Below are positions 1 through 64,000 of a stretch of 64,000 bases of DNA, piece after piece. The stretch covers positions 2,418,001-2,482,000 of the forward strand of contig BCIO01000001.1 of NCBI GenBank assembly GCA_001599975.1, in the 5' to 3' direction. A model generated the notes under the pieces. It saw nothing but the letters and a program-made list of their open reading frames with translations. It was not told where the DNA came from and ran no database searches. Positions within the stretch are counted from its first letter, which is position 1; each line of letters opens with the position of its first letter. Origin of the DNA: Cystobasidiopsis lactophilus. Lineage: Eukaryota > Basidiomycota > Agaricostilbomycetes > Agaricostilbales > Chionosphaeraceae. Both the position numbers and the translations under genes were made by a program.

Positions 1-1806
1 TGGCTGGTGGAGGAGCACGAACGGCAACGTACGTCAACATGCTTCTGTTTGAGAGTGAACCGAAGACTTACTCAATCGTCAATCTCGAAGTGGAACTGCG
101 TTTGCAATGGTGGCCTAACCTTGGGCGCCCTCGCTATCCTGAACGACGATACGTCGGGCGTTGCGGCCCAGATCCTCTCTCACACCGTCTCCAATGCTCT
201 TGGCAACTGCTACCAAGCTGTGCAGCAGGACGGGACCTGGAGCGAAACCTCGGATTACTGGTATTTTGGCTCGACCGCCGCCGCGCAAATGTGGTCCGGC
301 GTCTTGACCGCGACTGGCTACGACCACGGCATCCAGTCCGCCAACGCCAACTATAACAAGACCGGCCTCTTCCACATGTACGGCACCGGCTTTGTGGAAA
401 AGTTCAACTACGGCGATTGCGGCCCGAACAAGTACACTGCCACAGGTTGGTTATCTTCTCGTTGGTCTCGTCTGGCGTCAGGGCTGATCCCTCTCTCGTT
501 CAACAGCCAACTGCATGATGTTCTTCGGCGAGCAGTTTGACATCCCAATGTACACCCTCTACCAGCGAGAGCGCGCCGATGCCCCAGAACCTCTTTCGGT
601 TGGCTTCCTTTCAACCCCTGTCTCCCGCTGTTGCTCACTTACGACATTGCAGATGTTCTGGTACAACCCTGAAGTGACGGGAGACTGGTGGAACGGCTTG
701 GCGCTCGACCACTCGTTTGAGGACTCGAATGACACCTGGACCGCCATGCGCGGAAGCTGGACCGACCCGAATGGCTTTTACGCGGCTATGAAGGGAGGCA
801 AGCTGACCGGCCATCAAACGCACGGCGGTACGTGCACTCTGGCGTTCCTGCTCTGGTCCTTGCTCATGACTGGTGGATCAGACCTCGATGTTGGTGACTT
901 CGTCTTTGAGGCTCTTGGACAGCGATGGGCGTGAGTGGAAGATGTAGACCACCAACAAAGCCGCCTTGCTGACCCTGGTCTTGGACAGTGGCGAGCTCTG
1001 CCAAAACAACTACCTGGCCGATGGCTACTTCACTTCGGAAGCCCAGAATGCCCAGAGGTGGCTCTACTACCGGAAGCGCACTGAAGGCCAGAACACGTTG
1101 TTGATCGGCGGCGCCAACCAAGATGTCACCGCCAGCCCCGTTCTGGAGAATTATGGCTCGACCAACGAGTCGCCGAATACGCTCAGCTATGCGGTGCCGA
1201 CTGCTTCGACCGCTTTCTGGGTCGCGTGAGTCCCGTTACCTGCTCCATCCCAGCACACCAAACTAAGCGATGCCTGCTTCCAGTGATCTGTCCAGCGCCT
1301 ACAGCGACACGGCCTCGGTCAAGCGCGGCATGCGCACCCTCAACGGACGCAGGCAGCTGCTTATCCAAGATGAGGTCACTGACGCCACCACCTGGGTCCA
1401 ATGGCGCATGCAGTAAGGCACTCTTTGCGATGGTGGCAAGCAATTTTTTTTGACGAACGCGCGGCACAGAACCAACGCTACCATCACCTATTCGAGCTCC
1501 AACACCGTGGCTACGCTTAAGCTTGGTGGCGAGACTGTGATCGCGACCCTACTCTCACCGTCTGGCGCCGCTTTCGCCACAGAAGAGCCAGTCCGCTTGT
1601 CCACCGACCCAGCCTTGCCCTCCGACCCCGAGAGCATTGACCTGCCCAACCCTGGTGTCTCCGTTCTTACCGTCAACGTCACAGCAGCAGGCACCAACAC
1701 CATCCAAGTCCTTTTCAACCCTCAATGGCCCGGTTTGTCGTCGTCCGACTATGTGAACCCAGCCTCAGTCAGCCTCAGCGACTGGTCATTGACTTCGCAC
1801 TCCTAA
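1..1806 (+). CDS. heparinase II/III-like polysaccharide lyase family protein (5' end missing)
   Basis: This is the C-terminal part of a protein resembling fungal heparinase II/III-like enzymes, which are predicted to act on uronic-acid polysaccharides outside the cell or at its surface. The reading frame enters at base 2 (GWWRSTNGN) and continues after an intron at about 29-90 into WNCVCNGGLTLGALAI, the helical toroid region. Further exons carry FFGEQFDIPMY, a Trp-rich stretch (WYNPEVTGDWWNGLALDHSF) and the beta-sandwich signature YYRKRTEGQNTLLIGGANQ. The last exons are beta-rich and end SDWSLTSHS followed by a stop. About seven introns of 50-80 bases interrupt it. The family is recognised from the YYRKRTEGQNTL block and overall layout; the substrate is unknown. 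The N-terminus and any signal peptide lie before the window. Confidence 0.75.
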
Positions 1807-1949
1807 AACATCTTTAAAAACGAACCACGGACACTGGCACGACAAGCAGAGCTTTGTCGGCTCTTTTAGATGATCTCTGTCAAACTGTTTCTTTCTCTCT
1901 TTACAGCCACGGACATTTGCCCCTCTTTTCGGAGCGGCCTGGACCCTTG

Positions 1950-1956
1950 TATATAC
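1950..1956 (+). promoter_or_regulatory. possible TATA element upstream of the LDAH-like gene
   Basis: A TATATAC stretch lies about 147 bases before the LDAH-like start codon and after the stop of the preceding gene. The distance allows a TATA-type promoter with a 5' leader, but nothing else in the sequence confirms it. Confidence 0.3.
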
Positions 1957-2096
1957 GCTCTACGCTAGCATGCCAATCCTTCTTGCATACCACGCTTCAT
2001 CCGACTTGCTCTCTTCGTCCGGTTGGCAGGATTTTTGCCCCTTGCCGTCGTCCGCCACTTGCATCCTAAACTTCGTCGGTTCAGCACATTACAAAG

Positions 2097-3072
2097 ATGT
2101 CGAGGACGACCGCTGTGACTCGCTTTGCAACTTACCAGCGCGGCACCTTCGCTTTTAAACAACACTTTTCTGAGGCCCTGTACTGGCCAGCTCGTTCAGC
2201 GCCGACTTTGGACGTCTTCTTCATTCCAGGCAACCCAGGCTTAATCGACTATTATATCGATTTCTTGGAGAAGCTCCACAATTTGATGGACGGACAGGTG
2301 TCCATCAGGGCCGTCTCTCAGCTGGGCCACAACTTGCACGCTCCTTTGGGAAGCGGGCCGCCTGCCTCCATTCGAGAGCAAATCGACTCCAAGATAGCTT
2401 TCGTGTCTCAACACCGGCAGAAAGACACGCCTTGTGTGCTAATCGGGCACTCATTGGGGTCGTACATGATTCTACAGGTTTGGCCGAATAGCTTGGGACT
2501 GGGTCAAGGACGAAACTCACTGTCGGGCGCAGATGGCCAAGTCTCTGCCGCCCTTCTACGCTCAATTCCTGTTCCCTTCGCTATGTCACATTGCACTCAC
2601 GCCAAACGGAAAGGCCCTCCGCTGGCTGTTCCACCCGTTTGCGGTATCGGCTGTCAGCTCATCCACCGTGGTATTGAGACTCCTGCCGCCCAGCTGGCTA
2701 CAGTCTCTGGTCACAGCCTTCACAGGGCAAGAACCCTCTGCAACAGAAATCACGTCGGCTCTGGCGTCAAGCCCGGCGCTGGTGTGGGCCTCTTTGTGTC
2801 TGGGAGCGGAGGAGATGAAGGGGATAAAGGAGCTCGACACAACCGCTCTTGATGTCCTTGGCAATCGTTGCAGGATTCTCTGGGCACAGGAAGGAGCGGA
2901 TGGCTGGACTACAGAAGCGCAGATCGAAGATATTCAGCTGCAGGGTGGCAAAATGGGCGTCGAGTGGCGACGAACCACCGAGAACCTGCCGCACGCATTC
3001 TGCTGCAGCAAGAGCCATTCCGACTACGTGGCAAGAGTGTGTTCTACATGGCTCGATGCAATTAAAAATTAA
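2097..3072 (+). CDS. LDAH: lipid droplet-associated hydrolase (LDAH / C2orf43 family)
   Basis: An alpha/beta hydrolase of the family found on lipid droplets from fungi to man, proposed to act on sterol or other neutral-lipid esters. The N-terminal exon gives the family opening DVFFIPGNPGLIDYYIDFLE, which holds the oxyanion-side PGNPG motif, and then the nucleophile elbow GHSLGSY. One intron (2478-2532) joins SYMILQ to MAKSLPPFYAQF in frame. The second exon carries the lid region and, near the end, LPHAFCCSKSHSDYVA, where the catalytic His is expected. The joined protein is about 306 residues, the usual size. The gene stands alone on the plus strand and is convergent with the next gene. Family assignment is firm; the substrate is not known. 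Confidence 0.85.
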
Positions 3073-3373
3073 CCCGTCTAATGCTACAATGCTGTGAAAG
3101 TGTACAAAAACTCTGATGCCCGAACACTCGCACTAAGCCAAAAACCTGAAGACTTCCCACCAACAGCACAAAATCTGTCAGAGACTGTTAGAAAGTGTGG
3201 TGTAAACATAGCGGGCACATGCACACACCTCTAACCAAATCAATGCCAGTCCAGCACCGCCCAACAACACCGCGCCACGACCAAGACTTCCGAGCGCGAC
3301 GAGATGATGTCTGAGAAATTGAATCAGGTTGTCAGCTTAGAAGTTCAAATGATAGCGCGCGAAGCCAACGGAC
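3073..3373. other. convergent intergenic region
   Basis: These 301 bases lie between the stops of two convergent genes. I see no conserved coding frame, RNA gene or repeat here; it is probably 3' untranslated sequence of both neighbours. Confidence 0.6.
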
Positions 3374-4249
3374 CTAGTGTAGGGAGACCTCATGGCGCAG
3401 ACTGCTTCCAGACCGCTTGCGCTTGGCCTCCAGATCCTCTCGCTTCTTCCAACACCCCTGGCGCTCCTTCAACGGGCAAACAATCTTCATGTGCTTCATC
3501 ATCGTCATTTCCAATGACAGGATGCGGAACGAGGCCGAGTTGGCGACGAAGCGAAAGGTCGGCGAAAAGTGCTCCGGGATGGCCTCGGGCAGCGCTGGCT
3601 CTGGAGCTTGAACGATCTGTAGGAGTTCGAGGTCGCAATCCTCTGGGAAAAGCGAGGGCAGGTCCGCAAGGTGGAAGTCCGGAAGAGGGAGGTCCTGAGG
3701 AGGGAGGGTTTCGCGAGCCGCTGGCCGCGTCCACCGCTGAACAAGCGACGCAAGCTGCGCCGACAAGGAAGGAGAGCGTTTGGGTTTGACGGTTGCTCGA
3801 GGCCGCGCGGACGGGTCAGGTGAGAGTTGATAAGCTTTTGAGCCTAAAGAGTAAGACGTCAAGGGGTCGCGTTCGATAGATTGGCGCCGCAGGTGGCGAG
3901 TGACTGGGGCTTCGGGTTTGGGCGTGAAGAAGGAGCGGGTGGTCGAATAGCTGGACATTGGGCAGTCGCAAGGGGGTAGGGCGAGATCATCTTCATCGTC
4001 ATCATCGAACAATGGCGCCCGGCTGTCCGACCATGTGCTGCTACCGCTGTCGTCGCTGCAGTACGAAGCCTCGGGGTCCGACCAGCACTCCGCTTGCTGT
4101 GGCTCCTGGAGCTGGATGAAGTATGGCGCACTAGCCGGATCGGCGCCAACGACCTGGATCTGGAGGTTGTTGTGTGCACTAGGCAGCGGCGCTTTGGACG
4201 CCGAATCCACGAGCTGCGGCGACCACTGAGGGCGGCGACTGGCGCGCAT
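3374..4249 (-). CDS. hypothetical protein, mostly disordered with a conserved-looking C-terminal segment
   Basis: A single uninterrupted 291-residue frame that I do not recognise. The N-terminal two thirds are low complexity: rich in Ser, Pro and acidic runs (LFDDDDEDDLALPP) with many SP/TP sites. The last 80 or so residues look more ordered: EHFSPTFRFVANSASFRILS, then a basic helix LEMTMMKHMKIVCPLKER. That compact tail resembles a short binding module rather than an enzyme. The start chosen is the first Met of the frame; it begins 164 bases downstream of the BST1 stop on the same strand. The long open frame with normal codon use supports a real gene, but there is no homology-level evidence. 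Confidence 0.6.
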   Translation of the reverse strand: MRASRRPQWSPQLVDSASKAPLPSAHNNLQIQVVGADPASAPYFIQLQEPQQAECWSDPEASYCSDDSGSSTWSDSRAPLFDDDDEDDLALPPCDCPMSSYSTTRSFFTPKPEAPVTRHLRRQSIERDPLTSYSLGSKAYQLSPDPSARPRATVKPKRSPSLSAQLASLVQRWTRPAARETLPPQDLPLPDFHLADLPSLFPEDCDLELLQIVQAPEPALPEAIPEHFSPTFRFVANSASFRILSLEMTMMKHMKIVCPLKERQGCWKKREDLEAKRKRSGSSLRHEVSLH

Positions 4250-4413
4250 GACTGCTGCAGGGACTTAATGTGCGACAGCCAACATAAAGGAGTAGAGGCG
4301 GCTGGTGGAAACGGCAAAGGAGTTCAAAAGTTGAGGCACCAGGCAGCCGCTCGAGGCGCGCTTGGGTCGGTTACCAGATCCCGCGTGGCCGAAAAATGAG
4401 TCTCACAGTCAAT

Positions 4414-7302
4414 TTAAGATTTTAAGCTTTGCTTGTGACGGTGAGCGTTCCAAGCAGCTTCGGTGGCGTCGCCGAGCAAGAGCAAGTTGACCAAGGGTGA
4501 GGCAATGAAGGTGTAGCGCAGGCCGAACAGCAAGATGCAGCTAGCAGCGAAAGTCGGGGCATTTGCCCGCCAGGGCGACCGACTGGGAATTCACATGATG
4601 AGCTGATCCGACATCCGACGCGATCCGATTTTGCTGCTTACATCGGGATCTGCAGAGTGGTTGGCGCGACGGCGCTTTTCCCAGAGGTCGCTTCATACCA
4701 GGCAAAGTAGCCGAGCACCCAAAACGCGTTGTGATCCGAGGAGAACGGGTGCCACCATCCAACCGCCAGGTTGCGCGCCCAAACAACGAGAGTTGGCGCG
4801 TTGGCGGGCAGGAGGAAAACCAAAACCGCCAAGGTGGCGCGGTCGCTGGGGCCGGTGGGTGCAGACAGAAGAGACAGAAGGGTGACGACCAGAAAGCCAA
4901 ATTGATGTGGCGCAAAGAGCCATATAAAGCACGTAATGACAGCTGCACCCAAAACGTCTGCTCTCCAACTGTTGCAGTACGCGAGTGTGAACTATTTTCA
5001 ATTGAGGGCAGCGGACTTCACGAACCTCGAGGCTGGCAGCGAAATTCGTAAGAAGCGCTTGATGTCAGCCAACCCTATTACCAAGGACTCCAGGAGTGCG
5101 CAGGCCACCAGCGATGCGACGAAACAGAGGAGGAAGAGGACTGCAGGCATTGGGATGAAGATCGAGAGGTCGGTTCCGGCCAATGCATCGCGCACCAGCC
5201 ACATCGCCTCGGGGTCTGAGGGCGGCTTGGCGAAGTACTTCAAAGCAAGGAATTGCACCGTGGCGAGGGCAGTCAAAGAGGCGGAAACGGTCATCGCGCG
5301 ACGCCTTCCAAACGAAAACACGGTCGACAGTAGCGGCCAATTTGTTGAGCCTGGCTTTTCGTAACGTCCAGCTAGCAGCACAATCGCTGTGGGCCAGGAT
5401 GCCAGAACAAGCTTGAATCTTCGAAGGATGACAGTAGCTGTTCGCCGCTTGTGGATGCCAAAGGTAAGGACAAGAGGTTGGGGACACGTCGGATCGAACC
5501 AAGTTTGTATGCCAATGACCGACTGCGACACGGGCGTGTGAAACGGTGGTGGGTAGTGGAGATGTGCGCTAGCCGACTTGAAGTTGGGAAAATAGTGCGC
5601 CTCGCCTCCAAGGGATACCGCCAGGAGGGGCGCGAAAACAGACTCGCCTGCGATGGCATTTGAGATCTGGCTTCCTTCATCTTTCCCCCAAAAAAGAGCC
5701 TCACTTTCACATGATCGCGGTGCAGCGTTGATGGCATAAGCAACCAGCGACGTTGCCAGACCTTTGATGTGGACTTCACTGCCGACGCTTTGATTGGCGG
5801 GGATAGAGATCGAATGCGGCAGCATGAGAAGGCCCAAAATGGACCACTCGTATAATTGCGCGGGAGGAGCAAGCTGTACGACTGCAAAAGTCGAGTTGGC
5901 TGTTGATTGCACCGTGAGCGCATCGCCGCTGGAGAAATGCGAGTAGAGCAACGGTTGATCTGTGTTGCTGCTGGTGTGTGTGGAAAATGAAGAAGGCAGC
6001 TTCATTGCTCCGGTCGAGTCCGCGTCTTCGCAAGGCGTCCCCCTCTTGCAAATTTGGTAGCCCCCCCTTGCCACCATTGAATAATCTCCCGCCAACAATA
6101 CGGTCTCGCCGCTTTGTGCCCCTTTCATGATCCATCCGTTCTGATGCTGGCTGTCGGAGACTACCCCAGACCATCCGTGGCTTTGCAGGCCGCCCTGGAA
6201 GACCGTCTTCCACGTTGCCAGGCGCTTGGCGACATCGGCCGTTCTTGCTGCGCGAGAAGCCACGGTGATGCCAAGCAGTGCTTCAGCAATCTTGTACCGA
6301 AGCTGGTCGCACCACATCATAGCAACGTGATCGACCGGTGCAAACAGGTCTGGGATGCCAGACGTGAAAATGGTCAGAGCATGAGTGTCGGGAGCGAGGC
6401 CAGCCAGCGACACGGAGTCCGAATCGATCATAGTATCGGCTGTTCCACCTGACAGAGATAGAATGGCGACATCAGAGAGCCGACCGCCCGTAAAGCCGGA
6501 GCGCCAGAAGCGGTCGGTGTCGGAATAGAATCGTTGAAGCCGGCTGTCGAAGGGCGCCGGTGGTTGTAGGTGCGGGGTACTGAGCGTGATGATCGTATTC
6601 ACGCTGCTGGGCGGGAAGTTTGGTTGCAAAAACAGGTTTCGGGCAACGATGCCGCCCATGCTGTGGGCAAGGATGACGACTGCCGATGGCGGGATTGGAG
6701 ATCCGCCTTGGTAGAGTGACAGGATGTAACGAATTGCATCGCAGGTGTACTCGCTCTGTTCGGCTAGCGTTTGACCGTGGAAAGCAGAGAAGTCTTCATT
6801 AAAGTCCACTGAGGGCAGACAGGAAGTCAGAAATAGCCTGCTTGAGAAAGCACAGCAGCGGACCAGCAAAAACGTCTAGGTTCTGAGTGCCAGATTCGAG
6901 ATAGCGCAGTCTCGGACGGCCGGGGGCTTCGTAAAACATGCGGGAAGTGGCGGCAGCGACTGAGCGAATTTGACGAGACGAGCCCGCATTGCCCGGAATG
7001 AAGAGCACAGGTATCCCTGACAGCTTTGATATCTACTGAGTCTCCGCAAAAGAGGCAATGAAGCTCCGGCGCCTTACTCCTGCTGCTGGATCCATATCCC
7101 ATCCAGCTTCACGGTACAAATGCAGAGTGTATTTCGTGGCCAGCCTGCTTTGCGATCCGTCCAGACCGTTCATATGAACGTAATGGGGCGACATGTAAGC
7201 CATACGGCACCCTCCAGCCACGCCATTGACGACACGGGATGCTGTGGATGACCGGAGGGCGGCCAGCCAAAGCACAGACAGCAACAAAAAAGTCGGGCTC
7301 AT
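4414..7302 (-). CDS. BST1: GPI inositol-deacylase (BST1/PGAP1)
   Basis: An ER membrane enzyme that removes the acyl chain from inositol of GPI anchors after attachment to protein, needed for efficient ER exit of GPI proteins. The N-terminus has a hydrophobic segment (FLLLSVLWLAALRSS), then the family block YMSPHYVHMNG and, in the next exon, LFIPGNAGSSRQIRSVAA. The nucleophile elbow is ILAHSMGGIVARN, followed by TLSTPHLQPPAPFD. The catalytic His is likely in DHVAMMWCDQL. The long C-terminal half has several membrane segments. The last exon is short: a splice near 4638 restores the frame and gives ILLFGLRYTFIASPLVNLLL before the stop at 4414-4416. The gene diverges from ARV1, with 125 bases between start codons, and both act on GPI and lipid handling in the ER. 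Confidence 0.9.
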
Positions 7303-7427
7303 CTCATAGCGATGCCTTTTTCAGAACCCCAACAGACAATGCTGACATCCAAAATAGGGTGAGGCGATGTCGTTGAGCAGGAAGAAGCCCTTTCGACCTG
7401 AGCTTCTTCCGCTCGGACGGCCGACAT
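7303..7427. promoter_or_regulatory. shared bidirectional promoter of BST1 and ARV1
   Basis: Only 125 bases separate the start codons of two divergent genes, so both promoters must lie here or inside the 5' ends of the genes. An ATG at 7367 (plus) opens a frame that overlaps ARV1 in another register and could act as an upstream ORF; I found no clear TATA box. Confidence 0.55.
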
Positions 7428-8441
7428 ATGGGCCGCTGCATTCACTGCGGCGCCTCCCAGGAGCTGTTCACAGTATTCCAGCGCAATTATGCCCTAAAAG
7501 AATGCGAAAGCTGCAACCGACTGGCCGAGTGCGCCGTCTGCTCCTCTTCCGCATTGCACGCTCAGCTTATTGGACTTCAGCCCTTACATGGAAGCGGACT
7601 TCACTCTCAAATTCATCGACCTCTTGCTCCTGAAGCCTGCAGTACTAAAACACCTGATTTTCAATGCTGAGGAGCCCCTACCCAGCGGCAGCAAGCGGAA
7701 ACGTCTGACGCCACCAGCTGTCCGACTGGGTTTCGCGGTCGTTTTGCTGGATGCTTGTAGGTTCTGTCTGTCTCCATAGGTGCACAACTCAATATGCGAG
7801 CGAGAAGACAGCGTGTGGTCGGAGAAAGCGCTCTTCAACTCACTGCGTGAGGAAGACCTGGTCCTTGCCTTTGGCCGGAGTTTGGCTAAACAGGCGTGGA
7901 GTAGGTTCTGAATACTGCATCTCGCTCTCCCAGTGCTGATATCCTTCCAAGATTTGTTCTCATTGGTGGCCATTGCAAGTGGCGTAGTGTGGTTTTATGC
8001 GTGGTTGCGAAAGTCGGCGCTTCATGTTTCGTGAGCTATGCGCTTCCAAGACTTGAACGGCTGCTGAGTAGAACACCAGAGTCCGAAAAATGCCACTCGC
8101 AATCTTCTACGCCTCGCTGCCTAGACTGGCCCTCCTCTTCTTGCTTCTGATCTGGCGAAACGAATATGCGAAGGCTTTGCCGCCAGAGGTCCCCAGCATC
8201 CTACCATTGCAACTGAAGGAGCAAATTCAAGGATTCAATGGCTACCAATGGTACACGCACGTCTTGCGGACCTGTCTCGGCATTGCGGGCCTTGGCCTGG
8301 TCCTCGTCGGTAAGCTGTGACTCAGACGTCGTAGGTGATGGGCTAACAGGTGGTGCAGGTGTTACAAGCTGCACTGCAACAGAGGCTGTAGCGCAACTCG
8401 TCGCAGTGATGGCCATTCATGCGCAAGTGGCGGTGCTATGA
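7428..8441 (+). CDS. ARV1: ARV1, ER sterol and GPI-intermediate homeostasis protein
   Basis: ARV1 is a multi-pass ER protein needed for sterol distribution and for delivery of early GPI intermediates. The N-terminus is the zinc-ribbon ARV1 homology domain: CIHCG then ECESC (C-x2-C pairs). A 37-base intron (7529-7565) joins NRLA to DLLDFSPYMEADF. The hallmark FIDLLLLKPAVLKHLIFN follows. Later exons give the membrane segments LFSLVAIASGVVWFYAWL and MPLAIFYASLPRLALLFLLL. The final intron joins GLVLVG to VTSCTATEAVAQL and the stop at 8441. The splice near 7738-7779 is unresolved: the best downstream frame (VHNSICERED) needs a phase-0 intron, but the obvious GTAGGT donor would shift it. The stop lies 4 bases from that of the convergent helicase gene. 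Confidence 0.85.
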
Positions 8442-8445
8442 CCCA

Positions 8446-11084
8446 TCAAGCAACTCTCTCGCCCGCAACCCCTCGCCCAAACACCTTGGGCGCCTTCTCT
8501 TGCAGCCAAGTGAAGGGTATTGCTGATACACAGCGGGCGTACACCGAGTTGGTCAACACGAGCTCTGAGTACATGATGGCGTGCACGCGTTTGTTGTGCA
8601 GAGCCGAGCTGGGGTGGATCTTGACAGGCTGCGAGCGCAAACGGTCAGCCGGCGGAAGGCATCAAATCGTGGGAGCTGGCTTACCATGTGCCCGATAGTC
8701 TTGCGGTAGACGTTGTCCGCTCCGAGGATCGCGGTGTTGGGAAAGAGGCCGGCCAGACAGGCTTCAAGGATTGGGGCCGTCTCGTTTTGGCAAGAGACGC
8801 GCCAGTCCAAGTTTAGACGCTGGCAGCGGTCAATGAGTTGGCTGCGTGCGTCCAAGACGCTCTTCATGGTGCGACCGTTGACAAAATTCTCCCTGCACCA
8901 GGCCTCCTTTGCCTTCTTGGTGTCCTTTGGGCCTTCGCCTTGTACCGCTTCATACGAGCGCAGAACGTTGAGAAATGTCAGATGGTCGCCATCCCGATGG
9001 ATGAACTTGAGGTGGGCTTCGGTCGACGCTTCTCGACTTGCCGAGGGCGTCACCAGGATCGAGTCGGAAAACGACATGAGTGCCACGAGTGAGACCACTT
9101 CTGACGGGCATCCTAGCTCAAAGGAGGCCAGTAGGATGCGCGCTGACTGGGGATCCAGTGGTAGCGCCGACATCTGGCGTCCAACTTGGGAGATTCGCCG
9201 GTCGCTGTCGAGAGCTCCCAGCGAATACAGCTCGAGCATGGCCATGGTCACTTTGACAGAACAACATTATGATGTGGATTGCGGGAAAGCCTAGACTGGA
9301 TGTGGCTCACAAGAGTCAGGCGCCGGTCTGTTCAAAAACGGGAAATGCATGGGGTCTGCGCCGGCGGCAAGGAGGTGCAAAAGAGCGAAGGCCATAGAGC
9401 AGCGCTCGATTTCGGGGGTATGCGAAGCGGGCAGAGCCAGGTAGCTGTTTTCGGTGTAAAGCCGGTAACAGGTGCCAGCGGCCTGGACAGTCGTGAGCGC
9501 GACAAACGCGTAGAAAAGTGGCGGCACCAACCTCGCGTCCAGCTCGGCCGGACCTTTGCTGAGCACTGGACCGGCTGACGGGGCTGATGGCCAGCACGTC
9601 GATCCCTAAAGCTTGTGGTCAGACAGACTCAAGGCAACCAGACAAATCTCTGCCTACCGTTCTGCGCTTGGTAGTTCTTTTCCTTCATCATGCCTGTGTC
9701 GATCACGTACTTGATTCCGGGTATGGTCACAGAGGTCTCGGCAACATTGGTAGCCAACACGACTTTCCGGTGGCGTGGTGGAGCTTTGAGGAAAGCTTTG
9801 GCTTGCAAGGCGGGAGCGAGCTTGGCGTAAAGTGTACAGACTTGGATCTGGAAAGGCAGTGAGAAGGAGGATGGAACCGCCCATTGGGATGACGCCTTAC
9901 CTCTTCGTGCCTCGGCAACAAATATCTTGCGAAACTGACGATGGAGGTGGACAAGCTCTCGATCTCCTCTTCACCTATTCCATAGAGTGAGATATAGAAA
10001 ACTAAGGCGCCCTGCGAGCCTACCGGTGAGGAAGATGAGAACGTCGCCAGGCGGCTGGGTCATGTGGATCTGGAAGAAGGTGCGCAGGGCTGCATCAAGG
10101 TAGTCCACCTGGCTCTCAGCGCAGTATTTGATGTCGACCTTGTGTTGGCGCCCTTTGACATAGGCGATCTTGGCGCTGCTTAGGGTGGTGAGCAAATGGC
10201 AAGGAAAGGAGGGCGGCGGGACTCACTCATCAAAAAACTTGGAGAACGCTTCAGCGTCCAAAGTGGCGCTCATCACAACAATCTTCAGAGGAGTCACAGG
10301 AAAGCCGTCCTCGTCCTTCTTGCCAGCGGCAACGTGCTCTTTTCGCTTGGCTTGGATCTGCTTGAGGAAGCCAAGCACCATGTCCGTTCGCAAAGTCCGC
10401 TCATGGGCTTCGTCGATAAAGACCACGTCGTACATGCTGAGGAGCTGGTCGGATAGAACCTCTTGTAGCAGGGTGCCATCCGTCACGAATTTGAGCCTTG
10501 TTTTGTCCTTTCTGGACTTGTCGTCGAAGCGGACCGTGTAGCCCACCAAGTGGCCTAACTTGCAGCCAGCTTCGGCAGCTACACGTGTCGCCAAAGACAC
10601 AGCGGCGACCCGACGAGGTTGGGTGACACAGATCCTTGGCTCAGGCCGGGGTATTGACGACTCGAGGACGAACTGAGGTATTTCTGCGCGGAGGGTGAGC
10701 ATCAATCTGAGCCATCGTGGTGTTGAAACTAACGCGTCGTTTTGCCACTTCCTGTCTCGCCGAGGATGATGAGCGTGTCGTTGTCTTCGATGGCTTTCAA
10801 GATGGCGTCTCGTCCTGACTGGGCTCTCAGCAAGGTGGTTGATGGGCAGAGCAAGCCAGGCGCCTACCTTGCCATACGGGTAGAGATTTTCGTTGCGTGA
10901 GAAGTTGCGCTGCCCGCTGTTGCTTCTCAGCCTTGCCGTTCTTGACATGAGGGACGGAAGACGACTCCTCGTTCTCGTCCGAGTCCGACTCTATTCGCTG
11001 CCGCTTGGTCACTCCATTCATTTGGGAAGCGCCAGGCCTCTTCTTGAAGAGCGTTGGCGCCTTGTCGTCAAACGTGGTGTGCAT
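8446..11084 (-). CDS. DHR2: DEAH-box RNA helicase, DHR2/DHX33 type
   Basis: A DEAH-box ATP-dependent RNA helicase. The Dhr2/DHX33 group works in the nucleolus on pre-rRNA processing for the small ribosomal subunit. After a short charged N-terminus (RIESDSDENEE) comes LTQRKSLPVW, the group's typical lead-in. Motifs in order: Walker A GETGSGKTT, TQPRRVAAVSLATRVA (Ia), VGYTVRFDD, DEAHERT (II), MSATLDAE (III), GDVLIFLTG (IV) and QQRSGRAGR (VI). The HA2/ratchet region follows (ELYSLGALDSD) and then the OB-fold tail PVKIHPSSALHNKR ending GERVA. At least six introns are needed, one directly after the motif VI exon. Start: the first Met at 11084 is used; a second in-frame Met at 11021 is possible. 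DHX33/Dhr2 identity rests on the short N-terminus and the motif Ia-Ib spacing. Confidence 0.85.
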
Positions 11085-12231
11085 AGCGCCGCCCGGAACC
11101 CTTCAAATTCTTCTTGAGCCTGTCTGGCAAAGTGGGCGAGAGCGCTAGAGCACTGTCTCTTAGCGCAGGCGCTCTGTGTGCTCCCTTCGAGGTTGTGCTG
11201 AGCACCGGCAGCAGGAAGGCAGAGCTTGGGATCGTTGTCTGTCGGCAAGTTGCTTTCTTTCCCTGCAACAGCGAAGTTCGGAGCCTGCCAGCGTCTCTCT
11301 GTTGTGTCTGCCATCTCTGGTCTTCAAATTCCGGTGCAATGCTTCTAATTGGATTCTGAGTTGTCCATATGCGCTTCTGTATGCCAAAGATTGCCATTGT
11401 GCCCTCCCCGACCTTGGCCAATGGCTTCGCGACGCAATCTTGATGATTATATGGTTTGCTTAAGAAGTCTCGCAGTACATGCCTTGAGATTCCTTTCTAT
11501 TGCTGCCTGATGTCTCTGCCTGAACATTACAATGTGGCCGGAAGCCGAAGCAAGAACAAGGCATTGTCGCCGCGATGTGTTGCCCACCCCACGACTCATT
11601 ATGTGAGCAGGTGTGGATATACTTTCAGATCATAACGCTCGGTATTCTAGGACGATGTGACAGAGTTGTTGCTGGAACAGGCGTCGGTGAGAGTGCAACT
11701 GACCTTGAAGGCATGCCTTTGAACGTTCTGGCGAGCGCCAAAAGCTCGAGTGCATCTTGCTCTCTCGCTCTCTAGCTCAACGCTATCTGTCGCTACATCT
11801 GTGCCGCGTCTGGAATGGGTACTTGTGCGCTTTCACAGCCCGAATGAGGTCGAATCTGCGAATTGCTCAACCGAATAGCAATGTTTGGCTGGCTCACATT
11901 CGCTACAGAGTCTCATAGCTCTACTAAGCATTGAGCCGTGCCGACTTTTGCACAAGGCAAACGGAAAGTGTCCGCTCGGCTAAACCCAGGCGCAACGGAG
12001 CCGAAGTGGTCAGGGACATGATTCCCCCAAATCGTCGACAACGCCGACGTCGCTCTTGATACATCAGAATCTTGTGTGTACGTGGCGATCATGACTGTTC
12101 GGGCCGTCAACTTTGTTCCCACTTCGCCTCGCGTTTGACTCGACGCGTCGTATATAGCTCAGCTTAGTCAGTCAGGCCTCTCATTCTCCAAGCCATGTCT
12201 ACTTGTCGTCTGTTCCTCTTGGCCGGTCAAG
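11085..12231. other. long divergent intergenic region between DHR2 and the MFS transporter
   Basis: About 1.15 kb without a supportable gene. Short open frames occur on both strands (for example 11068-11421 minus), but none shows conserved motifs or sensible splicing. It must contain the helicase promoter near 11.1 kb and the transporter promoter near 12.2 kb. The size is large for this compact window and may reflect a regulated transporter promoter. Confidence 0.6.
12151..12157 (+). promoter_or_regulatory. TATA box of the MFS transporter gene
   Basis: TATATAG lies 81 bases before the start codon at 12232, a normal distance for a TATA-driven fungal promoter with a short leader. A TATA box would fit an inducible transporter. 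Confidence 0.45.
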
Positions 12232-14256
12232 ATGTCCTCGGAGCGATCTTCATCCACGATGATTGCCACCACGCCCGAAAAGGCGCCATTGGCCGGATTG
12301 GGGACGCCCGAAGACCCGTTTGTGGTGACCTTCGCTGACGATGACCCCGACAACGCCCTCAACTGGTCCACCAAGAAGAAGTGGTATAGCATGTTGGTTT
12401 ACGCTATCAGCATGATGGCAGGTGCGCATTTTAATGAGCAGTGTGTGTCGTGGCTATGCTCACATATTTATCAACAACAGGCACTCTTTCGGTGGTGAGC
12501 GACGCATTCCTGGGTTCGTCGACACACGCCTTAAGCAGACGCAGTCGTCCTATGTGTCTGGATTCGGCCCTATGGCCCGGCAATTCCATGCCAGTATCGA
12601 AGTTTTGGCACTCGGCCAGTTCACCTTTCTCATTGGTCTGGGAGTGGGCTCGCTGGTGTGGCCATCTCTGGCCGACCTGCTCTCGCGCAAGTGGATGATA
12701 GCAGGGTGCGCAACAGTTTGCAGTGGCCATTGGAGTCCAGCATGCCCGCTAAGCTTGACGCAGCACGATGGGTGTTTTCGCAGCCTTCTCAGCTGGGGTT
12801 GCTGGCGCCAATTCCATGGCAACAGCAATTGTTTGCCGCTTCTTCGCCGGTCTTTTCAGCTCCTGCGTGCAAAGCCTTGGACCTGCCACTGTTTCCTCGC
12901 TGTTCACTCCAAAGCAACTGGCCGTCCCGTTCACCATTGCAGCTGTGTCCCCTTTTTTTGGGCCGTCAGGGGGAGTGGTGCGACTGTTTCTTATTGGGCA
13001 AGTTCAATGACCAGAGCTGACTCTGCGCGTGCAAACAGCTGATTGGGTTTGTCGTCCTCATTTGCAAGTTCAATGATCAAGGCTGACCTCTCACTTCACA
13101 CAGAGGTTATGTGGTGCAATACAGCGGCTCCTGGCGCAACATCGACTGGGTGTCCGCCGGCTTCGCAGGCCTCATGGCCCTTATGTGCTGCACCGTCTCC
13201 GAAGCCTTCCAACCCACTGTCCTCCGTCAGCGGGCCAAGCGTCTCACTAAGTCCACGGGCCAAGTCCACGTCTCCGTGCACGACAAGGGCAAAGTCTTCG
13301 TCGTATCGCAGCAGATCAAGCGCTTTTTCTTTCTTCCCCTCGCATTCTTGGCCAGAGAGCCCATCGTCCTCGCTTTCTCCCTCTACGTCGGCTTCCTGTA
13401 CAGTATTTTGAACCTTTTCTTTTCGGCCTTCCCCTACATCTATCAGAAGCAAAGGCATTGGTCTTGTGAGTCCCTTTAGACAAGCGCACTCGCCCAGACA
13501 AAAGCTGAGGAAGCTTTCAGTGGGCAACTCCGGTCTTCCCTTTATCGCTCTCATTGTTGGACTCATTCTCTCTGTGGTGAGTTCTCCTTTCGTCCACATA
13601 GGCATCAGCTAAAAGTCACTCTGAGTGCAGCCCGCGGCCGCCCTCGCCAATCGGCCTTTTCGAAAAGCAATCGAGCGCGGCGAAGCACCGCCACCCGAGA
13701 TCCGACTTTATTTTGCCATGGTCGGCGCTGTTTTGGCACCCATCTCTATGTTCTGGATGGGATGGACGGCCAATCCTTCTATCCCCTGGCCAGCGCCGGT
13801 CGTCGCAGGTGGCATCTTCGCGTTCAGCCAGATCGGCCTCACCATGGGCTGCTTCGTCTACTTGAGCGACATCTACAAGTTCCAAGTGGGCGCCGCCTTC
13901 CAAGCGCTCAACTTGACGCGGTTCACCATGGCCGCCTGCTTCCCGCTCTTCTCTACGCAGATGTACGAGAACCTCGGTGCTGTAAGTCGGCTTCACATTC
14001 GCCACATCCAGAAGTCGGCGCGCATTTGCCACCCGCAGAACAAAGCTCATGTCTCGAAACAGGGATGGGCCTGCACGATTCTCGGCATACTCTTGTCCAT
14101 CTTTGGTCTCGCGCCTTTCCTTTGCATGGTGAGCAAGCTGCACAGGTCTTCGATGAGCGGGGGCTGATCCCCTCTTCAAAGATGTACGGCCCAGTGCTGA
14201 GGCAAAAGTCCCACTACGTTCCAATCTTGCCGCCACCTCCCAAGCCTGCTGTTTAA
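12232..14256 (+). CDS. major facilitator superfamily transporter, DHA1-like (drug:H+ antiporter type)
   Basis: A twelve-helix plasma-membrane transporter. The N-terminal tail ends in DPDNALNWSTKKKW, the usual lead-in to helix 1 in the DHA1 polyamine/drug group. Helix 2 and loop 2-3 are GVGSLVWPSLADLLSRK, matching the G-x-L-x-x-P-L-S-D/E-x-x-G-R motif region but with SRK in place of GRR. Helices 3-6 follow (FFAGLFSSCVQSLGPATVSSL), then SPFFGPSGG and GYVVQYSGSWRNIDWVSA. The second half includes LAREPIVLAFSLYVGFLYSI, FAMVGAVLAPISMFWMGWTA and VYLSDIYKFQVGAAFQALN. At least eight introns are present. Around 12978-13103 two introns flank an 8-base exon and share a near-identical segment. Substrate unknown. 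Confidence 0.85.
12998..13024 (+). repeat. intronic direct repeat, copy 1
   Basis: A segment beginning GCAAGTTCAATGACCAGAGC in the first of two adjacent introns of the transporter gene. A near copy lies at 13064-13092. The bases just before it (TTATTGG) resemble the 8-base exon CTGATTGG that precedes the second intron, so the duplicated unit probably covered exon end plus intron. Confidence 0.75.
13039..13046 (+). other. 8-base microexon of the MFS transporter
   Basis: CTGATTGG is flanked by an acceptor (AACAG) and a donor (GTTTGT). Joined between the exon ending at 12977 and the one starting at 13104 it gives GPSGGV-LIG-GYVVQ, which matches the GP-x-x-G-x-LIGG-x-x-x-Q block of this family without gaps. 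An alternative is that the upstream exon continues to 12997 and uses a GC donor (GCAAGT), which would add VRLF before LIG and skip this exon. Confidence 0.6.
13064..13092 (+). repeat. intronic direct repeat, copy 2
   Basis: A segment beginning GCAAGTTCAATGATCAAGGC in the intron 13047-13103. It differs from copy 1 at only a few positions over about 25 bases, including loss of the CAG inside CCAGAG. Confidence 0.75.
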
Positions 14257-14389
14257 CCACTTCTTCATACCCACATAATCAAAGCGCACTAGACCACATT
14301 TGCAATCATTGCGAAAGCAGCCACCTTGTCTTGCCGAGCAAGTTGAAAGATTTGTTGACCTCTGTCTTCCAAACATCAGTCTGCCCAAC

Positions 14390-15318
14390 ATGTCGCTCCG
14401 GAATCTAATGGTGCGTTGCCATTGAAGCAACGTTTGAGAGACCTTGCTCTAACTGCAGTGTCGGATGGCGCCACAGACGCAGCGCAAGGCGCAACTGAAG
14501 GTAGAGCACGCTTTTGCCCGCTACTCGCGAGACCAGCTGCACTGCACGTTGTGCACGCCGTCTCTCATCAAGCACGAGGTGATTTGCATTTTGTACCTCT
14601 CAACACGCTGAGAGGGACCGGCCGCTCATACTTCAAGCTTTGCAGTCGCTATGGGCGTCGCATCTCCAGTCCAAAGGGCACCGCAGCAACGTGGCCGCGT
14701 ACAACCAGCAGCAGGAGGAGCGCAAGAAGCGGGCGCTGGAGGAAGCTGAAGCGCAGGAGGAGGAGGAGCGAGCCAAGCGGGCGCGGATCGAAGAGGTCGA
14801 GCCACAAGAGCAGCCCGAAGCTGGAGGGTCGACGGCGGCCCCAGCCTCACAGCAGCCAGGTTAGCGTCCTTCTCCCTTTCCAGCTTTGGTCTTAAGCTAA
14901 CGAGGACGCACACAGAACCAGAGCCAGAAGAGGAGATTGACGAGGAGTGGGCGGCCTTCGAGCGCGAGGTGTTGGCCGAGCCGGCTGCCCCAGCCGCGAC
15001 GATATCGGGCGAGGCCAAGCTGTACGACGCCAATGGGGCTGTGCCGGAGGAGGACGAGCCAGAAACGGAGACGCTGCCGGACACCAAGCTCGAAGGCGAG
15101 ACGGAGGAGCAGCGCCGCGAGCGCGAGGACAACGAGGAGCTACTGGCCAGGATCGAGGAGTCAGTCATTTTCATTTCATGTTTGACGACTACGAATGCCG
15201 ACGAGGTGCGCTGCGCCTCAACAGGGAGGAACGAGAGCAGATCGAAGCCGACGCCAGGGTCACAGCTTTGAAGGCTCGGCTAGAGGCAATCCGGCAGAAG
15301 AAGGCAGCTAAGAGCTGA
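14390..15318 (+). CDS. ZNF830/CCDC16-like zinc finger protein (spliceosome-associated)
   Basis: A U1-type C2H2 zinc-finger protein resembling ZNF830, a nuclear protein found with the spliceosomal XAB2 complex. A 21-base coding first exon (MSLRNLM) is joined by an intron to QRKAQLKVEHAFARYSRDQL. The finger is CTLCTP with His ligands in SLWASHLQSKGH; an intron splits it between the Cys and His pairs. A long charged coiled coil follows (QQEERKKRALEEAEAQEEEE), then EIDEEWAAFEREVL and an acidic stretch. The last exon carries the family tail EREQIEADARVTALKARLEA and ends AAKS. The first exon parallels the EELRRLM lead of human ZNF830, which supports the 14390 start. Four introns are inferred. The stop is 211 bases from the convergent RSR1 stop. 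Confidence 0.75.
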
Positions 15319-15529
15319 AGAGGGGAGCAAGATGATGGGGATGCTTGCACGATTTCAAGGTGTCGCCTCTAATATGATACGCTCTTTTGGCCCACGACGT
15401 GAGAAAACGGCAAAATGTCAGGTCTGCCGCCGCTGGAGAAAGTGAAAGGGAGAATATGGTACATGTGAGATGGAAGAAATGGACCGTTGGCGTGGTGTTC
15501 GTGAGGGTGGGGACAATGAGGGTCGGGCC

Positions 15530-16382
15530 TCATAGAATGGTGCACCGATTTTTTCGCCGCTTGCCGTCCTTCCGCTTGCTGTTCTTCAGCGTCCCGTCCC
15601 TCTTGATGAGTTGCCTCAAGACGTCCTCGAAAACTTCATCGATCTGCAAGCCCCGAGTGCAGCAGTGTTAGCAGTCTGCAGGCACCGATGAAGAAAGGAG
15701 AAAGGCCCTAACGTTGATTTTCTTCCTCGCTGAGGATTCGTAGTAGGGCGTGTTGCTCCACTTTTCCGACAGGTTGACGCCCACCGACCGCGGCACTTGC
15801 CGGTCCGCCACCAGATCGCACTTGTTGCCAACCAGCACCATGGGAATTTGGTCTTCCGTCAGCCCTTCCAGCTCTTTCAACCGAATGATTTGCTGCCGTA
15901 TTGACGACAGTTCGCCGATGGAGTCCAGGCTTGTGAGGCTGAAGACACTGCGGGCAAACATCTCGGTCTTGAGCGGGCCCGGAAATCAGAAGCCGCGAGA
16001 AAATCGAATTGGCCTTACAGCACAAAGCCGCTGCCGCTTCTCATGTACAGTTCGTGCAAGGCTAAGAACTGCTCAACGCCTGCCGTGTCGACCAGCTCGA
16101 CGTTGAAGACTTCGCCGTCTACAGGGCATAGCTTGCGGTCTGATTTTGACCTTAGCCTTTGGCCTTTGCTGAAGCCCCTTGACTTCGAAGTCACTTACAG
16201 ACATCTTCAATAGTCGGGTCGTACTGTTCTACGAACACACCGTGCACAAATTGGAGTGAGATGCTGCTCTTGCCCACCCCTCCCGCTTTGAGGCCGCAAT
16301 TCAATGAGCATTGAACGGGAGCGGATCAAGCGCACGAGAAGCTGCTCACAGCCTAGGATGACAATCTTGGCTTCGCGAGACA
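15530..16382 (-). CDS. RSR1: RSR1/BUD1 Ras-like GTPase
   Basis: A Rap-type small GTPase that marks sites of polarity and bud or hyphal growth at the plasma membrane by activating the Cdc42 module. An intron within the P-loop codon joins VILG to SGGVGKSS (G1). The effector loop is [16 protein letters not shown], identical in pattern to Rap/Rsr1. Switch II reads DTAGVEQF, with Val where Ras has Gln61 and Rap has Thr; yeast Rsr1 has Ile. Base-recognition motifs are NKCD and ESSAR. A lysine/arginine-rich tail ([10 protein letters not shown]) precedes the CAAX box CTIL; the final Leu predicts geranylgeranylation. Four or five introns are present. The M28 peptidase diverges from it with 393 bases between starts. 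A Ras-only identity is less likely given switch II and the tail. Confidence 0.9.
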
Positions 16383-16775
16383 TAAGGCCTTTTCAAAAGG
16401 GCAGCCGTCAGTCCGCAAGTGACTTTGAAGGTTAACTTCGCCAGCCGTGACAGGTCGCCAACAAAGGAAATCGGTTTGCGCAAGGAAGAGCGATCAGACG
16501 CTTGCTGTAATCGACCAATCACGTCGATAGACAGCCAAGATCCCCCAGCTACGCGACAGAAACAGAGAGCAGAGGCGACAAAAGAAGTTGAGGAGCGGCG
16601 TCGGCGAGCTTCCGGCGTGGCGGTCTAGCGGAGCCTGCACTAAGTGCGCCTTGTCAGGCTGGCTACTGATCGAGGACTTGGCCAGAGGACATGCGATGGC
16701 AAATCAAAGCACGAAATCAACGATGGTGGCTTTCGGTTAAGCGCTCTCTCTCCGCTACCGTCACATCTGCCCCCA
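16383..16775. promoter_or_regulatory. divergent promoter region of RSR1 and the M28 peptidase
   Basis: 393 bases between two divergent start codons. No gene is seen in it and I could not pick out a convincing TATA box. Short plus-strand frames here (for example 16419-16628) look like chance. Confidence 0.5.
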
Positions 16776-19288
16776 ATGTCGGACTTGTCTTTCGACAAAG
16801 AAGAGCATCATAAAGGCCTAGAGCCAGAAGTCGCGCCCTTGCTGCCCGTTTCGAGTCAGCCGGCTCCCTCTCGATCAAAGTCCAAGTGGCGCGAATGGAC
16901 GTTGGGTGTCCTTGTGCTGGCTGCACTCGCCTATCAGCTTGGCCCGCACATCTCCCTTGGGATGACCGGGTGTCTGCAAGTCCAGTCCTTGAAGCTTAAA
17001 GACCTGGAAACCCTCTTCCTCACACTGCCCTCCAATGATTCGATTGCCGGCTTCTCTCGTAAATTCACCAAGCACACCCACATTGCTGGCACTGATGGCG
17101 ATTATGATACCGTGGAGTATACGAAAAACACTTGGGAAGCGCTGCTGGGGCTGAAGGAGACCCCAAGGGGCAAAAACGTCTTCGAGTCGGGGTCGGTGGA
17201 GAGCAGGTCGGCCTTTGAAGAGCTGCCGACTACCAAGCCCACCGTGCATGTCGACACGTATTACACTCTCCTGAACTACCCACTGGGCAACAGCTCTGTT
17301 ACTTTGGCCGACCAGAGTGGCAAAGTCGTCTTCGAGGCCAAGCTGGAAGAGGCAATCTGGGACAAAGACCCGTCTTCATCGCACGGCGTGCCAGTCTTCC
17401 ACGGTTTCTCAAAAGGTGAGGGTGCCCTCCCTTGTAATCTTTGATGACGCGGGTGCTCAACCGACCACCTAGCCGGCTCTGCCACAGGGCCGCTGATCTA
17501 CGCCAACAAGGGCACGAAGGAAGACTACGACGAGCTCGTCTTGCGCAACGTTAGTCTCGTGGGAAGCATTGTCATCGTTCGCTATGGCGGCGTGTTCAGG
17601 GGCCTCAAGGTCTCGTTGGCGGCCGAACGCGGAGCTCTCGGCGTTCTCATCTACTCGGACCCGGCTGAGGACGGCGAAATCACTCTGTCCGAAGGCTACA
17701 AAGCCTATCCGGACGGACCAGCTCGCGCTCCAAGTTCAGTCCAGCGCGGCTCTGTTCAAGCGATCTCGATCTATCCCGGCGATCCGTTGACACCAGGCTT
17801 GCCTTCTTACAAGAACGCCACCCGCATCCCGAGAGACTCGCCAGATATTTGCCTGCCTTCAATCCCATCGCTTCCTCTCAGCTACGAAGATGCTCTTCCG
17901 TTATTGGCGTCGTTGAACGGGCAAGGCGACGTTATTCCGGACTGGCAGGGCGCTTTGCCGGGCTTGGACTACTACGTCGGACCCGGAAAGGGAGCGGTGA
18001 CTCTCAACAATCAAATCGAAGAGAGGGTCACGCCCATTTGGAACGTCTACGCCACCATCCCTGGCGACAGTCAAGACGAGATTGTCTTTCTGGGCAACCA
18101 CCGAGATGCTTGGACGTTTGGCGCGGGAGATCCCAACTCTGGCTCCAGCACGGTCAACGAAGTCATCAAGGGTTTTGGTAAGCTGCTGAAGAAAGGGTGG
18201 AAGCCGCTGCGCACCATCGTCATCGCCAGCTGGGATGCAGAGGAGTATGGCTTGATCGGCTCGGTGGAGTTTGCGGAAGACTTCGCAGCTCTCCTCAAGG
18301 AAAAAGCGGTGGCTTATTTCAACGTCGATGTGGCCGTGGCGGGCTCGATTCTGGACGTTGGCGCATCACCCTCGCTAAGCGATCTGCTGATGGAAGTGGG
18401 ATCAAAAGTTCAAGCTCCTGATGAGCCCGAAAAGACCCTTGGAGTGAGTGTTCGGCTTTGCCCGATGGGAATCCGAATTTGAATCCTAGGATGTGTTCTC
18501 AGACCTACCTCGAATATGGCGTTCGCGCGCTGGGCTCCGGCAGCGACTTTACGCCCTTCCTACAGCATCTTGGTATAGCGTCCTCCGACTCTGGATTCCG
18601 ACGTGGCCGAAAAGACCCCGTTTACCACTACCACAGCAATTTCGACGACCAGTATTGGATGGACCACTTTGGGTCGCCAGGTTATCGTCGGAATGTCGCC
18701 ATCGCTCGCCTTTTAGGTCTACTTGTTTTGCGAACCACGGGAAGCCCGGTATTGCCTTTCAACCTGTCACACTACGCCGAGGAGATCAAGATCTACAGCA
18801 ACCGCACACAGGCAATCGCTAAAAATACGATTCCTTTAGTAGGATCGTTCGACAATCTCGACTTCAAGAGTCTGGAAACTGCTCTTGGCGAGCTGTCAGC
18901 TGCCATTGTCAAAATACAAGGGCAGATCGAGACGGTGGCGAATCTGGCACCGAACACGGATCCTCGCCTGTTGGCTAAGCAGCCGCTGGTCAAGAGCATA
19001 AACCGGAAGCTCAAAGGATTTGAAGGACTCTTCATTGACGAGGCGGGTTTGGAAGGCCGGCCGTGGTACAAGAATCGTGAGCCACTCCCTTCCGGCTTTC
19101 CATGTGGGCCAATGCTGACCATTTGCCCAGTACTCATCGCCCCTGGCAAATGGCTTGGATACGGCTCTACTCCGCTCCCTGGACTTACAGAGGCCATCAC
19201 GTTGGAGCAAGATGGCCACAAGGCGGCATCGGAGCTCGCCCGTCTGGTCAAAGTCTTCAAACATGCCGCTCGCGCACTAGAGGCGTGA
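16776..19288 (+). CDS. M28 zinc metallopeptidase, glutamate carboxypeptidase II / Vps70-like
   Basis: A type II membrane peptidase of the GCPII/transferrin-receptor family; yeast Vps70 is the counterpart in vacuolar sorting. A basic stretch (SRSKSKWREW) precedes one membrane helix (TLGVLVLAALAYQLGPHISL). The PA domain follows (VGSIVIVRYGGVFRGLKVSL, GALGVLIYSDPAEDG). In the M28 domain, GNHRDAWTFGAGDPNSGS supplies the first His and bridging Asp, WDAEEYGLIGS the catalytic Glu and a metal Glu, NVDVAVAGS the next Asp and YHYHSNFDD the last His, so all expected zinc ligands appear present. The C-terminal helical dimerisation domain ends RAARALEA-like. Three introns (near 17415, 18441 and 19076) restore frame. 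The enzyme is probably active; its substrate is unknown. Confidence 0.88.
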
Positions 19289-19786
19289 TTCTATGTCACT
19301 CTCGTTCTTTGTAAATAGACGCATATCGCATTAGATAGCAGATTGCCTAGATTTAGACCACTACTTGACGGCCCAAAATTATGCAAAACATTTCGACGCG
19401 GTTGCTGAAGCTTGCACCCTCCTCCGCCTGTCTTCTCTGCCTTATCATCATGAACTTGATATTCGCAACTGTCTGCGGCCAGCCTGAGCTACATTGCGCG
19501 ACTGACAAGGCCCCAAATCTTGAGAGTGTCAGGACTGAAGGGCAAAGCTGTGCTTCAAGTTGTTTTGATATTCTGGTCTTTGTGTGTGACGCTTTTCGCT
19601 TGCATGGGGGTCCCGGGGCACTAGTTGTCCTGCTTCCACCAGCAGACGCCTGCTGGCCCCTGCGTGTGCGCGCCACACGCCCACCTCCGCCAACCCTCTC
19701 GCTCTCCCAGGCTGCCATTCGACTCGCTCCCGAAGCTAGTTAGCAGCCAGCAATTTCCCTTCCTTTCTTAACAACAACAACAGAGA
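19289..19786. other. intergenic region upstream of the kinase gene
   Basis: About 500 bases. A plus-strand frame at 19381-19743 is open but low in coding character and ends before the kinase start; I treat it as leader or chance. CAACAACAACA just before 19787 is typical of an A/C-rich fungal 5' leader. Confidence 0.5.
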
Positions 19787-22700
19787 ATGGAGTCGCCAGC
19801 CAGCACAGGCTCTTGCCCGCCAGCCGAGCAACTAAACGCCCCAGGCTCGCTCCACGCCGCTCACCTCACCAAAATTGTGACCGCCGCGGCCAAAGCCGAC
19901 CAAAAAGAGACAAAGAACCTCCTCGAGCCGTCGCCTCTGCCCTCTCCAGCGCTCGCTCAGGAAGCGGCCAAGCCCACCTCGCTCGACGTCAAGAGCTGCA
20001 CGGACGCCCAGCTGGCTGCGCGCTTCCAGGTACGCTCGTCATTGTTTTTTGCGGTCTGAAGGCGCGAGTTCATTGGGTGCATGACCGCGTAGTTTGTTGA
20101 AGAAGTAAGTCCCTCGGGCCCATGGTCGGGAGTTATGGCGAATGACTTTTTGCTGCCTTCCAGATAGGCTTCGGCAATTGGGGCAGCGTGTGGAAGTGCG
20201 ACAAGCGGGAAGAGTCGCCTGGTGGGACCGTCGCCGTCAAGCTGGTGCACCGCACGAAGAGCTCGACCACGGCCGCTCGCGTTCGCAGTCTCTGGTCCGA
20301 ATTCAAGATTATCAGGCAGTTCAAAGACGAGCCGCACCCCAACCTGATTAGTTTTTATGATTTTGTGATCACCCCTTCCTATGCGCTCATCGTCAGTAAG
20401 TGGTGGGCGGCCCGTCGCTTGCGAGGCCCCGAGCTCACCACCTCCTTCTCGCAGTGGACTTCCACGGGAAGCTGATGCCGGTCGAGCTCTCCGAGAAACG
20501 CGCCTCCAACTTCTTTAAGCAGCTTCTCTCGGCCATCGACTTCTTGCACGAGAACAGATGCAGTGAGCGCGACGATTTCACTTCCGAGCACCTGCGCGGC
20601 ATGCTGACAACAGTGGCCGTCGCACCAGCGCACAACGACATCAAACCGTCCAACATCCTTCTCAGCGCTGAGGATCAAGCCGTGCTGTGCGACTTCGGCT
20701 TTGCGCAACAGTACAAGCCCGTGCCCGAGAACGACGACCAGAACGCGACCGACGAATGCAAGGTGGTGCCCAAGCCACCGTTCTTTTCGTCTAAAACCTG
20801 GGTAAGTTACAAATTCATGCCTGGCTAAATCAAAGCAAGCCTCACCAGAGGCCGCGACTGTAGGGAACTCCTGAATACCTGTCTCCCGAACGAGCGAAGG
20901 GACATTTGCACGACGAGCGCCTCAGCGACATCTGGTCTCTGGGAGTCACCTTTTACGAGATCATCGTCGGCAGGACTTGCTTCGAAGCCGACTCAATGGA
21001 AGAGTTCCTGACTAAGGAGGCGTTGGAAGTGTACTACCAGAGGTAAGTGCCTTCAAAGCCTTGCCGGGCAAGTTGATGAACTAGCCTTTCAGAACCCTGT
21101 CTGGGCGCTTCTTCGGAGTTTTCACCATCAGCCCAGCTTTCGAAAGCCTGATCCACGAAATGGTGGAGGTCGACGTGGACCTCCGCCTGTCGTCCTGCAA
21201 GCTGGCCCTTGCGCACGAGTTCTTCCAGGTTAAGCCTCGACCTCGCAGGCCACCCTGTAGGCACCCTCTGCTTCCACAGAGAAGAAATCCTCAACTCAAC
21301 ACTTGCTCCATTTACTAGCCTTGATCGCTAGAGATCGACCGATGTCCGCCATCCTGCCCGGAGTCGCCATCCGATCGGGCCTCTACGACATTTCCAACAC
21401 AGCGACTGGCCAGCCTAGCTTTACAGAGTTCATCAAGCCGTCTTGGGCTGCCTACTCTGCCAAAAAGCCCCTGCCTGCCGCCGAAAGCAAGCCGCCTTCT
21501 GTCACATCGCCTTTGAGGAAGAGGGTGCCGGTCAAGGTCTATCAAGACGAGAACCTCAATTCGCCATCCGCGACACCAGTCGCCGCCAGGACGCAGACGC
21601 TGAAGTCGCAGGAGCCCAATGTGGACAGTCCTCGCAGGGTCGCCACCGCCTCTCCCTCGGCCTCCAAGCAGACCAGGCGCCCACCGCCACTCGACGTCGG
21701 CAAGGCCAAGCTGGCTGAGGCCAAAAAGAAGAGCATTCCGGTCAGGCTGCGCACCAAATCGCTTCGCACGCCGGTCAAGTCGGAGTTTGTCATTTCGGAC
21801 GACCCTATGCCGAATTCGCAAGAAATGCTCTCCTCCATCTCGGCCACTCAGCCTCCGAAGCCTAAAGCTGCGACCTCGGAGGTTCGCAAGCCCACCAAGC
21901 TGACTAGTCAGGTGCTCAGCTCTTGTCAAAGCTGCGCAGCACTAACGAACAGTTGGAAAAAAAAACAGAGCCCAAGCCTCTCAGCAGGCAGCCCTCGCAA
22001 CTTTCTTTGAAAGGCATCAAGGCCAGCCTCACCCGTTCCGACCTGTCTCGATCTAAGATCGGTCCCGAGCCTGGATCAGACTCGCCCACTGCCGAAGAGC
22101 AGCAGGCCGAATTCGACCTCAGCGTCCAAAAGATTGTCGAGCAAGCCAAAGCCTCCGCCAAGAGCCAGATCCCGGTCTTCCAACGCCCCTTGCCACCCAA
22201 ACCGTCCAATCGTTCGCTTCGGATCGCGGCAGCGGGCCAACCTTTGGTGACTGTGGCCGACGTCCAGCCCCTTGATGAGGACGCCTGCGATACACAGGCC
22301 TTTGGCCATCACACGGCCGAAAAAGCCTCTCTGCCTTCCCCCGAGTCGCCGTCCCGGTTGGGTAGGCTTCCTCATGCGCACTCTGGACTCATTGTCCTGA
22401 ATCGGCTCGTTGCAGGGGCCACCACTCCGATTAACCCAGAGCTCAGGCTTTCTTGCATAGCCTCTGGCCAAGTCACCGAGGAAGAGGCAGAGACCATTGG
22501 CGACAACTCGTCAGAGGACGCTGTCGGGTCCGACGACGAAGATCATACATACGGTGAGCTCCAACAGTCATCGGCGGTGAAAAGCGGCTGATTGAGTTGC
22601 CCCAGTTCTCTCTTCCAACAGCCCATCGCTGCACAGCAGTGGCCAATGGAGCCCTACTCGATTCCGAAGCGCCTTCTCGCGAAGCCCATCCGAGGCGCCA

Positions 22701-23111
22701 TCCAACAGCCCTTCGCTCACCAGCATCCGGTCCGCATACCAGACTCCCAACCTGACCGCTTCGAGCACCCACTACTTCACGACCCAGCAGACGGGAAACC
22801 ACTTCGAGTTTAAAGACGTCGCCACGCCGGCAGCCCGCAAAGACAGCATCGACTTGAGATACGACTCTGCTTTCGACGACTCTTATAGCGGCCAACCCCG
22901 GCTGGTTTCCGAATTCGAAGACGACCCTTCCAGACCCTCTATGTCCTCCATTCGCACCACTTTCTCGCTCAGGAACCTCTTGAGCACCCGACCGACTTCG
23001 GCAGCTGGCATGCGACCTGAATCGAGCTTGTCTGGACTTGCTGGTGGGGGCTTTAGGCGAATGGCAGGCGCCGTCAAAAAGTCAATGCGCAACTTCATCG
23101 GCAAAGACTAA
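19787..23111 (+). CDS. Ser/Thr protein kinase with long disordered C-terminal tail
   Basis: A protein kinase of uncertain group. The N-terminal 80 residues are disordered; the catalytic domain starts with the glycine loop [10 protein letters not shown]. Other elements: VAVKLVH (ATP lysine), [11 protein letters not shown] (helix C Glu), [12 protein letters not shown] (catalytic loop, with Asn where most kinases have Arg), CDFGFAQQY (DFG) and [11 protein letters not shown] (APE-type). The insert between DFG and APE contains an acidic run. The tail of about 500 residues is rich in Ser, Pro and Lys ([13 protein letters not shown]) and ends with a compact basic segment [17 protein letters not shown], which could bind membrane lipid or another protein. 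Around eight introns. All catalytic residues are present, so an active kinase is expected. The HND loop suggests it is not a canonical RD kinase. Confidence 0.8.
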
Positions 23112-23264
23112 GGACACTTTTGCTGCGGGCAAGCTCTTGTTAGATTCTCAATGTAGCATTCACACCGAATTGGTTCTGTCGCTCTCGGGGCGAAGGCAGG
23201 CTTCTCAATGCATTTCCCCTCAGATCAAGTTTATACAATTCCGGATTGCGGAGTAAGGAGATCG

Positions 23265-26200
23265 TTACGGATCAGCTTTGGAGCGTTTTGCCTCGCCACC
23301 TCCTTCACCGTCCTCTGTCCTCGTCCGCTTGAGACCCTGCTGAGAGCCTGCGTTGGATTCGACAGCGCCGACGAGCGCGTGACTTAGCGAAACGCCCCGT
23401 CCTCGAGCGGCCAGGCGCCCCCGCGTTGGCGGCTGTCCTCGCGTTGGCGGCTGCTTATTCGCAGCGTTGGCAGCGGCGCCCTTCAGGCTGAGTCCCGTGG
23501 GTTCCGGTGAAGCGGGCGCGGCCGGCGTGGATGTGGAAGTCTTGCGGGCCTTTGCTGCGCTGCCACCAGCCACTGGGACCGGCGGAAGTTCCGAGGCTTT
23601 GCCCTTGATGGCCAGCGCGGAAGTGGTGGCAATGGCCGCAGGAGATGACTGCTGAGGGATGGAGGGCGATTCGGGAATTGCTCGCACAGCTCTTTTCGCA
23701 GCTTCCAATTCGACTTGCAGCTGTTCCACCTGAGCCGTCGCCTTCGCGTTGTTGGCTCGGAGGGTGTTGTTGGTGTTCTTCAAGTTCTTGTTCTTGAGAT
23801 CGGCTTGATTTTCGGCTGCGGTGAGGCGGGCCTCGAACGCCGCAGCTGCCTCATCGGCTGCCGCCTTGTGCGCCATCTCGAGCTCCGCCTTTTGCTTGGC
23901 CAGAGCATCAGAAAGCTGCTTTTGAACTTCTTCGGCCGAAGGGCCAGGTATTGCCGAAGTCTGCGTTGAGGATGCCACTTCGAGGCTCTTTTGAAGTTCC
24001 GCTTCCCTGACTTTGGCAGCTTCGAGCTCGGCCGTAGTTTTGGCAATCTGCTCTTGCAAAGTCTTGGTTGCCGCCTCTTGCTGTTGCACCGAAGCCTTGA
24101 CGGCTGCCTCCACGGCGGCCTTTTGCGCCTCCTGCGTTTCCGCGAGTGCCTGCGAGTGCTTGGACTGGAGCTCGGCCTGCTGCGCTGCCAGTGCGACGGA
24201 CTTCTCCTCGACAAGCTTCTTGGTCACCTCTTCGACCGCTTGCTCGCGCTGCTGAGTGAAAAGGGCCTGGAGTTCTTCTTGTCGCTTCTTTGTGTCCTCC
24301 TCACTCTCGCCCTCCGACGCTGTTGGGACAGCCATGCTTGCCAGGCGTCGCTCCACTTCAGCCTGGACGGCATCCGGATCTGCTGTCGGCGCATTCGTTT
24401 TGGTGGCGGCTGCCTCGACGTCGGCGGCGAGTGCGCTCGCCTTCTGCTCTGACTCGGCGAGTTGGCTCTTCAACGCGTCGGATGACTGCTGCAGGGTCGC
24501 AATCTGGGCGCGCACTGACGTCTGGGGGGAGAGGTCAAATGAGCACACCGTCGCCCGTACGACACAATTCAAAGCAAACGAACGAGCTCAGCTTCTTTGG
24601 CAGCCACAGCAGCGGCATGAGATTCCTCGGCCGACTTGAGAGCCGAGGCGTGGCCCTCTTGCAGCGCAGCCTTCTCGCGCTCGAAAGCTTCCTTCTCCTG
24701 CTGTTGGCTATCCGAGCTGCTGGAGGCGGAGGCGAGCTTGACTTGAGATTCTTCCAGGTTGGATTTGGTCTCAGCCAGCTCGGCTCTTAAAGCGGTGAGT
24801 TCTTCCCGCTGTCTTTTGGCGATATCTTGGATGTTTTTGAAGCGATCGCTGCTCTTGACGATGGATTCCTTCAGATTGGCGACCTCGACCCGCAGACCTT
24901 GGGCGGCCTCCGCCTAATCACCAAAGCGTCAGAAAAGATTTCCAAGACGGTGAGGACGAAAGAGCGCACTTCTGCTTCTAGCGATGAAATGTGGGTCTGA
25001 AGCTGCTCGATGGCTTCGTCTTTGGCCCTCTCGGCCTCGGCGAGGGCTTGCGCTCGCTCTTGGCTGGCAGTGTCTGCGGCGGCTTTGAGCTGCGCCACTT
25101 CCTCCTTCAAAGCTTGAAGCTCGGCTGGATCGATGCGCTCGTATTTGGCTAAGACTTGCTCGTTGCGTGACTTCCATCGTGCGTTGTCTTCGGTGAGGAG
25201 ACGAATTTGGCCATCGCGGGCCTCAAGCTCGGCTGTCAAGGAGGCCACCTGCTCTTGCAGTGGTGCCAGGCGGTTTTCGAGACTGCGGACCTGTTCGGCC
25301 AGCTGAGACGCTTTGCGGGCATGGTTGCTGGATTCGATGCGTAAGGTGTCGTTAGATTCTCGCAAGATGTGCAGCTCAGTGATCTTGGCCAGCAATTCTT
25401 CGTGCTGGGCGGTCTGAGTGGACAAGGAGGAGTTGGCCTGGCGCTCTTCAGACAGTTGGGCGCGGCTCTCGTCCAGCGACTTCTCCGTATGCTCGAGCTT
25501 GACCTGGAGGCGAGAGCTGGATTGCTTCTCCAGCTGAAGCTGCAGCTCGAGGATCTCTTGCTGCCCGCGGAGGAACTTGATCACTTGATTGAGCTCGTCG
25601 CCGCCAGCAGCATCGGACATGGCCAAAGAATCGGTCTGAGCCTGGATTTGGGTCGCCTGGGCGGTGGTGGCCTCCAGATGCTGGTGAAGCAAAGCGTTTT
25701 GCTCCTTCATCTCGTCGTATCTGAGAAAGGAGGCAAGTCAGACCAAGACCGCCACGCCCAGGCAAGGGATGCAATCACCTCTTCTTGAGATCCTCGCCTT
25801 CCTTATGTAGTGTTGCGCGCTGAGCTTCCCAGCTGGACGTCGACGCCTGCAAGTTGGCGTAAGCGGTGTCGGCCTTGCTGTTGGCTTCGCTGATTCTGGT
25901 GCGCAGGACGATGAGCTCGTCCTTAAGCGTAGCCAGTTGCTTGGCATCTTCTGCGTGCGCCACGAGCTCGCGGTTGTACTTGTCGTCGGCGTCTCGCGCA
26001 AGAGCAACTTGCGAGGCAAACTCGGATCGAGCCGCTTGTTGGTCGGCACGCGCAGCGGCGGCACTCTCACCGAGCGAGGCGAGCTCGATCTCCATCTCCT
26101 TGAGCCGTTGCTCGAACTCGCCGCGGACCTTGGAGACTTCTTCAAGCAGGCCTGAGTTCTCGGACCCGGCGGTCGAAAGGTCGCCAGCCAGGGATTCGAC

Positions 26201-29200
26201 GCGCTCCTTGAGCATGGTGATCTCGGACTGCGTTCGAGTGAGTTTGGAGCACCAGCACTCCCACAAAAGGATGGCTTACATCCTTAGCAGCGATAGAAGC
26301 CTCGGTGCGAGTCTTGTACTCGTCAAAGGTCGAGTTAAGGTTGGCCAAAGCGTCCTCATTGGACTGGCTGATGGCTTGATACTGCTCGACGTGGCTCTTG
26401 GCTTGGCTGCTTTCAACCTGCGCGGCTCGCAATGACCCCCTGTTCTTCAAGTTAGACTCGTTCGCGAAGACGCCAACGCAAAACGGACCTAAGTTCAGCG
26501 AGATCAATTTCGAGCTGCTGCTCGCGGGTGAGGTTGACATCGCCAGAACCTTGAGCTCCAGATCGCCCTTCGTAGACCGCAAGCTTCTCTTCTTTGGCAG
26601 TGACGCTGGCGGAGAGGTCTGAGACACGTTGTTCAAGATGCTGCTGCGATGTACGAGCAACGGAAAGGTTCTCTCGTGTGGTGGCAAGATCCGATGTCTG
26701 AGAGCAGTCATTAGCACCGTCTCAATCCCAAGAAGCGGAGCAGACCAACCAGACGGTCAATCTTGTCCTGCGCGTCCTTGCTCTCGATCTCGCGCTTGAG
26801 CAGCAATTGGCGGTGCGCTTCGGTTTCCTGATTCAGACGAATCTTTGTCTCGTCCCTGAGAGCATGGGAGGTGGGAAATTAGCAAATCCCTCCCCAACGC
26901 CTTGTGGAAAACCTACAGTTGTTGCTCGAGGCGCGTGGCTTGCGCTTCCAACTTCCTGCGAGAGTCAGCACCGACACGCTCGACTTCATGCGACATAGTC
27001 TGAAGATTGCGCATGAGATCGCCAAGAGACGTGCGCTCCGAGCTGAGCGCTTGGTTTTCGGCCGTCAAACGAGCCTCGGTGCTCTATGTCTCCAGTTGTG
27101 AGCTCAACTTAGGGCGGCATCGGACCGAGCAACAGACCTTCCAAGCTTCCCTTTCGGCGCGGAGATTGCGTGTCTCGTTGAGAAGTCGGTCTCTTTCAGA
27201 GCTCACAGACAAGCACTGTTCAGTGACCTGAGAGCACAAGTTCGTGAGATCGTGCATTTAGGGGAAATTTGGGTAAAGAACAACACACTTGGTGGACGGC
27301 CTCATCTTGCCGAGCACTCTGAGCTTGCAAACGAGCGATGCTCTTGGTGTGCTCCGCCGCCTCGCGGGCTTTCCGTCGGTCTTCTTCGGTGAGATATCGC
27401 AGTTTCTCTGTTCACACATTGCGATCCAAATGAGAAGGCTTCGAGCGCATGGACGAAGCCGGCTCACCGTCCAAAACTTCAACCTGAGAGTGACCTCTGG
27501 CCGCAGCGACCTGGTGCTCTCTGCTGTCCCGATAGGCAGTCTCCAGCTCGTTTCGGAGTCGGCGCAAGTCTTCCGTCATCTCCAGCTTGTACGCTTCGAA
27601 GTCGGTGGTGGTGTCTGCCAGCATCTTGCGAGTTTCCGAGTCGTCCTGGACCACGCCATTGGCTTTGGGCGCTGCGGATCCACTGCCATGAGCGGGCGAG
27701 GAGCCGGACATCATGCGACGGAACATGTCGCGCTCGCGGGTGGCCGCTTCGAGGGCCATCTTGCCCGACTGCAGCTCTTCCTTGAGTTGAACAATGACAT
27801 CGTGAGCCTCCCGCACGGCCTCATTCTCGGTGCGCTCGATGCGGGACCTGAGAGCCTCGTCCTGCTGCTCCATTCGTTTGCCCAAGCTGCGAGTGATACG
27901 AAGAAGCTTTTGGTTGTTCGCTTGAAGCGCCGAGATTGACTTGAAGGTGACCAGCTGTTCGTCGATGACAGCGTCGGTGTCGGTGGGTGCATCGTCGATA
28001 GCGGCCAGCTTGGCCATCTCTTCCTCGTAGTCCTCGTCCTCTTGCATGTTGTTGGCCAAAGTGGGGTTCTCGACCAGCGCCAGGTGGCGTACCAACTCGC
28101 GGCATTGGCGGCCCAAATCCCGCAGTTGCTGGCTGAGAATGACGGTCTCCTTCTTGGAGCCTTCGAGGTCGACCTTAGCGGCGTGCGACTTGCGCTCGGC
28201 CAAATCCCGCTGCTCAGAAGTCTCGGCAAGATGGGAGGCAAGCTGGGCGTTCTCGGCCTGGCAGCGCTCGTACTCCATCCGCTGCTCCTTGAGCAGAGGT
28301 GCGCGCTCTTCCAGGTCGGCGAGCACAGAGTTGAGGCAGTCAGTCAGCCGGCTGACTTCAGCGTTGGAGGCAACGAGCTCGGACTGGAGGCGGATGTAGT
28401 CGGTGTAGATTTCGGTGTACGAGCGGCCTTGCTTTTGGATCTTGGAGGCGAGGGAGGCGGCGGGGGAGAGCAGCATGTTGGGGTTGGGCGAGCCGTTCAA
28501 GGTGGAATTGCCGGCAGCGAATCGTGCTGGGGTGCTTTCCAAGCCGCCAAAGGTGCTGCCGGAGAGCATGCTGACGTCGCCATCTTGCGATTGAGGTTGG
28601 AATTGGGCGCGCTGCTCGATCAGCTGGCGCATCTCGGCCAGGCGCACCTCGAGGGTGTCTGACCTCGCCCGCTCCTTCTCCACCGCGCCTTCTAGCTCCT
28701 GCTCCCTGGCCTCGTGCTCTTGCCTGATCTGCTCGAACTGCTCGTTGACTTGGTTGAGGCGAGTGGTGGTGGTGCTGTCCCGCTTTTGCAAGAGGTCGAC
28801 CAGCCGCTTTTGCGCGTCGAGGTCCGCCTTGAAGGTGGCTTCTGACTCGACCAACTGCGACTTGAGGGCTGCGGTTTGTGTTAAGCTATCCATCATGCGC
28901 TGCTCCACTTGAGCATGGGCGGCTCGGAGGGCGGTGAGGGAGGTGGTGGCGGATTCGGCGGTGCGCTGGGTGGTGTCCAGGGTGGACTGCAGGGCGATGA
29001 GTTGGGCCTGCTTTTCAGTCCTGTAGGTCCTAGCAGCGGATTCTTGGGTGGCCAGCTCGGTCTTGTGCCAGTCGCGGTCTTTGACGACGATGGCGAGTTC
29101 GGCTTCGACGGACTGGAGCTTGATGAGCGCCTGGCGCTCTGAATCGGTTCGCTGGGAGACGGTGGCCTCCAGGCGGCGCATCTGGGTCAAGGTGGAGGTG

Positions 29201-29740
29201 TGGGTGCCATCGAGAGTGTCCAGCGACTCTGTGTGCGCATCGTCAATTCTTTCATGCACGAAAAGCTGGCCGGCCAGAATGTGGTGACCCCTCACCTTGC
29301 AGGTTCTGCTTGTCGCTCTGCAGCTTATCCACCGCCTTGAGCAGGTCGGTCTTCTCCCGCTCGAGCTCATCCACTGGGCCCCGGTCGAGGTCCGGATTGG
29401 CGTCGAGCTTGGCCTTGAGGTCGGCGACTTGGGTCTCTAGTGCCGCGTTGGTCTGCTGGAGGCCGGCGATGGTCTCCGCTTGCTGTGTCTCCTTCTCCTG
29501 GGCAGCGGTGAGGGAAGAGCGCAAGGAGGCGAGCTGCGAGTTGAGCGAGTGGAGCGTCTCCTCCTGGGTGAGCTCTGTTTCTGACAGGCGGGTCTCGGCT
29601 TCGGCGAGCTGCCGCTTGAGCTGGGCGAGCTCCTCGGCGGCGCTCTCGAGCGGCGTGCTCTCGTCCACCTCCATGGTGGCGTGCTCGCTCGCCGGGCTGG
29701 TTGGCTTGCGGACAAGCTGTCTTCCGCCCTCAACCCTCAC
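23265..29740 (-). CDS. MLP1: nuclear pore basket protein MLP1/TPR
   Basis: A very long coiled-coil protein (about 1,900-2,000 residues) of the nuclear basket, involved in mRNA export control and chromatin tethering. Nearly the whole length is heptad-rich coiled coil. Diagnostic TPR/Mlp blocks are GRSYTEIYTDYIRLQSELV and IDEQLVTFKSISALQANNQK followed by LLRITRSLGKRME. The C-terminal 300 residues leave the coiled coil for a basic, Pro/Ala/Gly-rich tail with TRGQPPTRGRLAARGRG and end GEAKRSKADP, resembling a nuclear localisation signal. Roughly ten introns. The start could be 29740 or the next in-frame Met (MEVDESTPLE, near 29674); the second is more like the family. Long open frames on the opposite strand are a by-product of Glu/Gln/Ala-rich coding. 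Confidence 0.88.
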
Positions 29741-30110
29741 GCCGGGACGGCCAACCTCTGGATCTGTCTTTCTTCGCCCCGTTTATTAAAGCTTTAATGT
29801 GCTTAAGAGATGATCCATCTGTCTGGCAATCCCGTAGCTTTGCGCATCACGCCCTGCCACGATAATTCGAGCCACTTGCATGTTGTTTGCGTCCCTTCGA
29901 GCTGCAAAGTCAATGATGGGCACTGCGCCGGCCTTATAATAGGTCTATCACTTCTGCCACTCTGAGCTGCACCAAGGGCAAACCACAACCGAGTCAGACT
30001 AGGAAATGCGCTGGCATCGACTCATCGGAAGTCTGCTCCCAAACCACCTTCACCTCCCGCAATCCCTCCTAAGGCGCGCCCAGTCCATCAACGATAGATA
30101 CTTCGACATC
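29741..30110. promoter_or_regulatory. divergent promoter region of MLP1 and the PNPOx-like gene
   Basis: 370 bases with no supportable gene. An ATG at 30006 is in frame with the downstream gene but the family start is at 30111. Confidence 0.45.
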
Positions 30111-31052
30111 ATGGGCGGCTTTTTGGATGAACTAACACCAGAGCTGATCAATTGGGTGCGAGATCAAAAGGTGTTTTGGGTCGCTAGCGCGCCCTTGAAC
30201 CCAAGAGGTCATGTCAACGTCTCGCCGAGAGGGCATGAAAGCCTGTACATCGTCGATAAGAGTATGTTCCATGCACACCACTGTGCTCTGAGCCCCAATG
30301 CTGACCGGGCTGTTCATTAAGATCGCTGCTTCTATGTTGATATCACGGGCAGCGGCAACGAGACCATTTCTCACCTCTACGAAAAGGGGAATGGAAGGAT
30401 GACCATTCTGTTTTGTGGCTTCGAAGGGTGAGCTTGCCCCTTCGGCTACGAAGGCGCTGGGATCGATTCACAACAAATTGCCAACAGGCCTCCAAGAATC
30501 ATTCGCTTCTTCGGCAAAGGGAGAGTCATCGAACGGTACACGCCAGAGTTTGACCAAATCATGCCGCCGGACGACGAGAGGATCCTGCCAGGGACACGAG
30601 CCCTCATTTGGCTGGACATTGAGAAGGTCGGCTATTCCTGCGGCATGAGCGTGCCGTATTTCGACTACGCCGGCGAGCGCAACGACCTGCAAGACTGGGC
30701 GCGAGACCGGATAGCTGCAGACGAGGAAGGTGGCGACAAGGTCAAATACGGTCTGGAAGCTTGTGCGTTTATTTCGTGCTTTGAGATTCCAGCAACTGAT
30801 CGGGTCCGTCTTTTCTTTAGATTGGGCAAAGGTATGCGTGCCCACTCAGCGTGCAAGGATGGTAAGAGCTCAGCATCCTGACCCACGCAGAAAAACTTCG
30901 AAAGCATCGGTGAGTCAACTCGTCTTTTAACTTGATTGGCCAGGGGCGAGCTGATAGGTCTCACAGATGGCCTGCCTGGTCTCAAGCGAGGGATCAGCAA
31001 CGCGGAGCGAGGGATTGGCGGCGTGGTCACGTTCGTCGCCACCTACCTCTAA
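30111..31052 (+). CDS. pyridoxamine 5'-phosphate oxidase-like flavin protein
   Basis: A fungal member of the PNPOx-like split-barrel, FMN-binding fold; the reaction is not known for this fungal subgroup. It opens MGGFLDELTPELINWVRDQK, the usual start of the family, which is why 30111 is preferred over the in-frame Met at 30006. The barrel strands are VFWVASAPLNPRGHVNVSPR, FYVDITGSGNETISHLYE and GRMTILFCGFEG, followed by RIIRFFGKGRVIERYTPEF. The next block LIWLDIEKVGYSCGMSVPYF is diagnostic for this group. The C-terminal exon ends IGGVVTFVATYL, a hydrophobic tail. Introns fall near 30262, 30428, 30761, 30820 and 30911. The stop is 352 bases from the convergent F-box gene. Confidence 0.75.
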
Positions 31053-31403
31053 CTTCGCTAGACCATTCTGAGAAAGCAGCCACACAGTGATAAAGATCGC
31101 CAGCCGCTAAGGATTGCCAAGCTGGAGCCGATGCGGCATGAGTTCCCATGGGTGGTCTTTGTCCAGGGGCTGTTGTGTGGCATGACAGGATTGTGGCTGG
31201 TTTCTCAACTACGGACCAGCGCGCACGCCCTTATGTCTTAAGAGCGCATTTTGAGGACCAAAAGATAGCCATTAAGCCGCACACGATGCAATGAGAAGTT
31301 CCGCTACTATACATGACAAGTTTCTTACATACAAGCTAGATCATGGGACGGATCGTCGTACAAAAACGTTTGATTTTCGTGGCATGAGATGATGTGGGAG
31401 ACC
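31053..31403. other. convergent intergenic region
   Basis: 351 bases between two convergent stops. No conserved frame, RNA gene or repeat is visible. Confidence 0.55.
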
Positions 31404-34166
31404 TCAGCTGATGAGAGGTGCCGATGAGAGGCGCCAGGCAACCGCAGATGCGTGGCGGCGGAAGGTCCTGTCCACCATGGCCATGGACTGCACAGTGGCG
31501 ACTTTTGGATCAGTCGCTGGAAGAGGTGTCACAGACGATGAGAAGAGAACGCACTCGAAGGTTTTCAGCCCAAGCCTCTGTGCGCCCATCGCTGTCTGAC
31601 AGCTCAGTGACTCCGGTGGCAATCTTCTCCATGATGGAGTCTGGCAATTTCTTGAAGCGCCGGCGCTTCGGCTCGGGTAAAGAGACACGGATGACATGGA
31701 ATGGGATGGCCGAAAGAGCCGAGCCATTGAAAGCCCGAGTGGAAGTGAAGTAGCCAAAGAAGACTCTGTTAGAGCCCTTCTCAAGCTTGACACGACGAGT
31801 ACAGAGGGATCGGGTCTGGGGGAAGTCACGAATGGCAACCTGGAGCTCGAGTTGAGAAGCCATTCGGCCAAAGGGCCGGAGGGGAGAGGACAAACATGAT
31901 ACGAGTCCGAGTCGTCAGGTGTGGTGCAAAGGCAAAGGGACAGTGGGCAGATGGGCGTGTCGCTGGTGCAGAGATCGGGATTGTCAGCATCAGCGACCGG
32001 TACGGGCATGTTGTCTTCGCCTCCGCTGGCAGTGTTGCCGTCGAAGGTGTCGCCGGCGAACTCAATTTTCTGAGTGACGAAAGTTAACGATATGAACTGT
32101 GCTCAAGGCTAGAAACGCACCACGTCAGACCAAACACCATCCTCGGGTACGCAGACGACCAGAGATGCGCCCTCGAAACGCTTGACCGCCGCCCCCTCAA
32201 AGATGACCGAAACCGCGAACAGGTGATTGGGCGTCTGAACTTTCCCTCCAAACGCGAGGCATGAAGCATGTGTGTAGCCGGAGATCTGGCCCAGGAGGAC
32301 CTCGAAGTGGTAGAGCTTTTTCTGTGGGTGGCAAGGAGGTCAGAAGGAAGGGCCCGCGCGAGAGAGAAAAACGCACGGCGATGGCTGCCCAGCTTTTGCA
32401 AACGCCCGCATAGCGCTTCAGCTCACCGGACCATTGGTAGTTCGGAACGGGAGCCATAGTCGGCAAGCCGCCGGCACCTTGCATCGCAGCGAAGGACACT
32501 TCTTCGTGGGTGTTCCAGGCGGCCAAGAAGATCTTCTCGAGAATAGCCTGTGGCAAGGCCTTGAAGACGGCCCGTTTAGGCTTTGGCGTGCTGACGCGGG
32601 CAGTAAAGTGGATGGGGCGTTCAATTTGGCGGTCCAGCCATACACCCTTCGTAATTTTGAACCAACCCAGATGCGCGGAGTCTTCGGCGGAGAACAAGAA
32701 CTTGCAGTTGAAGATCTCGCGGCTTGACCAAGAGGACTCGGTGCCGCCCAGCTGGTAGCCGGTGATGCCATCGGTGGCGTTCCAGGTGTCGAGCCGGAGG
32801 TGCAATGGGTAGAACACGTCCAGCGGCCCCCCTTCCGTTTCGGGTTTCTTCCCGAGGCCATCTTTGCCGACATACTCGACCTCCTGAGACAAGATCAGTA
32901 TTGGAAGATAAGTGGGCAAGAATGGCGCACAATGTCAGGCGTGGGCAAGTCACTGCCGTAAACAGAGATCATGACCTGCACGCCGGCGAACGCCTTGCCG
33001 GAGTTGCCATCAAAAATGCAAGCGAGCGAGAAGCAATTGCGCGGGGACTCAGTGGCCAGCCCATCCGGCAGCACTGTCGGGTGGTAGTAGTCAAACGTCG
33101 TGCAAGCGTCGATCAATTTGCGAGCGTTGCTCTCTTTTGTCTTGTGCATGCGGCGTGCGACGGCGTGCCAAGTGACGCAGACCTGAGCGAGCAGGTGGAG
33201 GTTCATCTTGGCGTGAATGCGACAGCCAGGCCAGCTGCGATCGGGATGAGGTCAGCTTTGAATGCGGCGGCTTGGGGGGCGTCGACCTACTCGCAAGACC
33301 GGACGCAGCAGTTGGAGAAGATTTGCTCGATGATCTCTGGTGCAATTTGGGGCATCTCGATGCGGGACTGTTAGCCGGATTATGAGCCGAACATTTCGGA
33401 GTCCAGCGAGAAGAGGTAAGACGAACTGGGTCTGGGCTTAACACCCTCGCTGAGACATGGTTGATGAGGCCCTCAGAAATGCCGCCGGACGAGTCGGTGA
33501 AGATGCGGTAGAACGGCTTGGTGCAGTAGAAGTACCCGCAGAGCACCCGGCCGTGGTCGCCGCGGTAAAAAGTACCAGAGTAGAGCAAGCGGGTGCCCAT
33601 GGGCAGGGTGGTCTTCTTGACTTCGATATTGCCAAAGCTGATCATCTCCGACTGGAAGACAATAAAGTCAGAGGGGCGATCGGCGTGCGCAAATCCGGGG
33701 AAAGAACTGATTGACTTACGCCTTCGGTGGAAATGAGCTGCAGGTGGAGCGGCACGCATGGTTTGGGAGCGGCCGGCATCAGGGAGTGTCGGGGCGTCGA
33801 CGGAGAGGCCACAGGATCGGTAGAAGTGGAAGGAAGTGGTGGAAGGTCTGGTTGTCGGGCGTCGAGTGGTGAGTCCGGCAGGGCGACCGTGGCTGGGTCC
33901 AGAGTAGGGTCGTAGCTTTCGTCGATGGGCCGGATGGAAACGTCCTGGCTGTGAGGCTCGTCCGTCATCCACAGGTCGATAGTGACCCCATCCCAAAGAC
34001 GGGCGGCAGACGACTCGAGAACAAGCGAGAGGAAGAACGCGCTGGTCGCTTCGAGCTTGTCGTTGGGGGTCGACGCTGCCTGGACGCTCTGGACTGAGCA
34101 CCAGGAGCCATCGAGGGCAGCGTTGGCGCTGGTGGCAGACCGAAGTGCAGCAGCAGGCGAATTCAT
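31404..34166 (-). CDS. F-box-like protein built from three tandem copies of one module
   Basis: A protein of unknown function made of three divergent repeats. Each unit has (a) a beta segment ending like FFLSLVLESSAARLWDGV, (b) a second beta segment such as GTRLLYSGTFYRGDHGRVL and (c) an F-box-like helix pair. The three (a) segments align: FFLSLVLESSAARLWDGVT, CFSLACIFDGNSGKAFAGVQ and LFAVSVIFEGAAVKRFEGAS. The F-boxes are IAPEIIEQIF with LLAQVCVTWHAVARR, LPQAILEKIF with YAGVCKSWAAIA, and LPDSIMEKIA with SMAMVDRTFRRHASAV. One uninterrupted frame (32895-33206) runs from the end of F-box 1 into unit 2, and a clean intron joins unit 2 to unit 3, so it is one polypeptide. The last intron is 31488-31554. 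F-box proteins normally recruit substrates to SCF ligases; that role here is an inference. Confidence 0.65.
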
Positions 34167-34525
34167 GCTAGGCGGGGTTCGGAGTTCCTTCGCGGGAGCA
34201 AGCAGTGGCAACAGCAAGCGAGTTCAGGCCTCTCGACGCACAGCCAGAGGCGTGAACGCAGGCGAGAGGCAGGACAGGAGTGGTCGGGACAGACGAACAG
34301 GCTGCCTCGCCTTCTTGGGGGCCCTCCTCAAGTTCACCGTCCGTGCGCAACGCAATGACGCGAAGGCAATTTTTCGACGGCTTCCGTTTCGACGGCGAAC
34401 AGAATCTGTCTTCTGCCGTCGCAGGGGAGCTGAGGCGAGACAAGGCTCTAGGTCCGAGGGAGGCGCCTTCTGGCAAATGTTACAAGTCGTTACAAGGACA
34501 GGGGTGGGTGGCGTGGCACTGCCCG
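34167..34525. other. intergenic region upstream of the F-box gene
   Basis: 359 bases between the stop of the palmitoyltransferase gene and the start of the F-box gene on the same strand. Open frames here overlap one another in several registers and none looks like protein; it presumably holds the F-box gene promoter. Confidence 0.5.
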
Positions 34526-36320
34526 CTATCGGACTCCGAAGCCCCTTTCCGTGCGAATCTCTCTGTTGATCTCCTTGAGCTTGTCTAGGTTGTAGGTATT
34601 CACAGGGAAGAAGTGCCCGTCGCCGGAAGGCCGTCCAAGAGGGAGAAACCAGCCCCAGGGGCCGGCGGAGTTGTCGAAGACGGCTGCAAAGTTGGCTCGC
34701 CAGCCAAGGTCGTAGATATCTGTGGTGTATTGGTCAGCGAAACGACATCCAGCGAGAATGTATGCCCCGATGAGACGTCGAAGCAAGAAGAAGGTACTCA
34801 CGACACTTGTCTGCGGCTTTGCGCAGTGCTCTCCGTTCCTCTCTCGACAAGTGGGCGTCGGTCCGCAACAGCTCGGTGTCGGTGGAGCCCACTTTGATCC
34901 GGGTCGTCTCCATGTTCTCGATGGTTGTCAGGTTGTAGCGAATGAGATGGAAGTGATAGCCAGCGAACGAGATGAGCTGTTCCAGGGCACATTGAGATTC
35001 TTGAGCCAGATGGGCAGCCGCCACTGAGCTCACCATGAGAAAGAAGAGGCCGCCCAGCAATAGTCTATTTCCGCGTTGAGCAGCAACTCATGTCAGTATG
35101 AAGAAGGCTTACAGGAGCGACCAGTTGACGGGAGCCACTACAACCGAGAAACGATGAGATCCCGGGACTATATGAGCATTCGCCACCGGACTCACGGTCA
35201 AACCCTGAGACTTGGGAGCCGACGAAGTCAGCCAAAGCAATGCCCCTTCGAATCAGAGCTCTCTTTAGTATCTCCATAAGCGCTGAAAGAAAAGGGCCGC
35301 ACGATATAACGGCCGCATAGATGGAAACGAGAGCGGCGGAAGTGACGAACTGCATAAAGAATCTGTAATTTGACCACCCAACGCATGCTGTCGGCTCTTC
35401 TCAGCACCGCTCATCATCTCAAATCGAAGTTCGTACTAGCTACCACGCCGCAATGGTGATCCTGAGCGCGAAGGTCAACGATTAGGTCCGGTGGGGTCTG
35501 ACGAAGCTCACCATTTTTAAGTGACAAGCTCCACAAGTACTGCAGTGGTGTGATCTGTCGGGTTTAGGAACTTGGCACTGTGAGCAGGCCAATCAGAGGT
35601 CCAGTCGAGGCAAGCCAACAGAGGGCGTGGCGGCCTCCTCACCTTTCGGCAGAAGCGCTGCCCTCCATTCGCCTTCATGGTCAAGCTCTGCTCAGCCGCG
35701 GCTTGCTTGATTAATCTCGGCGTCGTCAAGCCGACATAGGGTGTGGCGGCTTTGAAAGCATGCTCGATGCGAGCCTCAATCTTCTCCACCATGTCCGACG
35801 CATTCGACTCCCGCTCTGAATCCTCGTCTTCTTCATCATCGTAGTCATTATTTTCAGTGAACGGTCGCTGGAGGTCTTCGGCTTGGGTGAGGTCCAGCCG
35901 GGACTGAGTTCCTAAAGAAGGATGGCGGGCGTAAGGGCTGCCCTTGCCCATCAGCGGGACTTCGACCGACGACAAGCCGCCATCTTCAGCTTGGCCAGGC
36001 GAGGGCGATGAAGCGTAGACCCGGCCGGCGCCGCGATGGACGGTGAGGAACAGAGCCCAGATGGAGATGAGCCAGATGAGATTAAATGATGCGATGGTCA
36101 AGAAGCCTTGCAGCCAGAGGTGGCGAGAGGACACGTAGTAGTCGAGGCTGATGCTCCACGTCACGGTCCACCAAGCCCAGCTAAGGTATTAAAGTCAGGG
36201 GAGGGGCAAGAGGCTCAAACGCGGAGAGGGCAGCAGCGAACAAGAGCACGGCAGACACGAAGACCAAGGGGATCTTGCTCGCGCCCAGGGCCACAGCATT
36301 CCAGACTTGCTTTAAGGTCA
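34526..36320 (-). CDS. DHHC-type protein S-palmitoyltransferase
   Basis: A membrane acyltransferase that attaches palmitate to cysteines. Helix 1 is KIPLVFVSAVLLFAAALSAF, joined by an intron to WAWWTVTWSISLDYYVSS; helix 2 is FLTIASFNLIWLISIWALFL. A long acidic cytosolic loop follows (DYDDEEDEDSERESN). The Cys-rich domain reads CQVPKPDRSHHCSTCGACHL then KMDHHC. After DHHC the residues are GVVATCVGWSNYRFF, where almost all relatives have PW-x-NNCVG; the length is conserved but Pro-Trp is replaced. Helices 3 and 4 lie in later exons (FVTSAALVSIYAAVISCG, LLGGLFFLMVSSVAAAHLA). The tail has NLTTIENMETT (TTxE motif) and ends with a GDG-x-FFP block. Closest to the Pfa3-like group by the tail; the exact paralogue is uncertain. 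The start lies 110 bases from that of the divergent URC1 gene. Confidence 0.8.
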
Positions 36321-36430
36321 TGCTGGCTCCATCAAGTCCGAGTTGCGGCAATCGTCGTCAGCGGAAGAGGGGGGGGACCTCGCCCCTTTGTTTTGTTGCA
36401 CCCGAACGAGCTCGGTGGCCTTGCCGTAAA
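36321..36430. promoter_or_regulatory. shared bidirectional promoter of the DHHC gene and URC1
   Basis: 110 bases separate two divergent start codons. A run of seven or more G residues (AGAGGGGGGG-type) lies inside. No TATA box is evident. Confidence 0.45.
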
Positions 36431-38977
36431 ATGGCGACCAGTCAAAGCGATGTGCTTCAATCCATTCTTCAAGAGCTACGCGATCTCAAAACGAACCAAA
36501 CGGCCTTAGAGAGCAAGCTTGATTCGCTTCATCTTCAGAATGCCCAGTCCAGCGCCACCACTTCTCCCAATTTGCTGCCTAGCTTCCCAGGGCCATCTAG
36601 CTTCACTCATGCGCTGTCTATGTCGCCGCCCATATCCCGCTCGGAAACGCCGGGCCAGCTGCCTCCAGCGCAGGCCTCGGCTGAAGGCATCGAGTTCAAC
36701 AAGCGTCGTCCGTCCAAGGGCGTGGACGACAACAAGGCTCGGTTCTTGGAGTGGGCCAAGACGCACGCTTCTCCAGAGCCCAAGCCGGCGGACCCAAAGA
36801 AGCGGGATGTCGTCTACCCGCAGCGAGTAGTGTATGTTTCCCGCTTATCATCTCCGCCTTGGAACGTTTGGTTTGATCAGGGGACGCTATTAGGCTCACT
36901 ACCTATCCCACTCAAGGTTTGTCTATCCAATCAATGCGGTTTGGGTGACGAGATGGGCTGAAGAAGGGATGGGACGCAGTCGGAATCGACCCGGTCCAGG
37001 TGAAATGGGGAGCCGCAACGCCGGAGGAGCGAGGGCCTATCATCGCCTCTCGCCACCCGGACTCCATCAAGATTCGCAACACCATAGGCTCCTACAACGG
37101 ATCCTACGCCGTGTATAAGGCCTTAGCCACCGCCATTGGCCAGCTCGACCAGAATCACAAGCCCAACTACTTCAACACCGAGCCGCCGTTCGACATCCCC
37201 TACCAGCCGGCCTGGTCCGACCCCAAGAAGATTGTCGCCATGGACCCATTTGGCCACTTTGCCCAGACCGTCTTCAAGGACCAGATCGCCGCCGGCATCG
37301 ACATCCGCCCTACCATCGCCGTCACCAAAGCCCACTTGAAGGTGCTCGAGATTGACGAGGCGTGCAAGGCCGGCCGCATCAAAGTGGACGGGAAGATCGT
37401 CCTCAAGAGCGGCGGCTCCATTGTCACAGCCATGAGTGGCGCTTCGGCAGACCACGGCGTCGAAGTGGCGGTCTCCAAGGCTGCGGTGGAGCCCGTGTGG
37501 TACTTGCCGGGAGTGGCCGAGCGGTTTGGAATTGAGGAATCTTTACTGCGAAGGTCGGTTAGCATAACTCTGAAGCCAAGACTGTGGCTCACAGCGCTTT
37601 CAACTTGCAGAGCTCTGTTTGAAGAAGGCGGAGGTAGCCACCGTGAGCTTCTTTCTTGTTCAATTTGATCACCTTGTCTGAATGGAGGTCTGCAGCGGAA
37701 CTCTTGACGTACGGTTTGCCATCATGTCACCATATGAGGTCTCAAATGCTTACCCTCCCGCTCTCGCAGCCGTCCCGACCTCAAAGTCTACCTCCCACCC
37801 ATCGGCGGCTTCACTGTTTACATCTTTGGCCCGACGGAATACCTCTCTGACCCGACCAAAGAGCTGACGGTCCGAGTGCATGACGAATGGTGGGTGGTGC
37901 AACTCCTCAACAAACTCCTCTCTTTCCTAAATCGATTCTATTCCGTCTGTAGCAATGGATCAGACGTCTTTGGATCTGGTAAGTTCCTCATTTGTATAAC
38001 AGTGATCCAAACCTCACAGCAAGTGGTGTGCATTCAGATATCTGCACGTACGTTCTGTCCTTGTCTCCTTTCCATGGCTAGCCTTCGTATGGACTCAAGT
38101 TGGATACAACAAACAGATGCCGTCCATATCTGCTCTACGGCATTGAAGAGAGCATCCGTGGTGCTCAAAACGGTGGCGTCGGACTGGTCGTATATTTCAG
38201 GAGTATGTCATCCCTGCTTTTTGAGCTTTTATGTACGTCTCTCACATATGCTCTTGTGCGCACAGAGGAAGGTGTGTAGTCTTTGTGCCGAACGTGGTGT
38301 CTTGCCTACCTGACGAATTTCTTTGCTTAGGTCGAGCTTTGGGAGGTAGGCTTCGATTGTTGCCTTCGGTGATCTCTCTCATTGGCTTGCCTTTCAGAAA
38401 CGGTCAAGTACTTGGTCTATAATGCGCGGAAGCGAGGCGAAGACAAGGCGTCGCAGTACTTTCAAAGGTAGACAGTTGGTTCGACTCTGTCGATTTACAG
38501 AAGCTGACGCTCATTTGATACCCACAGAACCGAAGATATTGCAGGAGTGAAAGACATGCGTTTCCAGGCGCTGATGCCCGAGGTCTTGCACTGGTTAGGC
38601 GTCAAAAAGATTGATGTAGGTCGAAACAACCACCCGTTTGCCCTCTTCGCTGACCTTTGTTTCTTCAATAGCACATGATCTCGATGAGCGATATGAAGCA
38701 CGATTCGATTGTCAGCTCTGGTATCCCAATCCACGAGCGCCACGAAATTCCAGAACACCTTTTGCCGCCTGATGCGCAAGTTGAGATCGACGCCAAGATT
38801 GCCGCTGGTTACTACTCCGCTACCAAAAAAGTCACCACCGAGGACTTGGAGAACGTCCATGGCAGAGGCTGTGAGCATTTTCCTGATTCTATTTTTCGGT
38901 GACTGAGACTTTGGGTCGCTGCAGGGGAACCGACCGAAGCGGCTGTGAAGCTGCAATGGGAGGACCTTCAACATTAA
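36431..38977 (+). CDS. URC1: URC1-type GTP cyclohydrolase II homologue (uracil catabolism)
   Basis: A GTP cyclohydrolase II-related protein of the Urc1 group, which in yeasts acts in the URC pathway of uracil catabolism rather than riboflavin synthesis. The N-terminus is a short coiled coil and a Ser/Pro linker. The large middle exon has AGIDIRPTIAVTKAHLKVLE and YNGSYAVYKALATA, typical of Urc1. The zinc site is C-x10-C-x-C (ECNGSDVFGSDICTC), and the GTP-site block is RKEGRALGETVKYLVYNA. FQALMPEVLHWLGVKKIDHM and IPIHERHEIPEHLLPPDA follow before the stop at 38977. The zinc site and RKEGRALGE are encoded across exons of 26, 10, 86, 6 and 15 bases; each join keeps the frame and gives exactly the family motif. 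About ten introns in all. ARH1 begins 98 bases downstream on the same strand. Confidence 0.85.
37953..38345 (+). other. cluster of very small URC1 exons (26, 10, 86, 6 and 15 bases)
   Basis: Inferred exons are 37953-37978, 38038-38047, 38117-38202, 38266-38271 and 38331-38345. The 10-base exon (ATATCTGCAC) holds the second zinc Cys; the 6-base exon is AGGAAG; the 15-base exon encodes most of GRALGE. Introns between them are 52-69 bases with GT...AG ends. Reading across gives ICTCRPYLLYG and FRKEGRALGETVK with no gap against the GTP cyclohydrolase II pattern R-x-EGR-x-x-G. Confidence 0.75.
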
Positions 38978-39075
38978 CCACAGAATCGTAAAATAAAGAC
39001 CACTTGTACATAGAGATCGGAAACTAGAGCCTCTGCCGCCGCCACAATTTTGACTCGCCGAAGCAACGAGTCTTG

Positions 39076-40773
39076 ATGCGCATGAAATGGCTTTCGGCGC
39101 CTTCTCGAACCTTGAGATGCTATTCAACCAAGCCTGCCAGCCTGTCTGGCTCAGCCAAAGTGTTCCGAGTCGCCATCTGCGGCGCAGGTCCAGCGGGCGA
39201 GCTCTCCGAGCCAAACTTTCTAAGCACTCATTTCTGAAGCTATGAGATTGCAGGCTTCTATGCTGCTGCCAGATTGCTTCAACTTGGCGGTGACAAGATT
39301 CGAGTGGACATGTTTGAAGAGCTGCCAGTCCCGTTTGGCCTTGTTCGCTTTGGCGTCGCGCCTGATCACCCGGAAGTCAAGGCAAGTCTTCGGCCTTTGC
39401 TGCCTTGCTAGCGATGCTTATCTCTAGAGTAGAACTGCGAGCACAAATTCGAGGTCACAGCTGCGAATCCAAGGTTCCGATTCTTTGGCAACGTTCAAAT
39501 CGGAGGGCCGACTGACGAGCCTGGCTCCTTCGCTGCGCCGTCTACTCAAGGGCCATCCACAACGGCAGCCTCGCTATCGATTAAAGCAATTCGGCCGTTC
39601 TACGATGCCATCTTGCTGACCTACGGTGCCTCTCACGACCGGCAACTAGGCGTGCCCGGCGAATCCAACCTTGCCAACATCTTTTCGGCCCGCTCCTTCG
39701 TCCACTTCTACAATGGCCACCCCTATGCTGATCTTGGCCCGCAATTGGACCTGTCTAAGATCGAGAAAGTGACCATCGTTGGGCAGGGCAATGTCGCGTT
39801 GGACTGCGCTCGTGTCCTGCTAGCGCCGCTGGACGAGCTACGGAAGACCGACATGCCCGAACCGGCGCTGGAGCAGCTCTCTAAGAGTCGCGTTCGACAT
39901 GTGGAGGTGGTCGGACGGCGAGGGCCACTCCAGTTCGCGGGCACTACCAAAGAGTTTCGCGAGATGATGCGCTTGCCGAACGTTGCCTTCCATCAAGACT
40001 TGGTGCTGCTAGACCAGGCTCAGCAGGCCTTGGAGACGCACTCAGGCATGACCAACGCTCGCATGAAGAAGCGGCTGCTTGGACTGATGCGAGACGGCGC
40101 CGACGCCACCGAGTCTGCCTCTACCTCTTGGTCACTAGAATACCTCAAGTCGCCGAAATCCTTCAATCCAGACCCGACACCGTCTGCCAGCAATGTTCCA
40201 CGGCCGGTGAAGACTGTGGACTGGAGCATCAACCAATTGGACGAAACCGCCCCCGACCCTTTGCTCTGGCCTGCCATCGAATCGCAAGAGGTAGTGACTA
40301 GTCAGACTGATATGGTCCTCAAGAGCGTCGGGTATCGGTCGATTCCCATCCCAGGAGTTCCTTTCGACAACAAGCGAGGGATCGTGCGCAACACGAATGG
40401 GCGGGTGGAAGACGAAGCTGGCGTACCGGTTCGTTCACTTCACGAATTCTTTGCAGCTTCTCGTCACAGTCTGCTACAGGTGTCGGGTCTTTACGTCTCT
40501 GGCTGGCTGGCCCGCGGCCCCAATGGTGTTCTTACGACCACCATGATGGACGCGCACATGACCGCGGAGATCATCACGCAGGATTTGGTTGCGCAGGAGT
40601 CGGTGGAAGAGAAGCCGAAAGCCGACGTGCAAGCGCTGGCGGGCTCAACACGCGTGGTCGGGTGGAAGGACTGGGAGGCGATTGACCGGGCCGAGCGGGC
40701 TCGAGGGGCGCTCTTAGGGAAGGAGCGGGAGAAGTTTCTGACTGTTAAAGACATGATGGACGCATTGCATTGA
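39076..40773 (+). CDS. ARH1: mitochondrial adrenodoxin (ferredoxin-NADP+) reductase, ARH1/FDXR
   Basis: A mitochondrial flavoenzyme passing electrons from NADPH to ferredoxin for Fe-S cluster and haem A synthesis. The N-terminus is a typical matrix-targeting sequence ([20 protein letters not shown]). The FAD motif is [18 protein letters not shown]; the exon join in it uses a GC-AG intron (39197-39253). Next come [20 protein letters not shown] and the first half of the barrel. The NADPH motif is [18 protein letters not shown], then [18 protein letters not shown], both diagnostic for the family. Near the C-terminus [18 protein letters not shown] is the conserved FAD/NADP loop. It has three short introns near the 5' end and then one 1.2 kb exon. 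All cofactor motifs are intact. Confidence 0.9.
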
Positions 40774-41068
40774 AAAGTGGCAGATTTCTTGCTGCATTGT
40801 TGCATACAGCCTCTCTATTTCGACAGAAACAGTCGAGCAAGCAGCCCACCGAGTGCCACCCCAAGCCCGCAATTGCAAGCCCGGACACTCTATGATAAGA
40901 CTCAAGATTCAAATACAAAAGCCCCCCGATGGCCAATTTCTTGCACCAACCCGCCCACGACAACCTGAAGCTTCCTGCCGCAGCTGAAGACGCCACCGCC
41001 TGATGAGTCGAAGCGAATCTTAGACTCCGAACTATATGTTTAAAGGATGACAAAGAAGCTGACTCGAC

Positions 41069-41876
41069 TTAGAATGGCTTTGCGGACACTGGTGAAATGC
41101 GAAGACACGTCCTGCGCACGTCTATGTTGCTGTAACATAGCCCGACGGTCATGACGGAGTGCCGAAAAACTTTGTCCAGAGAGGGCCAATTTGGGAAGAC
41201 CGGGTCGCGACTGGCGCTGCTCAGTCCAAAGGCCAGCCACGGATCCCGCAGCCCATAGTGAAGGATGTCGTCTTTTAGGCGCAATTGAAAGGGTCGTTCT
41301 GAGTTGTCGATCCAAAGGAGAGGAGTGACACCAAGGTACTCGGACGGCAGCAGCTTGAAGGTTGAACTCAGCCACTCGTGTTCTTTGGGCTGGAGCTGTT
41401 CCAACTTACCGTGCCGTACGCTTTGCTCTGGCCAGCAAGACGGCTCTTGAGCAGAAATTCACCGATGAATTGCATGATACCTGCAAGCGCGACCTTCATT
41501 GGCCATCTAACGTCTTTAAGCAACGCGACAACCTACAGTAATGAATAATGATCTGCCAGAACAGGTTTCCTTAGGGCAGTAGAATATAAATTGAAAGCCT
41601 GCTCACCTTCAGCCTAGCAGGTATATCGCTGGAGTGATGCTCGAGGAGTTCCGAGAAATCCGCATCCAGCTGATCCCGCTGCCACAGCACAAGGAAGTCG
41701 GGAATCTGTTCGCCGCAGATTTCGAGAGTCTGGTCTCGAGCATCCCACACGATCCTGTTCAGGTGGTGAATGGTGATGGACATGGTGGTGGGAAGCCAAG
41801 GAAATCGAGCGCGGGCCAACGAGCGCAACGGCTCCAGCCTCGGAGTCAACCACTGGTAGAACCGCAATGTCAACAA
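41069..41876 (-). CDS. hypothetical protein, three exons
   Basis: I do not recognise this protein. Exon 1 reads from MLTLRFYQWLTPRL through HHLNRIVWDARDQTLEICGE to SSDIPARLK. A clear GTGAGC...CTGTAG intron joins VVALLKDVRWPMKVALAGIM, and a second intron (donor GTAAGT, acceptor after AACCTTCAAG) joins KAYGT to LLPSEYLGVTPLLWIDNSE. The rest, RLKDDILHYGLRDPWLAFGL, is rich in Trp, Tyr and Asp and looks globular. The joined protein is about 230 residues, with no signal peptide and no convincing membrane helix. Consistent splicing and natural composition argue for a real gene. The start is uncertain; an internal Met (MSITIHHLN) is possible. It is convergent with ARH1 and lies 96 bases downstream of the STIMATE-like gene. 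Confidence 0.55.
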
Positions 41877-41971
41877 GACAGCTCGGAATGGGGATCAGAA
41901 CACATTACAAATGCAGGTGGTGAGATGTACAATGCGCGGCCCGATATGAGAATGCAAAAGATGCAAGACGA

Positions 41972-43198
41972 TCACTTCTCCGGTGGCCGATGGTGATGAA
42001 CCGCAGAAGTGCCGCCACCGGAAGACGACCCGGCAGGTGAAATGTCCTCTGAGGATAGGTTGGGCACTGGCTTGGCGTCCTCGTCGTCCGTCAGAGACTG
42101 GCGCTCCTCGTCCGCCACCAGCCGCCGCCCTTCGTTTTGCGACTCTTCATCGCTCGGCACCAGCTCGAACGTGTGCGAGTAGCCCTTGATGATGCTGTCC
42201 ACGATCAAGAACTGGATGACGTTCCTGCGAGCGGCCAGGGGTTGTTAGCCATGAAAGTGGCAAAAGTGAATTAGGGCTCACATCAAGATGGGGAAGATCA
42301 AGACGGTGAAGATGACTTGGAGGTCGACATTGTGGCCCAAGAAGCCCAATAGCCAATCCCCGATCCCGTACAGCCTCGGCCAGACGGCGAACAGAGCCAC
42401 CACGCAACTCTTCATCAGCAGCATGGCCATTAGATAGACCCCGAGCTGGCGCAACCAAAACAGAAACCGAGGCGGGTCCCCGTACTGGCCCGTCTTGATG
42501 CCTTCGACCGACAGCTTCTCGATGAGGAGGTAGGAGATGAGGCGGAGGAAGGACCAGAGCACCAGCACGCCCACGGTGCAGTCGACCAGGATGTTGAGGA
42601 AGTACAGAGTGCAAGGGTTGTTCTCTTTAGTGGAGTGATGAGCGATCAAATCTAGAGAGAAGCGAGAAGGGTATTATTAGTGCTCGAAGCTCGCCATCTT
42701 TGGCGGATTTGCGACCCACCTGATATTAACAAATTGCTGCCGTGCTGTGATTTGAATCAGTATAGGATCAACTTGAAGGGGTCAGCACGCACGACGAAAG
42801 CCTGGCCGATGACTTGCTGTAGGTTGCCATGCAAATCAGGCACAACTTCTCAACGAGCAAGCATGCAGAGGGCCTTTGAACGAACCTTGGACACGTCTGC
42901 CAGCCAGATCCTCCATGGCCTCTTTGGGGACTCCCGGCTGCGCTTGAGGAGTAGCGAGCCCAACACAATCACCGCCAGAAGGCCTTGGATGCTAAGACCG
43001 AGCGCCCCAAGTAACTGGCATTGCTCCTGAGCACGGCGCAACTTTAAGTGAGCAGCTGTCCAAATCAAGAGTTCAACGAGAGCTCAAGACGCACCTTGTC
43101 GACCTCTTCGGGCGGCAAGATGGGAGGAGGATTCTCCGACCCCAGCTCTTCAGCGACCCAGCCCAGAGCGCCGCCCAAGGGGCTGCCCGTGTTGTTCA
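41972..43198 (-). CDS. STIMATE/TMEM110-like membrane protein (yeast vacuolar membrane protein YPL162C family)
   Basis: A multi-pass membrane protein of the TMEM110/STIMATE family. In animals it regulates store-operated Ca2+ entry at ER-plasma membrane contacts; the yeast relative is a vacuolar membrane protein. A short first exon (MNNTGSPLGGALGWVAEELG) is followed by a helix LGLSIQGLLAVIVLGSLLL. Then come LDCTVGV-like LVDCTVGVLVLWSFLRL, GIKTGQYGDPPRFLFWLRQL, YLMAMLLMKSCVVALFAVWP and FTVLIFPILMNVIQFLIVDS, all in the order seen in the family. The C-terminus is cytosolic and acidic, ending HHHRPPEK. Five introns or so. A 300-base gap divides it from the divergent GPI-protein gene. Confidence 0.75.
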
Positions 43199-43498
43199 TC
43201 TCTGGGCCCTTCTACCGTGTCATCTAAGTCTATTTCGATCGGGCGCAACGTCGCTGAAGAGCAAGCGGTGGCGAATTGCTGCTCGTGACTTGCCGCTCTT
43301 GATGCTGATGCCTCCTCTTGGGCAGCATCGACCGCTTTTTGTGCTTGTGTATATCCTTCATTTAGACTTCTAGACTTCTCGCAACGTGCCCCGCCTCCTC
43401 CATTTGCCAGTTCAGGGGCTCACGCCTTGCCGCACCGATCCCTCGCCTCCTTGCTCTTTGCTCCTTATTTGTGCCCTTCTTCCTCTAGTCGACCGGAT

Positions 43499-44770
43499 AT
43501 GAAGCCGTTTACCCTCCTCCCGCTCTCGCTATGCTGGCTGTGCGCCCAGGACTTGGCTCTGGCCAAACCGATCTCTGTAAATCGCAACCCCAAAGCTGGC
43601 TCGATATTTTGATGCACGGACGCTTACATTCCTCGGTCCCAGAAACGCGCTTCGGTCCCAGCTGCTGGCTACTACAACCCGCTGGACAACAATGGGTCCA
43701 TGCTGACGATCGTCCATGATAGTAAGGGTCTGGTGTCGGGCGCCTCATCGAGTTCAAATTGCTAATTCCGAGAGCCAAACAGCTTATCCCGCTGGTCTAG
43801 GAGAGCCTTTGAATGTCATCTTGTCTGCAAACTCAGACTCAGATGTGCTACCACCAAACGGCCAATACTGGCTCTATTGGGTGGCGTGAGTTTGGGTTTG
43901 CTTTCGCAGCAGAACGTCATCTGAGGATCGAGCCGGATAGATCCATCCAATTCGCGCCGAACTGCTTAGGGCAAGTAGGCAACGATCCAGATCAGCAAGC
44001 GAACTTGGGAGATGGTGGGATCATGAACCAGACCGGCATTCTGCGGTGAGCTCATGAGAAGCGTTTTCGCTTGTGAGACACCGATGCTCAAAGTTGCCTT
44101 TGCAGCTACGACTACGGCGATGTGAGATAATCCATCATCATATCTGCTATCAGCACTGATTCCTGGACCTGTTCGCAGTTCAACTTTGGCACTTGTAAAG
44201 AGACGATCAACGGCGGGAACCACTTTCGGTACTTTGTCCAGAGTGGCAAGGCCGCCGATTCGGGCGCCGTCTTCTTCGCAACGTCGGTCGAGCAAGACCT
44301 TTCGGCCGGCCACGACATTGTTCGACCGGACGGCTACGACCTTGGGCGGGACCTGCTCGTGGGCAATGCGACCGTCGCAGGCGGCACCAACTTCAACGGC
44401 GTCTCTTTCTCAGCGACGTACGAGAATGTGACTGGGTTGCTGACTAGTGAGTGATGCGCTTCATATCCCGGGTGGCGGGCCGTTGAGGCGTTTGGCGATT
44501 TTCTTCTCCACAGACGGATCAGCTGGCATCAACCATGGCCTCTCGATCGATGGCATCGTCAAGGTGCTGACCGTCAAAGTCACCGACGTCTCGAGCCCAA
44601 CCGGACAGGCATCTTCAGGCGGCTTCATCTTGTGAGTGGCGTTCGCTCCTCGCACCCGCTCTCCCAAGCTTATGCTGGTCCTTCGCCGCAGGCAGCCCTT
44701 GGGATCTTCTATGATGGCCGGTCTCTTCCACGTCGTCCTATTCGCAGCCCTCGTCGTTCTCCTCCTTTAG
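43499..44770 (+). CDS. secreted, probably GPI-anchored protein of a basidiomycete family
   Basis: A secreted protein of unknown function. A signal peptide (MKPFTLLPLSLCWLCAQDLA) is clear with the start at 43499; an in-frame Met at 43427 would bury it. The mature part has N-glycosylation sites and the blocks LNVILSANSDSDVLPPNGQY, NLGDGGIMNQTGILR, TCKETINGGNHFRYFVQSGK and SGAVFFATSVEQDLSAGHD, all beta-rich. If the frame is read straight it stops at 44637, but a GTGAGT...GCAG intron (about 44632-44693) leads into a final exon encoding SSMMAGLFHVVLFAALVVLL and a stop at 44770. That hydrophobic end after a Ser-rich site fits a GPI signal. About six introns. Role at the cell wall is an inference from the anchor. 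Confidence 0.65.
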
Positions 44771-44920
44771 ATTTCTGTATATCTTATAGACGCATTCTCT
44801 CTCTTAGCTCATGGACAATTGGTGGCATGCTCAGATTGGGTCTTCGTGTTTGAAATACGACGAAAAGGAAGCTTGGGCATTGAAGATGAGTTGCATAGTG
44901 TGCACGGTGGGCCAGCCCTC

Positions 44921-46181
44921 CTAGCACATATAGATCAAGTTTCGGATCTCTGAGCTCTCGCGATAGCCAGCCTGCGCTTGTTCGACCAAGTGCTGGCGAC
45001 GGATCCCTTCAAGCTCGGAAAACGCCATGAGCATATAGTCGTCGTTCGTGTTACCGGCGGCGCTCCGGTAGAACCCTGTGCGATTGTCTGCCAGGGCTTT
45101 GATGTCGACTTCTTTACCTTTAAGCAGGCGCGCTTTGGCCGGCAGTGGCACGATTGCCGAGTGCATGCCGTAGTACTCCTTGTTGTTGACGATTTCGTAC
45201 GTCTGCAGCGCTGATGGGTCAGCAGGTCTTACTCGGTGAGCCAACGAGAAACTCCACCGACAGGCCACAGCAAGACGTATTCAGACTGGTGATCGGGAAT
45301 GTAGTAGATTCTCGGCAAGTGATTAGCATCGCCAGTATACTTCACGCCCGTAAAGTCGGGTTGCATGAGTAACAAGTGCTCCTTGATGTCCCTTCGGTCA
45401 GGCATTCCGAGAGTCGTGCACTCGTTGGGCTCGGGCCTGAGCGGTCTCCAGGAGTTCAGTGCGTAGAAGCCTTTGGTTTTCTGCTCCGGTGTGAGATTGA
45501 ATAGTTGACTTTTGCGGTCAGCGTGCATCTCGGAAGCGGGCTTCGACTTTCCTTGGCCGAGCAGCTGTGAAAGGTGTGAGAATGGATAGAAACGAGGCCC
45601 AGGAAGCTTACGCGATCACTTCGAAAGGTGGTAAAGCCTTTGAACTCTTCGATCTTGGCGCCAGGAAAGATTGCCCTCTTTTCTCTGCAGCAGAAATCAA
45701 CGGCGGTTCGAATATAGCAAGGCGTACGCACGGCAGCAGATCGTCGTAGAGAGCGCGGAAGTCGTCGCCGTGCAGGACTTTGTTCACCGGTCCAGCTGTG
45801 GGTACATCGAGCTTCAGCACAGGCTGTAGTGAGTAAAGAGGGCCTACCTGGCAAGCGAGCCATGGCAACTTGGTGGTTATAACCCGCGGGCAACGGCCTT
45901 TTAACGATGGTGAAGCCAAATGTTTCCATGGCCTGACGATGAGCGCCAGGATTGTTGAACTTGAGGACAAAAGCCTCGGCGTCGATGGGCATCAGCTCCT
46001 GCACCACAGACACATTAGAGTAGTTGACCAGGGCGTAATGGGGGGCATGGTTCTGCAGCAGAGGAATCATCGTATTGGGGGATGCGCAGACAGTTAAACG
46101 GCAGAGAGCGTGGCAAGAGGAACCTGAGGTGTGAGCGTCGAGTGTTCTAGTCGTGGAAAGGTGATGGACGGAAGGCATCAT
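44921..46181 (-). CDS. CmcJ/NvfI-like oxidoreductase or methyltransferase family protein
   Basis: This resembles the fungal CmcJ/NvfI family, whose members are hydroxylases or related enzymes in secondary metabolism. Family-like blocks are YALVNYSNVSVVQELMPIDA and FNNPGAHRQAMETFGFTIVK near the start. FYALNSWRPLRPEPNECTTL corresponds to the family's N-x-WRP-x-x-x-P block, followed by a segment ending RIYYIPDHQSEYVLLW. The C-terminal part (RSAAGNTNDDYMLMAFSEL) is less typical. Five or so introns. The first Met at 46181 gives a long unusual leader; 46067 (MIPLLQNHAP) may be the true start. The upstream region holds a tandem motif array. The assignment rests on one motif block and overall order, so it could be a distant relative with a different reaction. 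Confidence 0.45.
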
Positions 46182-47119
46182 CCAATTCGCCTTAAATACC
46201 CTGAAAATCAGATTACATTATGAAACTGCATTCTTCAAACCAAGTTACTCTTCTTAAAACAACATTCTTCAGACGACATTCTTCAAACCATGTAGAGTAA
46301 TTCTTCAGACGGCATTCTTCAAACGGCATTCTAGGAGCGGAAAGTCGTCAGCAACAAAGGGAGCACCTGGCTGGAGTAGGCGCGTGAAGGTTGCCGGCTT
46401 GCCGCACGAGTAATTGAGACAGCGACGCAACAATGATGCGAGCGCCAGATATGGGCAAGAACTAAAACCGGCGAGACTTGAATTGGCGGCAGGCACGACG
46501 GGTGAAGTTCGAGCAGTTCGTCGGTGGCCAAGGCAGCTTTCATCCAATCTTTGACCAAGACTGCGCCACTGAGGCTTGACCAGGGCGACCACTGAGTCTG
46601 CATACTGACAGCACCAAAAACGAGCAGTACCACCCAGAGAAAGCAGCAGAGTGTCAGCCCAGACGGCCGGCGTGTCAGGACGAAACGAATCCCAGGGGCG
46701 GGTGGCGAGCGTAGCGCCGACAGCGAAGCATGGCAAAGCAGTCTCAGTCCAATAAGATACAGCGATACTCGAGGCAAGCGAGAACGCGAGGGACTTCGGT
46801 CGACGGTGGCAAAAGAAGGTCAAAGCTCGCTCTGGGATTCGCGCCTTGGCAATCCGGTTGTGGGTCAAACCGCGCTCAGCAAAGAGACCACAAGGAAGCC
46901 AGACTTGTTATGCAGACAAGAACCCAAGAAAGGCTTCGAATGCATTTTTTTTTTTAGGTCCACCGTGTAAAGTCTCCCCTTTCCCTGTGTTTTGGCTCCC
47001 TGTCCATCCCTAAATGAAAGAGACGTAGGTAATAAGCGTGCGAGGTGCTCTTTGGATCGTCAAAAATTGAGGAAGAGTTGAGAGAGTCGGAAGAAAATGT
47101 GTCCCAAGGAACGAGGGAT
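46182..47119. other. intergenic region with motif array, T-tract and uncertain ORFs
   Basis: Nearly 940 bases without a supported gene. It holds the motif array at 46228-46335 and a run of 13 T with an adjacent AG near 46944-46957. Two overlapping minus-strand frames (46305-46868, 187 codons; 46331-46777, 148 codons) are open, the second rather hydrophobic, but neither shows a family motif or clean splicing. Confidence 0.5.
46228..46335. repeat. imperfect tandem array of a CATTCTTCARAC motif
   Basis: Six occurrences of a core close to GCATTCTTCAAAC or TTCTTCAGAC start at about 46228, 46262, 46276, 46300, 46312 and 46326; the last is cut short (CATTCTAGG). Spacing is 12-34 bases. On the minus strand it reads GTTTGAAGAATGC and lies 50-150 bases upstream of the CmcJ-like gene, where a promoter would be. 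It could be a cluster of factor-binding sites or a decayed minisatellite. Confidence 0.7.
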
Positions 47120-48317
47120 TTAGTAGAGACGCTTGGCCGGGCCCATGGTCTGCGCGCAAGGCTCAGCATACGATTCACCCAATTGGATAGTGGAAGAGAG
47201 AGAAACGCACGCTCTTGAGGTGGAGCGAGCCGACGTTCTGCCAGTTCTTCTTGAGCAGCGAGACCAAGAAGTTGACGGACATCATGGTGTTGGCCACCAG
47301 CTGGTCCTCGGAGAGCTCGATGTGGCCGACGGCGACACCGATGCACAAGACCTTCTTGAGCTGGAACTGTTTTGCGGAAAGGCCATCAGTCAGACTGTGA
47401 ACGTATGTCGAGAGACAGAGGAAGACGGACCTTGATGGTCGACTTGACGTCGGTCACCTTGTTGCCAAGGTCTTCGGCGTGCGAGATGGGAGTGGGGAAC
47501 TTGCCGGCTGTACGTAAAAATGCTCAACGTTAGCCCAAATGGGCTAGGGCAGACGTCGGCACGCACCCTTGGAGAGACCGGGACCCAAGAGACGGGGGAT
47601 CTGCTTGATCAAGGCGTCGGAGGCCAAGAAGGCGTCGTACTTCTTAGCGAGCTTCTTGACCAGCTTCTTGTTCTGTTCGAGGCAAACGGTGGAATAAGCC
47701 CAGCTCAATGGCAGGTCAGGGACGAAGCAACGAACCTTGTTGAGCTTCTTCAAGTCATCAACCGACATGTATTCTGTGCAGGCGTGGATTGAGCATGCAC
47801 CAAGCGATACATGTAAGAGAACGACGACGCACCCAAGTCGATGAGCTTGGCCCTGTCAATGTCGGCGGCATCGGCCAAGATGCAGATGGTCATGCGAGGG
47901 CGGGGCACATGGGGGAGCCTAGTGCGCAACGCTTGAGTCTGCGAAGCACACTGTGCATAAGGGCTAAAGACAACGCACTTGATGGTGCCAGAGAAACGCT
48001 TGTCCCTCTGAGGGTCGTAGTTCTTCAAGCCAATTTGCAACTCAACCTGGATCCCGCGCGCTGCGTCAATATCCCTGCGCTGCCCTGGCTGCTGTGAGTG
48101 GGACATACAGTCTCGATGAAGTTGCGCTTCTTGGTCTTGGAGTCATCGAGCAGCGACTTGATTTCGCCTCGCACGCCTTTTCACCCCAAAAATCAGCATG
48201 AAATCCCGTTCGACTTTGGCCGTTGTGGACTGCACTGACTTGACGCGGAAAGTTTGCTGTTGGGCACCTGTCAGGCACAGCTCTATGGCTACAGGCAAGA
48301 CGAGAAACCAACCTCAT
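47120..48317 (-). CDS. RPL1: 60S ribosomal protein L10a (uL1)
   Basis: The uL1 protein of the L1 stalk of the cytosolic large subunit, moving with tRNA at the E site. Conserved blocks are [51 protein letters not shown] and [20 protein letters not shown]. The end is [20 protein letters not shown] then AKRLY and the stop at 47120. The N-terminus is the uncertain part: the ATG at 48315-48317 is followed at once by a donor (ATGAG then GTTGGT), so the first coding exon is 5 bases. The best join I find reads [18 protein letters not shown], using a second small exon and a 38-base intron. About seven introns in all, spread over the gene. Length after joining is about 217 residues, normal for the family. 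Confidence 0.92.
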
Positions 48318-48400
48318 TTTGGCTGGTGCTTTTTGAGGGCGAGCTCGCTCGGCAAAAATGGGCCAAAATTTCAGGATCACAACTTGTGGGTCTAATGATT

Positions 48401-49789
48401 TCAGATTTTCGAGCTCAAGCCCCAGGACGCCCTGAGCTTGTTCAGGTCGTCGTACATGTCCGTCAAGGTCGTGTCCCAGTCCCGGTACTTGAACCCAAAG
48501 TCGCGCACCAACTTTTGACCGCTTTGCTGGATCAGCTTCTCTTTGGACATGGCCTCTTCCGACGCGCCCGGCTCGCCTTGCACCACCTTGAGCTGAGGAG
48601 CGTGCTTGTCCACCCATTCGGCTTCGCGCGAGGGTTAGGGTAAAGACCGGAACGCGAGAGTCGGGCGAACTCACCGAACGCCTGCACACACCAATTGCCA
48701 GCTGCCGTGATGTAGCGTTGGCCGCCAGCTTTCTCTTCTGTAAGAGCGAGCATATGCCCTTCAGCGACGTCTCGCACGTCGATCTGGTCAAAGTCAGCTT
48801 TGACACTATGGGTGGCAAAAACGACTCACCCAAGCACCCGCCGTCCCTGGGTAGTCCTCCTTCTTCTTTTGGCCGGTCATCACCGAGTAGAAGATGCCGC
48901 AAGATGTGTTGATGTCCTTCTCAGTCGGGATCTCGTGGATGATGGGCCTGAGCATAAGGGTTAGCTTGCAGTTGAATTCGGCGTGCTCAAGACTGACCCA
49001 TAGACCTAAGCAAGCACCGTCAGAGATTATGCACAGAGAGAATGAGGGAAATAGAACATACAAAGACTGGGTTGATCACGGAAACGTCGAAGGAAGTCTT
49101 GTTGTCCTTCACATATGCCCAGGCGGCTTCTTCCGCCATCGTCTTCGAAGCTCTATACCAATCCGCCCAAGGAGCTTCCTTGCCCAACTTCTTGACGTTC
49201 CGCTCCGAGCCCGTGTTCCAATTCGTCTCGTCCACCGAGAGCGGCGCGGCGTCGTCCGGGCCAATGATGGCGGCGACGGAGGAAGTGACGACGACCCGCT
49301 TGACGGACGACTTGCCCGTCTTGGAGATGGACTCCAGGATGCCTCGCGTGCCGTTCACAGCGGGCTCGATCAGGTCGTCCGGCGTGTCGGCCCGGTAGTG
49401 GAACGGGCTGGCGACGTGCAGCACGCCATCAAAGTCGTGCTCGGCCACGACCTGGTCGAAGGCGCCTTTGTTCGAGATGTTCTCGACGAGGGCGTAGCTG
49501 AACGGCTGGCCTTTGAACTGCTTGACCAGGAACTCGCCCTTCTCCTTTGACCGCACGGCTTGAGGACCAATAGCCATCAGCCTTCGCATTCACGCTGGTT
49601 GAGGATCATCACTTACTTCCAACGACTGTGAAACCTTTGTCCAAAGCGTTCTTGACACACCAGGCCGCGATGTACTGTTGCCCGCCACTCCTCTGTCAGT
49701 TTCGACCGTCTTTGCCTCTTTTGACCTTCGCAACCTACGCCGCTGGCCCCTGTTACGAGAATCTTCCCAGGCGCAGAAATAGCTGGCAT
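48401..49789 (-). CDS. NAD(P)-dependent aldehyde/ketone reductase, GRE2/dihydroflavonol-reductase-like
   Basis: An extended short-chain dehydrogenase of the GRE2/DFR group, reducing carbonyls such as methylglyoxal or other aldehydes with NADPH. The dinucleotide motif is split by the first intron and joins as VTGASG-YIAAWCVKNALDKG, matching TGASGYIA-type enzymes. FDGVLHVASPFHYRADTPDD follows, then VKRVVVTSSVAAIIG with the catalytic Ser region. YRASKTMAEEAAW supplies the Tyr and Lys of the YxxxK active site. FDVSVINPVFV and RPIIHEIPTEKDINTS give the substrate side, then VDVRDVAEGHMLAL. The last exon ends ASWGLSSKI. About six introns; one contains an isolated GGGTTAGGGT. Start 49789 (MPAISAPGKILV) fits directly before the nucleotide-binding strand. 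The uL1 gene starts 84 bases downstream. Confidence 0.85.
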
Positions 49790-50558
49790 TTTCGGGAATC
49801 AACCAGCGAAGTTCGTCGTTGTGGACTGTGATGCTTGCTTGCCTGCCTGGGTTTCTAAATCTGCACCCCACCGCCGGTTGATGGGTGCGGCACCAGAGGT
49901 ACCCAGCTGGCCAGCTTGGCGTGTCCTTGCTCTCTGCTTGATGGTAATGCACGAATAGACCCGCTATGGAAGCAAGCCCGAGGGGGAGAGTCCTCGCAGA
50001 AAACCCTTCATTTAAGGCGCGTCGCGAGTCCAGAAGCGTCTGACTGCCTCTTGTCTTGTCTTCGCGAGCCATTCTTGTTCAGACACTCGCCGCGCGAGAT
50101 TTTGATTAGAGTCTTGCCTACGAACTGGTGAGGTTTGGCTGTGTGACCAACAGACCCTTTGGTGGTGATTTGCCACCATTTGCCTGCCTTGATCCACATG
50201 CTCTTGCTCTCGTCGATTATGGACATCGTGATGTGTCTCCCGTGATGACTGCGCTATGTCTGCCTCTATAGCGCTGCCTGACGATTTGGAGGTGAACGAG
50301 ATGATGGATGGAAGTCTTTGCTAATTTAGTCTGGGGCTAAGTATTTCGATTTACGGGAAACTCCTCTGTTGCGCGCCATGATACCTTCCCTTTGCTCTCA
50401 GAGTCGAGATGTATGCCATGTTGAATTCCGATCGAGCGGGGGTCTCCTGAAACTGTGTCTCGAGGGAGAACTGGCACTGCCGCCTTTCTTCCCCGGTTCA
50501 AACCGATTCTCTCGCTCTCTCTTGCCGTTCACTCCAAGTGGCCTCTTACATCTGGCCA
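49790..50558. other. divergent intergenic region
   Basis: About 770 bases between the reductase start and the orphan gene start. Overlapping short frames exist on both strands, none with motifs. I see no RNA gene or repeat. Confidence 0.5.
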
Positions 50559-51853
50559 ATGGCTCTGCAAAGGCCTTACTACCAAGATGGCCCTGGAGGC
50601 GTCCGCATTGCCGCAAATCGGACAGAATCCAGGACAAATTGGTGCGCCTTGCCACCTTGATTTGACTCTCCTTGTCTTGAGATCAGGTCGTTCGTTAGTC
50701 TCCCTTTAACATTCGCTACTGCCCTCGGTGTCAGCATTGACCACTTCTACGCGCTGTTCCCTGAACTTGAATTCTACGAAGCTGACCCGGACCACCGAGC
50801 CCGTGCCTTTTCGACGTTCAATATCATGGTATCATTTGACAAACATGACGACGTGGTCTTAGAGACGATGCCGGTGTCGGGAGCTCGCGCTGACCTGGAC
50901 CGTGTCCTTGGGATTGCTCTGGGCAGCATGCAACGTCACGGCACAGATGACATCCCCGTTGTCATACTACAGTATCCTTCGCATAGCATCAATGTCATAC
51001 ACGACTCGTCGACTCAAAGATGGCATTTCGTCGACCCTCGTAAGAGGAAGTTGCTCTCGAGAGTGCTTTCATTCCCCTGACCTCTTTCTGCGCCCTTAAG
51101 AGCAAAACAACCTGAAGGCCGATCTCAACTTTATTGATCAGACGTATTCCAAGAGCGGGCCGTATCGAGGTTTGGGATGTTTCGTCATGTGGTTATCGCA
51201 GCGACCTCGCGAGCGCATCCGCAAGCTACCGCCAGAGCCAAATAACTCTGGCCCTCTTGTCTCCATGCCCTATATATGGTCTACTAGAGGATTTGACGAG
51301 CATACCGCCGGTCTTACCCAAAATTCTCTGTCTATGGACAAAACAACGTGCGTCGGTGATCCCTTAGCGGCGCCAGTTTTTAAGGCTGATTAACATTTGG
51401 GATTTCTAGGGTGCTCAGTAATTTACGGCACTTCTATCCCGAGTGGACGGGCTGCGCCGCCCTCCAGGCCACCGACAAGCTGCATATCACCGACTTCTTT
51501 AAGGCCGTGGTACCTCACTTACCCGAAACGCACCGTGTGGTCATACGGCCTCTAAATGCGTTCGACATGCCTCGACTTCAAGCCTATTTCAAGGAGCTCT
51601 CGTTCAAATTTGGTGTCAGCGATTTCTTATTCGGCATGCCTCGCGCCGCCCACTATGGCCTCTTTCACGTCAAGCACCTTTTCAAAGACCTCTACACAGT
51701 GCGGGAGTCTTCCCGAAGCAGTAAGTCCCAGTGGCGTGCGCCCGCTTGCCAGAGCCTTACTATCCGCTTTCGGCAGGGTTTTTGAGAAAGATTGCACCAG
51801 AAGACGCACCCATCGCCGTTGCCTATGTTTTCATCTTTGTAAAGGTCTCGTAG
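50559..51853 (+). CDS. hypothetical protein, five exons, no recognised family
   Basis: A well-behaved spliced gene I cannot place. Exon 1 begins MALQRPYYQDGPGGVRIAAN. An intron (GTGCGC...ATCAG) joins TNW to SFVSLPLTFATALGVSIDHF. The protein continues YALFPELEFYEADPDHRARA, then VVILQYPSHSINVIHDSSTQ and WHFVDP. A second intron leads to LKADLNFIDQTYSKSGPYRG and FVMWLSQRPRERIRKLPPEP. A third intron gives LSNLRHFYPEWTGCAALQAT, HLPETHRVVIRPLNAFDMPR and FGMPRAAHYGLFHVKHLFKD. The last exon ends APIAVAYVFIFVKVS with the stop at 51851-51853. Every junction keeps frame and has GT-AG ends. The product of about 370 residues looks globular, cytosolic and mixed alpha/beta, with no signal peptide. The start could lie further upstream. 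Confidence 0.6.
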
Positions 51854-51971
51854 CAAGCTGCAATTTGAGCTTTCATAGATTTTGCCACCGACCAGGAGCC
51901 AGCGCGCTGCGGGTGGGCTAGCTCCTGCTCGCTCGTCTTTCGCTTTACTCGGCCGCCCTGACTACTTTTGT

Positions 51972-53448
51972 ATGCACGTCTACTTGGTCTTCATCCATGG
52001 CTTCAAGGGCGACGACAACACCTTTGCCGGCTTCCCTGATCGGATCGCCTCGACCCTCAATGCGACATTCGGCGAGCGATGCCAGGTCGAGGCCATGGTC
52101 TTCCCTTCCTACCGCACGGCAGGCAAGCTCGAAGATGCGGTCATGAACTTTGTCGCCTGGCTACAGCAGGCCATGGCTGAACGTGCGTCGTGCTTAGCCC
52201 CTTGTTGAGATTCGTGCTCAGAAGAAGCCCTCTGAACCCACAGGCGAGACGGAATGGCTCGAGGAGAGGAACAAGGAGGACTCAAACGACAAGGGCAAGA
52301 AGAGCACGCCATGGGCTGAACGAGAGCAAGCTCAGGTCTTCCTCCTGGCGCATTCGTACGTGGCATTGGTGTCCTCACGATCTGAAGATGGGCTCAGTTG
52401 GCAGCCTTACAGCATGGGCGGTTTGGTCGCTGCGGATGCTGTTCTGTCGCTGCTACAATCGCACGAATCCAATGGCTTGGACCTTGGCATCTGGCCCTGC
52501 ATTCGAGGCGTCATTGCCTATGACACCCCTTACCTTGGCCTCAATCCCACCTGCTTCGCCAACACGGCCACCCAATACGCCACTGCGGCATCGCAAGCCC
52601 ACGACCTCTTCTCTTCCGTCACTGGCGTGTCCCTCTGGCCTTCCGCGGCAGCTGGTGCGGCGGCGGCAGGAGCGAAAGCAGGAGCCAAACCCTCCCGGAC
52701 CCCATCACCCGCCCCAGCAGCGTCCACGTCGAAAACGGTAGCCAAGACCTCGAATGATTCGCCTGCTGCGGCGTCCAGCGGGGGTTCATCGTGGCTTAAT
52801 TACAAGAACGCGGCTTGGGGTGGTGGCACAGTGTGCGTTTCGGTCCTCTCCTTACTAGTTCTGAAGAGGAATGGTAAAATTGTTGGATCAAACACAGAGC
52901 TGCAGCAGCACTGGCTGGCTTAGCATGGACGCAGCGGCAAAACATCACCAACTTTGGCGGGACGAGCTGGCAGTTCATCAACTCTCACTTCGAATTTGTC
53001 GGCGCATTGATCAGACTGCAAGACTTGCAAGACCGTCTTACCACGTTAGTTGCAGCGGACGATAAAGCGAGGAAGAAGAACCGCGTCAAGTTCCACTGGT
53101 GAGCTGGGTCGTCCTTCGAATACGAGCCGTATTTCTGACACGAACGCCACAGCTTTTACACCGTGGTGGAGGATCCAGCAGACAAGTCGAAAAAGAACGC
53201 TGCCAAGCGGACGTTCATCGTGCTACCGCCCGTCAAGGCGGCGGAGCGGATCCACTTCACCGGCAATGTGAACACGAAGAAAGCGAACGAGATCGAAGCT
53301 CATGTGGGCTGGCCCCTTGCTATTTGCGTTGACCCTTGCTCAAATCAAGCTGCAGATGCACATGTTTGAGAACGAACAGGCGAACGACGGTCTGCGGCCG
53401 CTCTGCCTAGAGACGTGCAACCTCATTACGAACTGGGTGTCTTGGTGA
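51972..53448 (+). CDS. DUF676-type alpha/beta hydrolase (serine esterase/lipase-like)
   Basis: A lipase-like serine esterase. The protein opens directly with MHVYLVFIHGFKGDDNTFAG, the oxyanion-loop HGF motif of the DUF676 group. The nucleophile elbow LLAHS-MGGLVAADAVL is split by an intron at about 52358-52413. Then RGVIAYDTPYLGLNPTCF follows, the usual strand with the YDTPY segment. A low-complexity Ala/Pro/Lys linker (AGAAAAGAKAGAKPSRTPSP) precedes a helical part that may touch membrane. The later exons are FGGTSWQFINSHFEFVGALI, KNRVKFHWFYTVVEDPADKS and RTFIVLPPVKAAERIHFTGN, ending CNLITNWVSW. Five or so introns. The start at 51972 is the only Met before the motif. Substrate unknown; the stop is 38 bases from the convergent uL13m stop. 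Confidence 0.75.
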
Positions 53449-53486
53449 TTGTGAAAATTGTACACTGTATAACTAGAAAAGCATTT

Positions 53487-54150
53487 TTACAAAGCAGAAG
53501 CCTCCTGGACCTTTGCTGCGCCCTCGTTGAGAGCCTTCCTGAGCTTCTTGGACGGCAAGTCGTAGCGCTGGAGGATGTTGCCTTCGTACGGGTGCGCCTC
53601 GTCCACAAACACCTTGAGCCGTTCTAGTCGCCTGTCCCGTAGCTTGTTCTTCGGCAGCATCCCTGAGACGGCGTGCTTGATGATCTGCGGACCGGTGACT
53701 TTTGTCAGTTCTCGCCCTCGGAACTGGAAGCAAAGGGCACCGGCTCACCTGCTCTGGGTTCTTCTGCATGAGCTCCGCGTACGGCGTCTCCTTGAGCCTC
53801 CACCCCGTGTGCTTCCTGTACACCTTTTGCTGCGCCTTGCGGCCCGTCACGGCCACCTGCCTGCAGTTGGTGACCACCACATAATCGCCGCAATCCACTG
53901 ATTTGGCCTTTAGCTTTGTCTGTCAAAGAGGAGCAGGAGGCTGTTACGAACCAGATGGGTCGTAAATTGGCTTGTGCTTGCCCATCAAGAGGACGGCAAT
54001 GCGGGTCGCTATCCGCCCTAAAATTTGGTCTTGGAGGTCGATGTGATGCCACGCCCGCGCGTACGCCGCTGCGGTCTGTTACACATCTATTAAGCAGCTG
54101 CTTTTGTCTTGTGCAGGCAATGCACGCACGGATCCGACCACTTGGGACAT
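53487..54150 (-). CDS. MRPL23: mitochondrial ribosomal protein L13 (uL13m)
   Basis: Part of the mitochondrial large ribosomal subunit. Exon 1 is MSQVVGS; a GTGCGT donor joins it to [40 protein letters not shown] follows and a 50-base intron joins directly to [20 protein letters not shown]. The next block is [20 protein letters not shown], and the last exon is [36 protein letters not shown] and VQEASAL. All blocks match uL13 without gaps and the length (about 165 residues) is normal. The first exon has no obvious long targeting sequence, as is common for this protein in fungi. It is divergent from the small gene at 54260. Confidence 0.92.
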
Positions 54151-54259
54151 CACTTCTTGATCGTCGAGCTCCAACAGACTCTGCTTGCGCCTGAACGTCG
54201 ACTCTGATGAAACATCAACAACACATCTGGTCCAAACCTGAGAGCACATACATACGCTC

Positions 54260-54807
54260 GATGTCCTCCTGGATGGGTGCCCTCAAAGGCTTAGAGGACG
54301 CTGAGAACGACTTGCGCAACTTGGCGGCCTTCATACAAAGAGCGCCCCCTGGAGCCCTTGACAACGAGGCTGGTCAAGAGTTGCAGGACAGATACGAGGC
54401 GAACCTCCGAAGACTTCAAGAGGTACTTGGTTCCAGGCCACCTCGCAATGCTTGAAGGCTGATTAGCGCTACCTTATGCAGTCGAAGAACTGGATTGCAG
54501 GTGCTAATTTTGGCCTCGTGCCTCTTGTTTTCCTCTAACTGAAGGCGTTTCAGCAAACAATGAGTCCGTCGTGGATCATATGCAAGGCTTGGGGCGGGAA
54601 ATCGAGGAATTCTACGAAACTCGGCGCGGACTCGAAAGCGGCCCCTGCTGTGGCTGGTTCTGGACCTGCTGTTTGTCTGGCTTTCCTCCCAGTGAGGTGA
54701 CCATTGATATGGTAAGTCCGTCATCTCTATACTCCGCGCCGCAGGAACTGACGCCAACCTGGTGGCAAGCCCCACCGGCCCCTGGAATGATGGCAGTTCC
54801 TATATAG
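54260..54807 (+). CDS. small hypothetical protein with coiled coil and Cys/Trp cluster
   Basis: Not recognised. The first exon, MSSWMGALKGLEDAENDLRN through EANLRRLQE, is a helical, charged segment. A later exon reads NNESVVDHMQGLGREIEEFY then GPCCGWFWTCCLSGFPP, a Cys/Trp cluster that could be palmitoylated or bind metal. A GTAAGT...CGCAG intron joins TIDM to ELTPTWWQAPPAPGMMAVPI and a stop. The first intron junction is not settled: a phase-1 donor is needed and GTTCCA is the best I see. Composition and Trp content favour coding. The start shares about 109 bases with the divergent uL13m start. Confidence 0.45.
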
Positions 54808-55556
54808 TAGGTGAGCGTGACACCTTCACGAGAGTCTTGATCTGACTCCCGCCATCAGCTCAAGCGTCCCTTCGTTGCGCGTTGCTGTGCCAAAATTCGC
54901 CGCGGCTTCCTTGTCCGCCTTTCTCCACAGCGTGATCTCCGTGCTTGGCCTGTTCTCCCAAGCCCTACTAATCGCCAATAAAATGTGGTGCTTTCTGGCT
55001 ACTTCAAGCTCGAGTTCGACACTTCTTCATGTGCTCTTTCGACGCCACCCCTGTTCCTATTGTCTCTTCTCAACCACCTTACCCTGGCTTCAAGCGCCGG
55101 AACGTTTATACGGCAACATGCGACCTTTACGGACATTCTAGAAGACTGAGAGCTGCAGACCATGCAAGAGGTGGACTCGGGTGGTGTCGTGTGACTTTCG
55201 CAAAGAGGCTTCCTTCCCCTTTGCCTCCTCCTCCGTCCTTTGCGCCACCGCTCGAAGCGCTTGACTAGTACTCCTTGCAACGCTGCTTCCGTTTTAACCG
55301 ACAATAGGCTGCTTGCAATTTCAGCGGCATGGCGCGAGCGTGGCCGGCATCATCCTCCGACTCTGCCCGTCGGCACCTTTCCCCAGGTCCAGTGGTCGAC
55401 CTTGAATTAGACCAGCCTGTCCTCAAACGTCTCACCTCTCTCAGCTCTCGCACTCATGATTCTGGCCGCTTGAACCCACTGCCGCTTGAAAGATTATCGT
55501 TTTGACTCCTTCGGCGTCTGCGGGGTCGTGAACCAAGGGACCTTGTTTAAACGACG
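54808..55556. other. intergenic region upstream of MCT1
   Basis: About 750 bases. A plus-strand frame at 54875-55141 is hydrophobic but lacks a believable start context or splicing. No RNA gene or repeat seen; the MCT1 promoter should be at the right end. Confidence 0.5.
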
Positions 55557-57350
55557 ATGGCTCGCCAGCTCATGCACCGCCGCCTGTCCTCCCAGGCCAG
55601 CGTGTCCAGACTGTCCTACAATGACCTCTCCCTGGATGTCGGCTACTGCAAGCGGTACAGGGAGGCCAACGAATTAGGCGCCGTGAATTGGGCGTCACCA
55701 ACCCAGCAGCGACTCCAGAGGCGGCGGCAACAGAGGGGGCTTCCAGAGGATGTGCTGCAGGCTGCTAGGCTGCTTCCCGATGAGGTGTTGATGGCAACAG
55801 CGACCGGCGCGACGCTGCGGCCACAAGCGTCGTCTTCCGCTCAGACCCTGGATCCCGCCGCTGAAGGCACCCGACCTCTAGCCGTTCTGTTCCCTGGCTC
55901 TGGAAGTCAATACACAGGTGATTTCACGTCTCAATCAAGTCCCAGGGTAACAAAGCACTAAAGCCACAATAGGGATGGGAGCGCACCTCTTGAAGCACTA
56001 CCAGTCGGCCCGTGAAGTCTGGTCTGAAGCGGAAGAAGCCCTCGCTGGTTTTGAACGATGGCGGGCCGCTCTGGACCTGCCTTCAGCGCCAGAGCTTGAA
56101 CAGCTGAAGCTGACGGAATGGGAAGCCTGGCAACACGACCGGGCGCCAGACCAGCTGAGGAAGATTGTCTTTGGTGGCCAGCCCCAAGCTTTGCTCACCA
56201 AGTCGTCCAATGCTCAGCCGGCCATTCTTATCACCTCACTTGCCTTCCTGCGGGTACTGGAGAAGGAATACGGTGTCCCGGTCGCGGCTGAATACGCCAA
56301 AGTGTTCCTGGGCCACTCTTCAGGAGAGTTTGCAGCCTGTGTGGCATCAGGCGCCATGTCTTTTGAAGACGCCGTCCGCATTTCGGTGGGTTTCGCGAGC
56401 CTCGTCCAAAAGACGTGTTCCCCTTGCTCATTTGCCACACCTTGCAGAGGCTTTCGGGGCTACTGACATCTCGCACATTAATGACATCGAAGATGGAGAG
56501 TTGTGCATCGGATGCTGCGCCCGAGATCAAGTCGCAAATGACAGCTTTGGTTATCAACCCTGTCAGTCGTCGCATTTCTTCGGTCGGAGCTAGGCTAAAG
56601 TTATTGGAGCCCGCAGCATCATAAGCATGAAGACGTGGAAAAGATCGTGAAGCAGATATGGGAAAGTGGCAACGGCGAGGGGGAAGGCCGCGTGGAGATC
56701 GCCGCGTACAACTCTGTGCGTCGAGGACACGTCTCGCTCAGACGACCCTTGGCTAATCATTTTCCTGTTCCTGATATTTTTACAGAGCTCTCAAGTTGTG
56801 CTGTCTGGTTCTGCGGCGGGCGTGGAGCGCGCATGCGAGGAGCTCGAAGGGGAGGGCATCGCATTCAAGGCGACCGATCTCCCAGTCTGGGTTCCATTTC
56901 ACTCTACGTTGTGCGCTCTCCTTCGTTCGTTTGGACCCTTTTGCTCCGCTGACAGTGAAGTGCAGCATGAGGCCTGCGGAGGATGGTGTGCGCCTAGCCC
57001 TCTCCAGGGGCATCAAGATTTCAGAACCCAAGCGGGCCTTCATCTCTTGCCTCACTGGCGAACTTGTCAGCACGCCCGAGCAGGTCGCCGACTGCCTCGT
57101 CGACCAAATGTCCAAGCCAGTTCGCTGGACCCAGGCCTTGCAGAATCTTCGCACCAAGTTTGGCGTCCACGAGTTCGTTTTCTTGGGTCCCGGCAAGTCC
57201 CTTGCCAATCTGGCTAAGCGAGAGATGGAGCGGGGCTGCTGGGCGAAGGACGAGGCCGAGCAAGCGGACACCCCACCTTGGATGATTGGGTCGGTGGCGA
57301 CGGAGCAGGATCTCAAGTCTCTGGCCCGGCACTTCAAGTCTCGCTCCTGA
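55557..57350 (+). CDS. MCT1: mitochondrial malonyl-CoA:ACP transacylase
   Basis: The malonyl transferase of mitochondrial type II fatty acid synthesis, which feeds lipoic acid formation. The first 20 residues are a matrix-targeting sequence (MARQLMHRRLSSQASVSRLS). The oxyanion motif is LAVLFPGSGSQYTG, split from MGAHLLKHYQSAREVW by an intron. After a lid insertion comes SSNAQPAILITSLAFLRVLE and the nucleophile elbow FLGHSSGEFAACVASGAM. SQVVLSGSAAGVERACEELE and WVPFHS supply the second half with the catalytic His. The last exon has ISCLTGELVSTPEQVADCLV and EFVFLGPGKSLANLAKRE, then ARHFKSRS. Six introns or so. Length (about 480 residues) is longer than yeast Mct1 because of the N-terminal spacer. 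Confidence 0.9.
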
Positions 57351-57500
57351 GCTCGCCTAGCTGCCGATTTTTGGATCGAGGAATTTGTTACGAAGTGTAT
57401 TATAGCTGAGACGTGGCAAATTAATGTTCAAGTTACATATTTTGTGCGCGCCTGATCACTGAATAGCGTCAAATCTCGAGTCCAGGGAGCAAGGCCCTTG

Positions 57501-59130
57501 TTAAGAGGCTCGGGCAATCAGCTCGAGCGCTGTGGTAGGTTCAGCTGAGATGGATGGATTGTGGCACGGCCAGGCGCACCCATCTGCCTGGTTTCTGATG
57601 TGCAAACACAGTATTGAGAGGCTATTTCTTTTGGCAGCAATGAGTTCAATAACTCACCCTCGGACCCTGTCACCAAGCGGAAGTCCTCGACCCGTTGCTG
57701 GCCGGAGGAAGCGTCGCCTTCCACCTGGCACGGCGTGCGCTGCTGAGCCCAGAATGAAGGCAAGACGGAAAGAGAGAATTCACCTTCTTGATCTCAAACC
57801 AGATGGCAGCAATAAAAGACGGCACTTTTGAACGGAAGTCCGCATCCAGAAGCTGGGCCAAATATGCTCGTTTGATCTGTTGCGCAGTAGCACCCCCGGG
57901 TACAGATTGTCCATTCTCTTCCATTGTCTACCAGAGTGCTTTTGCGTTTCAGTACCCAGAGAGGAACCCAGAGAGGAAAGGTCAAGCAAAAGTACGCACG
58001 AACGGCGATGCTGTTTCTGACAGAATCAGAGGAAGCCCGTATTTGCTACCATAGTGTGTGTCGAATAGCTTTAAAGCGTTGCCAACGAAAGATGGTGGCG
58101 CCGGGACATTCTCATGGTAGACTCGGTCGCCGCCAAAGAAGTAAAGCGACAGCCCAACCAAATCGACATATTCTTTCCCTGGCCAGTAAGGATGGTAGCC
58201 GCCATGTCGAGCGAGGACGTCGCCTCCGTCCGCGAAGAGTACATTGGGCGACCAAAGCATGAAGGTCTTGGACGTGCGCGCTTTCACGGCGGCATGCACT
58301 AACTTGAAAGCTGAGATGAACTGGGTGGGCTTCTCGCCATAGGAGTACCAGTCGCCACTGCACCCTTGTAAGTTAGCATCGCGCGGTAGCAGCGTGTAGC
58401 GCTGACTTCATCTCATGGCCAAACCTGCACTACGGTCAGCCCAGCCTGTGCACGAGGAACCGCATACACACCGGAGCCAAACAGTGATGCCACGGTCCTC
58501 GATGGTTTTCATTTTAGACGCAATGGCGTCAGCCCACTTCTGGTCAAGCTTTTCGAGAGGAAGCATCGGCATTAAGGCAATACAGAACACCGGTCTGCTT
58601 CCTGGCTGCTGGAGGATCTCTTGGACTTGCTCGTCCAACTGAGGTAGGTCAAACGGCGTATGGTCGTGGATCTGCGCAAATGTGCCGACGATGGACATAG
58701 GCTTGGGAAGGCGCTCATTGATGGACGTCGTACTTGAAGGCGACAACTTTTCTCCAAAGCCTGCGAATCTCACATTGAGTTCCTAGTGACCCGAAGGCTA
58801 CCATGTAACGAGCAAACCTGGAAGAAAACCAAGAGCAAGAGCAGAATGGCCAGTGCCAGCCTTCAAATGTTCCGGCTGCAGCCCTAGCTGGAGCGAAGTT
58901 CGATGCCAGTATTCGGCATCAAAGGGCTGAGGCGCCATTCCAAATTGATTTGAAGGGGAGGATAGATAGCTGAGGAGCAATACGATCGCAGCCGCGAGCA
59001 GCCGAACAGGGCGTGAGAAGAAGTTGGCGCCCAAGGGGGTGGAAACCCAGTCTTCACGGAGAAATGGCCGGGCGAAGGACGGAAGACACAACAGTAGCAA
59101 AACAACCAGCAATGCACTGCCAATGTCCAT
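57501..59130 (-). CDS. GH26-like glycoside hydrolase with N-terminal membrane anchor
   Basis: A glycoside hydrolase related to GH26 (mannanase/glucanase clan). The N-terminus is short and then strongly hydrophobic (SALLVVLLLLCLPSFARPFL, LLAAAIVLLLSYLS), predicting a type II membrane protein facing the lumen or cell wall. The barrel has IVGTFAQIHDHTPFDLPQLD, RPVFCIALMPMLPLEKLDQK, then VWLR joined by an intron to FGHEM and another intron to NGDWYSYGEKPTQF; the joined RFGHEMNGDWY carries the acid/base Glu. YVDLVGLSLYFFGGDRVYHE and GLPLILSETASPF follow, with the nucleophile Glu in SETAS. IAAIWFEIKK and DFRLVTGS precede a last exon ending TTALELIARAS. Both catalytic Glu are present. Substrate could be a cell-wall glucan or mannan. 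Confidence 0.75.
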
Positions 59131-59784
59131 TCACGCCTCGCGAAAGGGCATTCTGTCGTCTGCATCACCACACCGGACAAATCTCAGTTCGGTGCCCTCT
59201 TTCAGGGGAGGCAAAAGCTTGCAGTAAAGTGCTCGACTGTTGATGTGCTCTACTATAGATGAGCACGAAAATGTATCCTAAAGCAAGTCGGACGGGCGAA
59301 AGAAGAACACAAATGGTGGCAAATTCACTTCATTTCGAGCTCTCCCACGCTGTACAAGTTTTGGTTTGCCTTTGGGAGACACGGTAGGTTCATTTCCATC
59401 TCCAATGCAATCAAAACGACAAGACACCTGCCCAGAATGGCATGCTAAGGGCGGAGGGCCACTAGCCACTCCCTTCTGTCCGCGTCGCCCCGACTTCCAA
59501 ATCTTCGACAACCTGGGATTGCATGAAACCATCCTCGGCCTCGCGAACGAGACATTAGTGGAACAGGGCAGTAGACTAACAAGCCTGCGACGATAAGTCG
59601 AGCGGACAAAGGGAGCCAGAAGGCGAGAAGACTCGAAGCGACCTGAAACCTGTGAAACGGCGAGAGTCTGGCTGAAGTTGGGAGTCCGTCCTTCTGTCTC
59701 CAGGCCTCGTCCACGAACACCTAGACAGGCGCCCTTCGAGTTGAACAGACCGCTTCTTTCGCCAGAACGACCCACGCTGCCAAG
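59131..59784. other. divergent intergenic region
   Basis: About 650 bases between the GH26-like and KRE9-like starts. Frames on both strands (for example 59278-59775 minus) overlap one another and are Arg/Ser-rich without motifs. No gene supported. Confidence 0.5.
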
Positions 59785-60959
59785 ATGCTGCGATTGCTTG
59801 TGACCCTAGCTGCCCTCATCAGAGTGGCAACATCCGGTACGATCTGCGTCCAAGCTGTTTAGACACCTTTGCGACACGAAAAGACTCACTGGCAAGCAAC
59901 AGACAACGTAAATCCTCACACCCCCTTTCCCGACAATGTCTTGCGGATCGGTGAGCCGAAGCCTCTTGGGTCCTAGAAGCGCCTTCGGGGCTAAAGACTG
60001 GGATCCAGGGAGCAAGTACGACATCACCTGGGACTCTGCAGACGGATGGGACAAGACAACGATCGCTTTGTTCAGTGGCAGCAAGTAAGGCGTACAGCCT
60101 CGGGCCATTCCAGTGACAGCCTCGCTCACGAAGGGAACAGCGTCATTGTGGAAGCCAACTCCTTGATCAACATTACCACTCTCGACGCCAGCACGAAAAA
60201 CTCGTTCTCTTGGAAGGTCCCAGACGTGGTGCGTTCCCAACTGAGCTGCAAATCTTGAGGCCCCAGATTTGAAAATCGACCATTCCATTAGGAACCTTGC
60301 GCCCCAATCTACTTCTTCCAGTTTATGAACGAGGCCGGTCTTCCAGTGTGGACCAATCGCTTCGCCATATGCGCCAAGGGGGTGAGATGCGAGCCACTCA
60401 TCTGTTAGACCTTGCTGAGAGAGATGGGCCCGAAGGAAACGGAGGGCGAAGCTGCCGAGACCGACAGTGCAGGCGTTGCTTGGGGCGTCGGGACCGTCAT
60501 GGAGACTGGCACTACTGTCATCAAGACAACGCCGACTCTCACCATCACTCCATCTGCCTCCGTGCCACTCTCAACGTGAGGCCGTCTATCTTCTCTGTTG
60601 TTCTCGCTGATTCTTGAGAAAATTGCAGGATGACTGGCTCCGTGGTGACACTGACCGCCAATGGCACTGACACCGTGGTAACTCTGACCCCGACCGCAAC
60701 CACCGCGGCGACCGTGGTGTCCACGAGCACCAGCAACAACAACTCAAGCAGTACCACCTCGACTTCGACTACCATGGCTTCGAGCACGAGCACGAGCAAC
60801 GCCGACTCGACATCGACTGCCGACGATGGATCTGGAGACGGCGGCGACGACGACGACGACGACGACGGTGGCAAGGGAGGCTCTGGCGCGCTCGCTAACC
60901 GACTCTCTGGCCTGGCAGCGCTGGTCCCAGTGTTGCTCTTCTTCGTTGTGGCCGCCTAA
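59785..60959 (+). CDS. KRE9/KNH1-like GPI-anchored cell wall protein
   Basis: A secreted Ser/Thr-rich protein with a Kre9/Knh1-type domain, a family linked to beta-1,6-glucan assembly. The signal peptide is MLRLLVTLAALIRVATS. The domain is DWDPGSKYDITWDSADGWDK, TTIALFSGS, then SLINITTLDASTKNSFSWKV, and APIYFFQFMNEAGLPVWTNR then FAICAKG, in the usual order. A Thr-rich region (VVTLTANGTDTVVTLTPTAT) and Ser-rich repeats follow, likely O-mannosylated. A run of seven Asp codons precedes GGKGGSGALANRLSG and the hydrophobic end LAALVPVLLFFVVAA, a GPI signal. About five introns. Start 59785 is the only Met giving a signal peptide. Confidence 0.75.
60846..60866 (+). repeat. GAC trinucleotide repeat (seven Asp codons)
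   Basis: Seven perfect GAC units inside the KRE9-like gene encode a poly-Asp run just before the glycine-rich GPI region. Length variation between strains would be expected. Confidence 0.85.
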
Positions 60960-61192
60960 AGGCAAAGCGAAACATCCAAGCACGCAGAAGGCAGACAGCA
61001 AAGCAAGCAGATGGACACCGGAAGACTGGGGCAGGACTCGAGCTTCGCGGATTCAGATAGCAGGGAGGCGTTGCGTCAGGCGCTGCGATTGTATAAGAGC
61101 ATCCGTTGTTGTATCCAAGAGACCCATTTCGCTTGGCCCGGAACAAGAGAGGAGGCTGCGCCGAAATTTGTTTGGAAGGGGTCGTCGAAGTG

Positions 61193-64000
61193 ATGGCACA
61201 GCGCTTGCCTTTGCGGCTGTCCTCTGGCCCAACCAGGCGGTTCTTGTCTTCTCTGGAGAAGGCCCCGGTCGCCTCGACGAGCCGGATCGCCTTGCCACGG
61301 CTGCCCAACAAAAATTTAAAGCCCAGGGCTTCCAGACGGCATTATGCTGCTGCTGCCACCGCTGCGAAGCCTGCGCCCGCTGTTGAACCTGAAGCAGTGC
61401 CAGAACCAGCGTCCAATGAACCTCTGCCGGCGTCGCATGCGTTAACGGAGAAGGATTCGACGAGATTAGCGAGGTTGCGGAACATCGGGATCAGCGCCCA
61501 CATTGATGTAGGGCCCTCCATTGCTCTGAAGTACTTCTGACTCACAGATGAGATACAGAGCGGCAAGACGACGCTAACGGAGAGAGTTTTGTTCTACACC
61601 GGTCGCATCAAGGCTATTCACGAAGTGCGAGGGAGAGATGCGGGTGCGTGGATTCGCTCTCAATGGGATCTGAACAGAGCTCAGCGAATAGACAGTCGGA
61701 GCTAAAATGGACAGCATGGAGTTGGAGCGGGAGAAGGGAATCACCATTCAGAGTGCGGCAACTTTTGCGGATTGGACTGTGCGCCCAGAGGTTGGTGAGT
61801 CCGCTGGCAACTACAGCATCAACATTATTGACACACCAGGTGCGCTTTCTCTTCTAAACGCTCGGCGGCATAGTCAGTGAATGGTGTCCTTTGGGCTCCA
61901 CAGGCCATGTCGACTTTACGATTGAAGTCGAGCGGGCTCTGCGAGTTTTAGATGGCGCCGTGCTCGTCCTATGTGCTGTATCAGGAGTTCAGGTGCGCCC
62001 TCAGGCTTTGTTTGGACTGACCAGCTCGTATAGTAATACTTCGAGCTCACAGAGCCAAACGATCACGGTGGACCGACAAATGCGCCGCTACAATGTCCCC
62101 CGGGTCTCGTTTATTAACAAGATGGACAGGTGAGGTCTTTGCAGTCGGTCCGTTCCACCGTCGACTGAAGAGTCTTGTTCCTTCCAGAGCCGGATCGAAT
62201 CCGTGGCGTGTGATCGACCAGATCCGCAACAAGCTCAAGATGAACGCCGCAGCTGTGCAAATACCTATTGGTCTGGAGTCTGACTTTTCGGGGGTGATCG
62301 ATTTGGTCCGCATGAAGGCGATCCGCAACACCGGCGAGAAGGGGTAAGTACTCCCTCGCTTTTCTGCACATCCCCGCCGGCGCCTTAGCCTCGTGGTAGT
62401 ATCAACGTGGAAGAGACAGACGAGATCCCAGCGGAATTGGTGGAGCAGGCCAAGCAAAAGCAAGGCGAGCTGATCGAGATTGTGGCGGACGTTGATGATG
62501 CGCTGGCCGACCTGTTCATCGAAGAGAAGCCTATTGGACCAGTTGATCTAGCTGCCGCCATCCGAAGAGCCACTGTGGCGAGAAAGTTCAGCCCGGTGTT
62601 CATGGGCTCGGCTTTGGCCAATACTGGCGTTCAATCACTGCTGGACGGCGCTTGCTCCTATCTTCCCAACCCTGCCGAAGTGCCCGCCATTGCCCTAGAT
62701 GTCTCCAAGTCTACGTCAGCTCCCACTCAGGTCTCGCTCTCACCAGCTGGCGCCGCTCCTCTGGTCGGCTTGGCATTCAAGCTCGAGGAGGGCAAATACG
62801 GCCAGCTTACCTACATTCGCGTCTACCAAGGCACCTTGAAGAAGGGCAGTGTTATCACAAACACAAGGACCGGCAAGCGCGTCAAGATCCCACGCTTGGT
62901 TCGCATGCACTCGGACGAAATGGAGGATGTCGACACCCTGGGTGCTGGCGAGATTTGCGCCATGTTCGGCGTCGAATGCTCTTCTGGCGACACCTTCACC
63001 GATGGCGCCGTTCCCTACTCTATGGTGAACCTTTCTCGCGTGCATTCTCAATTTAGCATCGCTGACGGCCTCGCCGCGCAGACTTCGATGTTCGTCCCCG
63101 AGCCAGTCATCTCCCTCTCGGTTCGTCCCAAGGGCCAAGAGACGCCCAACTTTTCTCGCGCTCTCAACCGCTTCCAAAAGGAAGACCCGACCTTCCGAGT
63201 CCATGTGGACGCGGAAAGCCAAGAGACCATCATCTCCGGCATGGGCGAGCTGCACTTGGACATCTACGTCGAGCGCATGAAGCGCGAGTACAACGTGGAG
63301 TGCGTGACGGGCAAGCCGAGGGTTGCCTTCCGCGAGACCATCACCGAACCCGCCAAGTTCCTGTACACCCACAAGAAGCAGACTGGCGGCTCTGGCCAGT
63401 ACGGCAAGGTCCAAGGCCGACTCGAGCCCATGACGGTGGACGAAGACACTGGCAAGGATACGGCGTTTGAGAACGAAGTTGTCGGCGGCGCTATTCCGAC
63501 CTCTTTCATCCCGGCTATCGAAAAGGTTGGCATTCCTTTCCTCCTTGCCACGAGAGAATCCGATTGAACGTATTTTCAGGGTTTCCGAGAGGGTCTCGAC
63601 CGCGGCGCACTGACTGGCCACCCGGTCACTGGCTGTCGCTTCATCCTGGAAGATGGCGCAGCCCACGCTGTCGATTCTTCGGAGCTTTCTTTCCGCCTGG
63701 CTGGTCTGGGTGCCTTTAAAGAAGCTTTCATGAAGGCCAAGCCGGTCGTCATGGAGCCAGTGATGAAGGTGGAGGTGGTGGCTCCGGCCGAGTTTCAAGG
63801 TGCGCAGTCTTTCCCCAGCGAGGCGAGAGCTTATTGGCCTCCTGCTTGCTAACAGGATCCGTCATTGGTGGATTGAACCAGCGTCGAGGCACCATCGTGG
63901 ATACCGAGGTCCGTGACGACGAGTTCACGTTGACGGCGGACGTCAGCTTGAACGATATGTTTGGCTGTGCGTATCTCTTCAACTTTCTTTTTCGAGTCCC
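61193..64000 (+). CDS. MEF1: mitochondrial elongation factor G (MEF1), 3' end missing
   Basis: The mitochondrial translation GTPase that moves tRNA and mRNA through the ribosome. The N-terminus is a long Arg/Ala-rich targeting region. G1 is split by an intron: GISAHID joins [16 protein letters not shown]. Next come [20 protein letters not shown] (switch I/G2), [20 protein letters not shown] (G3) and FINKMDR (G4). The middle exon covers domains II and III ([40 protein letters not shown]). Domain IV has [19 protein letters not shown]. Late exons give [20 protein letters not shown] and [20 protein letters not shown] of domain V, and the frame runs to the window edge. About seven introns. An in-frame Met at 61106 would lengthen the leader; 61193 is preferred because the targeting sequence starts there. 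Confidence 0.92.

Follow-up and report, generated by a model that had tools for sequence, protein, structure and literature searches.

The locus analysed here, part of a 64,000-nucleotide stretch of genomic DNA (the window), is one continuous, spliceable minus-strand gene model whose product comprises three homologous units, the second and third of which have one intron position and phase in common. The explanation that we favour, at a probability of roughly 45%, is that an old tandem duplication within the gene produced a divergent F-box-like adaptor of three modules, in which no more than one or two of the F-boxes would work. Judging from the sequence, this is a real repeat gene, and F-box identity is likely for part of it.

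Structure of the predicted gene

The model obtained by scripted splicing begins with an ATG at 34166 and ends with a TGA stop whose last base is 31404 (Table 1). All eight introns have GT-AG borders, the reading frame is maintained through every splice, and the spliced model contains no in-frame stop before its end. The introns measure 47, 51, 55, 56, 56, 67, 68 and 77 bases and are in phase 0, except for intron 3, which is in phase 2. The donor of intron 2 (GTGTTA) is unusual. The splice choice at the 3' end ranked second (2.5 bits) among the 33 donor/acceptor pairs tried, the top-ranked pair (3.1 bits) giving the same last peptide plus a few residues. A codon score, for which ten long open reading frames (ORFs) from other parts of the window served as the training set (3652 codons, hand-picked from the longest and uncurated), ranked the model frame as the best of the six in eight of the nine exons. 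The exception was exon 9, with -0.035 in the model frame versus 0.077 in one plus-strand frame; the exon 9 value is lowered by the stop codon, which was included in the count.

Table 1 Coordinates of the predicted gene, its repeat units and its F-box-like segments in the window
Feature	Position	Strand	Remarks
Whole gene model	31404..34166	-	Scripted splicing; nine exons; 761 codons plus stop
Exon 1	33720-34166	-	
Exon 2	33445-33651	-	
Exon 3	33291-33367	-	
Exon 4	32931-33234	-	
Exon 5	32377-32883	-	
Exon 6	32121-32321	-	
Exon 7	31896-32069	-	
Exon 8	31555-31839	-	
Exon 9	31404-31487	-	
Intron 3	33235-33290	-	Interrupts F-box-like segment 1
Intron 4	32884..32930	-	Phase 0; end of unit 2 beta-type part 1 (PDI/EVEY)
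Intron 5	32322-32376	-	55 bases; at the unit 2/3 junction
Intron 6	32070..32120	-	Phase 0; end of unit 3 beta-type part 1 (SDV/KIEF)
Intron 8	31488-31554	-	Interrupts putative F-box-like segment 3
Unit 1	33096..34166	-	Residues 1-290; two beta-type parts separated by a Pro/Ser/Asp-rich linker, then the F-box-like helix pair; 13.5 bits with the profile of units 2 and 3; pairwise not significant
Unit 2	32316..33095	-	Residues 291-516; both beta-type parts, then the F-box-like helix pair; similar to unit 3; 21.1 bits with the profile of units 1 and 3
Unit 3	31404..32315	-	Residues 517-761; both beta-type parts, then a degenerate, C-terminal F-box-like helix pair; similar to unit 2; 28.4 bits with the profile of units 1 and 2
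F-box-like segment 1	33150..33367	-	IAPEIIEQIF ... LLAQVCVTWHAVARR; Pfam F-box-like E 0.031, 14.5 bits
F-box-like segment 2	32377..32583	-	FKALPQAILEKIF, about 35 residues, LKRYAGVCKSWAAIA; Pfam F-box-like E 0.0027, 17.9 bits
Putative F-box-like segment 3	31431..31674	-	FKKLPDSIMEKI ... LRSMAMVDRTFRRHASAVAWR; no Pfam match

The junction between units 1 and 2 lies inside exon 4, which is open across it in the model frame, whereas the other two minus-strand frames of this exon contain 5 and 3 stops; the junction between units 2 and 3 is bridged by a GT-AG intron. Since this arrangement leaves no intergenic space between the units of the predicted model, three separate genes at this locus are unlikely. 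More broadly, it is highly improbable that a set of three adjacent genes, an assembly error or a pseudogene in decay has been misread as a single gene: the odd donor of intron 2 and the lack of a clear coding bias in exon 9 would suit such an origin, but the absence of space between the units, the open frame of exon 4 over the first junction, the spliced model free of premature in-frame stops and the superiority of the model frame in eight of nine exons all speak against it. The preliminary description had placed the gene at what is now the predicted ATG-to-TGA model and had joined units 1 and 2 by an unbroken frame and units 2 and 3 by an intron, and these points were confirmed. Its central proposal, a single gene carrying three homologous modules in tandem, agrees with splicing, codon score and unit homology alike.

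Elsewhere in the window, long coiled-coil-looking ORFs on the minus strand at 23265-29436 probably belong to an Mlp/TPR-type nuclear pore basket gene, one of them (27412-29436) matching PF25785, the nucleoporin TPR-like domain, with E 1.2e-22. Both this ORF and the short GT-AG introns of the gene model are consistent with fungal DNA. A plus-strand ORF at 62389-63567, which we assume may be a mitochondrial EF-G gene, matches elongation factor G domains (for example PF14492, E 1e-28). What we take by eye to be a gene resembling ribosomal protein L10a/L1 and split by several introns lies at 47120-49600 on the minus strand and is presumably preceded, also by eye, by a reductase/epimerase-like gene. 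Four pieces of the flanking ORFs (34526-36188, minus strand; 30003-30881, plus strand) had no match in Pfam at E up to 5. Rfam and tRNA scans gave no hits.

Homology of the three units

The alignment of units 2 and 3 runs from the start of each to the first helix, with a score of 120 under BLOSUM62 (shuffle mean 30.7, Z 19.7) and 154 under BLOSUM45 (Z 16.5), values reached by none of 1000 shuffles with either matrix. Pairwise comparisons of unit 1, run with its linker left out, were not significant under either of two matrices: the real score was reached by 71 and 37 of 1000 shuffles against unit 2, and by 189 and 90 against unit 3. The profile of units 2 and 3 nevertheless recognized the complete unit 1, its score being approached neither by the reversed sequence (1.7 bits) nor by the best shuffle (7.6 bits) and reached by none of 1000 shuffles, of which 567 were above the reporting limit and the remainder were counted as lower. 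Without the linker, the score was 9.9 bits versus 8.0. The stretch of unit 1 aligned to this profile is beta-type part 2 only (residues 132-197), so that in unit 1 the first beta-type part and the helix pair are assigned by order and by-eye resemblance. The corresponding leave-one-out profiles for units 2 and 3 gave scores that no shuffle out of 1000 reached. The units are therefore related beyond chance as tandem internal repeats, units 2 and 3 in direct comparison and each unit through a profile built from the remaining two. The earlier statement that all units align with one another thus stands for units 2 and 3 pairwise and for unit 1 by profile, but not for unit 1 pairwise. The Pro/Ser/Asp-rich linker of unit 1 (33774-33905, minus strand, exon 1) has as its positional counterparts a shorter Asp-rich stretch in unit 3 and the shortest in unit 2.

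In the alignment, introns 4 and 6 share position and phase, a coincidence that is expected if the intron predates the duplication. No long direct DNA repeats are left in the 30-36 kb interval, where the longest pair has 27 bases at 70%; by this measure the duplication is old at the DNA level. When the three-unit profile was run against window ORFs of at least 25 residues, nothing outside the locus was significant (best E 0.13). A candidate paralogue at 49.2-49.6 kb (tblastn E 0.013) was ruled out, as it belongs to the reductase-like gene. Exon 5 yielded 6 pattern matches in a viral collection (viral_contigs) and 94 in a prokaryotic one (genome_contigs), none of which was confirmed as a relative.

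F-box-like segments

The whole protein has a single Pfam match, to F-box-like (PF12937; E 2.2e-4), with 21.4 bits against a curated cut-off of 24.3. The same family was the top match of the segments of units 1 and 2, both below that cut-off, followed by F-box (PF00646) at E 0.062 and 0.26, respectively; the segment of unit 3 matched nothing in Pfam. Neither the whole protein nor any segment thus exceeds the curated threshold for a domain of the F-box family. The match of unit 1 spans both halves of the F-box-like profile (positions 6-36 of 47), and that of unit 2 covers the second half only, 18 residues of the model. Of ten controls made by reversing or shuffling the segments of units 1 and 2, none matched an F-box family in Pfam and one matched an unrelated family at E 0.011; given this control, the E value of unit 1 by itself proves little.

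A Leu-Pro helix followed by a VCxxW-type stretch is found in unit 2 alone: the first helix has Ala-Pro in unit 1 versus Leu-Pro in units 2 and 3, and the second stretch reads VDRTF in unit 3 versus VCKSW in unit 2. The first helix of segment 3 falls within the significant alignment of units 2 and 3. Against a profile with units 1 and 2 as its two rows, the last stretch of unit 3 scored 2.5 bits, a value equalled by 108 of 2000 shuffles. Against the Protein Data Bank (PDB), the best match of a profile of all three segments was F-box/LRR protein 17 (E 0.036), reached via the first helix; this is a weak match, within which the single stretches did not pass on their own. When the segment of unit 2 was searched by itself, the PDB yielded no F-box protein, and the sole match (E 1.4, a different kind of protein) was taken as chance.

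On the combined Pfam, control, PDB and shuffle results, units 1 and 2 are graded as probable carriers of F-box-like segments, and that of unit 3 as putative and degenerate. The preliminary description, which saw an F-box-like helix pair in every unit and proposed a profile search of each, is therefore borne out in part: F-box-like was the top match for units 1 and 2, which is suggestive, but every score was below the cut-off and unit 3 had no profile support.

Beta-type regions and structure models

AlphaFold2 models were not usable for either exon modelled, with a mean pLDDT of 35.8 for exon 5 (in unit 2; second row, exon 8) and 38.8 for exon 4 (second row, exon 6). The former shows strands and then helices, the latter helices and then short strands; both agree with the reading given here, but confidence this low means that they are not counted as evidence. 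The beta character of the beta-type parts is accordingly read from the sequence and low-confidence models only. None of the three beta-type regions had a match in Pfam at E up to 5 or in NCBIfam, a prokaryote-centred library, at E up to 1. What the beta-region profile hit in the PDB was weak (E 0.2-0.8) and of unrelated kinds, namely two viral envelope glycoproteins and a deaminase, and was taken as chance. A MATH domain identity was also considered and found no support in any Pfam match. In none of the libraries searched did the beta-type module have a match; should relatives bear it out, it would be a new domain.

Origin and possible function

Under the favoured explanation, the ancestral module would have had an F-box-like helix pair behind a beta-type region of about 150-220 residues (counting the linker), and would have been copied in tandem within a single gene long ago. 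The helix pair of unit 1, of unit 2 or of both might dock on Skp1, while the beta regions might hold a target and so deliver it to an SCF ubiquitin ligase. The helix pair of unit 3 would probably be a non-binding remnant that maintains the fold of the unit 3 module. Several results argue for such an adaptor, namely the F-box-like family as the only Pfam match of the protein (E 2.2e-4) with no F-box among the ten controls, the resemblance of the three-segment profile to F-box/LRR protein 17 (E 0.036), and the unit homology, coding bias, common intron position and GT-AG model. Others weigh against it: the sub-cut-off scores, the unmatched unit 3, the control at E 0.011, the weakness of the PDB match, the Ala-Pro of unit 1 and VDRTF of unit 3, and the want of a relative among the viral and prokaryote collections scanned. 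F-boxes are usually N-terminal, and F-box proteins normally have one F-box per chain. The placement of the helix pair after the beta region, and in unit 3 at the very end of the protein, counts against the adaptor explanation.

The altered key positions in units 1 and 3, the sub-threshold F-box scores and the ease with which shuffles equal the second stretch of unit 3 would also suit a three-module scaffold, in which helix pairs derived from or mimicking F-boxes have lost Skp1 binding and merely connect the beta modules. We regard this as somewhat unlikely, as two units retain enough of the pattern for F-box-like to be their best Pfam match; were it true, the gene would be a case of an F-box turned into a structural element. 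It is more doubtful that the helix pairs are something other than F-boxes and belong to an unclassified alpha/beta domain present in three copies. The short match of the unit 2 segment, its failure to find an F-box protein in the PDB, the control that matched an unrelated family and the beta regions without a significant match would all fit; against this, both halves of the F-box pattern occur in like order in units 1 and 2, and the match of unit 1 extends over both. A fully multivalent adaptor, with an unclassified beta module and an F-box three times per chain and more than one Skp1-Cul1 arm per target or assembly, seems very unlikely. If several serial F-boxes were each accompanied by a putative binding module, the gene would raise the question of whether an SCF ligase can be multivalent within one polypeptide.

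Comparison with known F-box proteins

The segments of units 1 and 2 resemble PF12937 and PF00646 in that the first helix contains Pro and the second stretch is of the form VCxxW...A. They differ in falling below the curated cut-offs, in the 20-35 or so residues (counted by eye) between the two stretches, and in occurring, with the third segment, three times in one protein and after rather than before the putative binding region. F-box/LRR-repeat protein 17 (PDB 8uah, 6w66) is similar in its first F-box helix, to which the three-segment profile aligns, but the other aligned stretch is not a second F-box helix; as its molecule name suggests, it is a protein with a single F-box and LRRs.

More than one F-box in a cellular protein has been described for a Dictyostelium RasGEF (PMC1273635) and for the strawberry Argonaute-like FaAGO21 (PMC9859564). 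Compared by description only, both have two F-boxes rather than three, attached to quite other domains. A degenerate third copy would be ordinary in the light of nematode F-box families, many paralogues of which are described to have lost the domain, for example through a point mutation or an insertion (PMC8665587). In PMC5029927 and PMC9744329, 'three F-box' refers to three proteins, not to one. Among the matches listed in the open-licence literature, mostly titles and the starts of abstracts, there was no fungal protein with three F-boxes. Another parallel is baculovirus Lef-7, for which three putative F-box domains have been reported in one protein; its motifs are hard to detect by standard profiles, and its authors want experimental proof of function for all three (PMC6105029). 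The present protein is like Lef-7 in having three F-box-like motifs that standard profiles catch poorly, and differs from it in that Lef-7 is viral and is described there with a Leu/Cys-rich region, not with beta-type modules; common descent of the two is without evidence here. The preliminary description had known of no family with this layout, a statement that is limited by the three putative F-boxes published for Lef-7 and the two published elsewhere; the beta-type module had no significant match. In view of these proteins, the layout is unusual but paralleled.
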